Below, piece after piece: positions 1 to 64,000 of a stretch of 64,000 bases of DNA; within the stretch, counting starts at the first letter, position 1, and the number at the start of each line of letters is the position of its first letter. The notes beneath the pieces are model-generated. The model was not told the DNA's origin and made no database searches. It was given only the letters and a program-made list of their open reading frames with translations. The DNA is taken from contig NZ_AP025739.1 in assembly GCF_003574315.2 (NCBI RefSeq), positions 1,054,001-1,118,000 of the forward strand, given 5' to 3'. The position numbers were made by a program, and so were the translations under genes. The stretch is from Capsulimonas corticalis (GTDB taxonomy: Bacteria > Armatimonadota > Armatimonadia > Armatimonadales > Capsulimonadaceae).

Positions 1-418
1 ACGTCGTTCGCCGCCAGGATTTAGAGCCGGTCGGTTGGGCATAGCGTCACAGGCCTCATACGGGAAGATTAGGGAGTACTTGCCGGTCGTCACGACAGTC
101 CGTAAGAGACAACACGCAGGGTGTGCTAAACTTGGAAGCGCACTGGGAGGACGTCGCCGTCCTGAACGAGATACTCCTTCAGAGGATGCAAACCGCCGTC
201 GGGTGCGGGCAGAGCGGCGTTTCGAAAGCGCGGACGCCCGAAGCCGCATCCTCGGCATCCGGAGCGCCGACGAAGAAGTCCGAGCCGACTTTCACTCAGT
301 TTCTCCTTGAGTATTCCATACATTCGTCTAAAAATGTAAGGCGAATTCCTGCCGTTTATTCTTGAACGCGCGCGACGTTAAGACAAGATTGTACCTGAGG
401 CGGCCGACAAACGATTTT
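1..418. other. Leading stretch with no supported gene
   Basis: Several short overlapping open frames exist here on both strands, but none has a convincing ribosome binding site, a recognisable motif or a hydrophobic segment, and they shadow one another as expected in GC-rich DNA. A half-site-like ATTGTACC occurs near position 391, resembling the GTGGTACAAT element found before the three GntR-LacI genes when read in reverse. I see no RNA gene or repeat. Confidence 0.5.
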
Positions 419-442
419 TTGGCGCCATAATCATTATGCGCC
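419..442 (+). promoter_or_regulatory. Candidate operator upstream of the GH36 gene
   Basis: Positions 419-428 read TTGGCGCCAT, a 9/10 match to the palindrome TTGGNNCCAA that recurs in other promoters of this window. It overlaps a wider inverted repeat (421-442) with arms GGCG(C)CATAAT and ATTATGCGCC around a central C. It lies about 40 bp before the start of the alpha-galactosidase gene, a sensible place for repression. Its role is inferred from position and symmetry only. Confidence 0.4.
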
Positions 443-482
443 GCCCATCGCCGGCCATTATTGACCAAGGGAGAAATATGCT

Positions 483-3113
483 TTGAAATTATGGAAGCGC
501 CGGTTCGCCGGCGCCGTCCTGCTCGCGACAGGCCTCGTCTGTCCGCCGAGTTTGGACGCGCGCGCTGCGGGCGTGGCCGATGGAGCGGGCGGCTCCGTCT
601 TGATGGAAGACCTGGACCTGCGTCCAATGACAACGGGCTGGGGCATTCCGATGCACGGCAAATCGATCGAGGGGAAACCTCTCACAATCGGCGGCAGAAC
701 ATTCACTCACGGCGTCGGAGCGCACGCAAACAGCCTCGCCGCGTTTCAATTGAATGGTCAGTGTAACCGGTTTCTTTCCACCGTCGGCGTGGACGACGAA
801 GTGGGCGCGGGCCGGGGCTCGATCGAGTTTCGGATAACGGCGGATGGAGCCGTCCGCTGGAGAAGCGGCGTCATGCGATTTGGCGACCCCGCAAAGAACG
901 TCGATCTCGATTTGACGGGAGCGAAGACGCTCGTATTGGAAATATTAGACTGCGGCGACGGAACTGGTTACGACCACGGCGACTGGGCCGACGCGCGCTT
1001 TGAGATGAAGGCAGGACAACCGACAATGACACACGATCCCCGTCAGATCTGGATCTCCACCGCCCACACGGCGCTGGTCCTCCTCCCTGGCGACGACAAG
1101 AAATTGAACCAGATTCGCTACGGCGCCGCGACGAACACCGCTGCGGACGCAGGCAACGCCCCGATGGAGTACTATCCTCCGGCGGGCGACGGTCCGGTCG
1201 GCGAGCCGGCCCTGCGCGTGACGCACGCGGACGGCAACACCTCGACCGATCTGGTGTTCGTCAGCTCCACGACCAAAGCGATCGATTCCAATGTCACACA
1301 GACGCAGATCGAGCTCAAGGATCCGGAGTATCCGCTCTTCGTGACGCTCTTCTATAAGGCCTATCAAAAAGAAGACGTCATTGAGACGTGGACCGAGATC
1401 CGCCACGAAGAGTCGAAGCCAGTCACGCTCTATAACTTCGCTTCTTGCAGCCCCGTCTTCGCGCCGGGCGATTACTGGCTGACCCAGTATCACGGCGACT
1501 GGGCCAACGAAATGAACGTTTCGGAGACGAAGCTGGACTCGGGCGTCAAGATCCTGGACAGCAAGTACGGCATGCGCACGGAACTGGCGCGAAACCCCAC
1601 GTTCCTGCTCTCGGCCGGCGGCCCGTCGAAAGAAGATTCGGGGGAAGTGATCGGCGGCGCGCTCGCGTGGTCGGGCAACTTCCAGTTCGCCTTCGAGGTC
1701 GACCAGCGCAATCGGCTGCGCGCCCTGTGCGGCATGAACCCGTACGCGTCGGAATATCACCTTAAGCCCAATACTCCGTTCGTGACGCCGTCGATGATCT
1801 GGAGCTGGAGCGGCTCGGGCAAGGGAGAACTGAGCCGAAACTTCCATCGCTGGGGACGCGCGTACGGCATGCGCGACGGCGACAAGCTTCGCCCTACCCT
1901 GCTGAATAACTGGGAGGCGACCTTCTTCGACTTCGACGAGAAGAAGCTGGTCTCGCTGTTCGACGGCGCCAAATCGCTCGGCATGGACCTGTTCCTGCTG
2001 GACGACGGCTGGTTCGGCAACAAGTATCCACGCAAGGACGACACGCAGGGCCTGGGCGACTGGGAAGTCACGCACAGCAAGCTGCCGCACGGGATCACCT
2101 ATCTGGCCGATCAGGCGAAGGCGCGCGGGATCCGTTTCGGCATCTGGGTGGAGCCGGAAATGGTGAACCCCAAGAGCGAGCTGTTTGAGAAGCACCCCGA
2201 TTGGGTGATCCGCCAGCCCAAGCGCGATCTCAAGTTCGAGCGCAACCAGCTGACGCTGGATCTGACGCGTCCCGCCGTGCGCGAGTTCGCGTTCCACATG
2301 GTGGACGACCTGCTCACGCAGAACCCCGGTATCTCCTACATCAAGTGGGACTGCAACCGGGGCGTCGCGCAGCCGGGCTCGCCGTACCTGCCCGCCAACG
2401 AGCAGTCGCATCTATGGATTGAGTATGTCCGCGCGCTCTACGATATCTTCGCGCGCCTGGAGGCCCGGCACCCGAATGTCGAGCTGATGCAGTGCTCCTC
2501 CGGCGGCGGCCGCACGGATTACGGCGCGCTGCGCTTCGCCCATGAGTTCTGGCCCAGTGACAACACCAACCCGGACAACCGCGTGATGATCCAGTGGGCG
2601 TACTCGCAGTTCTATCCGGCCATCGCGCAGGCGTGCCATGTGACGACCGCCGGCTCGGCGGGCCTGAAGTTCGCCTTCGACGTCGCGATGAGCGGCCGCC
2701 TGGGCATGGATGTGGACATCGACAAGCTCTCACCGGAAGACCGCCGCTTCGCGGCCGCCGCCGTCCAGACCTACGATTCCCTGCGCGACATCGTTCAGTT
2801 CGGGGATATCTATCGATTGCAGTCGCCGCTGGAAGGAACGCGCTCGACGCTGATGTATGTCAGCGACGACAAAAAGCGCGCCGTCCTCTTCGCGTACCAG
2901 ATGAAAGACGGCGACGCGCCCACGGTCGCGCTCCAGGGCCTGAACCCCACGGGCCGCTACACGATCCGCGAGCGCAACCTGCGCGAGGGCGTGGCATCCA
3001 AGCTGGCGCAGAACGGCCAGACGATCGACGGCGAGACGCTCATGAAGACGGGGCTGGCGCTGCCGGTGTCGAAGACACATGACAGCGTGGTGGTGGAGGT
3101 GGCGGAGGAATAG
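483..3113 (+). CDS. Secreted NPCBM-domain alpha-galactosidase (GH36/melibiase)
   Basis: An 876-aa hydrolase predicted to release terminal alpha-linked galactose from galacto-oligosaccharides or galactomannan side chains outside the cytoplasm. The start is a TTG with AAGGGAGAA about 8 nt upstream and opens a signal peptide (charged MKLWKRRF, hydrophobic core, Ala-rich cleavage region). Residues about 40-178 form an NPCBM carbohydrate-binding module (FTHGVGAHA, GDWADARF). The rest is a GH36 beta-supersandwich plus TIM barrel. The expected nucleophile is Asp623 in YIKWDCN and the acid/base Asp679 in SSGGGRTD. LLDDGWFG and GIWVEPEMVNP are typical family blocks. It converges with the GH2 gene across a strong inverted repeat. 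Fold and catalytic class are firm; exact substrate is not. Confidence 0.93.
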   Translation: MKLWKRRFAGAVLLATGLVCPPSLDARAAGVADGAGGSVLMEDLDLRPMTTGWGIPMHGKSIEGKPLTIGGRTFTHGVGAHANSLAAFQLNGQCNRFLSTVGVDDEVGAGRGSIEFRITADGAVRWRSGVMRFGDPAKNVDLDLTGAKTLVLEILDCGDGTGYDHGDWADARFEMKAGQPTMTHDPRQIWISTAHTALVLLPGDDKKLNQIRYGAATNTAADAGNAPMEYYPPAGDGPVGEPALRVTHADGNTSTDLVFVSSTTKAIDSNVTQTQIELKDPEYPLFVTLFYKAYQKEDVIETWTEIRHEESKPVTLYNFASCSPVFAPGDYWLTQYHGDWANEMNVSETKLDSGVKILDSKYGMRTELARNPTFLLSAGGPSKEDSGEVIGGALAWSGNFQFAFEVDQRNRLRALCGMNPYASEYHLKPNTPFVTPSMIWSWSGSGKGELSRNFHRWGRAYGMRDGDKLRPTLLNNWEATFFDFDEKKLVSLFDGAKSLGMDLFLLDDGWFGNKYPRKDDTQGLGDWEVTHSKLPHGITYLADQAKARGIRFGIWVEPEMVNPKSELFEKHPDWVIRQPKRDLKFERNQLTLDLTRPAVREFAFHMVDDLLTQNPGISYIKWDCNRGVAQPGSPYLPANEQSHLWIEYVRALYDIFARLEARHPNVELMQCSSGGGRTDYGALRFAHEFWPSDNTNPDNRVMIQWAYSQFYPAIAQACHVTTAGSAGLKFAFDVAMSGRLGMDVDIDKLSPEDRRFAAAAVQTYDSLRDIVQFGDIYRLQSPLEGTRSTLMYVSDDKKRAVLFAYQMKDGDAPTVALQGLNPTGRYTIRERNLREGVASKLAQNGQTIDGETLMKTGLALPVSKTHDSVVVEVAEE

Positions 3114-3122
3114 GACAGGAGG

Positions 3123-3259
3123 GGCCCTCACCCCCGGCCCCCTCTCCCAATTTTGGGAGAGGGGGAGTCAGAGGGAGTTTTTCGATTTGGATCTTTGATC
3201 CAATATCTTACTCCTAACCCTCTCCTAGAATTGGGAGAGGGGGCCGGGGGGTGAGGGCC
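3123..3259. repeat. Large inverted repeat between convergent genes, probable bidirectional terminator
   Basis: Arms of about 30 bp at 3123-3152 and 3229-3259 are reverse complements (GGCCCTCACCCCCGG against CCGGGGGGTGAGGGCC and onward). Each arm also contains its own small hairpin built on CTCTCCCAA/TTGGGAGAG, and the middle holds TTGGATC-TTT-GATCCAA (3187-3203). Alternative folds are therefore possible. It separates the convergent GH36 and GH2 genes, so it probably ends transcription both ways. The composition resembles dispersed palindromic intergenic repeats found in many GC-rich genomes. Confidence 0.7.
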
Positions 3260-3280
3260 TCTGCTCCGTCCGGCCTTTTT

Positions 3281-6200
3281 CTACTTTCCTACCGCGCGCA
3301 GCACGAACGCTCCGGTCAGGGGTTTCCCTGGTCCGACTTCGATCTCGTGATCTCGCATCCACGACCGGCTCAGATCGTCCGGGCCGGACGCCGCGATTCG
3401 GGAGCTTGCGAGCAGCGTGACGCCGCCTGAGGCGGAGCGGGCGCGGCCGACGAGGGGCGTGTCGCCGCGCAGCAGGGCGACGCCCGCGCCGTCGGCTCCC
3501 GTCAGGGTCAGCCAGTGCAGGCTCGACTTGGACGCGAGGAACCGCGTGTCCCCGGCATGGCATTCGCCCGCCGGCTCACCCAAATTTCCCTTCGGATAAT
3601 CCGTGAAGTACGCATCGCGGCTCCAGCGCATTTCCGACAGGGAGGGCGCGACCGGGATGCTGAGGCCCGCTTCCCAGAGCTCGGTGGCGGCGGCCGTCCA
3701 GTCCAGGGTCCAGGCGACGGAGATCTCGGCGTTCGGCTGGATGTCGTAGACCGTCGTCAGCTTGGCGAGATTGTCGCCGCCGGCCTTGGAGACGACCTGC
3801 GAGGCGACCGTCACGCGCACGGCGCCGTTTGACTGCGCGGCCGCAGTCACGGAAGCATTCTGCGTCGCCGGCGGCTGCGGAGCGCGGTAGAAGCCGTCGC
3901 CGCGCGCCTTTTTGGATTCTCCGAAGTTCAGAACCGAAGCGGACGCGATCAGATCGCGGCCGTTTACGGTCCATTTCTGGATCATGCCGGTGTGCTTGTC
4001 GAAGACGACGCTCTGGAGCGTATTCGTGACGCTGAGCGTGTCCGAAGCGTCGTTTGTGGCGAGCGTCGCGCCGCTGCTGAGCGCCGGCGGAGCGGCGGGG
4101 CTGGGCGTCCCAGTCACGAGGAGGCGCGAGGATGTGATCTCCGTTCCATCGGCGCGCAGGAATTGCAGGCGCAGGGCGGTCATGCCGTCCAGCGCCGGGA
4201 AGCTTGCATCGGTCGACTGCATCGGCGCGCACGAGAGCTTGAGGGTTCCCGTCTTGAGGGCCTTGTCGCCGTCCAGCACCGTCCAGCGGCAGGTGATTTC
4301 ACTGAGATCCGTGAAGGTGTAATGGTTCGTGATCGGAACCGTGCATACGCCTCCGGCGGGATTGATCGTGCGCGCTCCGACGACGACGGGGCTGTACACG
4401 TTCTTGACGATCCACAACTCCGGTTTGGGAACGCGGTAGGCGGAGACGATCCCCTTGTTGTTCTCCTGACGCATGTGGTCGGTTCCGTAATAGAACTCGG
4501 TCTCGTGGTCGGGGAATTTGTCCGCGATTCCCTGACACTGCCACTCCCAGATGAACGATCCCAGGATCTTCGGCTGCTTCCAGAGGATATCCCAGGTCTT
4601 GATCAGCGTTTCCGACCAGAGATCGGAAATGCCGGGATCGTACTCCTGCTGCTCTTTCGAGTAGAAGGTATGCGGGTGCTCGGTGACGACAAGCGGCGCT
4701 TTGGCGGAATCCACGTCAATGTAATGCTGGAAGAAGTCCGGGCCGGGATAATGCGTGTCGCGAATCGGCTGTCCTTTGACATCCCACGGTCCCGCGCCGG
4801 AGGCGAAGGCGGGGCGTGTCGGATCGAGCTTCTGGACAAGATCGAAAACATCCTGGGTATTCGGCCCGACCGGGTTCTCGTTGCCCAGGCTCCACGCCAG
4901 CACACAGGCGCGGTTCTTATCCCGGCCGACCGTGTCCGCGGCGCGCGACAGCAGGGGCGCGTTGAACTTGGGGTCCTTCACATGGTCGTCGATCCAGCAG
5001 AACGGGACTTCGTCGAGGATATACATCCCCTTCTCATCGCAGAGCTCCAAAAATCGCGCCGCATGGTTGTAGTGCGAGGTCCGGATGGCGTTGATGTTCG
5101 CCGCCTTCATCATCGTCAGGTCTTGGCTCCACTCTTTGTCGGTCAGCGCGAACCCCTTGTCCGCCCAGAAGTCGTGGCGGCAAATCCCGGTCGTCTTGAT
5201 CGCCTTGCCGTTCCAGAGCACGACGTTGTCCTGAATCGTGACCTGACGGAACCCAAAGCGCTGTTCGACGCGCTCGACGCTCTTGCCGTTCTGGGTGAGG
5301 TTCAGGACCACATAGTAGAGCGCCGGCTTCTCGGCCGACCAGAGACGCGGGCTTGTGACCGGCGCGGACAGCGCCACGGCGCCCGTTCCGTCGGCCCCAA
5401 TCTGCGCCGTTCCGGAGAGGCGCACCGAAGTTGGGTTGCCGGCGGCGTCGGTCAGGATTCCGGATAACTGCACCGTGGCGCCCGGCTCGCCCTCGACGCT
5501 CACCGAGGCGTCCAGAGTGGCGTCCTGGTAGTTGTTGGTCAGAGGCGTCCGCACGGTAATATCGGAGACGTGGGTTTTGGGCGCGGCAATCAGCGATGTA
5601 TCCCGGTAGATGCCGCCGAGGGACTGATAGTCGCCCGTTTCGCACTCGGAAGACGGCGTGGTCTTGCTGAGGCGCACGGCGAACAGGTTGCGCTGGCCGG
5701 GCTTCACCAGACCGGTCAGATCGACGTCAAACGCCGTATAGCCGCTTTCGTGATAGCCGGCCTTGCGGCCGTTGACGAAGATCTCGGCGCCGTTGAACGC
5801 GCCGTCGAACCGCCAGATGATCTTGCGTCCCGCCCAGGACGCGGGGACGGTCACCCAGCGCCGGTACTGTCCCACGGCGTCGTCCACGGCGTCGTAGGTG
5901 GGGATCGAATATCCGGCCATTTCCCAGTTGGACGGCGTTTGAAGATTGTCCCACTTTCGATCGTCGTAGTCGGGCTGCACGAAATCGTCGGCGTGCGGCG
6001 GGGGCGACAGATCCGGCGCGCCAGGCCGCCAGGTCACCAGGTTTCCCTGGTCGTCTTTGTACTGGACTCCCAGCTCGTATAGGGAAGCCCAGCCGGTCCC
6101 CGTGGTCCCAAGCACTGTCAGGCGCACGTATCGCACGGCGCGCGGCGTGATCGCCAGCGTCCCATTTCCCACGCCGGCGCCTTCCGCCGTGGAAGGCTGC

Positions 6201-6694
6201 GACAGCGGCGTCCAGACGCGCGCATCCGCGCTGCCCTCCACCTTGCATCGATACGTTTCCGTATCGCGCTCCCAGAGCAAATTCACGGCGCTGACAGTCC
6301 GCTCCTGCTTCAGATCGACCTGGATCCATTGCGGGAAGTCGCCGTTCGGGGCGCACCAGCGCGTTTTCGGATCTCCGTCAAAGGCGTTCTCCGGCGTGTT
6401 GCCGCCCTGGCTGCCGGAAACGCGGAAGCCGATGGCGTCGACCGACGACCGCGCGAAACGACCGTCCACGACCTGCCCGCGCGTCAGCTGAAATTTCCAA
6501 AGGCCGTTCATCGGCAAATTCCAGGGGTTGGCGGCGCGCAGCCGGTCGGGCGGAAGAGGAGTATCTCCCGGAAGCGGCAGCGGAAGACGCGCGGGCGTCA
6601 CCGATGACGCAAATGCGGTGGAGGAAAATGCAATGGAAGAAATGGCCAATGCGCCCATCATCAGGGTGCTCGACAAGAACCGGGATCTGATCAT
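3281..6694 (-). CDS. Secreted GH2 beta-galactosidase with discoidin (F5/8C) domain
   Basis: A roughly 1137-aa protein of the LacZ-like GH2 family, predicted to hydrolyse beta-galactosides outside the cytoplasm. I place the start at 6694 (MIRSRFLSS) because AAAGGACA lies 5-8 nt upstream; a start 12 codons earlier lacks this. A signal peptide follows. An F5/8-type discoidin module (SQGGNTPENAFDGDPKTRWCAP to about residue 215) lies near the N-terminus, then a sugar-binding jelly roll (ending GSGIYR-like GGIYRDTSL), an immunoglobulin-like domain, and the TIM barrel with acid/base Glu in AWSLGNEN and probable nucleophile Glu in VVTEHPH, then a LacZ small-chain-like C-terminus. The discoidin insertion probably tethers the enzyme to a polysaccharide. 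Two TTGGATCCAA-type operators lie at its promoter, divergent from the GntR-LacI gene. Confidence 0.92.
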   Translation of the reverse strand: MIRSRFLSSTLMMGALAISSIAFSSTAFASSVTPARLPLPLPGDTPLPPDRLRAANPWNLPMNGLWKFQLTRGQVVDGRFARSSVDAIGFRVSGSQGGNTPENAFDGDPKTRWCAPNGDFPQWIQVDLKQERTVSAVNLLWERDTETYRCKVEGSADARVWTPLSQPSTAEGAGVGNGTLAITPRAVRYVRLTVLGTTGTGWASLYELGVQYKDDQGNLVTWRPGAPDLSPPPHADDFVQPDYDDRKWDNLQTPSNWEMAGYSIPTYDAVDDAVGQYRRWVTVPASWAGRKIIWRFDGAFNGAEIFVNGRKAGYHESGYTAFDVDLTGLVKPGQRNLFAVRLSKTTPSSECETGDYQSLGGIYRDTSLIAAPKTHVSDITVRTPLTNNYQDATLDASVSVEGEPGATVQLSGILTDAAGNPTSVRLSGTAQIGADGTGAVALSAPVTSPRLWSAEKPALYYVVLNLTQNGKSVERVEQRFGFRQVTIQDNVVLWNGKAIKTTGICRHDFWADKGFALTDKEWSQDLTMMKAANINAIRTSHYNHAARFLELCDEKGMYILDEVPFCWIDDHVKDPKFNAPLLSRAADTVGRDKNRACVLAWSLGNENPVGPNTQDVFDLVQKLDPTRPAFASGAGPWDVKGQPIRDTHYPGPDFFQHYIDVDSAKAPLVVTEHPHTFYSKEQQEYDPGISDLWSETLIKTWDILWKQPKILGSFIWEWQCQGIADKFPDHETEFYYGTDHMRQENNKGIVSAYRVPKPELWIVKNVYSPVVVGARTINPAGGVCTVPITNHYTFTDLSEITCRWTVLDGDKALKTGTLKLSCAPMQSTDASFPALDGMTALRLQFLRADGTEITSSRLLVTGTPSPAAPPALSSGATLATNDASDTLSVTNTLQSVVFDKHTGMIQKWTVNGRDLIASASVLNFGESKKARGDGFYRAPQPPATQNASVTAAAQSNGAVRVTVASQVVSKAGGDNLAKLTTVYDIQPNAEISVAWTLDWTAAATELWEAGLSIPVAPSLSEMRWSRDAYFTDYPKGNLGEPAGECHAGDTRFLASKSSLHWLTLTGADGAGVALLRGDTPLVGRARSASGGVTLLASSRIAASGPDDLSRSWMRDHEIEVGPGKPLTGAFVLRAVGK

Positions 6695-6732
6695 GATTGT
6701 CCTTTCGGCGGCGCGCGGCGGCGCACTCAAAC

Positions 6733-6811
6733 ATTATATCACTAATGGATCCAAAATGGTATCAGCCGAAAATCGCACATTTTTTGGATCCAAAATGAAA
6801 TAAATGGGACC
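6733..6811 (-). promoter_or_regulatory. GH2 promoter with TGGATCCA operators
   Basis: On the minus strand a consensus TATAAT (6733-6738) lies about 40 nt before the GH2 start; the -35 region is weak. TGGATCCA (6746-6753) sits inside the promoter spacer. A perfect 14-bp palindrome, TTTTGGATCCAAAA (6782-6795), lies 39 bp further upstream, and GGGACC occurs at 6806-6811. An operator in the spacer plus a second site 35-39 bp away is the same plan as in the two pseudopilin promoters at 9.7 and 11.2 kb. The adjacent GntR-LacI proteins are the obvious candidates to bind, but this is inference. Confidence 0.6.
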
Positions 6812-6846
6812 TCCCAAGAGACTTTATCTCTATTCAGAGGGAATTA

Positions 6847-6856
6847 GTGGTACAAT
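6847..6856 (+). promoter_or_regulatory. GTGGTACAAT element, first GntR-LacI gene
   Basis: GTGGTACAAT contains a -10-like TACAAT joined to the half-site GGTAC. Nearly the same string precedes all three GntR-LacI genes of the window (8209 and 12989), and there is no good -35. This suggests autoregulated promoters with overlapping operators. Confidence 0.45.
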
Positions 6857-6926
6857 AGCGCAAAGCCCGGGATGAGCCATCACCGCCGGCGAGTGCAAGA
6901 CTATGATCAAGAATGGCGCGGATGCA

Positions 6927-8120
6927 ATGAAAATTCATGCGTTGAACACTGCGATTCCCTCTGGTCCGCCCGCATTGACACGCGGAGCTCTGCGGGCGAC
7001 AGCGACCTTGCGCGAGCGCATCGCGTCGGGTTTTTATGGGACCGGAGATTGGCTGCCGACGGAGCGCGCGCTCGCGGAGGATCTCGGCGTCCACCGCCGT
7101 GTCATCCGCGCGGCGATTGACGAGCTGGTGCGCGAGGGGATGATCTCGCAGAAACCGCATTGCCGCCCCGTGGTCGGCCGGCCGGCAGAGACACGAATGT
7201 CGACGCCGGACAAGGAAGGCCCCGCGCTTCCCGCGTCCAATTTGATCGCGCTGATCATGTGGCATGGCGGCGGCCGCCTGGAGCGCGCCGGCACGGCGCA
7301 GGCTCGGATCTTCTGGGGCGTCAACGATCAGCTTGCCGAAGCCGGTTATCACGCCGTCTTCCTGGATCTGGGACGCAATCCCGGCGCCGAAGAGGAGAAC
7401 GCGCTCCGCGAAGCCGCGCATCTCAATTACGCGGTGAATCATGGTTTCGGCGGCGTCATCTTCTACCCCTACGCCTATCGCAGCAATCGTACGCTGGTCA
7501 AATGGGTCAGCCAGCATATCCCCCTGATCACGATCGACCGGGTCGTCAGCGGCGTCGAGACAAATTTCGTCGGAGTGAACAACTACCAGGCGATGTTCGA
7601 GATGACCACACAGCTTTTGCGTCAGGGGCATCGCCGCGTCGCGTATATCACGAAGAACGAGCCGATTCATCCCGTACAGGACCGCCTCCAAGGATACATT
7701 GCCGCCGTGCGCGCCGCCGGCGCGCCCCAGATGGTCGTATCGATTCCCTCTACCGACAATCCGGAGGAGCCATGGCGGATCGTCGACGCCGTGTTCCGCC
7801 TGCCCGAAGGCGAGCGCCCCACGGCGGCGGCGTGCTTCAACGACTACACGGCCGTGAAGCTGGCCGAATATCTTCAGCGTCTCGGCCTTTCGATCCCCAA
7901 AGACGTCGCCCTATCGGGGTTCGACGACATTATCCAGGCGCTGCCCAGCGGCCTGGGCCTGACGACGGTGGCGCAGCCCTACGAAGAGATCGGCCAGCGC
8001 GCGGCGCAGCTGCTGCTCCGCCGTCTCGACAATCCCTCCATTCCCGCCGAATTCATCGAAATGCCCGCCCAAATCTCGCTGCGCGAAAGCACCCCCGAAC
8101 TCACTCCCGGCGCGGATTGA
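6927..8120 (+). CDS. GntR-type winged-helix / LacI-type sensor transcription regulator 1
   Basis: About 397 aa. An N-terminal GntR winged helix (TLRERIASGFYGTGDWLPTE, then the recognition helix VHRRVIRAAIDEL) is fused to a LacI/GalR periplasmic-binding-protein-like effector domain (LIALIMWHG to C-terminus, with TIDRVVSGVETNFVGVNNYQA, GHRRVAYIT, ALSGFDD). This is the AraR arrangement known from Bacillus, where a sugar releases the repressor from DNA. The start at 6927 is chosen over 6903 because paralogs begin at the equivalent point; neither has a strong ribosome binding site. It diverges from the GH2 gene and is followed by a closely related copy. It probably controls nearby galactosidase and pseudopilin genes; the ligand is unknown. 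Confidence 0.88.
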   Translation: MKIHALNTAIPSGPPALTRGALRATATLRERIASGFYGTGDWLPTERALAEDLGVHRRVIRAAIDELVREGMISQKPHCRPVVGRPAETRMSTPDKEGPALPASNLIALIMWHGGGRLERAGTAQARIFWGVNDQLAEAGYHAVFLDLGRNPGAEEENALREAAHLNYAVNHGFGGVIFYPYAYRSNRTLVKWVSQHIPLITIDRVVSGVETNFVGVNNYQAMFEMTTQLLRQGHRRVAYITKNEPIHPVQDRLQGYIAAVRAAGAPQMVVSIPSTDNPEEPWRIVDAVFRLPEGERPTAAACFNDYTAVKLAEYLQRLGLSIPKDVALSGFDDIIQALPSGLGLTTVAQPYEEIGQRAAQLLLRRLDNPSIPAEFIEMPAQISLRESTPELTPGAD

Positions 8121-8208
8121 TCCCCGTTTGGTTTCTGCGTCGTCCTAAATTGTTTTTGGCTCCATCGCGCTGGCGCGCCTTAGCGTCGCTATGATGGAGC
8201 AGAATCGA

Positions 8209-8217
8209 TGGTACAAT
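8209..8217 (+). promoter_or_regulatory. TGGTACAAT element, second GntR-LacI gene
   Basis: ATGGTACAATATG repeats the element found before the first and third GntR-LacI genes, about 75 nt before the start codon. TACAAT (8212-8217) can act as -10. No matching -35 is visible. Confidence 0.4.
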
Positions 8218-8291
8218 ATGAGGGAATCCGCCGCGTTCGCGGCGCGCCCTGTATTTACCGTCGATTACGAGCACTTTTTGGCGTTTCGCTT

Positions 8292-9497
8292 ATGAACATC
8301 AAGACGTTTGACGCTACCAGCACCACAGCCGCTCCGCCCACGCTCACGCGGGGATCTTTGCGGGCGACCGCGACTTTGCGCGAGCGCATCGAATCCGGCT
8401 TTTACAGCACCGGCGAATTCCTGCCGACAGAGCGCGCTCTCGCGGAGGACCTCAGCGTCCACCGCCGTGTCATCCGCGCGGCGATCGACGAGCTGGTGCG
8501 CGAGGGAATGATCTCGCAGAAACCGCATTGCCGCCCTGTGGTCGGGCAGCCAGGCGAAGACACGCAGGCGACCGGCGCCGCAGTCGCACGCCCTAAGTCC
8601 ACCCTGCCCTCCTCCAGTTTGGTCGCCTTGATTATGTGGCATGGCGCCGGCGGCTTGGAGCGCGCCGGCACGGCGCAGGCTCGGATCTTCTGGAGCGTCA
8701 ACGATCAGCTCGCCGAAGCCGGTTATCACGCCGTTTTTCTCGATTTAAGCCGCCGCCCCGAGGGCGAGGAAACAGCGGAGCGCGAGGCCGCTTATCTCCA
8801 TTACGCGCTGGACCACGGGTTTGGCGGCGTCATTTTCTATCCTTACACGTATCGTACGAACCGCGACCTGGTGAAGCAGATCAGCCAGCGCATTCCAGTC
8901 GTTCTGCTCGACCGCACGGTCGGCGGCGATGACGTGAACTTCGTCGGGGTGAACAACTACCAGGCGATGTTCGAGATGACCTCCCACTTGCTGCGTCAGG
9001 GGCATCGACGCATCGCCTATGTTACGGAAAACGATCCGATCCATCCCGTGCAGGAGCGGATGCACGGATATATCGAAGCCGTACGCGGCGCCGGAGCGGC
9101 CGAACTGGTTGTCACGACCCCGCTGGGCGGCGACAAAGACGATCCCTGGCCGATCTTCGAAGCCGTGTTCCGCCTGCCCGAGGGCGAGCGCCCCACGGCG
9201 GCGGTGTGCGTCAACGACTACAGCGCCCTCCATGTCGCCTCACGGTTAAGCACTCTGGGCCTGTCGGTTCCGGACGATGTCGCCATTTCCGGCTTCGACG
9301 ATGTCGTGCCAGCGCTGCCTGGCGGCCTGGGCCTGACGACGATGGCGCAGCCCTTCGAGGAGATTGGCGTCCGGGCCGCGCAGCTGCTGCTCCGCCATCT
9401 CGAAAACCCATCCACTACAGCCGAGTTCATTGAACTCCCAGCTCGTATGACCATCCGCGAAAGCACCCCCGAGCCTAATTTCAATCCGGCGAGCTAA
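8292..9497 (+). CDS. GntR-type winged-helix / LacI-type sensor transcription regulator 2
   Basis: About 401 aa with the same two-domain plan as the gene before it: GntR winged helix (residues about 20-85) and LacI-like sensor (about 105 to the end). The DNA-binding helix VHRRVIRAAIDELVREGMI is identical in both copies and the surrounding DNA is almost identical, whereas the sensor domains differ more, for example in the pocket-lining segments around PVVLLDRTVGGDDVNF. So the two proteins probably bind the same operators but may answer to different ligands. The start (MNIKTFDAT) matches the position used by the third paralog. It lies upstream of a pseudopilin gene with a three-site operator array. 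Tandem duplication is the simplest origin. Confidence 0.88.
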   Translation: MNIKTFDATSTTAAPPTLTRGSLRATATLRERIESGFYSTGEFLPTERALAEDLSVHRRVIRAAIDELVREGMISQKPHCRPVVGQPGEDTQATGAAVARPKSTLPSSSLVALIMWHGAGGLERAGTAQARIFWSVNDQLAEAGYHAVFLDLSRRPEGEETAEREAAYLHYALDHGFGGVIFYPYTYRTNRDLVKQISQRIPVVLLDRTVGGDDVNFVGVNNYQAMFEMTSHLLRQGHRRIAYVTENDPIHPVQERMHGYIEAVRGAGAAELVVTTPLGGDKDDPWPIFEAVFRLPEGERPTAAVCVNDYSALHVASRLSTLGLSVPDDVAISGFDDVVPALPGGLGLTTMAQPFEEIGVRAAQLLLRHLENPSTTAEFIELPARMTIRESTPEPNFNPAS

Positions 9498-9697
9498 TCG
9501 GGCTTCATCTTCAACGCTCACTGGATCCAAACCCCTTGAGTATCATTGGCCCATGCAGAATGGTTCCCAATTGAGGTCACTCAGTACAATCCTATGGACC
9601 AAAGCTCGCCTGCCTTGCTCGCTCATTTTCGCTTACTAGCCACAGTCCTTTCCCATCTTTTCCAAAAATCTTGAGTGTTATGTGAAAGTTTTTACGC

Positions 9698-9786
9698 GGA
9701 TCCAAATATCTTCTTGACAATGGTACCAGTATATGCTAAACTAAGTCGATGGCGATTGGTACCAAATACATATGAAATTGTACCAC
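9698..9786 (+). promoter_or_regulatory. Pseudopilin promoter with three-operator array
   Basis: TTGACA (9714-9719), a 17-bp spacer and TAAACT (9737-9742) form a clear sigma-70-type promoter. Three palindromic sites surround it: GGATCC (9698-9703), TGGTACCA (9721-9728, inside the spacer) and TTGGTACCAA (9756-9765, after the transcription start). Centre distances are 24 and 36 bp. ATTGTACCACC follows at 9777, the reverse of the element before the GntR-LacI genes. The same 24/35-bp layout occurs at 11206-11272. The other part of the gap 9498-9851 contains a TGGATCCA (9524) and ATGGACCAAA (9594) but no gene. Confidence 0.7.
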
Positions 9787-9851
9787 CCCACTTTCGTTCG
9801 GCAATACATCATCGATATGTTGAGGTCATTATCGAAAGGACCGTATTCACA

Positions 9852-10667
9852 ATGAAGAAGACATCCGTCCAATCAGGCTTTACTCTCATTGAGCTGCTCG
9901 TTGTTATCGCTATTATTGCGATTCTTGCATCGATTCTCTTCCCTGTCTTCGCCTCGGCGCGGAGCAAGGCCCGAGAAATCGCGACGCTTTCCAACCTCAA
10001 ACAACTGGGACTGGCGACGGCGCAGTACCAGCAGGATTACGACGGCGCCAGCGTCCCCTTCCAGCAGTGGTCCGGACCGTCGTTCTTTGCCTGGGGCATC
10101 CTGCTGCAGCCCTATCTGAAATCGACCAGCGTTTGCTTCGACGTCCAGCGCACCGTTCCTTACGTCCAGATCGACCCAGGCGGCCAGTGGGGATGGAGCA
10201 CCACCCTGGCGGCCAATCGCTGGGGCTACACCTCGGACGCGAATGGTCCCGGCGGGACGGTCTTCCCGGATCAGCTGGTGAGCCCGTCCACGCGCGCGGC
10301 GTTCTTGACCAACGGCGACCCGACAGCCCCGACGTTCGCCGGCCATCTTTATGATATGCACTGGGTTGATGGGGCGCGCGCATCCTGCCCGGATGTCAAC
10401 GATTACAAGAACCCCGGCCACTGGGACTACGACCATCTTTATCAGGGAACCAAGGACTACCACCGAGGCTACCTGCCCGTACTCTACGCGGACGCGCACG
10501 CCAAGGCCGTCAACATCTCCCAGTACATCGGCGGGGATGTATCCTACGGCGCCTGTGAGGGCAAATATGTCTCTCCCGGCGTGAATGCTCCTAACGGCGC
10601 GGGCACGCAGGCGTCCAAGCTTCAGGAGTTCTGGGGCCGCTGGTGGACCTACCCGCGCGACAAGTAG
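9852..10667 (+). CDS. DUF1559 pseudopilin (type II secretion/type IV pilin-like) 1
   Basis: A 271-aa surface or periplasmic protein with a class III prepilin leader: MKKTSVQSG is cut before [18 protein letters not shown], whose Glu at mature position 5 and hydrophobic helix are diagnostic. The start at 9852 is fixed by this leader and by CGAAAGGACC about 11 nt upstream. The rest is a DUF1559 globular domain. The C-terminal H-X9-DG signature is altered here to His-X9-Asp-Ala ([12 protein letters not shown]). Such proteins are greatly expanded in Armatimonadota, Planctomycetes and Lentisphaerae; their function is poorly known and may be display or secretion of carbohydrate-active proteins. The promoter carries three TTGGNNCCAA-like operators, so it is likely sugar-controlled. 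Confidence 0.9.
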
Positions 10668-10757
10668 GCTGAAACAAGTAGGCTGAAAGAGAAAGGCGCC
10701 GCATCGACGGGATGCGGCGCCGCGAGTCGCCGCTTTCGGCGAAAGGACAGTACGAAT

Positions 10758-10994
10758 TTGAATGCAAAGCTCTCATCGAAAGCGCTGACGGGGATTGGCG
10801 TGTTAGCGGTCGGGGTGCTGGTCGGTCTCGTCCTTTATTTCCTCAAGGGGAGCGATCCCGCCGCGCAAGCCCCAATTCCGTACCAGAAGGTCGATTACGC
10901 GGCGCACATGCGGGAGATGAGCCAGTCGCAAAACCGGCCCGCCGCAATGGGGGATATGCCTCCGGGGACGGTTGTCGGCGAAACCAAGCCATAA
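10758..10994 (+). CDS. Small single-pass membrane protein
   Basis: A 78-aa protein starting at a TTG with GAAAGGAC about 9 nt upstream, the same ribosome binding site used by its neighbours. A short basic N-terminus precedes one transmembrane helix (about residues 10-29, GIGVLAVGVLVGLVLYFL). The remaining roughly 48 residues are polar, Pro- and Met-rich (MREMSQSQNRPAAMGDMPPG) and probably outside the membrane. It lies 90 nt after the pseudopilin with no terminator seen between them, so the two are probably co-transcribed and may be a membrane partner pair. I recognise no family. Confidence 0.65.
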   Translation: MNAKLSSKALTGIGVLAVGVLVGLVLYFLKGSDPAAQAPIPYQKVDYAAHMREMSQSQNRPAAMGDMPPGTVVGETKP

Positions 10995-11044
10995 CTCATT
11001 GTTAGCGTCTCAGCAAAGTATTTATAGGATTTTACGCCAAAATA

Positions 11045-11107
11045 ACCGCTTCGATTTTCACCGCCTCGTTCCTCTCAAATCGCCATCAAAGTCGAAGCGG
11101 CTATTTT
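11045..11107 (+). terminator. Probable terminator after the small membrane protein
   Basis: CCGCTTCGA (11045-11053) pairs with TCGAAGCGG (11092-11100) and TATTTTTG follows. The loop is long (about 38 nt), so efficiency is uncertain. Confidence 0.5.
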
Positions 11108-11205
11108 TGAATGAGACCTAAGCCCAGAGATGGTAAACCCCGTGAGGCGATGAAATTTTCAGGCGAAGCGCGACAGTATCTTCGAAGATTCGCAGCTTTG
11201 ATAAA

Positions 11206-11272
11206 TTGGCGCCAAAACACCTCTTGACTCCGGGACCATTATATGTTAGACTGTCTATACCACTTTGGGACC
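11206..11272 (+). promoter_or_regulatory. Second pseudopilin promoter with three-operator array
   Basis: TTGACT (11224-11229), 17-bp spacer and TAGACT (11247-11252). Sites TTGGCGCCAA (11206-11215), GGGACC (11232-11237, in the spacer) and GGGACC (11267-11272, after the start point) have centres 24 and 35 bp apart, matching the array at 9698-9765. The string GACCATTATATG corresponds to GTACCAGTATATG there. The conserved spacing with diverged centres argues for selection on protein binding rather than simple recent duplication. Confidence 0.7.
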
Positions 11273-11359
11273 GAAATTATTCAATGGACCCATTCTGAAC
11301 TGCCGCGCGCTCATTTATTATCGACACGCGAAGTTACTACCGAAAGGACCGTATTCACG

Positions 11360-12202
11360 ATGAAAAAGAAATCCTTACAGTCAGGCTTTACTTTGATCGA
11401 ACTGCTCGTTGTTATCGCTATCATCGCGATTCTCGCCGCAATTCTTTTCCCCGTCTTCGCCAAGGCCCGCGAAAAGGCCCGCCAGATCTCCTGCGCCTCC
11501 AACGAGCGACAGCTCGGACTTGGCATTATGCAGTATGTACAGGACAACGACGAAACTTTCCCCGCCGGCAACCAGGGGCATTCGGGAGCAGGATGGGCGA
11601 CGAACATCTTCCCTTACACAAAGAGCGCTGGTCTCTATCATTGCCCCGATGACTCCAACAGCGGCGGCATCGAAAGCTATGGCATCAATCAGAATCTCAC
11701 CGGGGGTGGCGATGGAACTCGCAAATCCTCAATGACCCTCGCGGGCTTAAGCGCGCCGACAAGCACGATCCTTCTTGCTGAGACAACGCAGTACAGCAAC
11801 TCTATCCCGGTTCCCGGAACGGTGCCGGACGAATGGTATAGCCCCGCTATCAACGGATTGGCCTGGAATGGCAACAACCCTGGCACGCCAGGAGCACCGG
11901 TGCAGAACATTGAATCCCCGGCCAACACGAATTTGGCTTACGGATTTGCGGGCGGACAGACCGGCGGAGGCCAAATAGGTCGTCATACCGATGCGGCGAA
12001 CTGGCTTCTCTCGGACGGCCATGTCAAATACATCCGGCCGACGCGCGTATCCATTGGATATAACGCGCTTCAATCCACCAATGATCAGACCACCGTGGCG
12101 GGAACGGGCAACATCACAACAGGCAGCGCCGCCGGCACCGGCTTCACGGGCAACAGCAGCATCACCGGCGCGCCGTTTGACATTACTTATAGCGCCATCT
12201 AG
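11360..12202 (+). CDS. DUF1559 pseudopilin 2
   Basis: 280 aa. Leader MKKKSLQSG, then the prepilin helix [18 protein letters not shown] with Glu5, then the conserved [19 protein letters not shown] stretch of DUF1559. The C-terminal His-X9-Asp-Gly motif is intact ([16 protein letters not shown]), followed by an unusually long Thr/Gly/Ala-rich tail. The start is fixed by the leader; CGAAAGGACC lies 11 nt before it exactly as in pseudopilin 1, so the two 5' ends share ancestry. It is expected to be processed by a prepilin peptidase (none is in the window) and assembled or anchored at the cell envelope. A strong terminator follows, so it forms its own transcript. Confidence 0.91.
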
Positions 12203-12259
12203 TCAGCGATTGTTCATGCTCGCGCATGGGCGAAGTATATCGCTGAAAGCGGCTGCGTA

Positions 12260-12310
12260 AACACACAAAAGGCAGTGAGGCTACGTACAGCCTCACTGCC
12301 TTTTGTGTTT
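12260..12310. terminator. Strong bidirectional terminator
   Basis: AAAAGGCAGTGAGG (12267-12280) and CCTCACTGCCTTTT (12291-12304) form a perfect hairpin flanked by A- and T-rich runs (extended pairing of ACACAAAA with TTTTGTGT). It ends the pseudopilin 2 transcript. Confidence 0.85.
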
Positions 12311-12980
12311 ATCGATTTCTTTACCTGCGCCAAATCCGGTCAATTCAGACGCGGACATTTGGCTCCACTACACAGCACCAAATTTTGATGCATTTCGGCT
12401 TGGCGCCGTTTGCAAACACACAGTTGGATCGGGAAGAATAAAGCTTCCGTCTCTTGGATCAAGCGGCTGGACACGAAAAAACAGCGAGGCTGTACGCGCT
12501 ACGCCTCACGGCGGTTCGCGGAACACCTCGCTGTTTCACTGTTTGTTGATTGAGCCGAAGCTCGTTCGTGACAGATTTTGGTTTGGGCGGATGGCGAAGA
12601 GAGCCATTCATGACCCACGGACAACTGTCGCCCGAAGGAGAGAATCCACCCGAAGGCTAAAAAGGCTTAGACTTCGCCACCGCCCTGTATACGATCGTTT
12701 GTCAAATTGTATGTTCCTCCTTCTGTGTTGAGATACTTATGGAACGCTCGCGGACGCCTGATTAGTTCCCTGGTCCAGCGCTTTTGGCTTCTTCTCTTTC
12801 CTGGCGCGCGACGCAGTCAAGGCGGATCGGCGGCTCATCCATGGCGACACAATCCGGAGTCCATTTTCCCGCACAAGACACAAATCTGGCGCCAGGATCG
12901 AGATTGCGGGGGCCTGGAAATCACGCGCAATTGCAGACACGCCTTCTCAATTCCGCGTTCGCCGCCTCAAGTTCAACAAG
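12311..12980. other. 670-bp stretch without a supported gene
   Basis: Open frames exist but have no ribosome binding site or recognisable motif, and their composition is Arg/Ser/Pro-rich as in non-coding frames. A second hairpin (about 12484-12494 AACAGCGAGG pairing with CCTCGCTGTT near 12530-12540) resembles the terminator just upstream in sequence and may be a degenerate copy or an additional terminator. No repeat or RNA gene is evident. Confidence 0.5.
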
Positions 12981-12988
12981 AACGTATT

Positions 12989-12998
12989 GGTGGTACAA
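12989..12998 (+). promoter_or_regulatory. GGTGGTACAAT element, third GntR-LacI gene
   Basis: GGTGGTACAATAG is the third copy of the shared element; TACAAT spans 12993-12998, about 55 nt before the start. A TTCAAC lies about 15 bp upstream as a possible -35. Confidence 0.45.
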
Positions 12999-13052
12999 TA
13001 GAAGAACACACCGGCGCCAGCTTCGCGAGCGCGCCGGCGGCAATCTGATCTT

Positions 13053-14234
13053 ATGACTATCAAAGCGCCACAAAACACGACACCGCCTGCGCCCGCTTCC
13101 CCCATCCGCGCGTCCCGCCGGGTCACGAGCATTCTGCGCGAACGGATCGAATCGGGCTTCTATGGCGCCGGCGATTGGCTCCCCACCGAGCGCGTGCTCG
13201 CGGAAGACATGCACGTGCAGCGCCGCGTCGTGCGCGCCGCGATCGACGAGCTCGTGCGCGATGGCCTGATCTCCCGACAGCCGAACTGCCGGCCCGTGGT
13301 CGCGGATATCAGCGCGATCTCGCCGGGGGGCGACGACGGAAAGCTCTCGCCGTCCGGAATCGCCTCCTCCCAGTTCGTCGCGCTGATCATGTGGCACGGC
13401 GGCGGCCCGCTGGAGCGCGGCGGCACGGCGCAGCAGCGGATCTTCTGGGGCATCAACCAGGCGCTTGGACAGGCCGGTTACCACACCGTCTTTTTGGATC
13501 TTGGGGGCGCGATCGGGGCCGAGGAAGAGAACGCGGCGCGCGAAGCCGCGCACCTGCGCTACGCGATGGAGCAGGGCTTCGGCGGCGTGATCTTCTACCC
13601 ATACGCCTACCGCAGTAACCGCGAGCTGATCTATGAAGCCAGCCGCCGGCTGCCGCTCGTGATGCTCGACCGCACGATCAACGGCGTGGCGGCGGACTTT
13701 GTCGGCGTCGACAACCACCAGGCGACGTTCGACGCGACGATGCATCTAATCGAACAGGGTCACCGCCGAATCGCCTATGTGACGAAGATCGAGCCGATCC
13801 ATCCGGTTCAGGAGCGAATTCAGGGTTACATCGACGCCGTGCGCGCCGCCGGCATCCCGGAGATGATCCTGCCGATCCCCTCGGACAGCAGCGGCGCCGA
13901 TGGAATGGTCATCAACACCATCTTCGGTCTTCCGGAAGACCAGCGCCCCACTGCCGCCGTCTGCGTGAACGACTACGCCGCCCAGGCGCTGGCCGAACGC
14001 CTCCAGACCGCCGGCCTTTCCATCCCCCAGCACGTCGCCCTCACCGGTTTCGACGACATCGCCCAGCTCCTTCCCAACGGCCTCGGCCTCACCACCATGG
14101 CCCAGCCCTACGAAGAAATCGGCAAAAGCGCCGTCGATCTCCTCCTGCGCCGCATCAAAGACCCCAGCGCCGCCCCCGCCGCCATCGAACTCCCCGCCCA
14201 GCTCATCATCCGCGCCAGCAGCGAACGTGTATAA
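13053..14234 (+). CDS. GntR-type winged-helix / LacI-type sensor transcription regulator 3
   Basis: 393 aa. Same architecture as the regulators at 6.9 and 8.3 kb: GntR winged helix (residues about 22-88, ILRERIESGFYGAGDWLPTE) and LacI-like effector domain (about 107 to the end; LDRTINGVAADFVGVDNHQA, HRRIAYVT, ALTGFDD). The recognition helix differs (VQRRVVRAAIDELVRDGLIS versus VHRRVIRAAIDELVREGMIS), so operator choice may differ slightly. The start fits the spacing from the promoter-like element at 12989. It is monocistronic and converges with the toxin-antitoxin pair. Ligand unknown; likely a sugar. Confidence 0.88.
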   Translation: MTIKAPQNTTPPAPASPIRASRRVTSILRERIESGFYGAGDWLPTERVLAEDMHVQRRVVRAAIDELVRDGLISRQPNCRPVVADISAISPGGDDGKLSPSGIASSQFVALIMWHGGGPLERGGTAQQRIFWGINQALGQAGYHTVFLDLGGAIGAEEENAAREAAHLRYAMEQGFGGVIFYPYAYRSNRELIYEASRRLPLVMLDRTINGVAADFVGVDNHQATFDATMHLIEQGHRRIAYVTKIEPIHPVQERIQGYIDAVRAAGIPEMILPIPSDSSGADGMVINTIFGLPEDQRPTAAVCVNDYAAQALAERLQTAGLSIPQHVALTGFDDIAQLLPNGLGLTTMAQPYEEIGKSAVDLLLRRIKDPSAAPAAIELPAQLIIRASSERV

Positions 14235-14246
14235 AAGAATAGTGTC

Positions 14247-14657
14247 CTATATCAAAATGACGCCTTCGGAATTCGCAGCCATTTTCAACTGCTGGTCAAG
14301 CGTTGCAAGCGGCAGAGCAAGACGCAGCGAAAGCTCTAAGTAACAAGCGTCGTATGCCGTGAGACCATGTTTTTCGGCGATGGAGCGAGTATCTGTGAGC
14401 GCACGAATACCCGTCTCTGCGTCGATAATAATAGGCAGCGAATTGAGGTTCGCAACAAAGACCTGAACCATTGAGGGCGTCAATCTTAAACGGCGCTGTC
14501 CCATCAGCAATGCATTCGTCATCTCGACCGGCCACAAAGAAGGGACGACGGCTGTCTCTCCGACCAGACGGGTAAGAATACTTCGAGTGTATGCCGTCTC
14601 TTCATCTGCAAACGCCCAGCCCAACGCGACGGAAGCATCCACGACAAATTGGCTCAA
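14247..14657 (-). CDS. vapC: PIN-domain toxin (VapC-like)
   Basis: 136 aa, the usual size of a VapC ribonuclease toxin that cuts tRNA or other RNA with bound magnesium. The acidic set is visible: Asp7 (VVDASVAL), Glu45 (WPVEMTNAL), Asp103 (TAYDACYLEL) and Asp121 (LATLDQQL). It overlaps the antitoxin gene by four bases (ATGA), so translation is coupled. The pair lies alone between a regulator and pilT. The target RNA is unknown. Confidence 0.9.
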   Translation of the reverse strand: MSQFVVDASVALGWAFADEETAYTRSILTRLVGETAVVPSLWPVEMTNALLMGQRRLRLTPSMVQVFVANLNSLPIIIDAETGIRALTDTRSIAEKHGLTAYDACYLELSLRLALPLATLDQQLKMAANSEGVILI

Positions 14658-14893
14658 AAGCGTCTTCCTTCTTCGATCAATTGCTTAATCGACAATCCAG
14701 CTCCCAGTGTGGCCTTGGGAAAGTCCAGCATTCTCTGGACCGCCTCTTCCGCCGTGAGAGGAGCATCGGCGGCGACCGGCATAATTCGCGCCACGGGAAC
14801 ACCACGCTTCGTGATGGTTACTATCTCGCCTCCAGCGACTCGCTGCATCAAACTCGAAAAGTTTTGTTTTGCTTCAAATGTACCTATTGTCAT
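14654..14893 (-). CDS. Phd/YefM-type antitoxin
   Basis: 79 aa. The N-terminal half is a Phd/YefM DNA-binding and dimerisation domain (TIGTFEAKQNFSSLMQRVAGGEIVTITKRG is spread over residues 2-31, followed by PVARIMP). The C-terminal part (about 45-79) is the region expected to wrap around and block the PIN toxin. AGGAGG precedes the start. It would repress its own promoter through the palindrome just upstream. Confidence 0.88.
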   Translation of the reverse strand: MTIGTFEAKQNFSSLMQRVAGGEIVTITKRGVPVARIMPVAADAPLTAEEAVQRMLDFPKATLGAGLSIKQLIEEGRRF

Positions 14894-14906
14894 AGCGTCC
14901 TCCTAG

Positions 14907-14928
14907 TTTCCATCTTGGAAATATTATA
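14907..14928 (-). promoter_or_regulatory. Toxin-antitoxin promoter and operator
   Basis: TTTCCA-TCT-TGGAAA (14907-14921) is a perfect inverted repeat placed directly after a consensus TATAAT (14923-14928 read on the minus strand), upstream of the antitoxin start. This is the expected position for autorepression. Confidence 0.65.
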
Positions 14929-15069
14929 CCCTTTCTGGACAGAATCTTAATAAACAGGATAGCAAGTAGCTCGAAGCCAAAACCCAGCAATTCTCCTAGT
15001 GTTCTTTTTTAGCCGCGCCGCCGATATCAAGATATCTGTCTTTCGATGCGAAGGGATCCGCGAGAGAAT

Positions 15070-16284
15070 ATGGACCTCGAAGAACTTTTGAAAACGACGG
15101 TCGCGCATAAGGCGTCCGATCTGCACCTCACCGTCGGCGCGCCGCCGGCGTTTCGTCTCCATGGCGAGATGGAGCGGCTGCCGTACCCGGATATGACGCG
15201 CGATGTTCTGCGCGCCATGCTGCTGAGCATTCTTACCGGCGAGCAGCAGAACAAATTTGAGGAAAAGCGCGATCTGGACTTCAGCATCGAAATTCCCGGC
15301 GTGGCGCGGTTTCGGGCGAACTTCTTTGTCGGACGGCGCGGCGAGAGCGCGGTCTTTCGCGTGATCCCGGCGGAGATCAAAAGCGTCGAGGATTTAGGAT
15401 TGCCGCCGGTGGTGCGGGAGCTAGCGCGTCAAGAAAAGGGATTGGTGCTGGTGACGGGGCCGACGGGGTCAGGCAAATCGACGACGCTGGCCGCGATGGT
15501 CGATATGATCAACCAGGAGCGAGCCGCGCATATCCTCACGGTGGAGGATCCCATTGAGTTCGTGCATCAGCACAAGAAGTGCCTGGTCAATCAGCGCGAA
15601 GTGAAGGTGCATACGGAGACATTCGCGAGCGCCCTGCGCGCCGCGCTGCGGGAAGACCCGGATGTCATCCTGGTCGGCGAGATGCGCGATCTGGAGACGA
15701 TCTCCCTGGCCGTCTCGGCGGCGGAGACCGGGCATCTCGTATTCGGCACCCTGCATACCTCCAGCGCCGCGCAGACGGTGGACCGGATCATCGATGTCTT
15801 CCCGCCCCACCAGCAGGCGCAGATCCGCACGCAGCTCGCCGAATCAATCCAGGGAGTCATCGCGCAGACCCTGCTGCCGAAGGTCGGGGGCGGACGCATC
15901 GCCGCGCTGGAGATTATGACCAGCACCGCCGCCGTCAAGAACTTGATCCGCGAGGGCAAGACGTTCCAGCTGCCGTCAATTATTGAGACAAACACCAATC
16001 TGGGCATGCAGACTCTGGATCAGGCGCTGCAAGCGCTGCTGCTCTCCGGACAGATCACTCCGGCCGCCGCCATCTCCAAAGGCATGCCGCCCGCGCTGAT
16101 CGCCACGCTTCGGCTGCCCACGCTTCCCAGCGAACCGGCGTACGCGCCGGCCCCCGCGCCGGAGCCGCCCCGGCTGATCCTGACGGATGTGGCGCCCGCC
16201 CCGCGCGCGCCGATCCAGACCTTGGCGGACGACGACCTGGGCGACCTCAAGCCGATTGAGGGAAACCGCGCCTTCGGCCGCTAA
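15070..16284 (+). CDS. pilT: PilT twitching-motility retraction ATPase
   Basis: 404 aa from the ATG at 15070 (MDLEELLKTT, with GAGAGA before it; an ATG eight codons earlier is less likely). PilT is a cytoplasmic hexameric ATPase that depolymerises type IV pili. Visible motifs: N-terminal PAS-like region (ASDLHLTVG), Walker A GPTGSGKST (130-138), Asp box, Walker B (DVILVGEMRD), His box, and the PilT-specific retraction motif, here AVKNLIREGK with NLGMQTLDQAL. After about residue 345 comes a Pro/Ala-rich tail of some 55 residues not typical of short PilTs. No pilB, pilC or pilM-Q genes are in this window, so the machine is encoded elsewhere. Confidence 0.92.
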   Translation: MDLEELLKTTVAHKASDLHLTVGAPPAFRLHGEMERLPYPDMTRDVLRAMLLSILTGEQQNKFEEKRDLDFSIEIPGVARFRANFFVGRRGESAVFRVIPAEIKSVEDLGLPPVVRELARQEKGLVLVTGPTGSGKSTTLAAMVDMINQERAAHILTVEDPIEFVHQHKKCLVNQREVKVHTETFASALRAALREDPDVILVGEMRDLETISLAVSAAETGHLVFGTLHTSSAAQTVDRIIDVFPPHQQAQIRTQLAESIQGVIAQTLLPKVGGGRIAALEIMTSTAAVKNLIREGKTFQLPSIIETNTNLGMQTLDQALQALLLSGQITPAAAISKGMPPALIATLRLPTLPSEPAYAPAPAPEPPRLILTDVAPAPRAPIQTLADDDLGDLKPIEGNRAFGR

Positions 16285-16312
16285 CCTCAAAAACTTTAGG
16301 AACCACGACCCC

Positions 16313-16693
16313 ATGACTTCGATCAGCACAACTATCAGCAGCCTCGCCGCCACAAACCCGATTGTCGGCAACGCGGTCGCTTATGCGAGCAAGCAGAGCC
16401 AGATCCTTTCGACATTGTCGGGAAGCTCGGCCAGCGCCAGCCTGCAAAACCTGCTCGCCTCGGCGAACTCGCAGTCGCTCAGCGGCGTCACCGTGCTCCC
16501 CACACTGACAAGCTCGACAGCGGCGGCGTCCGACACGGCGAGCGCCGCCGCCAGCGCGACGGCGGCGTCGACGAGCACATCCGATTTCAGCGGAAACTCG
16601 GCGCTGCTGACCGCCGACAGCCAGTCGCTGGTCAGCAGCCAGCTCCTGTCAGGTCTGACCGGAGTCGGGGGGACGTTTTCCGGGACGGCGTAG
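16313..16693 (+). CDS. Small Ser/Ala/Thr-rich protein after pilT
   Basis: 126 aa starting MTSISTTISSLAATNPIVGN, with TTTAGGAACC about 10 nt before the ATG. It lies 28 nt after pilT and is probably in the same transcript. Ser, Ala and Thr make up most of the protein; there is no signal peptide, Cys or clear transmembrane helix. The N-terminal 50 residues look amphipathic and helical (AYASKQSQILSTLSGSSASASLQNLLASA), the rest is low complexity. I do not recognise it. Composition resembles flagellar or pilus-associated small secreted proteins, but that is only an impression. Confidence 0.6.
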   Translation: MTSISTTISSLAATNPIVGNAVAYASKQSQILSTLSGSSASASLQNLLASANSQSLSGVTVLPTLTSSTAAASDTASAAASATAASTSTSDFSGNSALLTADSQSLVSSQLLSGLTGVGGTFSGTA

Positions 16694-16735
16694 CGTTCAT
16701 AATGTTCACATAAGGCGGCCTCCGCCGCCGTCTCA

Positions 16736-18253
16736 TCACCCGAAACTCTCATCCGGCTCTTCCCAGGCGCGGACGCGCTCCACCGCGCGCTTCCAGCCGG
16801 CGTAGGCTTTGTCGCGATGCGCTTTGTCCATCGCGGGATCGAACCGTTTGTCGAGCGCCCAGTTGGACTTGATTTCGTCGATGTTTTTCCAGTAGCCAAC
16901 GGCGAGCCCCGCCAGATACGCCGCGCCGAGAGCGGTGGTTTCGGCGACTCTGGGGCGTTCGACGGCGACGCCAAGCAGATCGGACTGGAACTGCATCAGG
17001 AAGTTATTGGCGACCATGCCGCCGTCCACGCGCAGTTCACTCAGGGTGACGCCGCTGTCGGCGGTCATCGCCTCCAGCAGATCGCGCGACTGATAGGCGA
17101 CCGCCTCCAAGGTGGCGCGCACGATCTCCGCCCGGCCGCTGCCGCGCGTCAAGCCCATGATCGCGCCGCGCGCATACTGGTCCCAGTAAGGCGCGCCGAG
17201 ACCGACGAAGGCGGGAACAAAGTACACGCCGCCGCTGCTCGCGACCGAGGCGGCGAGCGCTTCCGTTTCGCCGGCGGCGCCTACAATTCCCAAGCTGTCG
17301 CGCAGATACTGCACGGCGGCGCCGGCGACGAACACCGATCCCTCCAGGCAGTATGTGATCTTGCCGTTCAAGCCCCACCCGATCGTCGTCAGCAGATTGT
17401 TCTTGCTTTCGACCGGCTTATTTCCCGTGTTCATTAGCAGAAAACAGCCCGTGCCGTAGGTGTTTTTGGCCTGCCCGACATCGAAGCACGCCTGCCCGAA
17501 CGTCGCCGCCTGCTGGTCCCCGGCGATCCCGGCGATGGGCGCCGTCCCGTTAGCGCCGCGCAGACGCCCCTGGATCTCGGCGTAGATCTCGCTGCTCTGG
17601 CGCACCTCTGGCAGCATCGATCGCGGGATGCCCATCTCCGTGAGGATCTCGTCGTCCCACTCCAGCGTATGGATATTGAAAAGCATGGTCCGGCTGGCGT
17701 TGGAAAAATCCGTGACGTGCGCCGCGCCGGCGCTCAGACGCCAGACGAGAAACGTATCCACGGTCCCGAACATCAGCTCGCCGCGCTCGGCCTTTTCGCG
17801 CGCGCCAGGAACGTTGTCCAGCAGCCACTTGACCTTGGAGCCGCTGAAGTAGGCGTCGATCACCAGGCCGGTCTTCGCCCGAATCTTCTCCTCCCAGCCC
17901 GCGCGCTTCAGCTCATCGCAATAGCCCGCCGTGCGCCGGTCCTGCCAGACGATCGCGTTGTGGATCGGCGCGCCGGTGCGCCGGTCCCACACAATGGTCG
18001 TCTCACGCTGGTTCGTGATGCCGACGGCGGCGATGTCGCTCATCGTCAATCCCTGGTCCTGAAGGACCTGGACGCCGACATTGAGCTGGCTGCTCCAAAT
18101 GTCCTCGGCGTTATGCTCCACCCATCCGGGTTTGGGATAGATCTGCCGGAACTCCTGGCTGCGCTGACAAAGCGCGCGCCCGGCATGGTCGAATATGATG
18201 GCCCGCGAACTGGTCGTCCCCTGATCCAGCGCGAGAATGTACTTCTCCGTCAT
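16736..18253 (-). CDS. glpK: Glycerol kinase
   Basis: 505 aa, the standard GlpK length. It phosphorylates glycerol with ATP to glycerol 3-phosphate in the cytoplasm. The FGGY-family phosphate-1 motif opens the protein ([14 protein letters not shown]), followed by [19 protein letters not shown] and the C-terminal ADP-binding block ([17 protein letters not shown]). The start at 18253 is set by CAAGGAGAAACC just upstream; upstream in-frame Mets are not needed. It is the last gene of a glpD-glpF-glpK operon, 44 nt after glpF. Confidence 0.96.
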
Positions 18254-18297
18254 TGGTTTCTCCTTGCTTGACATCGCCTGACCCGCACAGCCATTGC

Positions 18298-19143
18298 TTA
18301 CGACGCCAATTTCTGCCGAACGGTCTCCGCTTCGACGACTTCTCCGGGAACACGCTGCTCGCCCTTTTCGATGAGAAAGCGCCGGATCCCGAAGTCGTAA
18401 GCGTAAATTCCGATCAGGCCGCCGATGATCGGCGCGACGATGGGAACCCACCAGTAGCCGCCGTCCTCCGTGAAGGGGACGGAGCCCCAGCCGAAGGCCG
18501 CCGTCAGCAGACGCGGGCCGAAATCGCGGGCGGGATTGATGGCGTATCCGGCCATCGTCCCAAAGCTCATCCCGATCACGACGACGATCAGGCCGACGAC
18601 CACGGGTCCGAGGTTGCTGAGGGGAGACGAGTTGCGCGTGTCGGTGACGGCTCGGATCAGCAGCAAAAGAAGCGCGGTTCCAATCAGCTGGTCGATAAAG
18701 CCGCTGACGAGGTCGATCTTCGGATGCGTGAAGAAGATTCCATCCAAGCTGTTCTTAGCGGATTGGAAGTCGGGAAACTTGCCCGCCGCCACGAGATCGC
18801 TCGCGTGCTTGTCGATAAGCTTGTAGTAATCGAGCAGGGCGATTCCCGCGCCGCAGAACGCGCCGGCGACCTGCGCGCCGATGTATGGCGCGACCTTGCG
18901 CCAGGGCAAGTCGCCGCGCGCCGCGAGCGCAATGGTGACCGCCGGGTTCAAGTGCGCGCCGCTCAGGCCGCCGGCGACATACACTCCCATCGTGACGGCG
19001 AATCCCCAGGCGAACGTGATCATCAAAAAGTCGCTATTGCCGCCGGCCGCCACGGAGGCGACCACGCCCTCGCCCAGCGCGATCAAAACCAGTGCGCCGA
19101 GGAACTCCGCGACGAGCTCTCCGGTCAGCGTATTACGTCTCAT
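18298..19143 (-). CDS. glpF: Glycerol uptake facilitator (aquaglyceroporin)
   Basis: 281 aa from 19143, where CAAAGGAGAGGG precedes the ATG; longer frames upstream lack a ribosome binding site and would overlap glpD. Six transmembrane helices and two half-helices are visible with the two NPA boxes, [10 protein letters not shown] and [13 protein letters not shown]. The Asp after the second NPA box is the mark of the glycerol-conducting GlpF branch rather than water-only aquaporins. It admits glycerol by facilitated diffusion for GlpK. The C-terminal 30 residues are polar and cytoplasmic. Confidence 0.95.
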
Positions 19144-19192
19144 GCTCCCTCTCCTTTGACGGCGCATCGTTACCGCCCAATGCGTCCCAATG

Positions 19193-20998
19193 TCATCCCG
19201 CCGTTCCGGCGCCCTTCGCCGGCTTCTGAACGGTCCGCACCTTCGCGTTCGCCCAATCGTCCCGATCCTTCTTCGCCGAATCCGCCAGAACGGGATCGCC
19301 GGGACGACGGCAGCCATCACGTTCGGCCCGTTCCTGATACTGATCGTGGACGATGCTTTCATAGGCCGCGACTTGCCGCGCGATCTCGGCGTCATCCCAT
19401 CCCAATTCCTTCGCCATAATCCTCGCCACATCATTCGCGATATCCAGCCCCTGACCGCGCCCCTCCAGAACAAGGCGCGTGCGGCGGGACAGCATATCGT
19501 CCAGGGTTACCGCCATCTCATAGCGGCAGGCGTACACCACCTCGGCCATGAGATAGGGCAGGTCCGACACAATGCGCGCGCCAAAGCGCTCATCTTCATG
19601 CGCGATCGCCAGCACGCGCTGCAAGTTCACGCCGTAGTACGCGCCAAGGTGACGGGCGACATCCGGCGCGACGCCCAATTGGCCGCTTTCCATTCGGCTT
19701 CGGACCGTCGCCCACCCCTCGCTTCCCGACAGAGCCATCTTCCGGGTCGCGAGGGAAGGCTCTTTGCCGTCGCGCTTCGCGATGTAGTTCATGGTATCCT
19801 CGGCCATGCGCCGCCAGGTCGTCAATTTTCCGCCGACGATGGAGACCATGCCCGCCGGCCCGTCGAGCACCGCATGGCTACGCGAGAGCTTGGCCGACGA
19901 CGCCTTGTCGGCGTTCTTGCTCTTGATCAGCGGCCGGTACCCCGAGTACGTCGCCAGGATGTCTTCACGCTTCAGCGTGATATTCAAGTAGCGATTGCAG
20001 GTATTGAGCAGATACGTCACGTCCTCTTCCGTCGTGATCGGATGATCGATGTCGCCGCCCTCGGTATCGGTGGTGCCGACGATCACTCGCTCCTCCCAGG
20101 GCACGATGAACAGCAGACGCCCATCGTCGGTCTCCGGCAGCACGATCGCCTTTTCGCTCATGGGGATCGTGTCGCGGGAGAAGATCAGATGGACTCCCTT
20201 GGCCGGCTCGACCGAAAGCTGAGACTCCAGGCCCGTCAATTCTTCGATCCGCTGCGCGAAGACGCCGGCGGCGTTGACGATGTGGCGCGCCTTCACCGCG
20301 TACGCCTTGCCCGTCACGACATCACGCAGCCGGGCCCCTTGAATGCGGTCGTCCGCGATCTCAAACCCCGTCACTTCCGTATAGTTCGCGGCGAGCGCGC
20401 CTTCGGCGACGGCCGTGCGCAGCACCGTCACCGTCAGCCGCGTGTCGTCCGTCTGCCCGTCATAATAAACAAAGGCGTGCTTCATGCCCTCGGTCTTCAG
20501 TACCGGGGCGTCCAGGCGCGCCTGCGCCAGCGAAAGGCGGCGGTGATGCTCGATCGACAGCTTGCCCGCGAGAAGATCGTAGAGCAGCAGCCCCGCCTGA
20601 ACGATCAAATCCAGCCCGATCCCAAACGGCGGAACGATCGGCGAGCCGAGCGGCCGCTTGTTCCATTGGTAAAGGGGAAGCACAAAGCCCAGCGGATTGA
20701 CGATCCAGGGCGCGTTTTGAAAAAGGAGCCCCCGCTCCATCAGCGCCTCGCGCACCAGGCTAAAGTCGAACTGGGGCAGATAGCGAATGCCCCCATGCAC
20801 CAGTTTCGTGGACTTGCTGCTGGTCCCCGAGGCGAAGTCCCCTTTGTCCACAAGGCCGACGCGATACCCGCGCGCGGCGGCGTCCATCGCCACCGACACC
20901 CCGGTGATCCCGCCGCCGATCACCAGCACATCCACCCCATCACGCGCCATCCGCTCCAGCCCAGCGGACCGCTCTTTCGCTGAAAACAAATCCATCAC
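19193..20998 (-). CDS. glpD: Aerobic glycerol-3-phosphate dehydrogenase
   Basis: 601 aa, FAD-dependent and membrane-associated. It oxidises glycerol 3-phosphate to dihydroxyacetone phosphate and passes electrons to quinone. The FAD fold is clear (VLVIGGGITGVSVAMDAAARG split over residues 24-44; then GDFASGTSSKSTKLVHGGIRYL blocks) and the C-terminal DAO_C domain is present. An approximately 50-residue Lys/Arg/Ala-rich tail makes it longer than the E. coli protein. Start 20998 or the next codon. First gene of the operon with glpF and glpK, divergent from a DeoR regulator that probably controls it. Confidence 0.95.
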   Translation of the reverse strand: MMDLFSAKERSAGLERMARDGVDVLVIGGGITGVSVAMDAAARGYRVGLVDKGDFASGTSSKSTKLVHGGIRYLPQFDFSLVREALMERGLLFQNAPWIVNPLGFVLPLYQWNKRPLGSPIVPPFGIGLDLIVQAGLLLYDLLAGKLSIEHHRRLSLAQARLDAPVLKTEGMKHAFVYYDGQTDDTRLTVTVLRTAVAEGALAANYTEVTGFEIADDRIQGARLRDVVTGKAYAVKARHIVNAAGVFAQRIEELTGLESQLSVEPAKGVHLIFSRDTIPMSEKAIVLPETDDGRLLFIVPWEERVIVGTTDTEGGDIDHPITTEEDVTYLLNTCNRYLNITLKREDILATYSGYRPLIKSKNADKASSAKLSRSHAVLDGPAGMVSIVGGKLTTWRRMAEDTMNYIAKRDGKEPSLATRKMALSGSEGWATVRSRMESGQLGVAPDVARHLGAYYGVNLQRVLAIAHEDERFGARIVSDLPYLMAEVVYACRYEMAVTLDDMLSRRTRLVLEGRGQGLDIANDVARIMAKELGWDDAEIARQVAAYESIVHDQYQERAERDGCRRPGDPVLADSAKKDRDDWANAKVRTVQKPAKGAGTAG

Positions 20999-21076
20999 GC
21001 GCTACTTTCTGACGAACAATATTGCATCAGTGGCAACAAAACTTACGGTTCCAGGCGCGGCGCCTTTTCATGCTTC

Positions 21077-21171
21077 TTGTGTTTGCCGATTGAGTCTAGT
21101 ATAATAGAGTTACCCCATAAAGTCAATGACAGAAACGCAATATTTTTAATATTTCACGCAAAGAAACGCAA
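21077..21171 (+). promoter_or_regulatory. Promoter and phased ACGCAA repeats of the DeoR gene
   Basis: TTGTGT (21077-21082), 17-bp spacer and TATAAT (21100-21105) form the promoter. Downstream lie two exact AGAAACGCAA repeats (21131-21140 and 21162-21171) and a related TTCACGCAAA (21153-21162). The CGCAA cores are 21 and 10 bp apart, about two and one helical turns. Direct repeats in helical phase are typical of DeoR-family binding, so autoregulation and control of the divergent glp operon are likely. Confidence 0.6.
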
Positions 21172-21184
21172 AAACAGGCAAATC

Positions 21185-21940
21185 ATGCTCAAAGAAGAAC
21201 GACAGCAGCGCATCCTCGCGATCCTGCGCAAAAATGGGAAGGTCATCGCGACGGAGCTGAGCGCGTCTCTCAATACCTCCGAGGACACCGTGCGGCGCGA
21301 TCTGAACGAGATGGCGGAGGCCGGTCTGCTCCAGCGCGTCTACGGCGGCGCGATCCCGCGCACGCCGACCATGCTGGCGTTCCACGCGCGCGAGCAGGAA
21401 GCCATCGACGCCAAGGCCGCCATCGCCGCCGCCTGTCTTCCGCTGTTTCATGACGGGCAGGTCATCATCATGGACGGCGGCACCACGGTCCTCCAGGTCG
21501 CGAGGAGCCTGCCCGCCGAACTGCGCGGCACGGTGATCACCAGCAGCATCCCGGTCCTGCAAACCCTCGCCGAGCATCCGAATCTTGAAGTCATCGGCGT
21601 CGGCGGGCGCCTGTTCAAGGAGTTCCAATCCATGAACGGCGCGCACACGGTCGCCGCCTACCGCGCCTTCCGCGCCGACATTGCGATCATGGGCATGAGC
21701 GGCATGCATCCCGATGTCGGCCTCTGCATCCTGGACAACGAAGACGCCGCCGTCAAAGCGGCGATGGTCGAAGGCTCCCGCGAAGTCGTCGCCGTCTGCG
21801 CCAGCGACAAGATCGGCGCCATCGCTCCTTTCATCTTCGCCCCCGTGTCCGCTCTGACGCATCTCGTCACGGACAGCGAAACCAGCGAGGAGGCGCTGGC
21901 GCCCTACAAGGAGATGGGAATCACGGTCCTGCGTGGGTAA
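21185..21940 (+). CDS. DeoR-family regulator, probable glycerol-3-phosphate repressor
   Basis: 251 aa from MLKEERQQRILAILRKNG. Residues 1-58 form the DeoR helix-turn-helix (VIATELSASLNTSEDTVRR at 17-35, ending in the family block LLQRVYGGA). The remainder is a DeoRC sugar-phosphate sensor domain of the ribose-5-phosphate-isomerase fold (IIMDGGTTVLQVARSLP, MNGAHT, DNEDAAVKAAM, CASDKIG). Divergent placement against glpDFK points to a GlpR-like role with glycerol 3-phosphate as effector. That role is inferred from context; the family is certain. The start is the first Met consistent with the family N-terminus. Confidence 0.9.
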   Translation: MLKEERQQRILAILRKNGKVIATELSASLNTSEDTVRRDLNEMAEAGLLQRVYGGAIPRTPTMLAFHAREQEAIDAKAAIAAACLPLFHDGQVIIMDGGTTVLQVARSLPAELRGTVITSSIPVLQTLAEHPNLEVIGVGGRLFKEFQSMNGAHTVAAYRAFRADIAIMGMSGMHPDVGLCILDNEDAAVKAAMVEGSREVVAVCASDKIGAIAPFIFAPVSALTHLVTDSETSEEALAPYKEMGITVLRG

Positions 21941-21960
21941 ACGCTGGGTATCATCTCCCC

Positions 21961-22899
21961 ATGAGCAATCCCCTCACGATCACCGCGTTTTCCACGGCGC
22001 TCTATTCCACATGGATCTTCGTCGAAGAGTTTCGGCTGCTGCTGGACGCCGGCGACGGCGTGTGCGCGGGGCTGCTTGGGAAGAGCCGCAAGATCGACTG
22101 GGTCGCGGTCACGCACGCCGATCGCGACCATATGACGGGCCTGCTTCAATTGCAGCAGCTCAACGCTCACGACGGTAAGCCGCAAATCTTCTACCCGCGC
22201 GACGCCGGCTCATTTCCGGCTTTTGGGGAGTTCTGCCGGCAATTCGATCCCCGCTCCGGCCCCCAAATCACCTGGTCACCTATCGAACCGCGGCAGTCGT
22301 ACCCAATCGGCGATTCTCTGCGAATCGAAGCGCTGCCCAACAACCATATCCAGAACAGCGCTCAGATCAAGAGCGTCAGCTATCGGGTGCTGCGTGAGAA
22401 GCGAAAGCTGAGGGAGCAATTTCGTGATCTCTCGCAGGCGGAGATTACGGCGCTGGCGCGCCGGGAGGGCTCCGACGCGTTGATGGAATCCCACACGGAC
22501 ATTCTGCTGTCATACGCCGGGGATATCGGGCGAACGGCGCCCGATCCATGGCTCGGCAGCCAAATCCTCATTCATGAGGCGACATTTCTCAGCGAAGAAG
22601 ATTCCGGAGTGCTTGCCCAGAGCAAACGGCACAGCCAGATGCCCAAGCGTAATCAGCACAGCGTGCTGCCGGACGTACTCCAATTGGCGAAGGACGTGCA
22701 GCCGGAGGTTTTGGTCCTCAACCATTTCTCTTCGCGTTACTCGCCGGAAGAAATTGAGGCGACTGTCGTGGAGGGAGCGGCGTCCTTGGAGCTGACATTC
22801 CCCATCTACGTCATCCCTCCCGGCCGCATCGTCCGCGACCTGCTCCGGCAGCCCCCTGTCTGGCCGCGCGCCGCTCCTTCTCCCGATGAACGCTCTTGA
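21961..22899 (+). CDS. Metallo-beta-lactamase-fold protein, RNase Z-like
   Basis: 312 aa, 20 nt after the DeoR gene. The beta-lactamase fold is marked by LLLDAGDG, THADRDHMTG, PNNHIQNS, LSYAGDIGRT, LIHEATF and LNHFSSRYS; these last blocks match RNase Z and its relatives. The metal motif is HADRDH instead of the usual HxHxDH, so one His is replaced by Arg-Asp register change or simply shifted. It could be a tRNA 3' processing-like nuclease or a hydrolase of a small phosphorylated molecule. A true RNase Z role is not assured. Possible co-transcription with the DeoR gene. Confidence 0.75.
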   Translation: MSNPLTITAFSTALYSTWIFVEEFRLLLDAGDGVCAGLLGKSRKIDWVAVTHADRDHMTGLLQLQQLNAHDGKPQIFYPRDAGSFPAFGEFCRQFDPRSGPQITWSPIEPRQSYPIGDSLRIEALPNNHIQNSAQIKSVSYRVLREKRKLREQFRDLSQAEITALARREGSDALMESHTDILLSYAGDIGRTAPDPWLGSQILIHEATFLSEEDSGVLAQSKRHSQMPKRNQHSVLPDVLQLAKDVQPEVLVLNHFSSRYSPEEIEATVVEGAASLELTFPIYVIPPGRIVRDLLRQPPVWPRAAPSPDERS

Positions 22900-22925
22900 G
22901 ATCGCGAGTAAGCGGCGAGCGCGCC

Positions 22926-22999
22926 TTGACAAACCGGCGCGCCCCTCCCCATAATTTGGATAGTATCCACAGCCTGCCGCGTGACGCCGCAGGCTGTTC
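22926..22999 (+). promoter_or_regulatory. ilvD promoter and leader hairpin
   Basis: TTGACA (22926-22931) and CATAAT (22950-22955) with an 18-bp spacer. A hairpin follows in the leader: ACAGCCTGC near 22970 pairs with GCAGGCTGT near 22990-22998. No leader peptide rich in branched-chain codons and no U-run is visible, so classical attenuation is not supported. Confidence 0.55.
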
Positions 23000-23020
23000 C
23001 CATTTTGCAGGAGAAAATCC

Positions 23021-24706
23021 ATGACGTTCGATCCCAAACACCGCAGCCGGACCATCACCGACGGGCGTGATCGCGCTCCGGCCCGCGCCATGCTCAAAGG
23101 GACCGGGTTCTCCGACGAAGACCTGCGCAAGCCGATCATCGGCGTCGCCAACACCTGGATCGAGACGATGCCGTGCAACTTAAACTTGCGGCGTCTCGCC
23201 GAAAAAGTGAAGCAGGGAATCCGCGAGGCGGGCGCGACGCCGCAGGAGTTTTGCACGGTGGCGATCAGCGACGGCGTCACCATGGGAACCGAAGGCATGA
23301 AGACCTCGCTCGTCAGCCGTGAAGTCATCGCCGACTCCATCGAACTGGTCGGGCGCGGGCATATGTTCGACGCGGTCATTTGCCTCGTCGGCTGCGACAA
23401 GACCGCCCCCGGCGCCGCCATGGCGCTCGCGCGCCTCGATGTCCCCGGCATCATCCTCTACGGCGGCTCCATCGCTCCCGGCCGGTTTCAAGGCCGCGAC
23501 GTGACCGTTCAGGACGTGTTCGAAGCGGTCGGCGCGAACGCCGCCGGCAAGATGAGCGATGAAGACTTGCTCGATCTGGAGAACCACGCCTGCCCCGGCG
23601 CGGGCGCGTGCGGCGGTCAGTTCACCGCGAACACCATGGCGATCGTGATGGAGTTTCTCGGACTGTCGCTGATGGGCAGCTCTGGTGTCCCGGCGGTCGA
23701 TCCCAAGCGCGATGATGTCGGACGGCTCGCCGGCCACGCCATTGTCAAGCTCTTAAATTCGGGCGTCAAGCCGAGCGACATTCTCAATCGCAACTCCTTC
23801 GAAAACGCCTTCCGGGGCGCCGTCGCGACCGGCGGCTCGACCAACGCCGTTCTGCACCTGCTGGCGATCGCGCGCGAGGCGGGCGTCCCGCTCTCCATCG
23901 GCGATCTGAACAACATCAGCATCGACACGCCGATCATCACGAACCTCGTTCCCGGCGGCAAATACGTCGCGGTCGATCTGCACAACGCCGGCGGCACGCG
24001 CCTGGTCGCCAAGAACCTTTTGGAAGGCGGTCTGTTCCACGGCGACGCCCTGACGCCCTCCGGCAAGACCATCGCCGAGGAAGCCGCCCTCGCCGTCGAA
24101 ACCGAAGGCCAGCAGGTCGTGCACACCACAGATCAGCCGTTCAAGAAGAACGGCGGCCTGATCATCCTGCACGGCAACCTCGCCCCCGACGGCGCCGTGA
24201 TCAAAGTCGCCGGCTACGAACGGATGCTGCACACCGGCCCCGCCCGAATCTTCAACCGCGAGGAAGACGCGATGGACGCCGTGACCCACCGGCGCATCCT
24301 GCCCGGCGACGTCGTCGTGATCCGCTACGAAGGCCCCAAAGGCGGCCCCGGCATGCGCGAAATGCTCGGCGTCACCGCCGCCATCATGGGCCAGGGCCTT
24401 GGCGCCGACGTCACCCTGATCACCGACGGCCGCTTCTCCGGCGCCACCCGCGGCCTTTGCGTCGGCCACATCGCCCCCGAAGCCGCCCACGGCGGCCCCA
24501 TCGCGCTGATCGAGGAAGGCGACATCATCACCCTCGACATCGAAGCCCACACCCTCAATGTCGCCATCACCGACGAGGAGATGGAGCGCCGCCACAAACT
24601 CTGGAGCGCCCCCTCCCCCCGCTACGAAACCGGCGTTCTGGCGAAATACGCCGCCACCGTCTCCAGCTCCTCCGAAGGCGCGATCACGCGCCCGGTGTGG
24701 AAGTAA
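23021..24706 (+). CDS. ilvD: Dihydroxy-acid dehydratase
   Basis: 561 aa. It dehydrates 2,3-dihydroxy-isovalerate and -methylvalerate to the 2-oxo acids in valine, isoleucine and leucine synthesis, using an Fe-S cluster. The signature blocks are present: [13 protein letters not shown] with the cluster Cys, [16 protein letters not shown] with further Cys residues, and the C-terminal [28 protein letters not shown] precedes the start. It stands alone, without other ilv genes nearby, and has its own promoter. Confidence 0.96.
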
Positions 24707-24718
24707 GCACGGAAATAA

Positions 24719-24748
24719 GAGAAGCAGAGAACGGTCTCCTGCTTCTCA
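24719..24748 (+). terminator. Hairpin after ilvD
   Basis: GAGAAGCAG and CTGCTTCTC form a hairpin shortly after the ilvD stop codon. A U-run is lacking, so it may be a weak or Rho-assisted terminator. Confidence 0.5.
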
Positions 24749-24757
24749 CTGCGAAAC

Positions 24758-24811
24758 TTAGTATAACAGAAATTAGTATAAGCATAATTATACTAATTTC
24801 TGTTATACTAA
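24758..24811. repeat. 54-bp perfect palindrome with four 9-mers at 15-bp steps
   Basis: Two 24-bp arms (24758-24781 and 24788-24811) are exact reverse complements around GCATAA. Each arm contains the 9-mer TTAGTATAA twice, so the element holds TTAGTATAA at 24758 and 24773 and its complement TTATACTAA at 24788 and 24803: four copies at exact 15-bp steps, joined by CAGAAA/TTTCTG. It ends four bases before the start codon of the ATPase gene and leaves no room for a ribosome binding site outside it. Either four protein subunits bind it, or the mRNA forms a 24-bp hairpin that hides the start. Confidence 0.9.
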
Positions 24812-24815
24812 ATCC

Positions 24816-26282
24816 ATGGAGAATGCTTCCCCTTTTTATAACCGCGTCCGCGAGCGCAAATCACTGGCGGACGCACTGAATTCGCCTCGCTCTGAGATGC
24901 TGATTGTCTACGGACGTCGGGGCGTTGGTAAAAGCGCGCTGTTGGATCAAGCCCTGAAGGACGCCAATTTGCCTTCGCTTTATTACCGGGCAACCCGGCG
25001 TACTCTGGCGCTCCAGTTGGAAGCGCTGACGGACGCCGCGCGCGAGGCGTTTCCAGACGCCTTTCTTGGACAGTCATTCGAATCGCTGACAGTCTTCTTC
25101 GATTTTCTCTCCCATTACGCCGCGCAGCGCGAAGACACAGGCAATCAATCTCCCATTGCCGTTGTCATTGATGAACTTCCTTATCTCGCAGATGTTGATC
25201 CGGGACTCTTGACCGTGATCCAGCATTGGTGGGACGCTAACAAGCGACGCCCCAATCTCAAGATCTTCCTCGCGGGCTCTTATGTCGCTTTTATGGAGCG
25301 ACAGGTGCTCGACGCCAGCGCCCCGCTCTACAATCGCCGCACCGGCGCGCTCAAGCTGGAGGCGCTGGACTATGCCGAAGCCGCACTCTTCTTTCCCCGC
25401 TACTCTCCGCAGGAAAAAATGGCGGCCTATGCAATCCTTGGCGGAATGCCTTCTTATCTGGAACAGTTCGATCCCGCTCAAGATATCGCCGACAATCTTC
25501 GCGCGACGGTATTAAGGCGCAATACTTATCTCTCAGAAGAGCCTGACTGGCTCCTGCTGGAGGACCGACGGCGCGACGTGACCCATGGATCGATCCTGCG
25601 CGCGGTGGCGACAGGGCAGCGCAAGCCATCGGACATCGCCCGCGCCATCGGGAAAAACTCGGCGCAGGACATCGCCCCGCAGCTCGCGTCTCTTCAGGAG
25701 CAAGGTCTGCTGATTCGTGAAGTCCCGATCACCGAGATGTCCCAGCCTCGTTCACGCACATCTTTGTACTATATCGCCGATAACTATCTGGATTTCTGGT
25801 ATCGATATGTCGATCCCGCGCGGAGCTTGATCGCACGCGGCTTGGGAGAACGAGTTTGGGAGCAGACAATTTCGCCAAATCTCGGCGAATATATTTCACG
25901 GCCCAGCTTTGAGCGCGCCAGCCGTCAATTTCTTTGGCGTATCTTGGAGAATTCGAATTCCGAAGAATTTACCGATCTCTCATTTGTGAATGTCGGCACA
26001 TGGTGGGGGGCGGGAGACCGTGAAATCGATGTCGTCGCGACCAATGAACGCGGTCAAGTGACGGTGGCCGGATCCTGCAAATGGACGGAAAGTCCCATGG
26101 ACGTACGCGAATACGCCGCGCTGCAAAGCGACCTGGCGCTCGCCGGCCTGACGCTCAGCGAAGCGCCATGGTGGTTCTTATTTTCCCGCTTGGGGTTTTC
26201 ACCGCATCTTACCGAGATTGCCGCAGCGCAAAATCCACGGCGGCTGATTCTGGTTGATTTAGATCAGATGTATCGTGTTTAG
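24816..26282 (+). CDS. P-loop ATPase with C-terminal DUF234 nuclease-like domain
   Basis: 488 aa of the ATPase_2 (archaeal-type AAA-like) family. Walker A is GRRGVGKS (33-40) and Walker B VVIDE (116-120); FLAGSYVAFME is the sensor region. A winged-helix segment follows (about 275-315, RKPSDIARAIGKN and LQEQGLLIREV). The C-terminal domain (about 320-488) matches DUF234, which belongs to the PD-(D/E)XK nuclease-like folds; DREIDVVA and GSCKW fit that motif. Such proteins are widespread in archaea and some bacteria and their function is unknown; defence or DNA processing has been considered. No Shine-Dalgarno is present; a 54-bp palindrome abuts the start. Base composition is slightly lower in GC than its neighbours, consistent with transfer. 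Confidence 0.85.
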   Translation: MENASPFYNRVRERKSLADALNSPRSEMLIVYGRRGVGKSALLDQALKDANLPSLYYRATRRTLALQLEALTDAAREAFPDAFLGQSFESLTVFFDFLSHYAAQREDTGNQSPIAVVIDELPYLADVDPGLLTVIQHWWDANKRRPNLKIFLAGSYVAFMERQVLDASAPLYNRRTGALKLEALDYAEAALFFPRYSPQEKMAAYAILGGMPSYLEQFDPAQDIADNLRATVLRRNTYLSEEPDWLLLEDRRRDVTHGSILRAVATGQRKPSDIARAIGKNSAQDIAPQLASLQEQGLLIREVPITEMSQPRSRTSLYYIADNYLDFWYRYVDPARSLIARGLGERVWEQTISPNLGEYISRPSFERASRQFLWRILENSNSEEFTDLSFVNVGTWWGAGDREIDVVATNERGQVTVAGSCKWTESPMDVREYAALQSDLALAGLTLSEAPWWFLFSRLGFSPHLTEIAAAQNPRRLILVDLDQMYRV

Positions 26283-26298
26283 CGGTTCTCCTTGCGCC

Positions 26299-26326
26299 GA
26301 AACCGTCCGGCGGTTTCTGGTATAAT
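26299..26326 (+). promoter_or_regulatory. GH42 operon promoter and LacI-type operator
   Basis: GAAACCG-TCCGG-CGGTTTC (26299-26317) is a near-symmetric palindrome of the kind bound by LacI/GalR proteins. It ends 3 bp before a consensus TATAAT (26321-26326), so binding would block RNA polymerase. It differs from the TTGGNNCCAA class, implying another regulator. Confidence 0.6.
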
Positions 26327-26370
26327 CCACACGCCGGCCAGAGAATCCCACCCCCTGTAAGGAGCCTTCC

Positions 26371-28620
26371 TTGACGCAAATAGATCGAAGCCGCCTCCGA
26401 TGGCCGGACCGTATCCCCGTGGGCGTTTGCCATCACGCCGCCTTCCATACCCAGTCGCCGCCGCAGACGCTGCCGGTTTATCGGGAGTTCATGCGCGGTG
26501 AGATGGAGCGGATCGCGGAATCGGGATTCAATGCGTTTGTGCTAGAGTGCGGGTGGAACGAGGTCGAAACCGGCGACGATGTTTGGGACTTTACGCGCGT
26601 CGACGCCGTTCGAAATCTCTGCCGGGAATATGGGCTTTCGATTGGACTATGGATCTTCGCGGAGCTTACTCCCGTCTGGGTGGCCCGGTCTTATCCCGAG
26701 GCGCTGGCTGTCTCCGCCAGCGGATATCGAAGCGACTCGCACAGCTACGCCCATCCGACGGGGCGTCGATTGGTCCAGCGGCTGATCGAGAAGGTTTTGG
26801 AGAGATACGGCGATGATCCCGGCCTGATGGGCTGCAACATCGGCGTCGAATCCGGGTTCCACTGGCTGCAAGTTCCCGACTCCGATCGCTATTGCGACAC
26901 TCTGTTCGACTATAATTCGGCGGCCATCGACCATTATCGTGAGTGGCTGCGACTCCGTTATGAGACGCTCGATGGGGTCAATCTGGCGCACCGAAGCGCT
27001 TACCCAGAGTGGGAAAGCATTGAGCCTCCGCGCGCGCGTCCGATGCTTGAATGCGCGCGGATGCGTTCGAGTCACGTTCCATGGCTCGACTGGCGACAGG
27101 CCCAGTGCGATATGATGACGGATTATCTGGCGTTCAAAGCCGCTTGCGTCCGCAAGGCGGCTCCGCAGGTTCCGGTTTCCGACCAGAGTTACGAGATCCA
27201 TCCCGCGCGCGGCGGCCAGGATCTGTGGAGCATCTCGGCGGCGATGGATGTCGTGGGGACCAGCATGTTCACCAGCAACGCTCCCGGCGATTATATGCGC
27301 GGCAACTATCTTCAGGATTATCACCGGTCGTCGGCCAAAGACCGGCCATTCTGGATCTGGGAGCTGCGCGCCGGGCAGAACGCCTGGGGCGTCACCAATT
27401 GGGGGCCGCCCGTTCGCATGACCGATATCGCCCGGTTCACATGGCAGGTGCTGGGCCAGGGCGCGAAGGCTATCTTTTACTGGAACTGGCGCCCGCATCT
27501 GGGAGGCGTGGAGGTCGGCGGCCATGGGTTCACCGAGCGGGACGGCGCGGTCACCGACCGCGCGCTGCGCGCCGGACGCATTGCCAGGGCGCTCCAGGAT
27601 CCGGCCAAGAACTTGCTCCGTTTTCAGATGCCTCCCGCCAGAATCGCCATCCTGGATAGTCCCGCATCTCGCATTGTCGCCGAGGGTGAAGGCAGTGATA
27701 CGCTGGTGCTGGACGCGCAGCGCGGCCTGCACGCCCTATGGAAAGCGCAGGGCTTCCCCGTCGATTTCGTGTCGGAGGACGAGGTGCAAAACGGAGCGCT
27801 GGAGCGTTACCAGCTATTGGGACTTCCCTTCCAATATCTGATGGGCGCTGAATGCGCGGACGCCATCCGGGACTGGACAAAGCGCGGGGGAACCGTGTTC
27901 GGCGGGCTCTGGTGCGCCGCCAAGGACGCACTGGGATACGGGCAAGCCATCGTGCCGGGACACGGCCTGGATGAACTCTTCGGCGGACGCGAAGTGCGCG
28001 TCGAACCGGTCTTCTCCTCGGCGGATCAGCCCGTGACGAACTTTGGCGCGGCCTGGAATGTCGGCATTACGGGCCGGCCGCGCTTTCGCTGGGCCGACTG
28101 GCCGCAGGGCAAGCCGCCGGCGAGCGATCTTGCCGGATACCGATACGCCGCCGCGCTGCGCCCGTATGAGGGGGCGCGCGTGCTGGCCGTCAACAGCCTT
28201 GAGGAGCCGGCGGCGCTGTGGAACGCCTGCGGAGAAGGACAGGCGATTTTATTCGGCAGCCTCCCCATCGTCGAGGATGAGTTCGCCGCGTCCGGTCTCG
28301 CAGCGCTCGCCGCCGAGGCCGCCCGCGCCGCCGGCGTGAAGCCGCCGCTGACCATCATGAATCGCGCGGGACGGCAGTGGGAGGCCAAACTGCTCGTCGG
28401 CGATCGGGGCGACGCCGTGGTGATCGCCTTAAATATGCAGCCGGAAGAGGCATGGATGGAAATCCATATCCCGGGACTTTCGATATCGCGCGCCATGGAT
28501 TTCGAGACCGATGAGCCCCTGTCCCTCCATTCCGCCCATGACGGCGTGACGCTCTCGATTCGTGTCGCCGGAGGCGATGCGCGCGCGGCGCTCTGTCTCC
28601 CCCAATCGCTTCAGGAATAA
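26371..28620 (+). CDS. GH42-type beta-galactosidase
   Basis: 749 aa, starting at TTG with AAGGAGCC upstream. No signal peptide is seen, so it probably acts in the cytoplasm on imported galactosides. The GH42 plan is visible: TIM barrel with acid/base Glu160 (GCNIGVESGFHW) and nucleophile Glu331 (PFWIWELRAG), a trimerisation domain of glutamine-amidotransferase-like fold (about 420-620) and a small beta-sandwich C-terminus. The usual Asn-Glu pair at the acid/base site is Val-Glu here, so substrate range may be shifted away from lactose. First gene of an operon with a SIS isomerase and a ROK kinase, suggesting a galactosamine- or glucosamine-containing or other amino-sugar glycoside. Confidence 0.85.
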   Translation: MTQIDRSRLRWPDRIPVGVCHHAAFHTQSPPQTLPVYREFMRGEMERIAESGFNAFVLECGWNEVETGDDVWDFTRVDAVRNLCREYGLSIGLWIFAELTPVWVARSYPEALAVSASGYRSDSHSYAHPTGRRLVQRLIEKVLERYGDDPGLMGCNIGVESGFHWLQVPDSDRYCDTLFDYNSAAIDHYREWLRLRYETLDGVNLAHRSAYPEWESIEPPRARPMLECARMRSSHVPWLDWRQAQCDMMTDYLAFKAACVRKAAPQVPVSDQSYEIHPARGGQDLWSISAAMDVVGTSMFTSNAPGDYMRGNYLQDYHRSSAKDRPFWIWELRAGQNAWGVTNWGPPVRMTDIARFTWQVLGQGAKAIFYWNWRPHLGGVEVGGHGFTERDGAVTDRALRAGRIARALQDPAKNLLRFQMPPARIAILDSPASRIVAEGEGSDTLVLDAQRGLHALWKAQGFPVDFVSEDEVQNGALERYQLLGLPFQYLMGAECADAIRDWTKRGGTVFGGLWCAAKDALGYGQAIVPGHGLDELFGGREVRVEPVFSSADQPVTNFGAAWNVGITGRPRFRWADWPQGKPPASDLAGYRYAAALRPYEGARVLAVNSLEEPAALWNACGEGQAILFGSLPIVEDEFAASGLAALAAEAARAAGVKPPLTIMNRAGRQWEAKLLVGDRGDAVVIALNMQPEEAWMEIHIPGLSISRAMDFETDEPLSLHSAHDGVTLSIRVAGGDARAALCLPQSLQE

Positions 28621-28629
28621 GGACCATCT

Positions 28630-29643
28630 ATGAATTCATTCCTTCAGGACATCTACGGTCAGCCGGACGCCCTTCGCCTGGCGCTGCGCGCCTGCTCCGG
28701 GTCCCTGAAACCCGATCTTGAGCGTGCCGCAGATCGGATACGCCAGGCTAACCGGGTGGTGCTGACCAGCATGGGCAGCGCGTATTACTCCTGTCAGCCC
28801 CCGGCTTATGCGCTGCAAGCGCTGCATCCCAACGTTCAGCTCTGCGAAACCGCGGACCTGCTCGAACGAGACGTATTCCCCGACTCCCTCACGATTATCC
28901 TCTCCCGATCCGGCGAAAGCGGAGAGATCGCCGAGTATGCGCGGCGGATACGCGCGCGTGGCGGCGATCTGATCGCCGTGACGATGACGCCCGGCAGCAC
29001 CCTGGCCGAAGCCGCCGATTTGGTGATTCATAACCCCTCGCCGTTCGACGGCTTTATCTGCACGAAAGCCTACTCCACCCTCACGCTGATCGGTCTGATC
29101 CTCGCGCGCATGGTGAATGAAACGTTCGACGACACTTTGATCCAGCGCCTGGAGCAGCTGTTCGATCACATGGAAGCCACGCAGGAGGAGCTGGATCGAC
29201 AAATCGGCGCGCTTCCGGCGCTGGATCGGCTGGACGGCGTGACCTTGCTGTCCCACGGATCCGGAATCGCCACCGCATGGGCCGGCGCGCTCTGGATCGA
29301 GGAGGCGGCGCGTATCCGCGCCTCGGTGAGCAGTTATTCTGCATTCCGCCATGGCCCCATCGAGCAAGTCGAACCAGGCTTCACGGCGATCGCGATCGAT
29401 CTCGAGCCGGATGCACAGTCGCGCGCGGCGCGGCAGGAACTGGAAGCGCGCGGCGCGCGCCTGATCACGGTGTCGCCCGAGGGAGAAGAAGACGCGACTA
29501 TCGCATTGCCGCTGGAAGGTCTTCCGGCGGAGTTCCGCCCTATCGCCGCCGCCCCCACCCTCCAGCTCTGCGCGCACCACGCGGCGCGGCTTCGCGGGCT
29601 GAACGCGGGCGATATGCGATATCTCAACTGGGTGGTGAAATGA
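28630..29643 (+). CDS. Double-SIS-domain sugar isomerase (GlmS isomerase-like)
   Basis: 337 aa, 9 nt after the GH42 gene. Two SIS sugar-phosphate-binding domains are present without the glutaminase domain of GlmS: SMGSAYYSCQPPAYAL and LSRSGESGEIAEYARR in the first, LSHGSGIATAW and YSAFRHGPIEQVEPG in the second. The AFRHGP block corresponds to the KHGPIAL motif of GlmS/AgaS/FrlB-type enzymes. It probably isomerises or deaminates a phosphorylated amino sugar or a fructosamine-like compound produced by its operon partners. Its stop overlaps the start of the ROK kinase gene. Confidence 0.8.
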   Translation: MNSFLQDIYGQPDALRLALRACSGSLKPDLERAADRIRQANRVVLTSMGSAYYSCQPPAYALQALHPNVQLCETADLLERDVFPDSLTIILSRSGESGEIAEYARRIRARGGDLIAVTMTPGSTLAEAADLVIHNPSPFDGFICTKAYSTLTLIGLILARMVNETFDDTLIQRLEQLFDHMEATQEELDRQIGALPALDRLDGVTLLSHGSGIATAWAGALWIEEAARIRASVSSYSAFRHGPIEQVEPGFTAIAIDLEPDAQSRAARQELEARGARLITVSPEGEEDATIALPLEGLPAEFRPIAAAPTLQLCAHHAARLRGLNAGDMRYLNWVVK

Positions 29644-30536
29644 CCGACCAGGACCCGCGATACGCCATTGGCGTGGATGTCGGCGGCACGCGCACGAAAA
29701 TCGGCCTGGTCGATCTGGATCGCGGCGTGGTGGACGCCCTGTCCGTCGAGCCGACCGTCAAAAAAGACGGCCCGGCGTTTTTGGACAGTCTGCGGCGCGG
29801 GATCGCAACAGTAACCGCGACGCGCGGCGTACGCCCCTCCGGAGTCGGCATCGCGGTTCCAGGATTCGTGGATACGGAACGCCGCCGTATTTCTGACGTA
29901 TGGGACGATCTCGATTATCTGAACGCGGACGGCTTTCCCGCGCGTGCCGCCGAGGTCCTGGGCTTGCCATGCTTCTGGGACAACGACGCCCGCTGCGCCG
30001 GCCTGGGTGAATCGCGTTACGGCGCGGGCGCCGGCGCGCGGAGGCTTCTCGCGCTGACGCTGGGCACCGGGGTCGGCTTTGCGTTCCTGATCGACGGACA
30101 ATTTCCAGAGCTCTCGCCGGTGACTCATCTGGGCGCGCATTTCCCGCTGCGCTCCGATGGCCCGGAGTGCTGGTGCGGTCTCCAGGGATGCTTCGAGGCG
30201 CTTGTGTCGTCATCGGGCCTGCTCGAACGCATCCCGCCGGCGCTGCGCCCGCGAAGCTCCTCGGAGATATTCGCCGCCGCGCTGGAAAGCCCTCCGATCA
30301 CCCAAGCCGTCAAGGAGTATCTCGACGACCTTCGCCTCGGCCTGGAGATATTCGCGCGCACGCTGGCGCCCGATGTGATCGTACTCGGCGGCGGCGTCTC
30401 CCATCGCCTCGGACATTATCTGAACGACCTTCAAATCACGATCCAGCCCTACGCCGGTTATCAGGCCGTGACGCGCATTTCCGAGCTTCAAGAATCCGCC
30501 GGCGTCATCGGCGCGGCCGCCCTGACCGCCGGGTAA
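29640..30536 (+). CDS. ROK-family sugar kinase
   Basis: 298 aa from the ATG overlapping the preceding stop (ATGA). The ROK fold is shown by the phosphate loop AIGVDVGGTRTKIG, catalytic Asp in WDNDARCAGLGE, LTLGTGVGFAF, the zinc motif CWCGLQGCFEA and C-terminal VIVLGGGVS. No DNA-binding domain is attached, so it is an enzyme and not a NagC/XylR-type regulator. It probably phosphorylates the monosaccharide released by the GH42 enzyme, giving the substrate for the SIS protein. Sugar specificity cannot be read from sequence by eye. Confidence 0.88.
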   Translation: MTDQDPRYAIGVDVGGTRTKIGLVDLDRGVVDALSVEPTVKKDGPAFLDSLRRGIATVTATRGVRPSGVGIAVPGFVDTERRRISDVWDDLDYLNADGFPARAAEVLGLPCFWDNDARCAGLGESRYGAGAGARRLLALTLGTGVGFAFLIDGQFPELSPVTHLGAHFPLRSDGPECWCGLQGCFEALVSSSGLLERIPPALRPRSSSEIFAAALESPPITQAVKEYLDDLRLGLEIFARTLAPDVIVLGGGVSHRLGHYLNDLQITIQPYAGYQAVTRISELQESAGVIGAAALTAG

Positions 30537-30544
30537 CGGCTCTC

Positions 30545-32071
30545 TTATGCGCGCGTCGTGATTCTGAAGCGCGCGATGTAATCGCCCAGCGCCTTGGCGT
30601 CCTGGTGGGCGTCCGCCAGGGCGACATAGCCGTCGGGCCGGACGAGATAAAGTGCGCCTTGCTTTAACCCGGCGTCCGCCGCGTGGTCAGTCCAGGGGAA
30701 CGAATGCAGGGGAAGATTGGCGCTCTGGGCGGCTTCGCGCAGGGCTTGGGTCGCTTCCCCGTAGATGTGGACCTGCCAGTCAAGGGATTTTAATGGCGTG
30801 AAGTTGTCGGAGCCGTTGTTCCCGGGAACCCAGGGCAGGCGGTCGCCGCCGTGGATGTCGCCGGCGCTTCCGTGACTCAAGGGACTCTCGGGGTAGTGCA
30901 AACGCGTCTGGGAAACGAGGCGATAGGCGCCTTCCCGCATTCGGGAAAAGCCGAGCAGGAACGGGGCGAGGTGCGGGATGATCCATTCGCGCAGGACTTG
31001 ATTGCCCGCTCCCTGCCCGACTCCGAGCTGGAACACCCGATCCGTTGTCGCGACTAACGAGCGGGCGAAGGCGATGCGTTCAGGCTCGTAGGCGCCCAGA
31101 ACAGACTCGGCGGCGCGGTTCTGAAGAACGGCGGCGAGTTTCCAGGCGAGGTTAACGGCGTCGCCGATTCCCGTGTTCATGCCCTGGCCGCCGGCGGGGC
31201 TATGGATATGGCCGGCGTCGCCGGCGAGGAAGGCGCGGCCCACCCGGAAATGCTCCGCCACGCGGTGGTGGACGTGATAGGTGGAGAACCAGTTCACCGC
31301 GCCCACACGGATCCCGACAAGTTCCTCGACGGAGGGCCGAATGTCCTCGAAGGTCAAATCGGTCCGGCCCGCCAGCGTGCTTGGAACAATGCCGATCAGA
31401 CGGTTCATGCCCGTACTGCGGATGGGAAACACCAGCCCCAGCGTGTTCGCCCCAAGGCAGAAATTGAACTCGTGACCGTCCGCGCCGCCGCTGAGCGCTT
31501 CGACATCGGCCACATAAAAGACCTGTTCATAGGTCCCCCCAGGAAACCCTACCCCCAATCCCTGACGAACGGCGCTGTGCGCGCCGTCGCATCCACAGAG
31601 ATAACGGGCGACGCACTCTTCTTCGGCGCCGCCGCGCCGGAGAATCGCCCGAACTTGGTCGCCTGTGTCGTGGAACTCCACCAGCTCGGTCTCCCATTCG
31701 ATCTCGACGCCGGCCGCCGTCAACTGCTCGCCCAGCAGGCGCTCATGGTCGTCCTGAGGAAAACTGAGGACGAAGGGGTATGGGCTGAGCCCCTGCCCGA
31801 TCTCCCCCAGCTTGATCTGCGTGATCTCGCGGCCGCCCTCCCAGAGATGGGCCGCGTCCATCGGGATCCCCCGCCGCACGACTTCGTCCGCGAAGCCGAG
31901 CTGGCGATAGAACTCCAGGGTGCGGGACTGAACGACCATGGCGCGGGACGCCTGCCCAGGGCCGGAATTCTTCTCGATGATCCGCGGCTTCACCCCCGCC
32001 TGGGTGAGAAACAAGGCCAGAACCAATCCCGTCGGCCCCGCCCCCACAATCAGAACTTCGGTATCGCTCAT
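30545..32071 (-). CDS. FAD-dependent aromatic monooxygenase (PheA/TfdB type)
   Basis: 508 aa from the ATG at 32071, preceded by GAAGGAGATC. The three flavoprotein hydroxylase motifs are present: GAGPTGL dinucleotide fold near the start, CDGAHSAVR, and GDAGHIHSPAGGQGMN. The C-terminal thioredoxin-like domain ends with YLVRPDGYVALA, typical of phenol- and polyketide-type hydroxylases that use NAD(P)H and oxygen on aromatic rings. It overlaps the upstream TetR gene by four bases, so the regulator likely senses the same or a related aromatic compound. Substrate unknown. Confidence 0.9.
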   Translation of the reverse strand: MSDTEVLIVGAGPTGLVLALFLTQAGVKPRIIEKNSGPGQASRAMVVQSRTLEFYRQLGFADEVVRRGIPMDAAHLWEGGREITQIKLGEIGQGLSPYPFVLSFPQDDHERLLGEQLTAAGVEIEWETELVEFHDTGDQVRAILRRGGAEEECVARYLCGCDGAHSAVRQGLGVGFPGGTYEQVFYVADVEALSGGADGHEFNFCLGANTLGLVFPIRSTGMNRLIGIVPSTLAGRTDLTFEDIRPSVEELVGIRVGAVNWFSTYHVHHRVAEHFRVGRAFLAGDAGHIHSPAGGQGMNTGIGDAVNLAWKLAAVLQNRAAESVLGAYEPERIAFARSLVATTDRVFQLGVGQGAGNQVLREWIIPHLAPFLLGFSRMREGAYRLVSQTRLHYPESPLSHGSAGDIHGGDRLPWVPGNNGSDNFTPLKSLDWQVHIYGEATQALREAAQSANLPLHSFPWTDHAADAGLKQGALYLVRPDGYVALADAHQDAKALGDYIARFRITTRA

Positions 32072-32685
32072 GATGTGATCTCCTTCGTTTCTTCCACGTC
32101 GATCCCGTGTGTCGCGGGAGACGATAAGTCCGCCGTCAGCAGCTGCAAAAACCGTTCCGCCACGTCTTCGTCCTGCACGGAATCGCCCAGCACGCGCCGA
32201 TAAAGATCCCGGTACAAAAACCAGCCGTCCATCGCCGCGAGCGCCAGCAGCAGTTTCGGAAATCCCGCTCGGTCCTGCGACACGCGCGCCAGCAATTGGG
32301 CGCGGCGCTCCGTCAAGAAGTCCGGGATCGGAGCCGCCCCCAGACTCGCCCACGCCATCATCCGGGCGACTTTGGGGTTCGCCTCCATCACCCGAAACCG
32401 CGCGGTAATCAGCTCCGCCATGTTCACCGCGCCGCCCTCCTGCAAAAAACGATCCAGCGGCTGAAAAACCGGGACCGCTTTGTGTTCAAAACACGCCTTC
32501 CAAAGCTCCTCTTTACTGCCAAAGTGATACTGAAGCAGGCTCTTAGGCGTCCCTGCCGCAGCGGCGATGTCGGCGACGGAGGCGCCGTCGAAACCCTTTT
32601 CCGCGAACAGATCCATCGCGGTGTTCAAGATCGTCTCGCGGGTTTTGACGGGATCAAGACGGCGGCGCTCGGCAAGTTTGGTCAT
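32068..32685 (-). CDS. TetR-family repressor
   Basis: 205 aa. The N-terminal helix-turn-helix is standard (ILNTAMDLFAEKGFDGASV, then AAAAGTPKSLLQYHFGSKEEL). The rest is a helical ligand-binding and dimerisation domain (about 65-205). It is the first gene of a two-gene operon with the FAD monooxygenase and has a palindrome at its own promoter, so it probably represses both until an aromatic effector appears. Confidence 0.9.
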   Translation of the reverse strand: MTKLAERRRLDPVKTRETILNTAMDLFAEKGFDGASVADIAAAAGTPKSLLQYHFGSKEELWKACFEHKAVPVFQPLDRFLQEGGAVNMAELITARFRVMEANPKVARMMAWASLGAAPIPDFLTERRAQLLARVSQDRAGFPKLLLALAAMDGWFLYRDLYRRVLGDSVQDEDVAERFLQLLTADLSSPATHGIDVEETKEITS

Positions 32686-32697
32686 TCACACAATCCT

Positions 32698-32742
32698 TTG
32701 TACGATCGTCCAAATTATATCGCAAAAACAATCTGCCGTCAA
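32698..32742 (-). promoter_or_regulatory. TetR promoter and operator
   Basis: TTGTACGATCGTCCAA (32698-32713) is a 16-bp palindrome with one mismatched pair. On the minus strand it follows TATAAT (32714-32719) and TTGACG (32737-32742) with a 17-bp spacer. Binding at the start point would block transcription of the TetR-monooxygenase operon. Confidence 0.75.
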
Positions 32743-32758
32743 GTGGTGGGCATATTGA

Positions 32759-32906
32759 CAAACCCACCCCCGGCCTTCGGCCAACCCCTCCCGCCGACGG
32801 GAAGGGTGATTAAGATTGCCTCTGACGAAAGCCGTCTGTGATAACACGCTCTGAAAAACCCTTCCCGTCGGCGGGAGGGGTTGGCCGAAGGCCGGGGGTG
32901 GGTTTG
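32759..32906. repeat. Inverted repeat with perfect 49-bp arms
   Basis: Arms 32759-32807 and 32858-32906 are exact reverse complements around a 50-bp spacer; each arm contains smaller self-pairing segments (GGCCTTCGGCC, CCCGCCGACGGG). A further related GC-rich stretch follows to 32940. It lies between the SDR gene and the TetR operon and would end transcription. Perfect identity of such long arms suggests recent formation or gene conversion. It is similar in kind to the repeat at 3123-3259. Confidence 0.85.
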
Positions 32907-32944
32907 CCAGGGAGGGGTGGCGCGAAGCGCCGGAGCGGGTTTGC

Positions 32945-33802
32945 CTACCCGCCAACAGCTCTGACTTCCGCTCCATCAATCGCCGTGTCTTCGCCGATCT
33001 TGCGCCATGCATCCAGTTCCTGGTCCGACGCCGCGCGCTTTTGCGCCAGCAGTCCGTAGGCGTCGGCGCCGAGGATGAGGCGCAAGGGCGGGTCGCTGCT
33101 TTCGACGGCCTGGATCATGGCGGCGGCGGCTTTTCGTGGGTCGCCGGGCTGTTGGCCGGCGTTGCCGTAGAGATATTGGCGGATGGGTTCGATGACGGGC
33201 TTGTAATCGTCGATCTCCGTGGCGGCGCGCATGTTGGAGTCGCCGGCGAAGTCGGTGCGGAAGGCGCCGGGCTCGACGATCGTGACATGGATCCCCAGCG
33301 GGCTGACTTCATTGCGCAGGCTTTCGGAGTAGCCTTCAAGGGCGAACTTGGACGCGCAGTAGGCGGCGAATCCCTGGTAGCCGACCTGGCCGCCGATGCT
33401 GGTGAGGTTCAGAATATTGCCGCCGCGCTGCCGGCGCATGGCGGGAAGCACGGCGCGGACCATTTCGGCGGCGCCGAAGAAGTTGACCTCCATTTGATCG
33501 CGCAGTTGCTCGAGAGAGAACTCCTCGGCAGCGCCCAGACTGCCGCGCCCAGCGTTGTTGACCAAGACATCGATGCGGCCGAACTTCTCCAATGCGGCGC
33601 TCACAACAGCCTGACGATCGGCGTCATTCGTGACATCCAAACGAACAGCAAGTGCCGTATCCGGGTATTTCTGAACCAGTTCGGCGACGGCTTCGGGCTT
33701 GCGCGCGGTCACAACGACTTTGTCCCCATGCTCCAACGCCGCCTCCGCCAGCGCCCGGCCGAATCCGGTGCTGGTTCCCGTGATGATGTAAACTTTACTC
33801 AT
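32945..33802 (-). CDS. SDR-family oxidoreductase
   Basis: 285 aa, classical short-chain dehydrogenase. NADP-type dinucleotide motif TGTSTGFG near residue 9 with Arg at ARKPEA, NNAG at about 85-88, catalytic Ser in LTSIGG and YxxxK in YCASKFALEGYSESLRNE. The IVEPGAFRTDF block is typical of the subgroup that reduces ketones or acts as 1-acyl or retinol-like dehydrogenases. It is separated from the downstream TetR operon by a large palindrome. Substrate not predictable. Confidence 0.9.
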   Translation of the reverse strand: MSKVYIITGTSTGFGRALAEAALEHGDKVVVTARKPEAVAELVQKYPDTALAVRLDVTNDADRQAVVSAALEKFGRIDVLVNNAGRGSLGAAEEFSLEQLRDQMEVNFFGAAEMVRAVLPAMRRQRGGNILNLTSIGGQVGYQGFAAYCASKFALEGYSESLRNEVSPLGIHVTIVEPGAFRTDFAGDSNMRAATEIDDYKPVIEPIRQYLYGNAGQQPGDPRKAAAAMIQAVESSDPPLRLILGADAYGLLAQKRAASDQELDAWRKIGEDTAIDGAEVRAVGG

Positions 33803-33914
33803 GTGCGTGTCTCCTCGTTGTCTTTCGCAGCCAGTTCCATGGAGTGGTTCAAACCAGACGCGATTTGAACGTGGGCGTGGAGATTTCCTGCCCGCCGCCG
33901 AGGAGAAGACACAG

Positions 33915-33952
33915 AAAAAAATCGCCGGGGCTCTGTTGGCCCCGACGATTTT
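33915..33952 (-). terminator. Intrinsic terminator of the glutaminase-A-like gene
   Basis: On the minus strand AAAATCG and GGGGC pair with GCCCC and CGATTTT, followed by a seven-base T-run. It lies about 25 nt past the stop codon. Confidence 0.85.
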
Positions 33953-33974
33953 GGATTCGAATGCGGCGATGGCG

Positions 33975-36596
33975 CTACGGCGTGGGTTCGACCACGCTCG
34001 CCAGCCCGACGTCGATGCCCTGACCGCCGACGGTCTGGTGGCAGTGGGCGGCGATCGTGACGGTGGCGCCGGGCTTCATCAAAGCCTTGGCTTCCGAAGT
34101 GATGGGCAGGTTGACGATGGTGGTCGCATAACCCGCCTCCTGCGCCGCCGCGACGCCGTTGATGTAGATGTCGATATCTTCGTCGTGGAAGACGGCGAAC
34201 TGCAGGTTCTTCAGGTCGCCCTGCGGCACGGTGATCGTCCGGCGGATCCAAATATCGCTGGTGTTCCAGTCGGTATGGTTGGTTCCCTGGTTGCCGAAGC
34301 CGCCCTGGCCCTGTTTCCAGCCCGAATCGTCGAAATTGGCTTTGGTCCAATCGTCCGACGGCTTATCCGTCGTATAGCGCCAGGTTTGCTGGAGCGGAGC
34401 GACGATCGTCACCTTTGGAGCCTTCGGCAAGGGCGCCCAGCCGCCGACTTTCATCGTGTCTCGAGCGGCCCACTTCTTCCAGACATCCTTATCGTTCAGC
34501 ATCTTGATAAAGACGCCGCCGATGACGGGCCGGGCGTTGAAGCGAATTCCTTCCGCTTCATCCACGTTATAGGAGTCGACAAACGGCATGCGATCCTTTG
34601 TCGTCGTGTTGAGGTAATTGTAGGTCGGGTTGATCAGCGCTTCAAAGTCGGCTTGATTGTCGGCGAGCGTCGCGCTCCAGAACAGCCAGTCCACTTTGGT
34701 CAGCGTCGTCCGCGAATCCAGCGGAGTCCCGTACTTCAAGGCCACTTTCTTGTACTGCGCGATTTCCCGCTTCGCGACGGACGCGGGGAAGACGTTCAGC
34801 CCCAGAATTTGATCCCAGACGAGGTTGTACTTCAGGCTCCAGGTGTTGGGCTTATCGAAGGCGAGGCGGGAGTGATCGCCATCGTCGGAGACCTGCATCC
34901 AGTGCGCGGCGTCGTCCTTGGCGAGCTTCGCGTACTTGTCCGCGTTCGCGGTGTCGCCGCGCATGCGGCACAGATCGCCGTAAGCGGCCAGCGCGAGGAT
35001 CGCTTTGATCGACAGGTTGGAGTTGTGCGCGAGGTGCCCCATGAAGTCGTCGGTGCAGAGCTGCTCCTCGGGATCCAGGCCGTACTGCACGAGATAGTCC
35101 GCCCACTTGGAGATGGTCGGCCACCAGGGCGTCACGAAGTTCGCGTTGCCGTCGGCTTTCGCCACCGCGTCGCACAGCAGGATCATGTTGCCCGACTCTT
35201 CGACCGGCATCTGCTCGCCGCCGTCATCGGTGCCGCGCGCGATCGGATAGGTTCCCAGGTCGTGCGGGGAGTTCGGGAACTTCCAGCGCTCGGACGAGCC
35301 GTAGTTCAGGATCGGGACCATGGCGCACTTCATGAGCGTCGGGCTCAGGAGAAGCCACTGGGGAGCCAGCGGGAAGATGATATCCACGGTTCCGATATCG
35401 CCGTTGCTGTTGTTTTCTTTGGTGAGGAACAGCGGCTGGCCGTTGTGGTCCGCCGCGAGGCCGGTGGCCGCGAAGCACTGGCGATAGGCCAGTGCGGTCA
35501 TCGTGGCGTACTTAGCACCGCCGGTCTTGGTCATGTCGGCCATCAGGTCGGTATCGAAGGCGACGCAGGCTTGGGTGAGACGCGTATAGTCTTTTTCGGC
35601 CGCCGGCAGCAGGGTCGCCGGAGTTCCGCCGTTGCGCCGCCAGTATGGGCGCAGCTTCTCGCGGAAGAAGTTGATCGCGTAGACTTCATCGTAGGCGATG
35701 GTCGTGTGGCGGGAAACCGGCGCGGCGCCCACATTGCCCAGGTCGAAAGCAACGGCGAGGGTCGGCGCGGCGTCGTTCGCCGGACGCGGCATGCGGGTCT
35801 CATCCTTGGCCGGCAGCGCGCCGTTTTCGATAAAGGCGCCGGTCAGCGTGTCGGCGGCGCCGATAGCGGCCTTGGCGTCCTTGGTCGGCGTCGAAAGATA
35901 CGCATATCCCCAGTCCAGGGTGACGCCGTCCCCAGCGATGCTCAGATAGTTCTGCTTCTGCGTGCCGATGCTCAGCGCGGTCACCGGGCCGAACGTCTCA
36001 CGCTTCCACGTCACCGGTTCGTCCTGGTCGTTCACTGAGATCAGGCCGCCGACGCCGTCGTAGATCGAAACGGCGTGGCTCTTGCCGTCCACCGAGCTCA
36101 CATCCCAGGTCAAATACGTCAGCGGACGGCTCAGCGCATCGAAATCGCTGGGCAGAATCGCCGTCGTGAATGTCAGGGTCACGTGAACGCTCTCGTTCGC
36201 GAACTGATAGATCGTCCGCGTGGGGAGCACTTGCACGCTGGTCTGCGGCAGCGCGGGCAGGCTAGCCGGGGTCGCGCCCATGATCCGATAGGATTTTCCA
36301 TCGATACGGACCAGGCTGACGAGCGGCTGCTCGCGGTTCGTCCAGTGCTGAGTGGTCTTGTCGGTGAGGCGGTCCGCCTTGGACCAGATGCTCAAAAATG
36401 GGTCGGAGGTCACGAGCGGCGTGGCGGGCGGGCGAAACGCCGGGGGCGGCGCCGCGGCGGCGGGCGCGGCGAGCGTCAGCGCGCCGACGGTCTTATCCGC
36501 GACGGGAGACTTGGAAAGCGAGAGCGCTCCCAGAGCCGCGGCGGCGACGGCGACAGCGCCGATCGTCACTGCGGCCTTCTTTGACACAGTTGTCAT
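33975..36596 (-). CDS. Exported glutaminase-A-like protein (DUF4965/DUF5127/DUF1793)
   Basis: 873 aa from 36596, where AAAGGACC lies about 6 nt upstream. A basic N-terminus and Ala-rich hydrophobic stretch (about 8-30) form a signal or anchor. The core has the domain set known from fungal glutaminase A: DUF4964 (DPFLSIWSKADRLTD), DUF5127 beta-sandwich, and a DUF4965/DUF1793 alpha-barrel (TPWWPTISKWADYL, CTDDFMGHLAHNSNLSIKAI, PFVDSYN). A C-terminal jelly-roll module of about 125 residues (TWRYTTDKPSDDW, WIRRTI) resembles the sugar-binding domain of GH2 enzymes and is extra. The barrel is related to glycosidase barrels, so a glycoside substrate is also possible. It has a consensus promoter nearly identical to that of the micropeptide at 41.7 kb. 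Confidence 0.85.
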   Translation of the reverse strand: MTTVSKKAAVTIGAVAVAAAALGALSLSKSPVADKTVGALTLAAPAAAAPPPAFRPPATPLVTSDPFLSIWSKADRLTDKTTQHWTNREQPLVSLVRIDGKSYRIMGATPASLPALPQTSVQVLPTRTIYQFANESVHVTLTFTTAILPSDFDALSRPLTYLTWDVSSVDGKSHAVSIYDGVGGLISVNDQDEPVTWKRETFGPVTALSIGTQKQNYLSIAGDGVTLDWGYAYLSTPTKDAKAAIGAADTLTGAFIENGALPAKDETRMPRPANDAAPTLAVAFDLGNVGAAPVSRHTTIAYDEVYAINFFREKLRPYWRRNGGTPATLLPAAEKDYTRLTQACVAFDTDLMADMTKTGGAKYATMTALAYRQCFAATGLAADHNGQPLFLTKENNSNGDIGTVDIIFPLAPQWLLLSPTLMKCAMVPILNYGSSERWKFPNSPHDLGTYPIARGTDDGGEQMPVEESGNMILLCDAVAKADGNANFVTPWWPTISKWADYLVQYGLDPEEQLCTDDFMGHLAHNSNLSIKAILALAAYGDLCRMRGDTANADKYAKLAKDDAAHWMQVSDDGDHSRLAFDKPNTWSLKYNLVWDQILGLNVFPASVAKREIAQYKKVALKYGTPLDSRTTLTKVDWLFWSATLADNQADFEALINPTYNYLNTTTKDRMPFVDSYNVDEAEGIRFNARPVIGGVFIKMLNDKDVWKKWAARDTMKVGGWAPLPKAPKVTIVAPLQQTWRYTTDKPSDDWTKANFDDSGWKQGQGGFGNQGTNHTDWNTSDIWIRRTITVPQGDLKNLQFAVFHDEDIDIYINGVAAAQEAGYATTIVNLPITSEAKALMKPGATVTIAAHCHQTVGGQGIDVGLASVVEPTP

Positions 36597-36731
36597 TCTA
36601 TGGTCCTTTATACCTGCGAGGTGGATCTGAACTACGGCGAGGCGAAAAATCGCGGTAATGATAGCGATAACAGCGATCACGCTTGATGAATATGACAGCG
36701 GGCGCGGAGCCCCGAGATCGAAGCGTACAAT

Positions 36732-36760
36732 ATTATAAAATCATTCTTATGAATTGTCAA
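36732..36760 (-). promoter_or_regulatory. Consensus promoter of the glutaminase-A-like gene
   Basis: TTGACA (36755-36760) and TATAAT (36732-36737) with a 17-bp spacer beginning ATTCATAAGAATG. GCTTGACAATTCATA is shared exactly with the promoter at 41806-41834. A TTGGACCAA half-palindrome lies upstream at 36806-36814. The leader before the start codon is about 130 nt. Confidence 0.8.
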
Positions 36761-36835
36761 GCATAAAACGAACAAAACCGGTATATTGTCCGGAACATTA
36801 ACGCTTTGGACCAATAATTCTGGGCCTGAGACACA

Positions 36836-36891
36836 GGGAACCGGCGGCTCTCCTCATGCGAAGATACGCGTGAGGAGAGCCGCCGGTTCCC
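36836..36891. terminator. Strong hairpin terminator after GH64-RICIN gene
   Basis: A 21-bp stem (36836-36856 with 36871-36891; GGGAACCGGCGGCTCTCCTC against its complement) with a 14-nt loop lies about 35 nt past the minus-strand stop. The U-run is weak, but stability is high. Confidence 0.75.
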
Positions 36892-36924
36892 AGTGATCCC
36901 AATTCCTCGTCGGACGCCTGCCGA

Positions 36925-38880
36925 TTACCAGCCGACGCGGATGATCAATCCCTTCGGGGATCCGACTTCCAGGTACGCCGCCTGCTGGTTGACATCGTCA
37001 TAGCAGAAGCCATACGCCAGCGCATTGATGGCGTGCGTGTGCCAGAACTTGGCGTAGTAGTTCGCCGGAGCCGCGCCGTAGTACGAGGAGACGTTGCCCC
37101 AGGTGGACTGCGCGTTGGTGTAGACGTGCCGGTTGATCGCCGCGCAGGTGGCGGGGTCCGCCGCGCCGCCGACGCCCATCAGGATATCCTGCGTCGAAAT
37201 GCTGGAGTATCCCGCGAAGTAGTTCGCGTTCGGCTGTCCGGCCGCGAAAGAGCCATGGATCGGCGCGACGATCCGGTACGGCGCCTGCACGGTTCCCAGG
37301 CTCTTGAACTCGTTGGTCACTTCGTTCTGGTACTCGCTGAAGATTCCGGCGCGCGTCTCCGATTCCAGTTCGCCGACCGTGTAGTCGTAGTTGCCGGCCA
37401 GATTCGTCAGCCGGTGCTGGAGCGGGAATCCGAACATATCGACACGGGTCGTGTTGCCGTGATACCCTGAGTCGTTGAGCGTGAACTCGGTGAAGTCAAA
37501 GTAGACGTCATGGTTAGGGTCGGCCGAGTTGTTGATATCCGGACCGGCGAATCCGGTGTCGTAGGTCTTGATGTAGCATGGGCTGCCGACGCTGATGAAC
37601 ATGCGCGCGGCGGACAGCTTCGGCAGGTTGACCCACTGCTTCTGGCTGATCGTGGAGTAGATGTTGGCGTAGTTAACGCCGTTCTTCGTCAGGTGGCCCG
37701 CCGCGTCGTTCAGCGCGGCCGAGATCGGCTGGAGATTGCCGTTGATATCCAGATACGCCCACCGGTTGCCGTTGGCGGGGTCCTGTCCCAGGATGCCCCA
37801 GTAGATCTGGTTGTCGGCGTACACGCCGTTCGTCCCGTTCAGCAGGCGAACCGAGACCGCGCCGCTGCCCACGGGGGTGGGAATCGAGGACGCCGCCACC
37901 GAGTAGATCGAGTTGGATCCGCCGCCGCCAATGGCGATGTCGCCGCGCTCCAGCGAGAACTCCTGCCAGGCGTTGCCGTTGTCCGGATACTGCTGAAGCG
38001 GCGTGTTGTTGGCGGTCGCGCCGCCGGGAATATCCCAGCTCATGCCGTCATGTCCGAAGTAGAACTTGAACTTGCCGTCGGTCTTCGGAACGATGCGAAT
38101 CTTCTGATCGCCGATGTTGCTGGGGTTATAGTCCCACAGATGGGTATTCGCGGCGGCGGCGGTCGAGGCGTTCTGCACGCACAGAACCCGGCTCGGGGCG
38201 TTCAGGCTAAAGAGGCCGTAGTAACCGTCGCCTTCGCTGGTGAACTGCCACTTAAACCAGGGGTTGTTCTCCTGCTGATACTGGATGATCGGGCTGCCGT
38301 TCGCGCTGCCCTGGTTTTGAATGCAAACGTATTTGCCGCTGGCCGCGCGGATATAGAAGTTGCCCCAGGGCTGCAAGCGCCACTTTTGCGCAGCGGATTG
38401 GTTCGATGTCCACTGCTGCACCATGGCGTTGTCCGCCGTGCTGCCGCCGGAGACGTCGAGCACGAGACCGCTGCGTACATTCTTCACGTAATACCAGCCA
38501 TTGCCCGCATCGACCAGATCCCATTGCTGGCTCGGCTCATTGCCCGTGTAATCCCAGGCCCAGATCTGCGCCCCGGCGCTGGTCGAGTTGTTGGAGACGG
38601 AGACGGCTTTGCCGTCCACCCAGGAGATCAGCTTGAAGTGGTTGGCTCCCTCGGTCGGCAGCAATGCCCAGCGCTGATTGATGCTGTTGAAGTCGGTGGT
38701 CCACTGGTTGGTGACGGCCCCATTCGCCGTGCTGCCGCCGATCAGATCCAGCGCTTTCCCGCTGTTTTGATTGATCAGCATAAAGTAGGGCTGGTTGGAC
38801 TGCGCCTGGGTCCGGGGCGCTCCCAGCGTCAGGAACGCCAGCAGCAGCAGCGCCGCTTTTGTGAAGAGGTTGAGTTTCAT
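36925..38880 (-). CDS. Secreted GH64 beta-1,3-glucanase with N-terminal RICIN repeats
   Basis: 651 aa. A signal peptide (MKLNLFTKAALLLLAFLTLG, cut near QAQS) is followed by about 260 residues of ricin-type beta-trefoil lectin repeats with QxW marks (QRWALLP, QQWDLVD, QKWRLQP). A Gly/Ser linker (IAIGGGGSNSIYSVA) leads to a GH64 domain of thaumatin-like fold (VYADNQIYWGILGQDP, RMFISVGSPCYIKTYD, DFTEFTLNDSG, TRVDMFGFPLQHRL). GH64 enzymes release pentasaccharides from fungal or algal beta-1,3-glucan, so the likely target is fungal cell wall or curdlan-like glucan. The lectin part is nearly identical to that of the next gene upstream. Confidence 0.9.
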   Translation of the reverse strand: MKLNLFTKAALLLLAFLTLGAPRTQAQSNQPYFMLINQNSGKALDLIGGSTANGAVTNQWTTDFNSINQRWALLPTEGANHFKLISWVDGKAVSVSNNSTSAGAQIWAWDYTGNEPSQQWDLVDAGNGWYYVKNVRSGLVLDVSGGSTADNAMVQQWTSNQSAAQKWRLQPWGNFYIRAASGKYVCIQNQGSANGSPIIQYQQENNPWFKWQFTSEGDGYYGLFSLNAPSRVLCVQNASTAAAANTHLWDYNPSNIGDQKIRIVPKTDGKFKFYFGHDGMSWDIPGGATANNTPLQQYPDNGNAWQEFSLERGDIAIGGGGSNSIYSVAASSIPTPVGSGAVSVRLLNGTNGVYADNQIYWGILGQDPANGNRWAYLDINGNLQPISAALNDAAGHLTKNGVNYANIYSTISQKQWVNLPKLSAARMFISVGSPCYIKTYDTGFAGPDINNSADPNHDVYFDFTEFTLNDSGYHGNTTRVDMFGFPLQHRLTNLAGNYDYTVGELESETRAGIFSEYQNEVTNEFKSLGTVQAPYRIVAPIHGSFAAGQPNANYFAGYSSISTQDILMGVGGAADPATCAAINRHVYTNAQSTWGNVSSYYGAAPANYYAKFWHTHAINALAYGFCYDDVNQQAAYLEVGSPKGLIIRVGW

Positions 38881-38984
38881 CGTTGCCTTTCATCCTTTGT
38901 GTGATCTGGTCTTTGTGTGATGTGGTGCGGAAAACAGGACGGGCGCGAAGCGCCCATCCTGAGAAGGGGCGAAGTGATTGGGCG

Positions 38985-41309
38985 TTAGGGCGTGCGCTCC
39001 AGCGAGAACTCCTGCCACGGATAACCGTTGTCGGGGTATTGCTGGAGGTTGACGTTATTGCCCGTGGCGCCGCCGGGGATGTCCCAGCTCATGTTGTCGT
39101 GCCCGAAATAGAACTTGAACTTGCCGCTCGTCTTCGGCCAGATCCGAATCTTCTGATCGCCAGCGTTGTTGACGTTGTAGTCCCAGAGGTGGGTGTTCGC
39201 GGCGGCGGCCGAGGAGCCGTTCACCACGCACAGCACGCGGCTCGGGGCATTGAGGCTGAACAGACCGTAGAAACCATCGCCTTCACTGGTGAACTGCCAC
39301 TTAAACCAGGGGTTGTTCTCCTGCTGATACTGGATGATCGGGCTGCCGTTCGCGCTGCCCGCTCCCTGGATGCAGACGTATTTGCCGCTGGCCGCGCGGA
39401 TGAAGTAGCTGCCCCACGGCTGAAGACGCCATTTCTGCGCCCCGGACTGGTTCGGCGTCCACTGCTGCACCATCGCGTTATCGGCCGTGCTGGAGTTGGA
39501 GACATCCATCACCAGGCCGCTGCGCACGTTTCGGATGTAGTACCAGCCATTGCCCGCGTCGACCAAATCCCACTGCTGGCTCGAGTCGCCGTTGTAATCC
39601 CAGTCCCAGAGCTGCGCGCCCGCGCCGGTCGAGTCGTTCGAAACGGAGACGGCTTTGCCGCTGACCCAGGAGATCAGCTTGAAGTGATCGCCGTTCTCCG
39701 TGGGCTGGAGCGCCCAGCGCTGGTTCGGGCCGTTGTAGTCATAGCTCCACTGATTGGTGACCGCGCCGTTCGCCATGTTCCCATTGATCAAGTCCAGGCA
39801 CTTGCCGCTGTTCTGGTTGACGATCATGAAGTACGCTTCCGACACCGGGAACGGAATGGGATCCGACGCGATGCCGTTGGTGACGATCTGGAGCGAGTAG
39901 CTGCCGGCGGGGACGCTTCCCGGGACGCTGAACTGGGTGGTTTGGTTGACGCCGGTCTTCATGACGCCGGTATCGTTCCACCTGTACGTGCGGGCGTAGT
40001 ACACGTTGCCGTTTGACGCCGTGAGACGCACGATCGGGTAGTTACTCGCCATCTGCGCGTCGTCGCCATACTCCGCGCCTTCCGAGATCCCCGTCAGCAG
40101 CGTTCCGGTCAGTTGATAGGAGCCATCGACGTTGTGCGCGACATTGGTGACCGTCGGCCGCGCGGAGGCGATCTGCGGATCGGAGGGACGATAGGTGTAA
40201 AGACGGCTGCCGCCGTTCGCGTATAGGACGCTGCCGTCCGGCAGGTCGAGCATCCGAACGCCGTAGGGCGCCACATTGTCCGTGGCGCCGGTTGGGCCGC
40301 CGATGACGGTGAAGGCGTTCGTGTAAGGGTTGTATTCACAGAGGGTCGTGGGGCCGTTGTATGTCGCCTTCGGACCGACCGCGCAAAGCACGGAGCCGTT
40401 GACCATCATCGCGGCGGGAGCGTCCGCCGTCCCAAGACCGTTGGGGATATCCGGGCCGGCCGCCCACGATCCGGGATTCGTATTTCCCGTAGGCGTATAC
40501 AGGGCCGTGTGGCCGGTGTCTCCCAGAAAAAACGCCTTGCCGGTCGGGAGCAGGACCGCCGCCCCGATCTCGCTCAGGGTGGTGTCGTACATCGCCACCG
40601 GCACAACCGAATCGTCCACCCAGCGATTCTGCGACGGGATATAGCGCTCCGAGTTCTGGCCGAACGGATCGATCGTCAGGACACTGCTATCCGGCAATTT
40701 GACCCAGCTCGCCTCATCCTGGTAGCCCCCGCGCACGTAAGTCGGCCCTGCCGACCAGGTGTTGGTCACCCAGCTAAAAATCACCGTGCCGCCGGAAACG
40801 CTGGGACCGACCGGCCCCACCAGCACGTTGCCGTTGGGCAGAACCGTCGAAACAGAATCGGAGAACGACTGACCGGACGACGGCGTCATCGTCCATGTGT
40901 TCGCGACCGGATCGTAAACCTCCGCCGTGCTCCCGCCCGAACCGTATTCGCCCCCCGCGATAAAAACTCGCCCATCCGACATCACGCCCGACGAGCCGTA
41001 GAGTCGCGTGTCATGCATGGAGGCGAGCGTGCTCCACGTCCCATTGACGTAACTGCCGTGAATGTCCGGAGTGAGCTTGTACCAAACGTTCGTCGCTCCC
41101 CCCTGCTGCGCCATCACGGTCCCATCGGAAAGCAGCAGCATCAAGTTGACGCCGTTGGGGGCGGTGTTCGCAACGGCCGTCCACGTTCCCGCCTGAGCCG
41201 CCGGGGCGCAGAGCGCGAGCGCGGATATCGCGAGACCTCCGATCATCCGAGCGCGGCTTGTTTGGAAAAGCGAGGCGGAGCGCCGCTTCACTCGTGTGGC
41301 AAATAACAT
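38985..41309 (-). CDS. Secreted kelch/galactose-oxidase-like protein with RICIN repeats
   Basis: 774 aa from 41309 (MLFATRVKRR, AGGAGATC upstream); an ATG 24 codons earlier has no ribosome binding site. After the signal peptide come kelch repeats forming a beta-propeller (GRVFIAGGEYGSGGSTAEVYDP, LLPTGKAFFLGD, DLPDGSVLYANGGSRLYTY), an all-beta domain like the C-terminal domain of galactose oxidase or glyoxal oxidase (SARPTVTNV to PIPFPVS), and a RICIN lectin module (about 520-774). The plan fits a radical-copper oxidase relative, but the Tyr-Cys cross-link and copper ligands are not obvious, so it may be a non-enzymatic binding propeller. The lectin region shares long identical DNA with the GH64 gene. 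Confidence 0.82.
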   Translation of the reverse strand: MLFATRVKRRSASLFQTSRARMIGGLAISALALCAPAAQAGTWTAVANTAPNGVNLMLLLSDGTVMAQQGGATNVWYKLTPDIHGSYVNGTWSTLASMHDTRLYGSSGVMSDGRVFIAGGEYGSGGSTAEVYDPVANTWTMTPSSGQSFSDSVSTVLPNGNVLVGPVGPSVSGGTVIFSWVTNTWSAGPTYVRGGYQDEASWVKLPDSSVLTIDPFGQNSERYIPSQNRWVDDSVVPVAMYDTTLSEIGAAVLLPTGKAFFLGDTGHTALYTPTGNTNPGSWAAGPDIPNGLGTADAPAAMMVNGSVLCAVGPKATYNGPTTLCEYNPYTNAFTVIGGPTGATDNVAPYGVRMLDLPDGSVLYANGGSRLYTYRPSDPQIASARPTVTNVAHNVDGSYQLTGTLLTGISEGAEYGDDAQMASNYPIVRLTASNGNVYYARTYRWNDTGVMKTGVNQTTQFSVPGSVPAGSYSLQIVTNGIASDPIPFPVSEAYFMIVNQNSGKCLDLINGNMANGAVTNQWSYDYNGPNQRWALQPTENGDHFKLISWVSGKAVSVSNDSTGAGAQLWDWDYNGDSSQQWDLVDAGNGWYYIRNVRSGLVMDVSNSSTADNAMVQQWTPNQSGAQKWRLQPWGSYFIRAASGKYVCIQGAGSANGSPIIQYQQENNPWFKWQFTSEGDGFYGLFSLNAPSRVLCVVNGSSAAAANTHLWDYNVNNAGDQKIRIWPKTSGKFKFYFGHDNMSWDIPGGATGNNVNLQQYPDNGYPWQEFSLERTP

Positions 41310-41559
41310 GGTGATCTCCTGCTTCATCGAGTTTGAATATTCTTGTGACAATCGCAATACAGAACATAAACGAAAGCGCATGACGCCATAGCGGGATCAT
41401 GCTTTCCCGCAGTAACCTCCTCTTCTGTGGATCCTTCAGTTTAGGCTTACGAATACGCAAAGCACGGCTTCGCCGAAAACATTAACTTCGCGTGAGTGCG
41501 GGAATTCGGGCGAGACTATGCTTGCCTGCTAAACAGCAATAATTTCAAAAGAATCAAAA

Positions 41560-41724
41560 TTAGATTTGCAGCGGCCCGCCGTGTCCGCTGGGCGTGGCGA
41601 AGGGCGCCGTTTTCGCCGGCTCATGGCGGAAAATCGGACAAAGCATCGAGACTAATATTGCAAAAATCGCAATAAAAACCGCAATCTCCAGGAAGGTTAA
41701 TGGAGACTTGCGTTTCGCGCGCAT
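41560..41724 (-). CDS. 54-aa pilin-like micropeptide
   Basis: A small gene starting MRAKRKSPLTFLEIAVFIAI, with GGAGGTCATC just before the ATG and a consensus promoter 80 nt upstream. The basic leader, then Pro-Leu-Thr-Phe-Leu-Glu and about 18 hydrophobic residues mimic a class III prepilin N-terminus, with the Glu at the position equivalent to Glu5 and Pro-Leu in place of Gly at the cleavage site. After the helix only about 24 polar residues follow (FRHEPAKTAPFATPSGHGG). It has no globular domain. It could be an inhibitor or minor subunit of pseudopilin assembly, or a degraded pilin. Strong promoter and ribosome binding site support a real gene. Confidence 0.7.
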   Translation of the reverse strand: MRAKRKSPLTFLEIAVFIAIFAILVSMLCPIFRHEPAKTAPFATPSGHGGPLQI

Positions 41725-41805
41725 GATGACCTCCTCCCCTCTCTCGCCCCGGATTTTTCCAAGGACGGCGGATGGCTGCGTGAACGGTCTGTCCTGCCGA
41801 GGAAC

Positions 41806-41834
41806 ATTATAGGACCATCCGTATGAATTGTCAA
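41806..41834 (-). promoter_or_regulatory. Consensus promoter of the pilin-like micropeptide
   Basis: TTGACA (41829-41834), 17-bp spacer ATTCATACGGATGGTCC, TATAAT (41806-41811). The -35 half is identical to the promoter at 36732-36760; the spacer ends in ATGGTCC, which resembles half of the TTGGNNCCAA operators. Confidence 0.8.
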
Positions 41835-41920
41835 GCCGAAATTTGCACTAAAAATGAACGAAAGATTGTGAGTACTGGCGCAAATTTCACTCTCGGCCAA
41901 AAATGGAGCCAAACAATAAA

Positions 41921-41957
41921 CGGCCCAGACGCCGTCCCGAGGGAGACGTCCGGGCCG
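41921..41957 (-). terminator. Terminator of the GH35-GT2 operon
   Basis: CGGCCC-GACG (41921-41931) pairs with CGTC-GGGCCG (41947-41957), and on the minus strand TTTATTGTTT follows. It lies 30 nt past the GT2 stop codon. Confidence 0.75.
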
Positions 41958-41986
41958 AGGCTCCGGCGGCGAGGCGGCGCAGGGCG

Positions 41987-43402
41987 CTAGGAAGACAGCG
42001 TGGAGACGTGATCGTTCGCCGCCGCCGGCGCGCCGCTGGAGTCGTCGCGCGGCGTCGTCACCCACTCCCGATCGCGGATCAAGTGGCAATACTGCGCGAC
42101 CAGCGTGATGGTGGTTTTGAGCGTGGAGTAGATCAGCCCGAATACGCCGTGAATGAGGTACCAGGCGCCATGTCCCCGGCGGCCCAATCGGGTCGCGCGC
42201 AGATAGGCGATCAACAGCACGAATAGGCTGCATCCCAGGTTCAGCACGGCGGCGGCCTGCAAATACGGCGTCGCGAACCAGTGCACGCGCTGGCCGACAA
42301 TCCAGGCGGCGAAAACCATGGGAAAAAGCTGCGTGCTGAGCAATGGGAAGCACTCGCGCCAGCTCAGCAGATAAAACCAGAGGACCTTCTGACGCGGGGT
42401 GAGATGCTTGGAGGCCAGCATGGCGCGCTGATGCTTGAGCGTGACCTCCAGCCATCCCTGCGACCAGCGCTTGCGCTGGATGAGCCAGTGCGAAACGCGG
42501 GTAGGCGCCAGCTCCACGGAGACGAGGTCGCGGTCATGGACGATGCGCGCGCCGGTCAGGATCGCGCGGACCGTGCAGTCGATATCCTCCGTCAGCATCC
42601 TCGGGTTCATCCCTGCGGCGCGCAGCGTCTCCGCGCGCCAGTAGCCGTTGGAGCCGCCGAAGATGCCCGAGCCGCTGATGCGCGAGCGCCCCTGGTGGGA
42701 GACGGAGTACATCACGTCGAACTCGACGGCGATGCTGCGGGTCAGCGCGTTTTCATCGTGGTTGCGGATCGCGCAGCGCCCCTGCACCACGTCCCACCCC
42801 TCCGAGATCCAGCGCCAAGCGCGCCGGAAACAGTCGGCGGCGGGCCAGTGGTCGGCGTCGTAAATCCCCAGGATCTCGCCCCGCGCCACCGTCAGCGCCG
42901 CGTTTACGTTCGCCGCCTTGCTGCGGCTGTCCACGACGCACAGGACCTTGAGGCGCGGGTCGCGCGCGGCCAGCTCGCGCAGCCGGTCCTCGACGGGCAG
43001 CGGATACGGCGTGTTATAGGCGAGAATGACTTCCAGCCGATCGGCCGGCAGATCGATGGTCGTCAGCATATGGTCGACGGTCTGTTCGATAATATGCTGC
43101 TCGTTGGGCAGGTACGCGGCGATGATCGCGCTGCACACCGGCGGCTCCGCGAGATCCGCGGGAAGCGGCGGAACGGCGCGCCACGCGGACACAGACTCCC
43201 AGATCAGCATGATGTTCGTCAGACCGTAAACGACGGCCATCACATAAAGCAGCCCCGTCAAAAATCCGGGAAAGCGGCGCGCCAGAATGATGTCAATCGT
43301 CATCGGGATGGCGGTCGCGAGGATCGACACCATCGCAAAGCTGCGCCAAAAACCCGCCAGCGGACTGCCGGCTGAGGCCCGCTTCGCACGTACCTGCCTC
43401 AT
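41987..43402 (-). CDS. Processive family-2 membrane glycosyltransferase
   Basis: 471 aa from 43402 (AAGGGCAAG upstream). Two N-terminal transmembrane helices (about 20-68), a cytoplasmic GT2 catalytic domain with DAD (182-184), TED (271-273) and QRKRW (309-313), and three or more C-terminal helices (about 335-430). These D, D, D, QxxRW features define cellulose-synthase/hyaluronan-synthase-like polymerases that make and export a beta-linked polysaccharide. There is no PilZ domain, so direct c-di-GMP control is not indicated. It begins 10 nt after the GH35 gene ends and is surely co-transcribed with it. Confidence 0.9.
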   Translation of the reverse strand: MRQVRAKRASAGSPLAGFWRSFAMVSILATAIPMTIDIILARRFPGFLTGLLYVMAVVYGLTNIMLIWESVSAWRAVPPLPADLAEPPVCSAIIAAYLPNEQHIIEQTVDHMLTTIDLPADRLEVILAYNTPYPLPVEDRLRELAARDPRLKVLCVVDSRSKAANVNAALTVARGEILGIYDADHWPAADCFRRAWRWISEGWDVVQGRCAIRNHDENALTRSIAVEFDVMYSVSHQGRSRISGSGIFGGSNGYWRAETLRAAGMNPRMLTEDIDCTVRAILTGARIVHDRDLVSVELAPTRVSHWLIQRKRWSQGWLEVTLKHQRAMLASKHLTPRQKVLWFYLLSWRECFPLLSTQLFPMVFAAWIVGQRVHWFATPYLQAAAVLNLGCSLFVLLIAYLRATRLGRRGHGAWYLIHGVFGLIYSTLKTTITLVAQYCHLIRDREWVTTPRDDSSGAPAAANDHVSTLSS

Positions 43403-43412
43403 AGACTTGCCC

Positions 43413-46400
43413 TTACTTTCGCGAAGCCTGCTTGACGCCCGGGAATTTGGAGGGGGCCAGGAGGAGGACATCCCGACTGGCGGCCGCCTCCTCAATGATT
43501 TGGATCTTCGCGGGCGCATGCCCTTCCTCGTCGAATACCGCAAGCGTATTCCCTCCCAGTTTGAGCCAGCACTCGGGCAGATAGATCCCATTGATCGGCG
43601 AGCGCTCGGGGTACCGCCCCAGATTGTGGCCGTTGAGCCAGACCGAGCCGCGCGACATCCCGTCCCAGCCCACGCGCAGCGCGACATACGCTCCGGACGG
43701 CGGATTGAATTGGAAGGTCGTCTTATAAAAGGCGGGGGCGTTCAAATCTCCCGACGTCCAGGGCTTCCACGACGCGGCCGCCGCCGGCATTCGGATACCG
43801 CCGCGCATCTTCCACCCCTGGATCGGGCCGCCAATCGGCGTGGGCGCGGCGAACAGCGATACGCCGCCGTTGATTCCTCCGGCCCCATTGGTGTTTTCCA
43901 CAAGCACCGCGAGATTGTTCGGGCCTCCCTCTTTCCACGCGGAATCGAGATTGACATCGAAGGGCGCGTTCGCCGAGCGGTTCTCCTTCAGGCGCTTGCC
44001 GTTCAAGTAGACAAACGCATTGTCGTCCACGGCGTCGAAATGCAGCGTGCGGGAAACGCCAGCGATATTCGGCAGCGCCGCGCGGTACCAGGCTAAGCCC
44101 GGCTTACCGTCGAAGACATCATGGTTGTTCCCCGTATCCGCCCAGCCGGCGCCCGACGGATCCGATGCCGTCATCTCCGCCGCGCCTGCCTCACCTCGAC
44201 CGTCCAGCTTGTAGCGCCACTGGCCGACGGACACACGGTCCGAGGGCGTATTGGACAGCGTGACGGCCCCGGAGATTCCCTTGGCGTCCATCTTGTCGTA
44301 CGGCCCGATGTATCCCCAGATCTTGTTGCGCCCATAGTGGGCCGTGAGGAAGGCGACGGAGTTGTCCCCGCCATTCAGATGGACTTTCAGGAAGCGCGGC
44401 GCGGCGTCGCCGACGCGCATGCGCACCTCGCTGGCGTCCGCGCGCGCGCCGTTCACGAACGCCTCGACCCAGTCGCCGACATCGCTGAGACTCAGGCCGT
44501 AATCTCCCGCTTTGTCCACATGGATCGTCGTCCGATACCAGGCGTAGGCGCTGATATCGCCGTCGGCGCCCATGGGTCGGGGCGCGGCGCTCGCAAGCCA
44601 GGTCTTTGTGTCGTAGCCCGGCTGCGCCTCGGCGTCGCCGCGCGCGACCATCCAGGAGCCGACCACGGGCACACGCTTCGCGGACGTCGCGGCGCTGGAA
44701 TACGACTGCTCCAGGGCGCGCGAGCCCGTTTCCGTATACAAATAAGAGTTCGCCTGCCGGCCGGACGCCGACGCGTTCCGCTCGGTGTAAAGCGATCCCT
44801 GGATCACTTCGCCGGCATAGTCCGGTCCGCAGACCACGGCGGGCTTGCCGCCCCAATCGAGGAGCCAGGTCCGGCTCGCCATGTCCGGGGTGACCGCGAC
44901 GATTCGATAGGTTTCCGAGCCGAACCGGACGACGAACTCGGCCGGCGTATCGGAGTATTTCACCTGCACGAGCGCCGAGCCGCCATTGACCGTCACCTTC
45001 GCGCCGGCGTCTTTCGGGGCTTTGACGGAATGCGCTCCGGCCCCCGTGAGCTGCAGCTCGCCGGGATCGCCGGGCGCGCCGTAGATCACCATGGTGGTCG
45101 TGTTTCCCTGCGTCTGCATGCCCAGAATATGCGTGGCGGCGTAGTCGAGCGTCACGCCGCCCGGCAGCGCGGCCCGCTCCACCACGGGCAGGATCTCATC
45201 GGACGCAAGCGACACCGGCCCGGCGGCGGGGACAAGCCGCGAGCCGATGGAGATCTGCGTGGAGACCTTGCCGCCAGTGTGATTGTCCAGGAAATACACC
45301 GCGCCCGACTTCCCTTCACGCGATGTCACGCGGATCGCGGCGTTGATCGCGCCGCGCGGCGGCGAGGGAAAGGTGCGGGAATCGGCGAGGATGCTGGAGA
45401 ACGAAGTCGCGAACATCGCGGCGCGCTTGGCCGTGTAATAGTCCTCGCGGAAGTCGCCTTCCTGGCCGACGGGAGCGCCGAAGTCGTAGCTGGACGCCTG
45501 TTCGTCGTCGTTCCAGTAGTCGAAGTTGGTGGCGCCCACCATGGTGTAGTGGGTATAGCCGCCCGCGCCGTAGGCGAGCGCCTTCCAGCTCGTGCGCTCC
45601 ACACGATGGGCGCGCCCCGGGTCAACGCCGTAGAAGGCGATCCAGCCCGTCCAGAATTCCGAGCTGTACCAGGGACTCGTGCGCGTTTCACTGTCCCAGG
45701 GATCGTTGCCGGCGGGATCATCACCGTGGTTGACGCCGCTCATAAACCACGGGACCGCAAGGCCGTCGCGCACGGCCGTATCGCGCAGATGCGTGAAGTA
45801 AGAGCCGTTCAATTCGGGACCCGCCGAGCGGGTGTCTTCGTTCTCCAATTGGACCATCACGACCGGGCCGCCCCGATGGATTTGCAGCGGCGAAACGATG
45901 GAGAAGATCTTGTCGTACCAGTGGTCCACGGCCGCCATATAGACCGGCTCATCCGTGCGGATTTGCAGGCCCGGCTTGAAGCGCAGCCACACCGGGTAGC
46001 CGCCGCTGTCCCATTCCGCGCAGACATACGGCCCGACACGCACCACCGCGTACATCCCGAGCTCCTGCACCATCTTCAAAAAGGCGCCAAAGTCCTTCTC
46101 GCCCGTAAACTCGAAACGCCCTTCCTGCGGCTCATGATAGTTCCAGTAAGCGTAGGTCTGAATGCAGTTGTATCCGGCGCGCTTGACGCGCAGCAGGCGG
46201 TCGCGCCAGAGCGCGCGCGGGATCTTGTTGTACTGGACCTCTCCGGTCGCCAGAAACACCCGTTTGCCATGGATGAGAAATCCATGCTTATCGAAGTCGA
46301 TCGCGGCTTTGGCGGCGGGCGCCGCCGGGTGGATGTTACTGTCGTGGCCGGGGAAATCCGAAGCGTGCGCGCCTGGCGCCAGAGATGCGAGCGCGGTCAA

Positions 46401-46433
46401 ACAAATCCCGAAAAGAATACTCCTGCGTGACAT
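43413..46433 (-). CDS. Secreted GH35 beta-galactosidase
   Basis: 1006 aa with a signal peptide (MSRRSILFGICLTALASLAP). The GH35 TIM barrel covers about 45-370 with family blocks GPYVCAEWDSGGYPVWL, acid/base Glu199 (VQLENEDT) and probable nucleophile Glu259 (SEFWTGW). Several beta-sandwich domains follow, including two jelly rolls near the C-terminus (WYRTTIHVD and VYLNGKRL, WLNGHNLGRYPE). Likely target is beta-1,3- or beta-1,4-linked galactose in plant pectin side chains or arabinogalactan. It is first in an operon with a GT2 polymerase, so it may also edit the cell's own exopolysaccharide. Start has AAGGAGAAC upstream. Confidence 0.92.
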   Translation of the reverse strand: MSRRSILFGICLTALASLAPGAHASDFPGHDSNIHPAAPAAKAAIDFDKHGFLIHGKRVFLATGEVQYNKIPRALWRDRLLRVKRAGYNCIQTYAYWNYHEPQEGRFEFTGEKDFGAFLKMVQELGMYAVVRVGPYVCAEWDSGGYPVWLRFKPGLQIRTDEPVYMAAVDHWYDKIFSIVSPLQIHRGGPVVMVQLENEDTRSAGPELNGSYFTHLRDTAVRDGLAVPWFMSGVNHGDDPAGNDPWDSETRTSPWYSSEFWTGWIAFYGVDPGRAHRVERTSWKALAYGAGGYTHYTMVGATNFDYWNDDEQASSYDFGAPVGQEGDFREDYYTAKRAAMFATSFSSILADSRTFPSPPRGAINAAIRVTSREGKSGAVYFLDNHTGGKVSTQISIGSRLVPAAGPVSLASDEILPVVERAALPGGVTLDYAATHILGMQTQGNTTTMVIYGAPGDPGELQLTGAGAHSVKAPKDAGAKVTVNGGSALVQVKYSDTPAEFVVRFGSETYRIVAVTPDMASRTWLLDWGGKPAVVCGPDYAGEVIQGSLYTERNASASGRQANSYLYTETGSRALEQSYSSAATSAKRVPVVGSWMVARGDAEAQPGYDTKTWLASAAPRPMGADGDISAYAWYRTTIHVDKAGDYGLSLSDVGDWVEAFVNGARADASEVRMRVGDAAPRFLKVHLNGGDNSVAFLTAHYGRNKIWGYIGPYDKMDAKGISGAVTLSNTPSDRVSVGQWRYKLDGRGEAGAAEMTASDPSGAGWADTGNNHDVFDGKPGLAWYRAALPNIAGVSRTLHFDAVDDNAFVYLNGKRLKENRSANAPFDVNLDSAWKEGGPNNLAVLVENTNGAGGINGGVSLFAAPTPIGGPIQGWKMRGGIRMPAAAASWKPWTSGDLNAPAFYKTTFQFNPPSGAYVALRVGWDGMSRGSVWLNGHNLGRYPERSPINGIYLPECWLKLGGNTLAVFDEEGHAPAKIQIIEEAAASRDVLLLAPSKFPGVKQASRK

Positions 46434-46585
46434 CTCTTGCTGTTCTCCTTGGCTGCCCAGCCTTCGTCTTAGATGGCGATAGAGGCAATTGTCCGATTAA
46501 ACGAAAGCATTCCGTTTCTTCCTCTTTGTGTAGACAGTAAACGGTTGCTACAGTTTCGTCCTTTTTGGAAATTTTCACAAGAATT

Positions 46586-46594
46586 TTGGTCCAA
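46586..46594. promoter_or_regulatory. TTGGTCCAA site between GH35 and chemoreceptor genes
   Basis: A single odd-length relative (TTGGTCCAA) of the TTGGNNCCAA operators, in the 270-bp divergent gap between the GH35 and chemoreceptor genes. Similar single copies occur at 36806 and near 9594. No clear promoter is seen here, so its role is uncertain. Confidence 0.3.
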
Positions 46595-46702
46595 TCATCA
46601 TGAATGTCGCCCAGCGCTCTCCAGTATCCCCGTAAAAAAACCATAATCACAGCGAAGAGCCGCGCGTCGATGCTCTCACACCTTTTGAGGATAAGAAAAA
46701 CC

Positions 46703-48250
46703 ATGCCATTCTTTCTCCACCTGCGCACCGGTTACAAGCTCGCGCTTGGATTCGGATTTTCGCTTCTCTGCGCTATCTCTATTGCATTCGTCGCGCTGAG
46801 CCGGATGCAGGCGATGCAGCAGGCGACAAGCCCGGCCGCATCCCTGGAAGCCCTGCAAAGCGGCCGTTTCCTGATCTTCGCCCTGCTCACGGCCGCAATC
46901 GTCTGCGGATCGCTCATCGCGGCGGCGGTGACCCGTTATATCACCGGGACGCTTTCCCAGATGTCGCAGCGCCTGGAGCAGCTGTCCTCGGTCGACGTCA
47001 CACGGCTGGGAACCGCGATCACCGTAATGGAGTTCGGCGATCTTTCCATGCCCGTTCGTTACGAGACGGAGCCGCTGGAAATAAGTTCACGCGATGAGTT
47101 CGGTCAAATGGGCACGACGATCAATCTGCTCATGAATCAAACGCACTGCACGATCCAATCCTTCCGCGCCTCCCGCGCCGGTCTTCAGGATCTGGTGCGC
47201 ACGCTCCAGCAAAACGCCGCCCAGGTCGCGCAGACGGCCGGCACGCTGACGGATACAAGCGGCAACATTGGCGCGGGCGTCGAGCAGATCGGCGCCATGA
47301 TGATGGACATCGCCCGCTCTTCGGACCAGTCGGCGCACGGCGCGGCGGAAGTGGCGCAGGGCGCCGCCCAGCAGTCGCGCTCCATGGCGGAAGGCACGAA
47401 GCTGCTCGATCAGCTTTCGGGGATCATCGAAACGGTCACCTCCGAAGCGCAGGGCGCCCGCCAGGCCGCCGGCGAAGCGCAGGCCGTGGCGAGCGGCGGC
47501 GTCGAAGCGGTCGCGCAGACAGTCCAGGGAATGGCCCGCATCCGCGCCAGCGTCACTGAATCCGCCGGAGTCGTCGCCAGTCTGGGCCAGTCCAGCCGGG
47601 AGATCGGCGCCATCGTCAAAACGATCGATGAGATCGCCGAGCAGACCAACCTGCTCGCTCTGAACGCCGCCATCGAGGCGGCCCGAGCCGGCGAAGCGGG
47701 ACGCGGTTTCGCGGTCGTCGCCTCCGAAGTGCGCCGCCTCGCCGAGCGCGCCGGAAAGGCGACCGGGGAGATCACCGGCCTGATCAACGAAGTCCAGCAG
47801 CACACGCAGAAGGCGGTCAGCACGATGGAGACCGGCGCGCGTGAGGTGGAGCTGGGCGCGCAGCTGGCGGAAACCGCCGGCGAAGCGCTGATGAAGATTC
47901 AAGACGTCGTCGCGGCCGTGACGGAGCGTGTCGCCGGCATCGACGTTTCGGCGCAGCGAATGACCACATCCTCCGCCCGCGTCTCCGAATCCATCCACAC
48001 CATGGCGCACCTTGTCGCCCAGAGCGGCGAGATGGCCGAGCAGATGAGCGCCGCCGCCGCGCAGGTCTCCTCCTCCGTGCGCACCGTGTCCGGCGCGGCC
48101 GCCAAGCAAGGCTCCGCCGCCGGGGAAATGATCGCCTTCTCGCAGTCGCTGACGGAGATCGCCTGCACCCTGGAGGACGCCGTCTCCCAGTTCCAGGTGG
48201 AAGCCGCTCCCGCGCCGGCGTTCCGCGAGCCGCTTCGCCTCGCCGCGTAA
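46703..48250 (+). CDS. Methyl-accepting chemotaxis protein with minimal periplasmic part
   Basis: 515 aa from 46703 ([19 protein letters not shown]). Two transmembrane helices (about 12-33 and 57-78) enclose only some 23 residues, so there is no periplasmic sensor domain. A HAMP-like region follows (about 80-155), then a long coiled-coil signalling domain with the conserved hairpin tip ([21 protein letters not shown] split at 341-361, then [18 protein letters not shown]). No C-terminal NWETF pentapeptide is present. It probably senses membrane or cytoplasmic state or relays another sensor, and signals to the CheA/CheW of the cluster at 59-64 kb. A more upstream Met is possible. Confidence 0.9.
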
Positions 48251-48277
48251 ATTTACGCTTGTTTCTGTCCGCCGGTA

Positions 48278-48306
48278 TTGACTCCGCGTCAAACCGGCGG
48301 TATACT
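48278..48306 (+). promoter_or_regulatory. Promoter of pseudopilin 3
   Basis: TTGACT (48278-48283), 17-bp spacer, TATACT (48301-48306). GCCGGT (48271-48276) and ACCGGC (48293-48298) form an inverted repeat around the -35, a possible operator. TTGACTCCG is shared with the next pseudopilin promoter. Confidence 0.75.
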
Positions 48307-48319
48307 TCTCACATATTAA

Positions 48320-48420
48320 CCAGTAAGGTGATAATAAATATAGCTTGACCGACTAGACCACTAGAGGCCCATTGCGCAGCGCGCATTGGGCCTCTTCGTA
48401 TTTCCGCTTTTTAGGAGTTA
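48320..48420 (+). promoter_or_regulatory. Structured attenuator-like leader of pseudopilin 3
   Basis: After the promoter comes a leader with the block CAGTAAG...ATAATAAATATAG-CTT, a 4-bp stem CTAG-ACCA-CTAG (48352-48364 region), then directly a 14-bp hairpin (48364-48394, GAGGCCCA...TGGGCCTC with one mismatch) and a T-rich stretch ending in CTTTTT before the ribosome binding site AGGAG. The same order of elements occurs at 49345-49432. The hairpin looks like an intrinsic terminator lying between promoter and gene, so read-through is probably regulated. Confidence 0.65.
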
Positions 48421-48425
48421 TCATT

Positions 48426-49271
48426 ATGAAGAACACCCAACGTCAGGGGTTTACCTTGATTGAACTGCTCGTTGTCATCGCTATCATCGCGATTCTCGCC
48501 GCCATTCTCTTCCCGGTCTTCGCCCAGGCACGCGAAAAGGCGCGCCAGTCGAGCTGCGCCTCCAACGAAAAGCAGATCGGCCTGGCGATCCTGCAATACG
48601 CTCAGGATAACGAGGAAACCCTCCCTCTCGCGAACTATGTCAATCCGGATGGCTCGAATGGGTCATGGAACTACGCGGTGGACCCGTATATCAAAGGCGG
48701 GATCGCCGTCGTGCAGGCGGACAACGGAACCCTGCATAAGAGCGTGTATACCTGCCCTGATTTCAATGGCGATGCGCCGGAAGGCGTATTTTCCGCATCA
48801 TTTCCCAGCGTGTCTTCGAGCGGAGCAAAGACCGGACAGCCGTTCAAAAGCTACGTCGTGAACGAGAATTTCCTGTCCCCGCTCGCCGTTTCCACGCCCG
48901 CCACCGATCACTTCAAGCGCCCTTCCGCGACGCTGGCCCAAATCAAATCCCCCTCCTCCGTCGTTCTGCTGGCCGAAGGACGCGGCGATGTCCTTTATAC
49001 GACCGGCAATGACACCTCCACGGAACCGACGGATTCGCCGGATGAGAACTTCCACGACTGGGGCAACTATATCTCCGCCCGCGCGCGGCACGCCGGCGGG
49101 TCGGAGTATCTGCTCATGGACGGTCATGTGAAATGGTTCCGCGCTCCAAGCCCGAACTACGCCGACTCGGCGAAGACCCTGCCGAACGCCAGCGCATCGG
49201 GAGTCGTATGGAGTCAGGCCCAGTATCCGACCGCTTCCGCGTGGTTCCTGGAAGATCCGAACGCGCAGTAA
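48426..49271 (+). CDS. DUF1559 pseudopilin 3
   Basis: 281 aa. Leader MKNTQRQG, prepilin helix [18 protein letters not shown] with Glu5, DUF1559 core ([35 protein letters not shown]) and intact His-X9-Asp-Gly ([18 protein letters not shown]). The tail [17 protein letters not shown] is shared with the following gene, so these two are close paralogs and form a subgroup distinct from pseudopilins 1 and 2. TTAGGAGTTATC precedes the start. It is transcribed through an attenuator-like leader. Expected at the cell envelope after prepilin peptidase processing. Confidence 0.92.
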
Positions 49272-49314
49272 ATCTCCGGCGGAAAAATATCGGATGAGAT
49301 TTTCTCGGAAGATA

Positions 49315-49343
49315 TTGACTCCGTTTGAGATTGCGGGTAATAT
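49315..49343 (+). promoter_or_regulatory. Promoter of pseudopilin 4
   Basis: TTGACT (49315-49320), 17-bp spacer CCGTTTGAGATTGCGGG, TAATAT (49338-49343). The -35 with its following CCG matches the promoter of pseudopilin 3. Confidence 0.75.
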
Positions 49344-49346
49344 TCA

Positions 49347-49432
49347 CTAGTAAGTTTATAAAGAATACAGACTTTGCCCACCAGTCAGCTGGAGGCCCGA
49401 AGCATGAATTGCTTCGGGCCTTTGTGTTTTTT
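49347..49432 (+). promoter_or_regulatory. Structured attenuator-like leader of pseudopilin 4
   Basis: The leader has TAGTAAG...ATAAAGAATACAG-ACTTTG, a 4-bp stem CCAG-TCAG-CTGG (49381-49392), then an 11-bp hairpin AGGCCCGAAGC/GCTTCGGGCCT (49393-49421) and TTTGTGTTTTTT. This is a textbook intrinsic terminator between promoter and gene. The small stem before it covaries with that of pseudopilin 3 (CTAG/CTAG there, CCAG/CTGG here). Confidence 0.7.
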
Positions 49433-49459
49433 GGCTTAAGCAATACCAGGAGTAAGACC

Positions 49460-50305
49460 ATGCGCAAGAGGCGCCAGTCCGGATTTACATTGATTGAACT
49501 ACTCGTCGTGATAGCCATTATCGCGATTCTCGCCGCTATTCTCTTCCCCGTCTTTGCCCAGGCCCGCGAAAAAGCGCGCCAGATCACGTGCGCCTCGAAC
49601 GAGAAGCAGGCGGGCCTCGCCATCTTCCAATACGCTCAAGATTATGACGAGACGTTGCCGCTCGCCAACTACGCTCAGCATCCCACCGATACGAGCGGCT
49701 TTGTGAACTGGCAATATGAGGTCGATCCTTATATCAAGGGCGGATACCCGATCAGCAACTCCGATCTGGGAACCGGCTCCGGCGGCCTGCGCAAGAGCGT
49801 CTGGTTCTGCCCGGACTGGGACCGCACCAACGACCTCTTCTATAACGACGGCACGCCGTCGGGTACGGCGCCCAGCACGGCCACTCCCTCCAAGAGCTAC
49901 ATCGCGAACGAGAATTATATGGGCGCTTACGTCCCCCCCACCGCTCCCAACGTAAACTACGCGAAGCCCTCGGCGACGCTGGCGCAGATCAAGACGCCCG
50001 CGCAGACGGTGCTGACCGCCGAAAGCCGGGGCAACAACGTTCAGTGCGCCGGCAACGACACGCCGACCGCCGCCGCGCTCGGCACGACCGCAAGCGACTG
50101 GGGCCACTATGTCTCGGGCCGCGCCCGCCATGCGGGAGGCTCCAACTATCTGTTCCAGGACGGCCATGTGAAGTGGTTCCGCGCGCCCGGCAATAACCGC
50201 AACGCCGACCTCTCCCCGGTCCTGAGCACGACCGGCATCGTCTACAGCCAGGCGTCCTACCCCAACGCCGCCGGCTGGTGGCTGGAGGATCCGAACGGAG
50301 CGTAG
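49460..50305 (+). CDS. DUF1559 pseudopilin 4
   Basis: 281 aa. Leader MRKRRQSG, prepilin helix [18 protein letters not shown] with Glu5, DUF1559 core and His-X9-Asp-Gly ([18 protein letters not shown]). It has the same length and tail ([17 protein letters not shown]) as pseudopilin 3, a tandem duplicate including its regulatory leader. CCAGGAGTAAG precedes the ATG. A strong terminator follows. The greatest divergence is in the loop between the helix and the central conserved YIKGG segment, which may be the exposed or ligand-binding face. Confidence 0.92.
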
Positions 50306-50317
50306 CCCCCGAAATTG

Positions 50318-50358
50318 CCGCCGTTTCGCGATTCTTCAATCGCGAAGCGGCGGTTTCT
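50318..50358 (+). terminator. Terminator of pseudopilin 4
   Basis: A 16-bp stem (50318-50333 with 50338-50353; CCGCCGTTTCGCGATT) with a CTTC loop, followed by TTTCTTG. Confidence 0.85.
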
Positions 50359-50399
50359 TGCTTGTCCTTGCGCCGATCACTTGAAGGTTGCCCACACAC

Positions 50400-50579
50400 G
50401 TGTCGATTCTTTTTCGTCTGTTTGCCTATCTGCGCCCTTACAAGTGGCGTGTCGTCCTCGGACAATTGATCGAGCAGGGAACGCACTGGAGTTGATCCGC
50501 GCCGGCGGCGACTACGCCCGCATGGTCGCGCAGCAGCAGGGCGCTTCCGAGGCTCCAACGCTCACCTTTGCGCCGTCTC
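50400..50579 (+). pseudogene. Relic of an ABC exporter gene: N-terminus joined to C-terminus
   Basis: From the GTG at 50400 one frame reads VSILFRLFAYLRPYKWRVV, the typical opening of an MsbA-type ABC exporter transmembrane domain. It continues into QLIEQGTH and then a stop. The next frame, from about 50482, reads LELIRAGGDYARMVAQQQGA, the typical last segment of the same protein family after the nucleotide-binding domain (EQGTHEELL...GGxYAxL). So about 550 codons, including Walker A and B, have been deleted, and a one-base shift separates the two ends. The gene is dead. It lies between pseudopilin 4 and the nitroreductase. Confidence 0.75.
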
Positions 50580-50651
50580 CCCGTACGTCGCTGGAGATCG
50601 CCTCATCGTTTTCAACTCGCAAATCTTATCACCCATTCAGGAGAACCTCAC

Positions 50652-51266
50652 ATGACGACCGTATTAGATCCCATCGCCGCATCGCCCGACATCGAGATCC
50701 ACGATCAGTTCCGCCGCCGGCGCAGCACGCGCGCTTATTCCGACCGGCCAATCGACGAGGCGACGCGGCGCCGTCTCTTCGAAGCCGCGCGCTGGGCCGC
50801 CTCCAGCAGCAACGAACAGCCCTGGCGCTTTATTTACGCCTCCAAGGAGAACCCGGAAGAGTTCGCGCGGCTGCTGGAGACTCTGGCCGAGGGCAACAAA
50901 GCCTGGGCCAAAGACGCGCCCCTGCTGGTGCTGGCCATCGCCAAACGTCATAAAGGCGAGGACGGCGGCCCCGAGAACCGCCACGCCGCCTACGACCTGG
51001 GCCAATCCGTCGCCACGCTGACGCTTCAGGCGCTGCACGAAGGCATTTACGCCCGCCAGCTCGGCGGATTCAGCGCCGACAAGGCGCGCGAAGCACTGGA
51101 GGTTCCGGAGGGTTACGACCCAGTCGCGGTGATCGTGCTCGGCTATCCCGGAGACCCGGCGAACCTGCCCGAACTCGTCCGAGAAAAAGAAAGCGCCCCC
51201 CGCGTGCGCAAGCCGCTGAGCGACATCGTCTTCCGTGGGCGCTTCGGGCAGCCGCTGGAAGGGTAA
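50652..51266 (+). CDS. Nitroreductase-family FMN oxidoreductase
   Basis: 204 aa from MTTVLDPIA, with CAGGAGAACC upstream. The fold markers are RRRRSTRAYSDRPI (FMN phosphate-binding Arg cluster near 20-32), ARWAASSSNEQPWRF, and the C-terminal VAVIVLGYPGDP. It belongs to the small bacterial nitroreductase group that uses NAD(P)H and FMN to reduce nitro groups or quinones; natural substrates are unknown. The gene follows the ABC relic, whose promoter it may still use. Confidence 0.9.
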   Translation: MTTVLDPIAASPDIEIHDQFRRRRSTRAYSDRPIDEATRRRLFEAARWAASSSNEQPWRFIYASKENPEEFARLLETLAEGNKAWAKDAPLLVLAIAKRHKGEDGGPENRHAAYDLGQSVATLTLQALHEGIYARQLGGFSADKAREALEVPEGYDPVAVIVLGYPGDPANLPELVREKESAPRVRKPLSDIVFRGRFGQPLEG

Positions 51267-51357
51267 GATGTCCTAAGACAAAGAGCTTACAAGGCCTCAA
51301 TTTTCTGATTACCCGAGGACTGAAGTACGGGTACAAAAAACTACCCCGATGAAAAAT

Positions 51358-51390
51358 GAAGGCGCGGCGAGTGCGACTCGCCGCGCCTTC
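51358..51390. repeat. Stable hairpin just before the SDR ribosome binding site
   Basis: GAAGGCGCGGCGAG-TGCGA-CTCGCCGCGCCTTC is a perfect 14-bp stem. It ends 6 nt before the ribosome binding site GGAGG (51396-51400). No U-run follows. It may end the nitroreductase transcript, or protect or control the SDR mRNA. Confidence 0.7.
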
Positions 51391-51410
51391 GCCGTGGAGG
51401 CTTCCCAGTT

Positions 51411-52178
51411 ATGACATCCCTGAACGGCAAAATCGCCCTTGTGACCGGCTCCAGCCGGGGAATCGGCCGGGCCATCGCAATCCGGCTGGCGCGCGAGGGC
51501 GCGAAGGTTGTCCTCACCGGCCGGGACCTGGAGAAGCTGCATCAAACCGCCGCCGAGATCCGCGAGGACGGCGGCGAAGCCGCGATCCATGCCGTGGACC
51601 TGCGCGCGCCGACGGCCGCCACCGAGCTGGCCCAGTTCGCCCAGGAGACCTACGGCGGACTGGATATTCTGGTCAACAACGCCGGCGCAACCAAGCGCGG
51701 CGACTTCCTCACGCTCACCGACGCCGACTTCGAGGACGGGTTCGCCTTGAAATATTACGGCGCCGTGCGTCTCACCCGCGCGGCGTGGCCCTCCCTCCAA
51801 GCCACGAGCGGCGCGGTTCTCAACATTATCGGCGTCGGCGGCCGCACGCCCGGCGCGGAGTTCACCATCGGCGGCTCCGTCAACGCCGCTCTGCTTTCCT
51901 TCACCAAAGCCATCGCCGACCTCGGCGTCCAGGACGGCGTCCAGGTTAACGCCATCAACCCCGGCCGCGTCCATACCGACCGCCTGACCAATTCCCTCCC
52001 CGCTCCCGGCCCGGCGCGCGAGTCGGCGCTCGCGCAGCTCGTTCAGAAATCCAGTATCACGCGGATCGGCGAGCCGGAAGAAGTCGCCGCCCTCGCCGCA
52101 TTTATCCTTGGCCCCGAAGGCCGCTGGCTCCAGGGCTCGCTGATCGACATTGACGGCGGCCAGACAAAGAGCATCTGA
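51411..52178 (+). CDS. SDR-fold protein lacking the catalytic Ser-Tyr-Lys
   Basis: 255 aa. The Rossmann signature is intact (VTGSSRGIGRAIAIRL, NNAGA at about 87-91, C-terminal GSLIDIDGGQ) so NAD(P)H binding is likely. The catalytic residues are not: the usual I-S-S segment reads NIIGVGG, and the YxxxK block reads GGSVNAALLSFTKAI, with Gly for Tyr and Asn for Lys. The surrounding residues are well conserved, so this is a defined non-classical subgroup and not decay. It could use another catalytic residue or act as a binding protein. GGAGG precedes the ATG behind a strong hairpin. Confidence 0.85.
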   Translation: MTSLNGKIALVTGSSRGIGRAIAIRLAREGAKVVLTGRDLEKLHQTAAEIREDGGEAAIHAVDLRAPTAATELAQFAQETYGGLDILVNNAGATKRGDFLTLTDADFEDGFALKYYGAVRLTRAAWPSLQATSGAVLNIIGVGGRTPGAEFTIGGSVNAALLSFTKAIADLGVQDGVQVNAINPGRVHTDRLTNSLPAPGPARESALAQLVQKSSITRIGEPEEVAALAAFILGPEGRWLQGSLIDIDGGQTKSI

Positions 52179-52699
52179 ACGAACACGATTTTGGCCGGTC
52201 ATGACTCTGTCGATTGTACACATCGATCATTAAATAATACTAATTGAACCAAAAAACGGAACCAAATTCAGATTGTACAATTCTCATTGTCTTCCGCCCG
52301 CCATTCCCGAACACGAAAATATCCGCGCGGCTTGCAATCAGAACAGACTTAACAAGCAGCAAGAATTATTTCACTCCCATTAATCATAGATACTGATACC
52401 AACACTCGGCGTCGTATACGATTACGCAAATATTTTTTTCACGAGAGAACAACTGTGTTACCGTTCATACCAATCAGCATAAATGGTCTGCCTGAGGCGC
52501 TGATACAACCGGTTGCACAAACTCTACGTCTGTTCTCTTATGCCAAAAAGTCAGAATCGTTTTGCTGATCTACAATTCTATACTCTATCCAGAAACGACC
52601 GAACGTGTTATAATTCAATATCGATATAGGAATTGTCCAACTCTGGACCAGCATATCGACAGCGATTATATTTTTTTGTTACGTACGAAGGAAATACAA
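52179..52699 (+). promoter_or_regulatory. AT-rich 520-bp regulatory gap before pseudopilin 5
   Basis: No gene is seen. The stretch is clearly richer in A and T than its surroundings. TTGTACAA (52273-52280), a second TTGTAC (52214), and two GAACCAAA repeats (near 52246 and 52259) lie in the first part. A consensus TATAAT (52609-52614) has a poor -35, and is followed by ATATCGATAT (52618-52627) and the palindrome GTCCA-ACTC-TGGAC (52635-52648). The weak -35 plus several symmetric sites suggest an activator-dependent promoter. The ribosome binding site is GAAGGAAAT. Confidence 0.5.
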
Positions 52700-53479
52700 A
52701 TGCAAAAGGCCCGTTCCGGATTTACTTTGATCGAACTCCTCGTTGTCATCGCTATTATCGCGATTCTCGCCGCCATTCTGTTCCCTGTTTTCGCAAAGGC
52801 CCGCGAAAAAGCCCGTCAAATCAGCTGCGTCAGCAATCTCAAGCAGATCGGTTTGGGATTAATGCAGTACAGCCAGGATAACGACGAAATCATGGCGAAC
52901 GCCTGGTATGGCAATGGCGGCTATCAAAAGTCCGACCCTACGCCCGGCTCCGTCAAGTACAAGTGGATGGACGCTATCTTCCCCTACGTGAAGAGCACAC
53001 AGATCTTCACCTGCCCCGACGATTCCGGCATTCAGGGCAGTACCGGAAAGTTCGTGAATTATCAGAACCTTGGGGGCCAAGATGATACGCATTACGGCAG
53101 CTATGGCATGAACTCCGCTTACTGGGGACAGGGATCACCCAATCAGGGGCCTGGCAACAGCGGCGTCTCACTGGCGACTCTGGCGAGCCCGGCTTCAACA
53201 ATCTGGGTTGGCGATGGTTCCGGCAGCTATCAGATCGACTGGCAGGATCAGGGGAGCGTCACGAACCCAGTCTTTGTCAAAGGCGGTTTGTCCTACTTCG
53301 CCAACCCAAATGATTTCGGTAGCCCTAACCAGCGCCAGGAAGGCGCGCTTGTTGCGCGGCACACGGATATGGCGAATGTCGTTTACTGTGACGGCCATGC
53401 GAAGTCGGTTAGGCTGACGAACCTGCTGGGTAAGAATTCCAATGGGGATTACGCCGCCTTCACCGAAGCGGCGCAGTAA
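52700..53479 (+). CDS. DUF1559 pseudopilin 5
   Basis: 259 aa. Leader MQKARSG, prepilin helix [18 protein letters not shown] with Glu5, conserved [19 protein letters not shown], and His-X9-Asp-Gly ([16 protein letters not shown]). Its core ([30 protein letters not shown]) is closer to pseudopilin 2 than to 3 and 4. It is the shortest of the five. It has neither the three-operator array nor the two-hairpin leader; instead it has a long AT-rich control region. The next gene downstream encodes an AraC-type regulator. Confidence 0.91.
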
Positions 53480-53513
53480 ACCGTCAATTTCAGGTAAGGT
53501 TTGGCTTTACGAT

Positions 53514-53548
53514 TTCGGCCCCGGGCGCAAATGGCGCTCGGGGCCGAA
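53514..53548 (+). terminator. Hairpin after pseudopilin 5
   Basis: TTCGGCCCCGGGCGC (53514-53528) pairs with GCGCTCGGGGCCGAA (53534-53548) with one wobble. There is no U-run, so it may act with Rho or as an mRNA end protector. Confidence 0.6.
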
Positions 53549-53617
53549 CTGCGTGAATGTTCCCCTGTTGTCCGACGATTGCTTTTACCATAATCAAGAG
53601 CAGCAGCAATCTGAATC

Positions 53618-54478
53618 ATGACCAATAATGACATCTTGCCCTTGGACATTTCCGCGATCCATCAGAGAGGAGCCGCCTCGCCCATTCACGCCGGAGACGC
53701 GGGGCAATTTCTTTCGCGCGGGATCGGACGCCATCCCAGCCGCATCCTGAGTCATTTCGATCTGATTTACGTTCAGTCCGGCGTTTTGCGCATTCAGGAA
53801 GACAGCGCGGCGTTTGAAGTCAAGGGCGGCGAATCGCTGCTGCTCTGGCCAGGCCGTCGCCATTGGGGGACGGAGGATTACCCTCCGGATCTGGCGTTCT
53901 ACTGGCTGCACTTCGCGATCCGAACGGACGAGAGCGATCCGCAAATCTCTCCCGCAATCTCCGTTCCGCAGCATGCCGTTGTGGCGCGCCCGCGCCAGTT
54001 GACGGAGCTCTTTCGTCGTTATCTTGACGACCAGGAATCCCCGGATCGCGATCAGCTCTCCGCCGATCTCATGGTATCCCTGATACTCTGCGAGATTTCC
54101 CGCGCGATTCGGAGCGGCACCGAGCCGGTCGTCGAGCGATCCCCGCTGGCCAATCTGGCGAAGCAGTTCATTCAGGCCAATTCCCACTTGCCGATCACAA
54201 CATCGTCCATCGCCAAAAGCATCGACGTCAACCCCAACTACCTCTCACGTATCTTCCGCCGTGACTTCGGGATTACCGTTACGGACGCCATTCACCAATC
54301 GCGTATGGCGCAGGCGCGCTTCTACCTCATGGAAAACGACTACAATGTCGAGACGATCGCTCGTCTCTGCGGATACGACAGCGCCATTTATTTCCGACGC
54401 GTCTTCCACCGCCTCCACGCAATGTCGCCGCTGGAATATCGCCGCCTTTACCTCAAGGTCCACGTCATCGGCTACTGA
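53618..54478 (+). CDS. AraC-family transcription regulator
   Basis: 286 aa. An N-terminal cupin-type sensing domain (about 15-150; HFDLIYVQSGVLRIQE, GESLLLWPGRRHWG) is followed by two AraC helix-turn-helix motifs (TTSSIAKSIDVNPNYLSRIFRRDFG and VETIARLCGYDSAIYFRRVFHR, each cut here across segments, about 195-270). This layout is typical of sugar-responsive activators. It lies between pseudopilin 5 and the bPH-like membrane protein cluster and may activate the AT-rich promoter at 52.6 kb. Effector unknown. Confidence 0.92.
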   Translation: MTNNDILPLDISAIHQRGAASPIHAGDAGQFLSRGIGRHPSRILSHFDLIYVQSGVLRIQEDSAAFEVKGGESLLLWPGRRHWGTEDYPPDLAFYWLHFAIRTDESDPQISPAISVPQHAVVARPRQLTELFRRYLDDQESPDRDQLSADLMVSLILCEISRAIRSGTEPVVERSPLANLAKQFIQANSHLPITTSSIAKSIDVNPNYLSRIFRRDFGITVTDAIHQSRMAQARFYLMENDYNVETIARLCGYDSAIYFRRVFHRLHAMSPLEYRRLYLKVHVIGY

Positions 54479-54522
54479 CACGCCCGCCGCAACTTTTCCC
54501 GCCAGGCTCGGTCACACAGAGC

Positions 54523-55989
54523 ATGGACAACTCCACGCCGCTCCGCTTCGCTCCAACCACCATCTGCCGCCCATCCTCCACTCTTTGGATGCTGATTGTG
54601 GTTTTCGGAACCTTGGGCCTATTCTTCCCTTTCATGGCGTACGATATCGCGCATGGCCATCACCTCCAGCCGCCCGATCCCCTGGGCGGAGCCATATGCC
54701 TCACCATAGGAATTCTCATCTTAGCAGGATCAGCGACAGCCGCCTATTATGCCCTGCACGCCCGCGTCGAGGCAGACGGCCAAGGAATCCGGCAACGGCG
54801 CTGGCGCGCATGGCGAACAATTCTTTGGAGCGAAGTGACGGATTACTACCTCTTGCCGCTTCACTCGCATGTGGGACGCTGCGTCGTTGAGTCGGCGCAA
54901 GCCACCATCAATCTCTCGTTCAATGATTGGAGCCATCTCGACGCTCTCCAGAACACCATAACGCGCTATGCGACCGGCGCGCCGCACTCCGAATGGGGCA
55001 TCCTCGGCTGCCGCGCCCACGAGACACGCTCCCAGATCTTCCAATATTCCAAATCGGCAATGTCCCAGGAAGCAATCACGCTGATGGTGTGGTGGGCGAT
55101 AAGCATCGCCTGCATCTTTATCGAAAAATTCGTGTCCCGACAGGAATGGGCGTCCATCGTGGAGGAATGCGCCTCTTTGCCAGCGATGGCGCTGCTCGTC
55201 ACGACAATATTCACCGGCCAAATCCTGGACATCCATCGAAGGCGAAGCCAACGAATCGAGACAAGCCCCGCCGGTCTCACTTTCACGGATCACGAACGGA
55301 CAATCTCCGTGAGCTGGAGCGACGTTGAGGAATATGAGTACACGCACCATGGATGGCCGGTAAAGACACGGATCGTATATCAGGTGCGGACGACAGCGGG
55401 AAATTTTGATTTTACGCCTTCGATCAAGGATTGGATGCTGCTGAACGCCATCATTCGCCACTGGGCGCCGCCGGCGTCCCTCATTGCCTCAGAAGCGGAA
55501 ACCGGCGCGCTCGGCGGTGAAAGCGCACGCTGGACGGGCGGAGCGCCCGGCGTCGGCGACAGAGTTTTCCACTATCGCACGCGAATAAACCGCATGGGTC
55601 TCTGGCTGCCAAGCATACTTACCATTATTCTTCCCTTCGCCTATGAGATTGCCAAGTGGGCTCAGACACCGAATTCGTCCAGCCCTTTGAGTCCGGCGAT
55701 ACTTTATTCCATTTGCGTGGTGATTACATTGTGGGGGTGGTGGCGATTTTATTCCGCTCGGATCGTAATCAACGACACGGGAATACTCGAACGCTCCATA
55801 TTTGGCCCGCGTCGCATGTTCTGGAGCGAAGTCACTTCTATCACGAGGAGCAGCGATATAGTTACGTTACATGCGGATGATCAGAAAGTTCGATATTGGT
55901 GCACCATCGCGGATTTTGACGGACTAAACGCGGCGATTGAGCGCCATACATCGCTCCATGTCCCCGAGACGATGAAGAAGAGAAACTAA
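54523..55989 (+). CDS. Six-helix membrane protein with three PH-like repeats, copy 1
   Basis: 488 aa, unnamed family. The protein appears to be three repeats of a unit made of two transmembrane helices plus a cytoplasmic beta-rich domain of about 75 residues. Helix pairs are at about 25-85, 185-240 and 360-415. The soluble parts share the pattern hydrophobic-W-S-(E/D)-V followed by an acidic/aromatic strand (LWSEVTDYY, SWSDVEEYEY, FWSEVTSIT) and resemble bacterial PH (YdbT/YdbS-like) domains. A joint motif ARWTGGAPGVGDRVFHY precedes the third unit. It heads a row of three paralogs. Function unknown; membrane-lipid or stress sensing is conceivable but unproven. There is no good ribosome binding site. 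Confidence 0.75.
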   Translation: MDNSTPLRFAPTTICRPSSTLWMLIVVFGTLGLFFPFMAYDIAHGHHLQPPDPLGGAICLTIGILILAGSATAAYYALHARVEADGQGIRQRRWRAWRTILWSEVTDYYLLPLHSHVGRCVVESAQATINLSFNDWSHLDALQNTITRYATGAPHSEWGILGCRAHETRSQIFQYSKSAMSQEAITLMVWWAISIACIFIEKFVSRQEWASIVEECASLPAMALLVTTIFTGQILDIHRRRSQRIETSPAGLTFTDHERTISVSWSDVEEYEYTHHGWPVKTRIVYQVRTTAGNFDFTPSIKDWMLLNAIIRHWAPPASLIASEAETGALGGESARWTGGAPGVGDRVFHYRTRINRMGLWLPSILTIILPFAYEIAKWAQTPNSSSPLSPAILYSICVVITLWGWWRFYSARIVINDTGILERSIFGPRRMFWSEVTSITRSSDIVTLHADDQKVRYWCTIADFDGLNAAIERHTSLHVPETMKKRN

Positions 55990-56035
55990 CGGACGGAGCC
56001 GGCAACCTTCCGCCCACGTCTCCGTCTTACCAAAT

Positions 56036-57508
56036 ATGGACAATGTGAATATAACAGCGCCCGAGCACCCCATCATCTGCCGCCCTGACAAAAGCGGCTG
56101 GGGGCTCTTCGCCCTGCTCGCCCTCGTGTATCTTGGCCCAACAATCGCCCTTGTGATCATACAATGGCGAACTCCCGCATCTCAAATCGGCGTACGATTT
56201 CTCTTCGTCGTCGTTCTTGCCGCCTTTACCATCTGGGCCTATTGGATGCTGCATGCGCGTGTGGAAGCGACGGTGCAAGGTCTGCGCTGGCGCGGGTTTG
56301 GCGGATGGAAATTCGCGGCTTGGCGCGATGTCCAGGATTACTATTTTCTGCAGCTCAAGAAAGATCAGAAGACTTACGTTGTGGAGACGAGTATCGGGAA
56401 ACTGCGAATCACTTCGTTCTATGTGTGGAGCGAAGCGATGGAGAACGCCATCACCCAGCACACCGTCCACACATCTGTCCACGCTTGGGGGCAGCTTGGA
56501 TGCCGTAGCGAAGACGTTCCCGCGCTCCGCTTTTACTACTCCGTCCGAGAGGTCCGAAGGAATATGGCGTTCATGACGTTTCTCGTAGCGGCTCTTCTAT
56601 TATTAACGGCTCCCATGTGCGTCTCCAGCTTCCATTCGTCCCTCCAGAGTCTCGGGTGGTGGTGGGCAATCGCCGAAGGAACCATTGAGTTAATCGTTTT
56701 CGGCGCGCCCTTGGCGTGCGGCCTTCTTTTAATCCCCACAGGCTGGCGCGCACTCAAAGTCGCGGATCAACACATCGAAACCAGCGCGGAGGGGATCGTC
56801 TTTACGGACGGCGCCCAGCGCATCGAGGCCAGATGGGAGGAAATCGTCCGGTATGGCGTTCCTCGGGACACACTCAAATCGACGTTCACGAGCCCGTTTT
56901 ACATCCATACGGACGCCGGCGCATTTTCATTCACCCCACACCTGCACGATTACGCCCTCCTCTGCCACATCGTTCGCCATTGGGCTCCAGAAAGTGCGAG
57001 TGAGTGGAATAATAATGAGCGAATGGAAGCACTCGGCGGAGACGCGACACTCTGGACGGGTGGATTCCCAGGCGTCGGCGAGCGTATCTATCACTACAAA
57101 ACTCGCACTAATCGAGCATTTTTGTGGGCTCTTGCCTGTTTTACGGCGACTCCATTCGGCGTACGAGTGCTGGAGCGATCTCTCGGCGTCCCACCGCCGC
57201 CGCTGGACGCGGGAACGGAGTGTGTCCTGGCGGCGCTTTGTCTCGGAACCGGTTGGGCGGCGTGGCGCTACCAAGCCGCCCGAATTGGAATCGACAACCA
57301 CGGCGTCACCGAACAATCGGCGTTTGGAACACGGCGGCTGACCTGGGAGGAAATTCGCCATTGCGCTTCCGGGGAATGGGTCGTCACACTCCAAGGAGAC
57401 AACGGCGCGATTCGCTTCTGGCAAACAATTTCTTACGGGGACGAGCTGATGGCGGAGATCAAACAGCGAGCCGTCAATAGCACGCTTACGGATTGGAAGG
57501 AGAAGTAA
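56036..57508 (+). CDS. Six-helix membrane protein with three PH-like repeats, copy 2
   Basis: 490 aa, paralog of the preceding gene with the same triple unit: helix pair about 20-75, PH-like part (GLRWRGFGGWKFAAWRDVQ), helix pair about 180-240, PH-like part (EGIVFTDGAQRIEARWEEIV), then LWTGGFPGVGERIYHYKTR, helix pair about 360-415 and a third PH-like part (RRLTWEEIRHCASGEW). The start sequence AATATGGACAA is also used by copies 1 and 3. The spacing of 46 nt from copy 1 suggests co-transcription. Copies differ widely in the helices but keep the motif at the second-third unit junction. Confidence 0.75.
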   Translation: MDNVNITAPEHPIICRPDKSGWGLFALLALVYLGPTIALVIIQWRTPASQIGVRFLFVVVLAAFTIWAYWMLHARVEATVQGLRWRGFGGWKFAAWRDVQDYYFLQLKKDQKTYVVETSIGKLRITSFYVWSEAMENAITQHTVHTSVHAWGQLGCRSEDVPALRFYYSVREVRRNMAFMTFLVAALLLLTAPMCVSSFHSSLQSLGWWWAIAEGTIELIVFGAPLACGLLLIPTGWRALKVADQHIETSAEGIVFTDGAQRIEARWEEIVRYGVPRDTLKSTFTSPFYIHTDAGAFSFTPHLHDYALLCHIVRHWAPESASEWNNNERMEALGGDATLWTGGFPGVGERIYHYKTRTNRAFLWALACFTATPFGVRVLERSLGVPPPPLDAGTECVLAALCLGTGWAAWRYQAARIGIDNHGVTEQSAFGTRRLTWEEIRHCASGEWVVTLQGDNGAIRFWQTISYGDELMAEIKQRAVNSTLTDWKEK

Positions 57509-57564
57509 ACGCGGGAGACGGACCGTGGCGGCAACCTTTCATCCTGTTCTTAGTCTCACCCAAT

Positions 57565-59077
57565 ATGGACAAAGTAAAGTCGGAACCGACGACGTTTCCA
57601 ATCATCGCTCGCCCCAACGCCGCTGCCTGGGTATTGATCGTCATGTTCAGCGCGCTTGGCGCTTTCTCGCTGTTCGCCGATGATATCCTCGGAGGGCCGC
57701 ACGCGCAGCACCGCATCGATTCTTTCCTTATCGTATGCGCAGGAATATTCAGGAATATTTCTGACGCCGGCGGCGGTGCTGGCCTACTACACCCTGCATG
57801 CGCGATTTGAAGCCACGCACGCAGGGCTCCGCTGGCGACACTTCGGGCGCTGGACGAGCGTTCGATGGGAGGAGATTACAGATTACTATTTGACGATCCC
57901 CGATCAGCATCGCGAGACGCCGGCAATTCAGGTTTCCGGCAGGCGACACATCATTTCCCGAGGCTGGACGCGGCATGCGGCGCTGCTGTCAGCGATTGAG
58001 CAGCACGTATCGACACCAGCTCCAGGATGGGAGCTTTTGGGTTGTCGGCCTGGAGAATGGTCCATACAAGAGTTTTTCTATGATCCCGCACGGCGCCAAC
58101 GCCGGATCGTGGGATGCGGCGTATCGTGGATTTTCGTCACCGGATGCTGCCTCGCGATGGGGTTTCGCCACTTTACTCAAACAACCCAAACCCTCGGCGT
58201 CGGGTGGGCGCTGGCGCAAGTTGGTCTCTTTTTGCTCTATGACATCCCAATCACATTAATCATCACCGCCGTCATTGCTCCTGAGAAGGAAGCGTTCAGC
58301 CGGCGGCGCCATACGATCACGACAAGCGCCGTCGGCATTCGATTTTCGGACGGTCAGCGCGCCATAGAAGCAGCATGGAGCGACATTCTTGCTTATGAAG
58401 AAGGCGTGCTCGGCAAGCGCTTCGTGGAATATAGCCGCAATTGCATAAAAACCAAGCAAGGGGATTTCGATTTCACGGTCGTGATTCATGACCAAAGGCA
58501 TCTCTGCCGAATCATCGACCACTGGGTACCTGACACGGCGCGGGAAAAGCCAATTCCAGGCGAAGGCGTCATTGGCGGCGAAGGGTCTCTCTGGACCGGC
58601 GGCCAGATTGGAGAAGGCGAGCGCGTTTATCACTATCGCGTAAGCGCCACACGAGGATTGCTGCTTGTGTACGCCTTATTTCTGCTTGCTCCCGTTTTGA
58701 GCGGTCTGGTCAACGGCTTTGGGGATGTCTGGCGGGACAAAACCATTCGCATCATTGAACCGCTGGAATGTATTTCATTTTTAGGATGCGCCTGGGCGTA
58801 TTTCCATACATCCGTAACAGTCACTGACAACGCTCTCATACAGCGTTCACTGCTTGGAACTATTGTGATTCCTTGGCAAGACGTCGTCAGCTATAAAAAT
58901 GAGGAAGGCATGCGCCAGGTGATCAGCCGCAGTAAACACATTCGGTTTTCCGCGCCAATCGCCGATCTTGAAGGTCTGCAAACGGAAATCGAACGCCGCG
59001 CGGTCAATAGTGAGAATAAAGGATGGGGTAAAATAAGTAGAGGCTATCAGGGAGAAAATCATGTTACTCACAATTGA
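57565..59077 (+). pseudogene. Six-helix PH-repeat membrane protein, copy 3, frameshifted by a 10-bp duplication
   Basis: The first part (57565 onward, MDKVKSEPTTFPIIARPNAA, helix 1, then FLIVCAGIF) is in one frame; the rest (from about 57762, LTPAAVLAYYTLHARFEA to the stop at 59077) is in another. The break falls exactly at a tandem 10-bp duplication (57740-57759). Removing one unit joins the frames as GIF-LTPAAVLAYY, matching the second helix of copies 1 and 2, and gives a 500-aa protein. The downstream frame is otherwise intact with all three PH-like units and LWTGGQIGEGERVYHY. Either it is a recent inactivation, a switchable locus, or a sequencing error. Confidence 0.85.
57740..57759. repeat. 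Tandem duplication of CAGGAATATT
   Basis: Two directly adjacent exact copies of CAGGAATATT (57740-57749, 57750-57759). The extra 10 bp shift the reading frame of copy 3 of the membrane protein family. Such short tandem repeats can be gained or lost by replication slippage. Confidence 0.95.
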
Positions 59078-59132
59078 TATCGCCGACACATCTCGCGAGG
59101 CGATTTATGCCGTATAGCTTACTACGACACAC

Positions 59133-59177
59133 AAAAAAGCGTCTGCTTTGTAAAAATCACAAAGCAGACGCTTTTTT
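59133..59177. terminator. Perfect bidirectional terminator
   Basis: A 19-bp perfect stem (59133-59151 with 59159-59177), AAAAAAGCGTCTGC... against its complement, with a 7-nt loop and T-runs on both strands. It separates the converging membrane-protein row and the che cluster. Confidence 0.95.
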
Positions 59178-59196
59178 GGCGTTTGGCGCAGGCCGT

Positions 59197-60039
59197 TTAT
59201 AACGGCTTGCGGTAGAAGAACGGGATCTGGAGCTCGAAGCCGATGGCGCGGTGGTCGGAGAGGCGTTCGGTGCCGCCGACGAAGAGGACGCCGCCGGGTT
59301 TGAGCGATTCGTAGAATCCGCGATAGATGCGCTCTTTCGCCGGGTCGGTGAAGTAAATCACGACGTTGCGGCAGAGGATTAGATCGTATTCGGCTTTCGG
59401 GTACGGGCCGGCCAGTAGGTCGTGCTTGGCGAACTGGCACTTGGAGCGCAGGTGCGGCGCGGATGTCCAGGCGTCGGCGCCGGCGCTTGGGAAGTGCGCG
59501 GCGCGGCGCTCGGGCGAGATGTTGAGCATGTCGGCCGAGTTGAAGCGCGGGTCGCGGGCGCGGGCCAGGATCTCGGTGTCGATGTCCGTGCCCTTGATGC
59601 GGTGCGGGACGGCCGGCGAGATCTCGTGCATCAGCATCGCCAGGGTATACGCTTCGGCGCCGTAGGAGCAGCCGGCGCTCCAGATATTCAGGGCGGCGTT
59701 CTTGCGCTGCGCCATCAGCGGCGGCAGAACCTTCTTCACAAGGTCATCGAAGCGGTTCGGATTGCGCAGCAGCTCCGAAACGTTGATCGTCATCTTGTCC
59801 AGAAAGCCCGCCAGCAGCTCGGCGTCTCGCTCCATGGCGTTGTAATACGCCATGAAGGAGTGGAAGCCGGAACGGGTCGCCATGGTGCTCACGCGGCGCC
59901 GCATCTGCTCCGGCTTATAGTCCGCAAGCTTGATGCCGGTCTTCGCCTGGACCTTCTTAATAAAGCTATCGTAGTCGGCGTCATCGAAGCCGCCGCCCGC
60001 AACCGGCGTCGGGGCAGGAGAGAATACTGGAAGTGTCAT
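59197..60039 (-). CDS. cheR: Chemotaxis protein methyltransferase
   Basis: 280 aa. It transfers methyl groups from S-adenosylmethionine to Glu side chains of chemoreceptors. The N-terminal helical domain (about 20-85, YKPEQMRRRV) and the SAM-binding Rossmann domain (NIWSAGCSYGAEAYTLAM, GTDIDTEILARAR, YDLILCRNVVIYF) are standard, with GGTERLSD near the end. About 15 extra Pro/Ala residues precede the first domain. It is the last gene of the minus-strand che operon, 27 nt after cheA. Confidence 0.95.
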   Translation of the reverse strand: MTLPVFSPAPTPVAGGGFDDADYDSFIKKVQAKTGIKLADYKPEQMRRRVSTMATRSGFHSFMAYYNAMERDAELLAGFLDKMTINVSELLRNPNRFDDLVKKVLPPLMAQRKNAALNIWSAGCSYGAEAYTLAMLMHEISPAVPHRIKGTDIDTEILARARDPRFNSADMLNISPERRAAHFPSAGADAWTSAPHLRSKCQFAKHDLLAGPYPKAEYDLILCRNVVIYFTDPAKERIYRGFYESLKPGGVLFVGGTERLSDHRAIGFELQIPFFYRKPL

Positions 60040-60066
60040 GACTTACTCTTATGCTTTCCGTGCAAT

Positions 60067-62334
60067 TTACGATTTGAGCGCGAGTTCGCGCGGCTGCGCC
60101 GCCAGCAGACTGACGTCCCGGATGGATTCCACGGCTTTGGCGACGTCCATGATCAGCGCGACGCGGCCGTCGCCCAGGATCGTGGCGCCGGAGAGGCCCG
60201 TGATGTCGCCCAGCAGCATTCCCAGCGACTTGATGACGACCTCCTGCTCACCGGCCAGCGCGTCGACGCAAAGTCCGATCTGCTTCTCGCCGAAGCCGAC
60301 GATCACAACATAGGCGTCATCGGGGATCCGGTCGGCGGCGGTGGCGCGGGGATTGCCGCACAGGACATCCGCGACATTCGCCAGCGGGACGGTCTTGCCG
60401 CGCAGAACGATCACGGCCTGCCCGCCGACGGTGCGGCGGACGATGCCGCCGTTGCTTTCGCCCAGACGCAGCATCTCGACCACCGAGCTCAGCGGAATGA
60501 CGTAAGTGCCGCCGCCCGCCTGCACCAGCAGGGCGCGGACGATCGCCAAAGTCAGCGGCAGATGGATCGTAAAGCGGGAGCCCTTCCCGACCTTGCTGTC
60601 GAGCAGGATGCGTCCGCCCAGCTTCTCCAGGTTCGAGCGCACGATGTCCATCCCGACGCCGCGGCCGGAGATATCGGAGATCGTCTGCGCCGTCGAGAAG
60701 CCCGAAGCGAAGATCAGGGACAGCGAGTCGCGATCGGTCATCAGATCGGCGGCGGCCTGGGTGATAATGCCCTTCTTGACGCCGGCGGCCTTGATCTTGA
60801 CGGGGTCAATGCCGCGCCCGTCGTCGGTGATCTCAATAACGATATGGTTTTCTTCGTGGCGCGCGCCGAGGGTCACCACGCCCACGCGCGGCTTGCCGGC
60901 GGCGATGCGGCCTTCCGGCTCTTCCACGCCATGGTCCACGGAGTTGCGCAGCAGGTGGATCAGCGGATCCCCCAGAACTTCCAGCACCGAGCGATCCAGC
61001 TCCGTCTCGCCGCCCAGCATCTGGAAATCGATCTCCTTGCCGGTCTTTTGCGCGAGGTCGCGGATCATGCGCGGCATCCTCTGGAAGACGCCGTCAATGG
61101 GCAGCATGCGCGCCTTCATGATCTCATCTTGCAGCTCGCCGGTGATGCGGGCGATTCGGTTCGTCGCTTCCAGCAAGTGGCTGGCGAGCTCGTCTTGCGG
61201 ATAACGCTCGCGCAGGTCGCCGCTGATGCGGGCGATCTGCGTTCGGTCGATCACCATCTCGCCGATCAGGTTCAGCAGGTTGTCCAGACGGGAAACATCG
61301 ACGCGGATCGTCTGCGAATGCTGCGCTGGCGCGGCGGCCTCCGCGGCTCGCGGGGCCGACTTGGCGGCGGGCGCTTCCGAGGATTTGGCGGCGGGCGCTT
61401 CCGGAGCCTTCGCAGCGGGCGCCTCGGCGGGTTTCGCCGGCGCCGCTTCGGCGACAGGAGCCGGAGCGCTTTCGACCAGCGCCAGGACCGGTTCCGGCGT
61501 GGCCTCCGCTGCGTCCGAAGCCGATGCTTCGGCGGCGGAAGCGACCACCTGGCCTTCCCACTGGCTCACGACGATCTTTTCGATCTCCGAGATTCGGCTC
61601 AGCGGGCTCATCACCTCATCATGGTTATGCTCGGTGGCGAAGAGAAGCTGGAACTTCAGGTCAAACGCCTCGTCCTCCAGCTGCTCCTCACGCGGATCGG
61701 AAACCAGGACGGTTCCCAGCGCTTCCAGAGCGCCCAGCACCATGAAGACCCGAACCGACTTCATCAGACACTCGGGGTTGAGCTCCACGCCGATATGGAA
61801 GACGCTGAGGCCCGAAGCGCGCGCTTCCTGAATGGCGGTCAGCTCAAAATCGCTCACGGGAATATCGATCGACGGGGCCGGCGCGGCTTCGACGGCGGCC
61901 GCTTCGGCGGCCGGCGCGGTCGAGGCCGGAGCCGCCTGTCCAAGGCGCAGGGCGTTGAGGCGGGCGACAAGGCCGGGAATATCTTTATCCGTCTCGGAAT
62001 CGTCGCTGTTATTGCTGACGGATTCCACAAGCGATGTCAGAGCGTCCAGACAATCCAGAAGGGCGTTGACGATATTCGTATCGACGCTTAGCTTGTCGTT
62101 TCGCAGATCGTCGAGGATGTTCTCCATCTCGTGAGTCAGATCGCCAATCGCCATGAAGCCCATGGCGCGGCTGGATCCCTTGAGCGTGTGGGCGGCGCGG
62201 AACAGCATCTGGAGCATCTCGATCGAGTGGTCTCCGCGCTCCATCTTCAGGATGTTGGTCTCAAGCAAATCGAGCTGCTCGCGACCTTCATCAAGAAATA
62301 CGCCGAGGTATTGGGACATATCTGTGTTAATCAT
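60067..62334 (-). CDS. cheA: Chemotaxis histidine kinase
   Basis: 755 aa if started at 62334 (MINTDMSQYL, with AGGA 8 nt upstream); Mets at 62343 and 62319 are alternatives. Domains in order: Hpt with phospho-His49 (FRAAHTLKGSSRAMGF), a P2-like response-regulator docking domain (about 165-260), a Pro/Ala linker of about 65 residues, dimerisation domain (VDVSRLDNLLNLIGEMVID), ATP-binding domain (HLLRNSVDHGVE, DDGRGID, GRGVGMDIV) and CheW-like receptor-coupling domain at the C-terminus. It autophosphorylates under receptor control and passes phosphate to CheB and CheY. No cheY is in this window. Confidence 0.96.
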   Translation of the reverse strand: MINTDMSQYLGVFLDEGREQLDLLETNILKMERGDHSIEMLQMLFRAAHTLKGSSRAMGFMAIGDLTHEMENILDDLRNDKLSVDTNIVNALLDCLDALTSLVESVSNNSDDSETDKDIPGLVARLNALRLGQAAPASTAPAAEAAAVEAAPAPSIDIPVSDFELTAIQEARASGLSVFHIGVELNPECLMKSVRVFMVLGALEALGTVLVSDPREEQLEDEAFDLKFQLLFATEHNHDEVMSPLSRISEIEKIVVSQWEGQVVASAAEASASDAAEATPEPVLALVESAPAPVAEAAPAKPAEAPAAKAPEAPAAKSSEAPAAKSAPRAAEAAAPAQHSQTIRVDVSRLDNLLNLIGEMVIDRTQIARISGDLRERYPQDELASHLLEATNRIARITGELQDEIMKARMLPIDGVFQRMPRMIRDLAQKTGKEIDFQMLGGETELDRSVLEVLGDPLIHLLRNSVDHGVEEPEGRIAAGKPRVGVVTLGARHEENHIVIEITDDGRGIDPVKIKAAGVKKGIITQAAADLMTDRDSLSLIFASGFSTAQTISDISGRGVGMDIVRSNLEKLGGRILLDSKVGKGSRFTIHLPLTLAIVRALLVQAGGGTYVIPLSSVVEMLRLGESNGGIVRRTVGGQAVIVLRGKTVPLANVADVLCGNPRATAADRIPDDAYVVIVGFGEKQIGLCVDALAGEQEVVIKSLGMLLGDITGLSGATILGDGRVALIMDVAKAVESIRDVSLLAAQPRELALKS

Positions 62335-62420
62335 AAGAATCATCCTGTCCGAGTTGGGAGTAAGCGCGTCAGATCATTACACAATTATTATCGGCGAACT
62401 CCCCGGAATCTTTACTAGTT

Positions 62421-63584
62421 TTAGCGCATGGCGGCGACGGAGCGCGATCGCAGCGAATCCGTCACCGCCGAAGCGAGATCATGCAGCGGCAGCAGATGCG
62501 TGACGCCGCCCAGATCGACCGCCGCCTTCGGCATGCCGTAGACGACGCACGTCGATTCATCCTCCGCGAACGTGACGGAGCCCAGGTCGTGCAGCGCCTT
62601 CATTCCGCGCGCGCCGTCCTTGCCCATCCCGGTCAGCAGAACCACGGTGGCCCGCGCGCCGTAAAGGCGATGGATGGACGCCAGCGTGACATCCACCGAA
62701 GGACGCACGCCATGCACTGGCGGCTCATCCGTCAAATGGATCGCGCCATGGCCGTCGACTTCCAAATGGCGGCCGCCCGGCGCAACCAGCGCGCATCCGG
62801 CGCGCAGAAGATCGCCTTCGGCGGCTTCGCGCACTTCAAAGGGCGATTCGGCGTCCAGACGCTTGGCGAGCGACGCCGTAAAGCCGGGAGGCATGTGCTG
62901 AACGATCAAAATGGGAACGTTCAGTCCCGCCGGCAGCGACGGAATCAATGTCTGGAGCGCGCGAGGGCCGCCCGTCGACGAGCCGACGACCAGGATGCCC
63001 CCGGCCCGAGAGCCGCCATGCATGACCGAAGCCGCCACGGGCGGCGCGGCCGGCGCGGCGGATAACCCGAGCGGAGCGCGCCGCGCCGGCGCTTCGGGCG
63101 CGGCCGGCTCCGGCCGCTTGATCACAAAATCGGGGACCGAAGCCGCGCGAGCGCTCGGACGGAACGGAGCATGCCGCAGGCGAGCGGTCGCCGCCATGCG
63201 GATCTTCACCAGAAGCTCCGCGGCGACTTTTTCAATGTCGAGCGAAATGGAGCCGGACGGCTTGCCGACGAAGTCGACGGCGCCCGCCTCCAAACATCGC
63301 ATGGTCATGTCCGCGCCAGCCTGAGTCAGCGAGGACAGCATGACGACCGCCGTGGGCCGTTTCTGCATGATCTCGGTCAAGGTCGTGTAACCGTCCTTGA
63401 CCGGCATCTCGATATCCAGAGTGATCACGTCGGGCTGCAGAGAGTCGAGCTTCTGCAGCGCATCCGCGCCGTCGCGAGCCTGACCGACAACCGTCATGCC
63501 GGCGTCACGAGAAACGATCTCGGTGATCATCTTGCGCATGAAGGCGGAATCATCCACCACGAGTACTTTGGTCGGTTCCGGCAT
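62421..63584 (-). CDS. cheB: Protein-glutamate methylesterase/glutaminase
   Basis: 387 aa. The receiver domain (1-125) has the acidic pocket at Asp11-Asp12 and phospho-Asp57 (TLDIEMP). A Pro/Ala-rich linker of about 60 residues leads to the methylesterase domain (about 195-380) with catalytic Ser in VGSSTGG, His in VQHMPPGF and Asp in TGMGKDGA. It removes methyl groups from chemoreceptors and closes the adaptation loop with CheR. It lies 86 nt before cheA in the same operon. Confidence 0.96.
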   Translation of the reverse strand: MPEPTKVLVVDDSAFMRKMITEIVSRDAGMTVVGQARDGADALQKLDSLQPDVITLDIEMPVKDGYTTLTEIMQKRPTAVVMLSSLTQAGADMTMRCLEAGAVDFVGKPSGSISLDIEKVAAELLVKIRMAATARLRHAPFRPSARAASVPDFVIKRPEPAAPEAPARRAPLGLSAAPAAPPVAASVMHGGSRAGGILVVGSSTGGPRALQTLIPSLPAGLNVPILIVQHMPPGFTASLAKRLDAESPFEVREAAEGDLLRAGCALVAPGGRHLEVDGHGAIHLTDEPPVHGVRPSVDVTLASIHRLYGARATVVLLTGMGKDGARGMKALHDLGSVTFAEDESTCVVYGMPKAAVDLGGVTHLLPLHDLASAVTDSLRSRSVAAMR

Positions 63585-63646
63585 TGCTTTACCAATCCGC
63601 AGGTGCGGAAATCAACAGGGCTGTATCAAGAAGTCGTCTGACGAAG

Positions 63647-64000
63647 TTACGCCGCTTTTTGCAGCTTCGTCAGCGCGTCGGCGTCCTGCGCGCAGGTCGT
63701 CAGCGTCTTGTAAACATCCAGCAGGATGATCAGGCGATCGTCGGCTTTGTTGTCGCCGCCGGACGCAATGCGTCCGATCCCGGTGATGCATTCGGTCTCC
63801 AGCGAGGCGACGAGCTGCGACGGCGGATCGATGGCCGACGCCGACAGGCGCAGGACTTCCGAGACCGCATCGACGATCAGGCCGGCCATGATGCCCTGCA
63901 CATCGACGATGACGATTCGCATCGCCTTCTTGCGCTCTTCCTCAATCGGCTCCAGGCCAAATCGATCGCGAAGATCGATCACGGGGATGATCCGGCCGCG
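63647..64000 (-). CDS. cheW: CheW-type coupling protein (5' end outside the window)
   Basis: The C-terminal 117 or so residues are visible; the frame runs off the end of the window. The reading RGRIIPVIDLRDRFGL and RIVIVDVQGIMAGLIVDAVSEVLRL are the most conserved CheW segments. CheW bridges receptors and CheA. The protein ends with ALTKLQKAA. An unusual feature is a nearly 25-residue segment between the last strands (GIGRIASGGDNKADDRLIIL). It is transcribed before cheB. Confidence 0.92.
   Translation of the reverse strand, partial: RGRIIPVIDLRDRFGLEPIEEERKKAMRIVIVDVQGIMAGLIVDAVSEVLRLSASAIDPPSQLVASLETECITGIGRIASGGDNKADDRLIILLDVYKTLTTCAQDADALTKLQKAA

Follow-up and report, generated by a model that had tools for sequence, protein, structure and literature searches.

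A 54-bp palindrome directly before the start codon of an ATPase gene in Capsulimonas corticalis carries four 9-bp sites at an exact 15-bp pitch; the array is real, and arrays of this pitch are conserved before most of the gene's relatives that we examined in bacteria, archaea and phages. Strong comparative evidence makes an operator the most likely reading. On sequence comparison and a structural model, the element is probably an operator for autorepression, its 9-mers bound by the winged helices of the encoded protein at one unit per 15 bp, silencing the gene's own transcription.

The array lies at 24758–24811 (no strand assigned) of the window, by which we mean the whole 64,000-nucleotide stretch of DNA analysed. 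Sites 1 and 2 (TTAGTATAA, 24758–24766 and 24773–24781, forward strand) are followed by the inverted sites 3 and 4 (TTATACTAA, 24788–24796 and 24803–24811, reverse strand), and the two arms, 24758–24781 and 24788–24811, are reverse complements at 24 of 24 positions around the 6-nt loop GCATAA. An earlier note on this DNA had described just such a set of four 9-mers at 15-bp steps (starts at 24758, 24773, 24788 and 24803) within perfect 24-bp arms, and our reading agrees with it, as it does with the 4-base gap to the start codon (ATG at 24816) and the absence of a separate ribosome binding site: there is no Shine–Dalgarno-like sequence between array and ATG. The note had also placed the sites on alternating faces of the helix; a 15-bp step corresponds to about 154 degrees on B-DNA, and neighbouring sites are thus roughly but not exactly opposite. 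The 9-mers are near-palindromes in their own right (TTA-xxx-TAA), and the 'two plus two' arrangement therefore reduces to a single site type in two orientations. Neither 9-mer was found elsewhere within the 64-kb window. Across the 7,645,051-bp genome the double 9-mer pattern has no second occurrence, and the window array is the only match both to the degenerate pattern TTANNNTAA-N6-TTANNNTAA and to the inverted pair when as many as three mismatches are allowed. An AT-rich array of such order in a window of 61% G+C is not a product of chance. Upstream of it, directly 3′ of what we take to be a dihydroxy-acid-dehydratase-like gene, a GAGAAGCAG/CTGCTTCTC hairpin with a 9-bp stem and without a T run (24719–24747) possibly marks the end of that gene's transcription.

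The 15-bp pitch proved to be a feature of the gene family. For 53 non-redundant upstream sequences of 90 nt each, from Armatimonadota, other bacterial phyla, archaea and phages, the best local self-match at every lag was compared with dinucleotide-preserving shuffles. Members outside Armatimonadota were reached via plasmids, phages and viral contigs; a single-protein query gave no match to the viral members, and an alignment query did. Lag 15 stood out with a combined Z of 41.7; lag 30 reached 9.5 and no other lag exceeded 3.3. These figures are no strict probability because the upstream sequences are mutually related. Taking a score of at least 8 as a clear match, lag 15 was found in 34 of the 53 family upstreams against 2 of 78 other genes from the same loci and the window (Fisher p = 1.6e-15). 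The matches comprise all seven members of the TTAGTATAA clade, 10 of 17 other Armatimonadota, 8 of 10 plasmids of other bacterial phyla, two of three archaeal plasmids and 7 of 10 phage or viral records; ATPases that match only the N-terminal part, without a C-terminal match, had none (0 of 6). Seven more genes were added after the test had been settled. Six are haloarchaeal, and in five of these 15 was the best lag, with a score of at least 10; one Haladaptatus and one Butyrivibrio gene gave no such match. About one third of the family tested lacks the pitch (L009, L014, L027, L029, L039, L052 and the Bacteroides group). In L029 and the Bacteroides-type genes (L043, L044 and L060) the best lag is 16, not 15, and the ATTATCTTTG-type sequences of L044 are perhaps a variant operator. 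The Haloferax and Haladaptatus plasmid genes L039 and L228 have a nearly identical stretch directly 5′ of the start codon and no 15-bp array; the common stretch suggests that the two may be under another mode of control.

A search of the phylum for the double 9-mer, of the kind that the earlier note had proposed, returned it in 4 of 291 genomes. Apart from the window's own genome (G000), each of them has it at the beginning of the same gene or, for G187, of what is left of that gene. Other close relatives (L004, L013 and L016) have near-identical arrays. Among close relatives the spacers vary (CAGAAA, TCATGA, TGATGA, TCGTGA, TTGTAA), and the 9-mers and the 15-bp step are constant. In general, one unit consists of 6 bp and a 9-mer that is close to palindromic (TTAxxxTAA, TTTxxxAAA and variants). 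Distant members, at about 30% identity, have other 9-mers and keep the step. The array of L033 reads TTTACTAAA-gtatac-TTTAGTAAA-gtatac-TTTAGTAAA and that of Mesorhizobium L038 TTAGTGTAA-ccttga-TTACCGTAA-tcagga-TTACGCTAA; different 9-mers at the same step precede the genes of Vibrio (L046), Rhizobium (L040), Cetobacterium (L041), Arcobacter (L047), Methanocaldococcus (L042), Halorubrum (L037) and a gut phage (L049). Array sequence varies with the clade of the protein and not with the host. A second 54-bp palindrome (24+6+24) of unrelated sequence stands before a distant paralogue, L018 in genome G038.

In the reverse direction, a triple TTWNNNWAA at 15-bp pitch gave 14 distinct arrays in the 291 genomes, eight of them at an ATPase_2–DUF234 gene (five, with an early stop codon in the gene of G012) or at its remnants (three). 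Of the remaining six, one is a tandem repeat in G064, one lies in G207 and four lie in G237, a genome in which the reversed control pattern also matches five times. When viral sequences were scanned with a degenerate triple TTANNNTAA pattern, most of the strong matches listed were tandem repeats, and those inspected singly were of low complexity, coding repeats or near unrelated short ORFs; among the matches listed, none of 120 viral loci encodes the ATPase. The degenerate pattern therefore tells us little in AT-rich viral DNA.

We consider it very improbable that the array travels with the gene as the end of a mobile element or as a homing target. Such an origin would suit the patchy distribution of the family (25 of 291 genomes), its carriage by plasmids and phages, and the internally deleted remnants with intact arrays (L007, L080, L084), which recall MITE-like derivatives. 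However, the genome holds one copy, the 3′ end of the gene has no partner repeat, and two remnants at one locus in one genus indicate decay in place. Many unrelated intergenic copies, the outcome by which the earlier note would have recognized a mobile palindrome, were looked for genome-wide (7.6 Mb) and not found. Having neither dispersed copies nor paired terminal repeats, the single locus was rejected as a mobile palindrome or MITE. In an attempt to map empty sites, flanking gene order was found to be poorly kept in relatives.

Several arrays are kept in front of broken genes: L004 has a frameshift, L021 a stop at codon 6, and L007, L080 and L084 have internal deletions (genomes G187, G178 and G185 of genus g92). 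The deletion in L084 fuses the N-terminal 26 residues in frame to the C-terminal 58, and L007 apparently keeps the frame as well. The sequence downstream is common to L080 and L084, which marks them as a single locus with repeated decay. Recurrent decay fits, without proving, a costly and dispensable gene, for example a defence gene, and also fits the silencing of a potentially toxic protein.

The gene behind the array (24816–26282, forward strand) encodes a 488-residue ATPase_2–winged helix–DUF234 protein. It passes the curated Pfam cut-offs for PF01637 (ATPase_2; 69.6 bits, cut-off 33.2) and PF03008 (DUF234; 67.7 bits, cut-off 22.5; residues 328–426, 25797–26093, forward strand) and matches the PADLOC model of candidate PDC-S27 over residues 9–368 (E = 6.3e-40; the match extends to residue 456 in L011), which makes it a member of the ATPase_2–DUF234/PDC-S27 family. 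AlphaFold2, run on a 10-row alignment (pLDDT 83, pTM 0.82), predicts an AAA+ ATPase, a winged helix at residues 256–320 (25581–25775, forward strand) and a C-terminal α/β domain. The winged helix comprises helices 256–265, 271–277 and 283–295 and wing strands 299–302 and 317–320; model, alignment and the Mantel test described below mark 283–295 (25662–25700, forward strand) as the putative recognition helix. The best structural matches are the archaeal ATPases 2qen and 2fna (Z of 21.7 and 21.5), followed by NLR/CED-4 proteins (Z 14–17) and Orc1/Cdc6-type proteins (Z 13–15). Because the ATPase domain dominates this whole-model list, the nuclease-like part was folded alone; it weakly resembles restriction-endonuclease-like folds (E 1e-3 to 4e-2), with LlaBIII, Card1 and EndoMS ranking behind 1y88 (E = 1e-3). 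Residues D405 and K422 are conserved, and the glutamate of the ExK motif is replaced by Ser420 (GSCK; 26073–26075) in the window protein, L011, L013, L016 and L053, most relatives having GECK. The nuclease of the TTAGTATAA clade and of L053 may, on this substitution, be inactive or altered.

Three lines of evidence point to the encoded protein as the binder. The array accompanies the gene in both domains and on different replicons, and the neighbours are unshared, no neighbouring gene being common to the annotated loci inspected. Genome G180 has two paralogues with different arrays, TTAGTATAA in L013 and TTTAGTAAA in L033, each resembling that of its own clade elsewhere. Furthermore, in a Mantel test on 20 genes of related sequence, with 9-mers hand-picked from the lattice, operator distance covaries with recognition-helix distance (residues 268–296) when the ATPase domain is controlled for (partial r = 0.245, p = 0.001) but not with DUF234 (r = 0.028, p = 0.36). 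We infer both that the encoded protein is the binder and that repression is the effect of binding. Several copies of the ATPase_2–wHTH–DUF234 protein would dock through the winged helix, one per 15-bp step; the docked 9-mers would cover the promoter and start region and repress the gene's own transcription, and cooperative assembly through the AAA+ domain would set the pitch. An activator or a partner regulator is also possible.

Binding of the operator by a different, host-encoded regulator seems quite unlikely. There is room for one, in that the array overlaps promoter-like sequences, the encoded protein is a putative binder and some neighbours are regulators (L040, L045). Against this stand the retention of the pitch in members as far apart as Methanocaldococcus, Vibrio and phages, the unlike arrays of the G180 paralogues, the want of a common neighbour at the annotated loci inspected and the finding that the degenerate pair matches the 7,645,051-bp genome nowhere else.

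Autorepression by the encoded protein also agrees with where the array lies. Of 34 arrays, 22 enclose the best −10-like box (two of the 22 are archaeal, and the sigma-70 model is not applicable to them). Near-consensus promoters are present in L007 (TTGACA-17-TATAAT), L010, L011, L016, L018, L024 and L033, and in several phage and viral members the array starts immediately downstream of the −10. A place within or beside the −10 is expected of a repressor's site. At the window locus the array, 4 nt from the ATG, overlaps the gene's own promoter/start region, as looked for in an autoregulatory operator; a sigma-70 promoter scan of this locus found none. The TATAAC of site 1 resembles a −10, and the −10 boxes of L007, L011 and L016 lie in or adjoin such a site. 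It is also possible, reading from the sequence, that TGTTATACT (24801–24809, forward strand), which overlaps site 4, serves as an extended −10; the transcript would then begin with the ATG or close beside it, as a leaderless mRNA, which would explain the missing ribosome binding site.

The earlier note had offered two readings, a dedicated multi-subunit operator and a translation-blocking hairpin. Pitch, uniqueness and clade-tracking uphold the operator; the hairpin, in which the RNA stem of the transcribed palindrome would sequester the start codon and block translation, is disfavoured as a general mechanism across the family and improbable overall, although at the window locus alone it is possible. 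There the RNA folds at −40.8 kcal/mol against −14.5 (s.d. 2.7) for shuffles (z = −9.7, 0 of 200), spacers 1 and 3 are perfectly complementary and the gene has no separate ribosome binding site. L004, L016 and L018 also fold strongly (z −7.9 to −10.7), and z is below −3 in 18 of 34 arrays, a count that palindromic sites confound: near-palindromic sites pair mutually anyway, making the fold a by-product. By contrast, excess folding is absent from the strong arrays L010, L023 and L025 (z −0.2 to −0.8), and the phage or viral L056, L058 and L059 reach only z −1.2 to −1.5; both sets retain the pitch. A stem needs no 15-bp pitch, whereas constant pitch is expected of protein docking, and in L011, L016 and L041 sequence resembling a ribosome binding site lies outside the array. 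If transcription starts at the ATG, the array at the window locus is not even part of the mRNA.

One cis-element geometry in both domains predicts protein assembly on DNA, one unit per 15 bp. The array offers a ready binding substrate for structural, footprinting and reporter work, and a simple sequence check of intact start sites in the ATPase_2–DUF234 family. A bolder and rather unlikely proposal is that it is the cognate ligand of a pan-prokaryotic Orc/NLR-like immune ATPase–nuclease, on which a filament or ring would silence the gene and keep the protein ready until invading DNA arrives or the bound form is depleted, at which point induction and attack would follow; if true, a single gene would make up the whole defence module, its DNA-tethered switch included. 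Still more remote is a docking platform that would also control the protein's immune activity, with oligomers parked on the array in an inactive state until invading DNA releases or activates them. The candidate defence family (PMC12988326), the NLR/Orc-like fold and the nuclease-like C terminus are in keeping with such a platform, but the serine in place of the ExK glutamate may disable the nuclease in the TTAGTATAA clade.

The accessible text of a 2026 survey lists PDC-S27 as a phage-defence candidate, an ATPase fused to a PD-(D/E)-X-K domain, with 3,503 archaeal and 4,562 bacterial detections and with validation pending for most PDCs (PMC12988326). arCOG03166, in the accessible text of its source, is a fusion of AAA+ ATPase, HTH and RecB nuclease with a likely role in defence (PMC4158269). 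We found no mention of an upstream array in those parts of the two sources, and in the open-access literature searched we recognized no description of the 15-bp array or of the regulation or target of PDC-S27-type genes. The PDC-S27 model matches the window protein, and arCOG03166, judged by its description, has the same ATPase–HTH–nuclease order. Orc1/Cdc6 proteins and archaeal Orc1-2, a non-initiator Orc1-type protein described as a transcriptional regulator in the accessible text (PMC9738581), combine AAA+ and winged helix in a related fold; unlike them, the window protein has an additional DUF234 nuclease-like domain, and the lattice of 15-bp steps that it probably binds lies at the start codon of the encoding gene and not at a replication origin. 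Autoregulated toxin–antitoxin operators (RelB, MazE6), as described in the accessible text of their sources (PMC2812701, PMC9477884), likewise lie at their own promoter and mediate self-repression, which is putative here; there is no antitoxin gene at the window locus, however, and regulator and putative effector would be a single polypeptide. STAND/NLR ATPases, such as plant resistosomes and CED-4, align with the window protein over ATPase and winged helix (Z 14–17), whereas the window protein lacks sensor repeats, has a C-terminal nuclease-like domain and is paired with a putative specific DNA operator.
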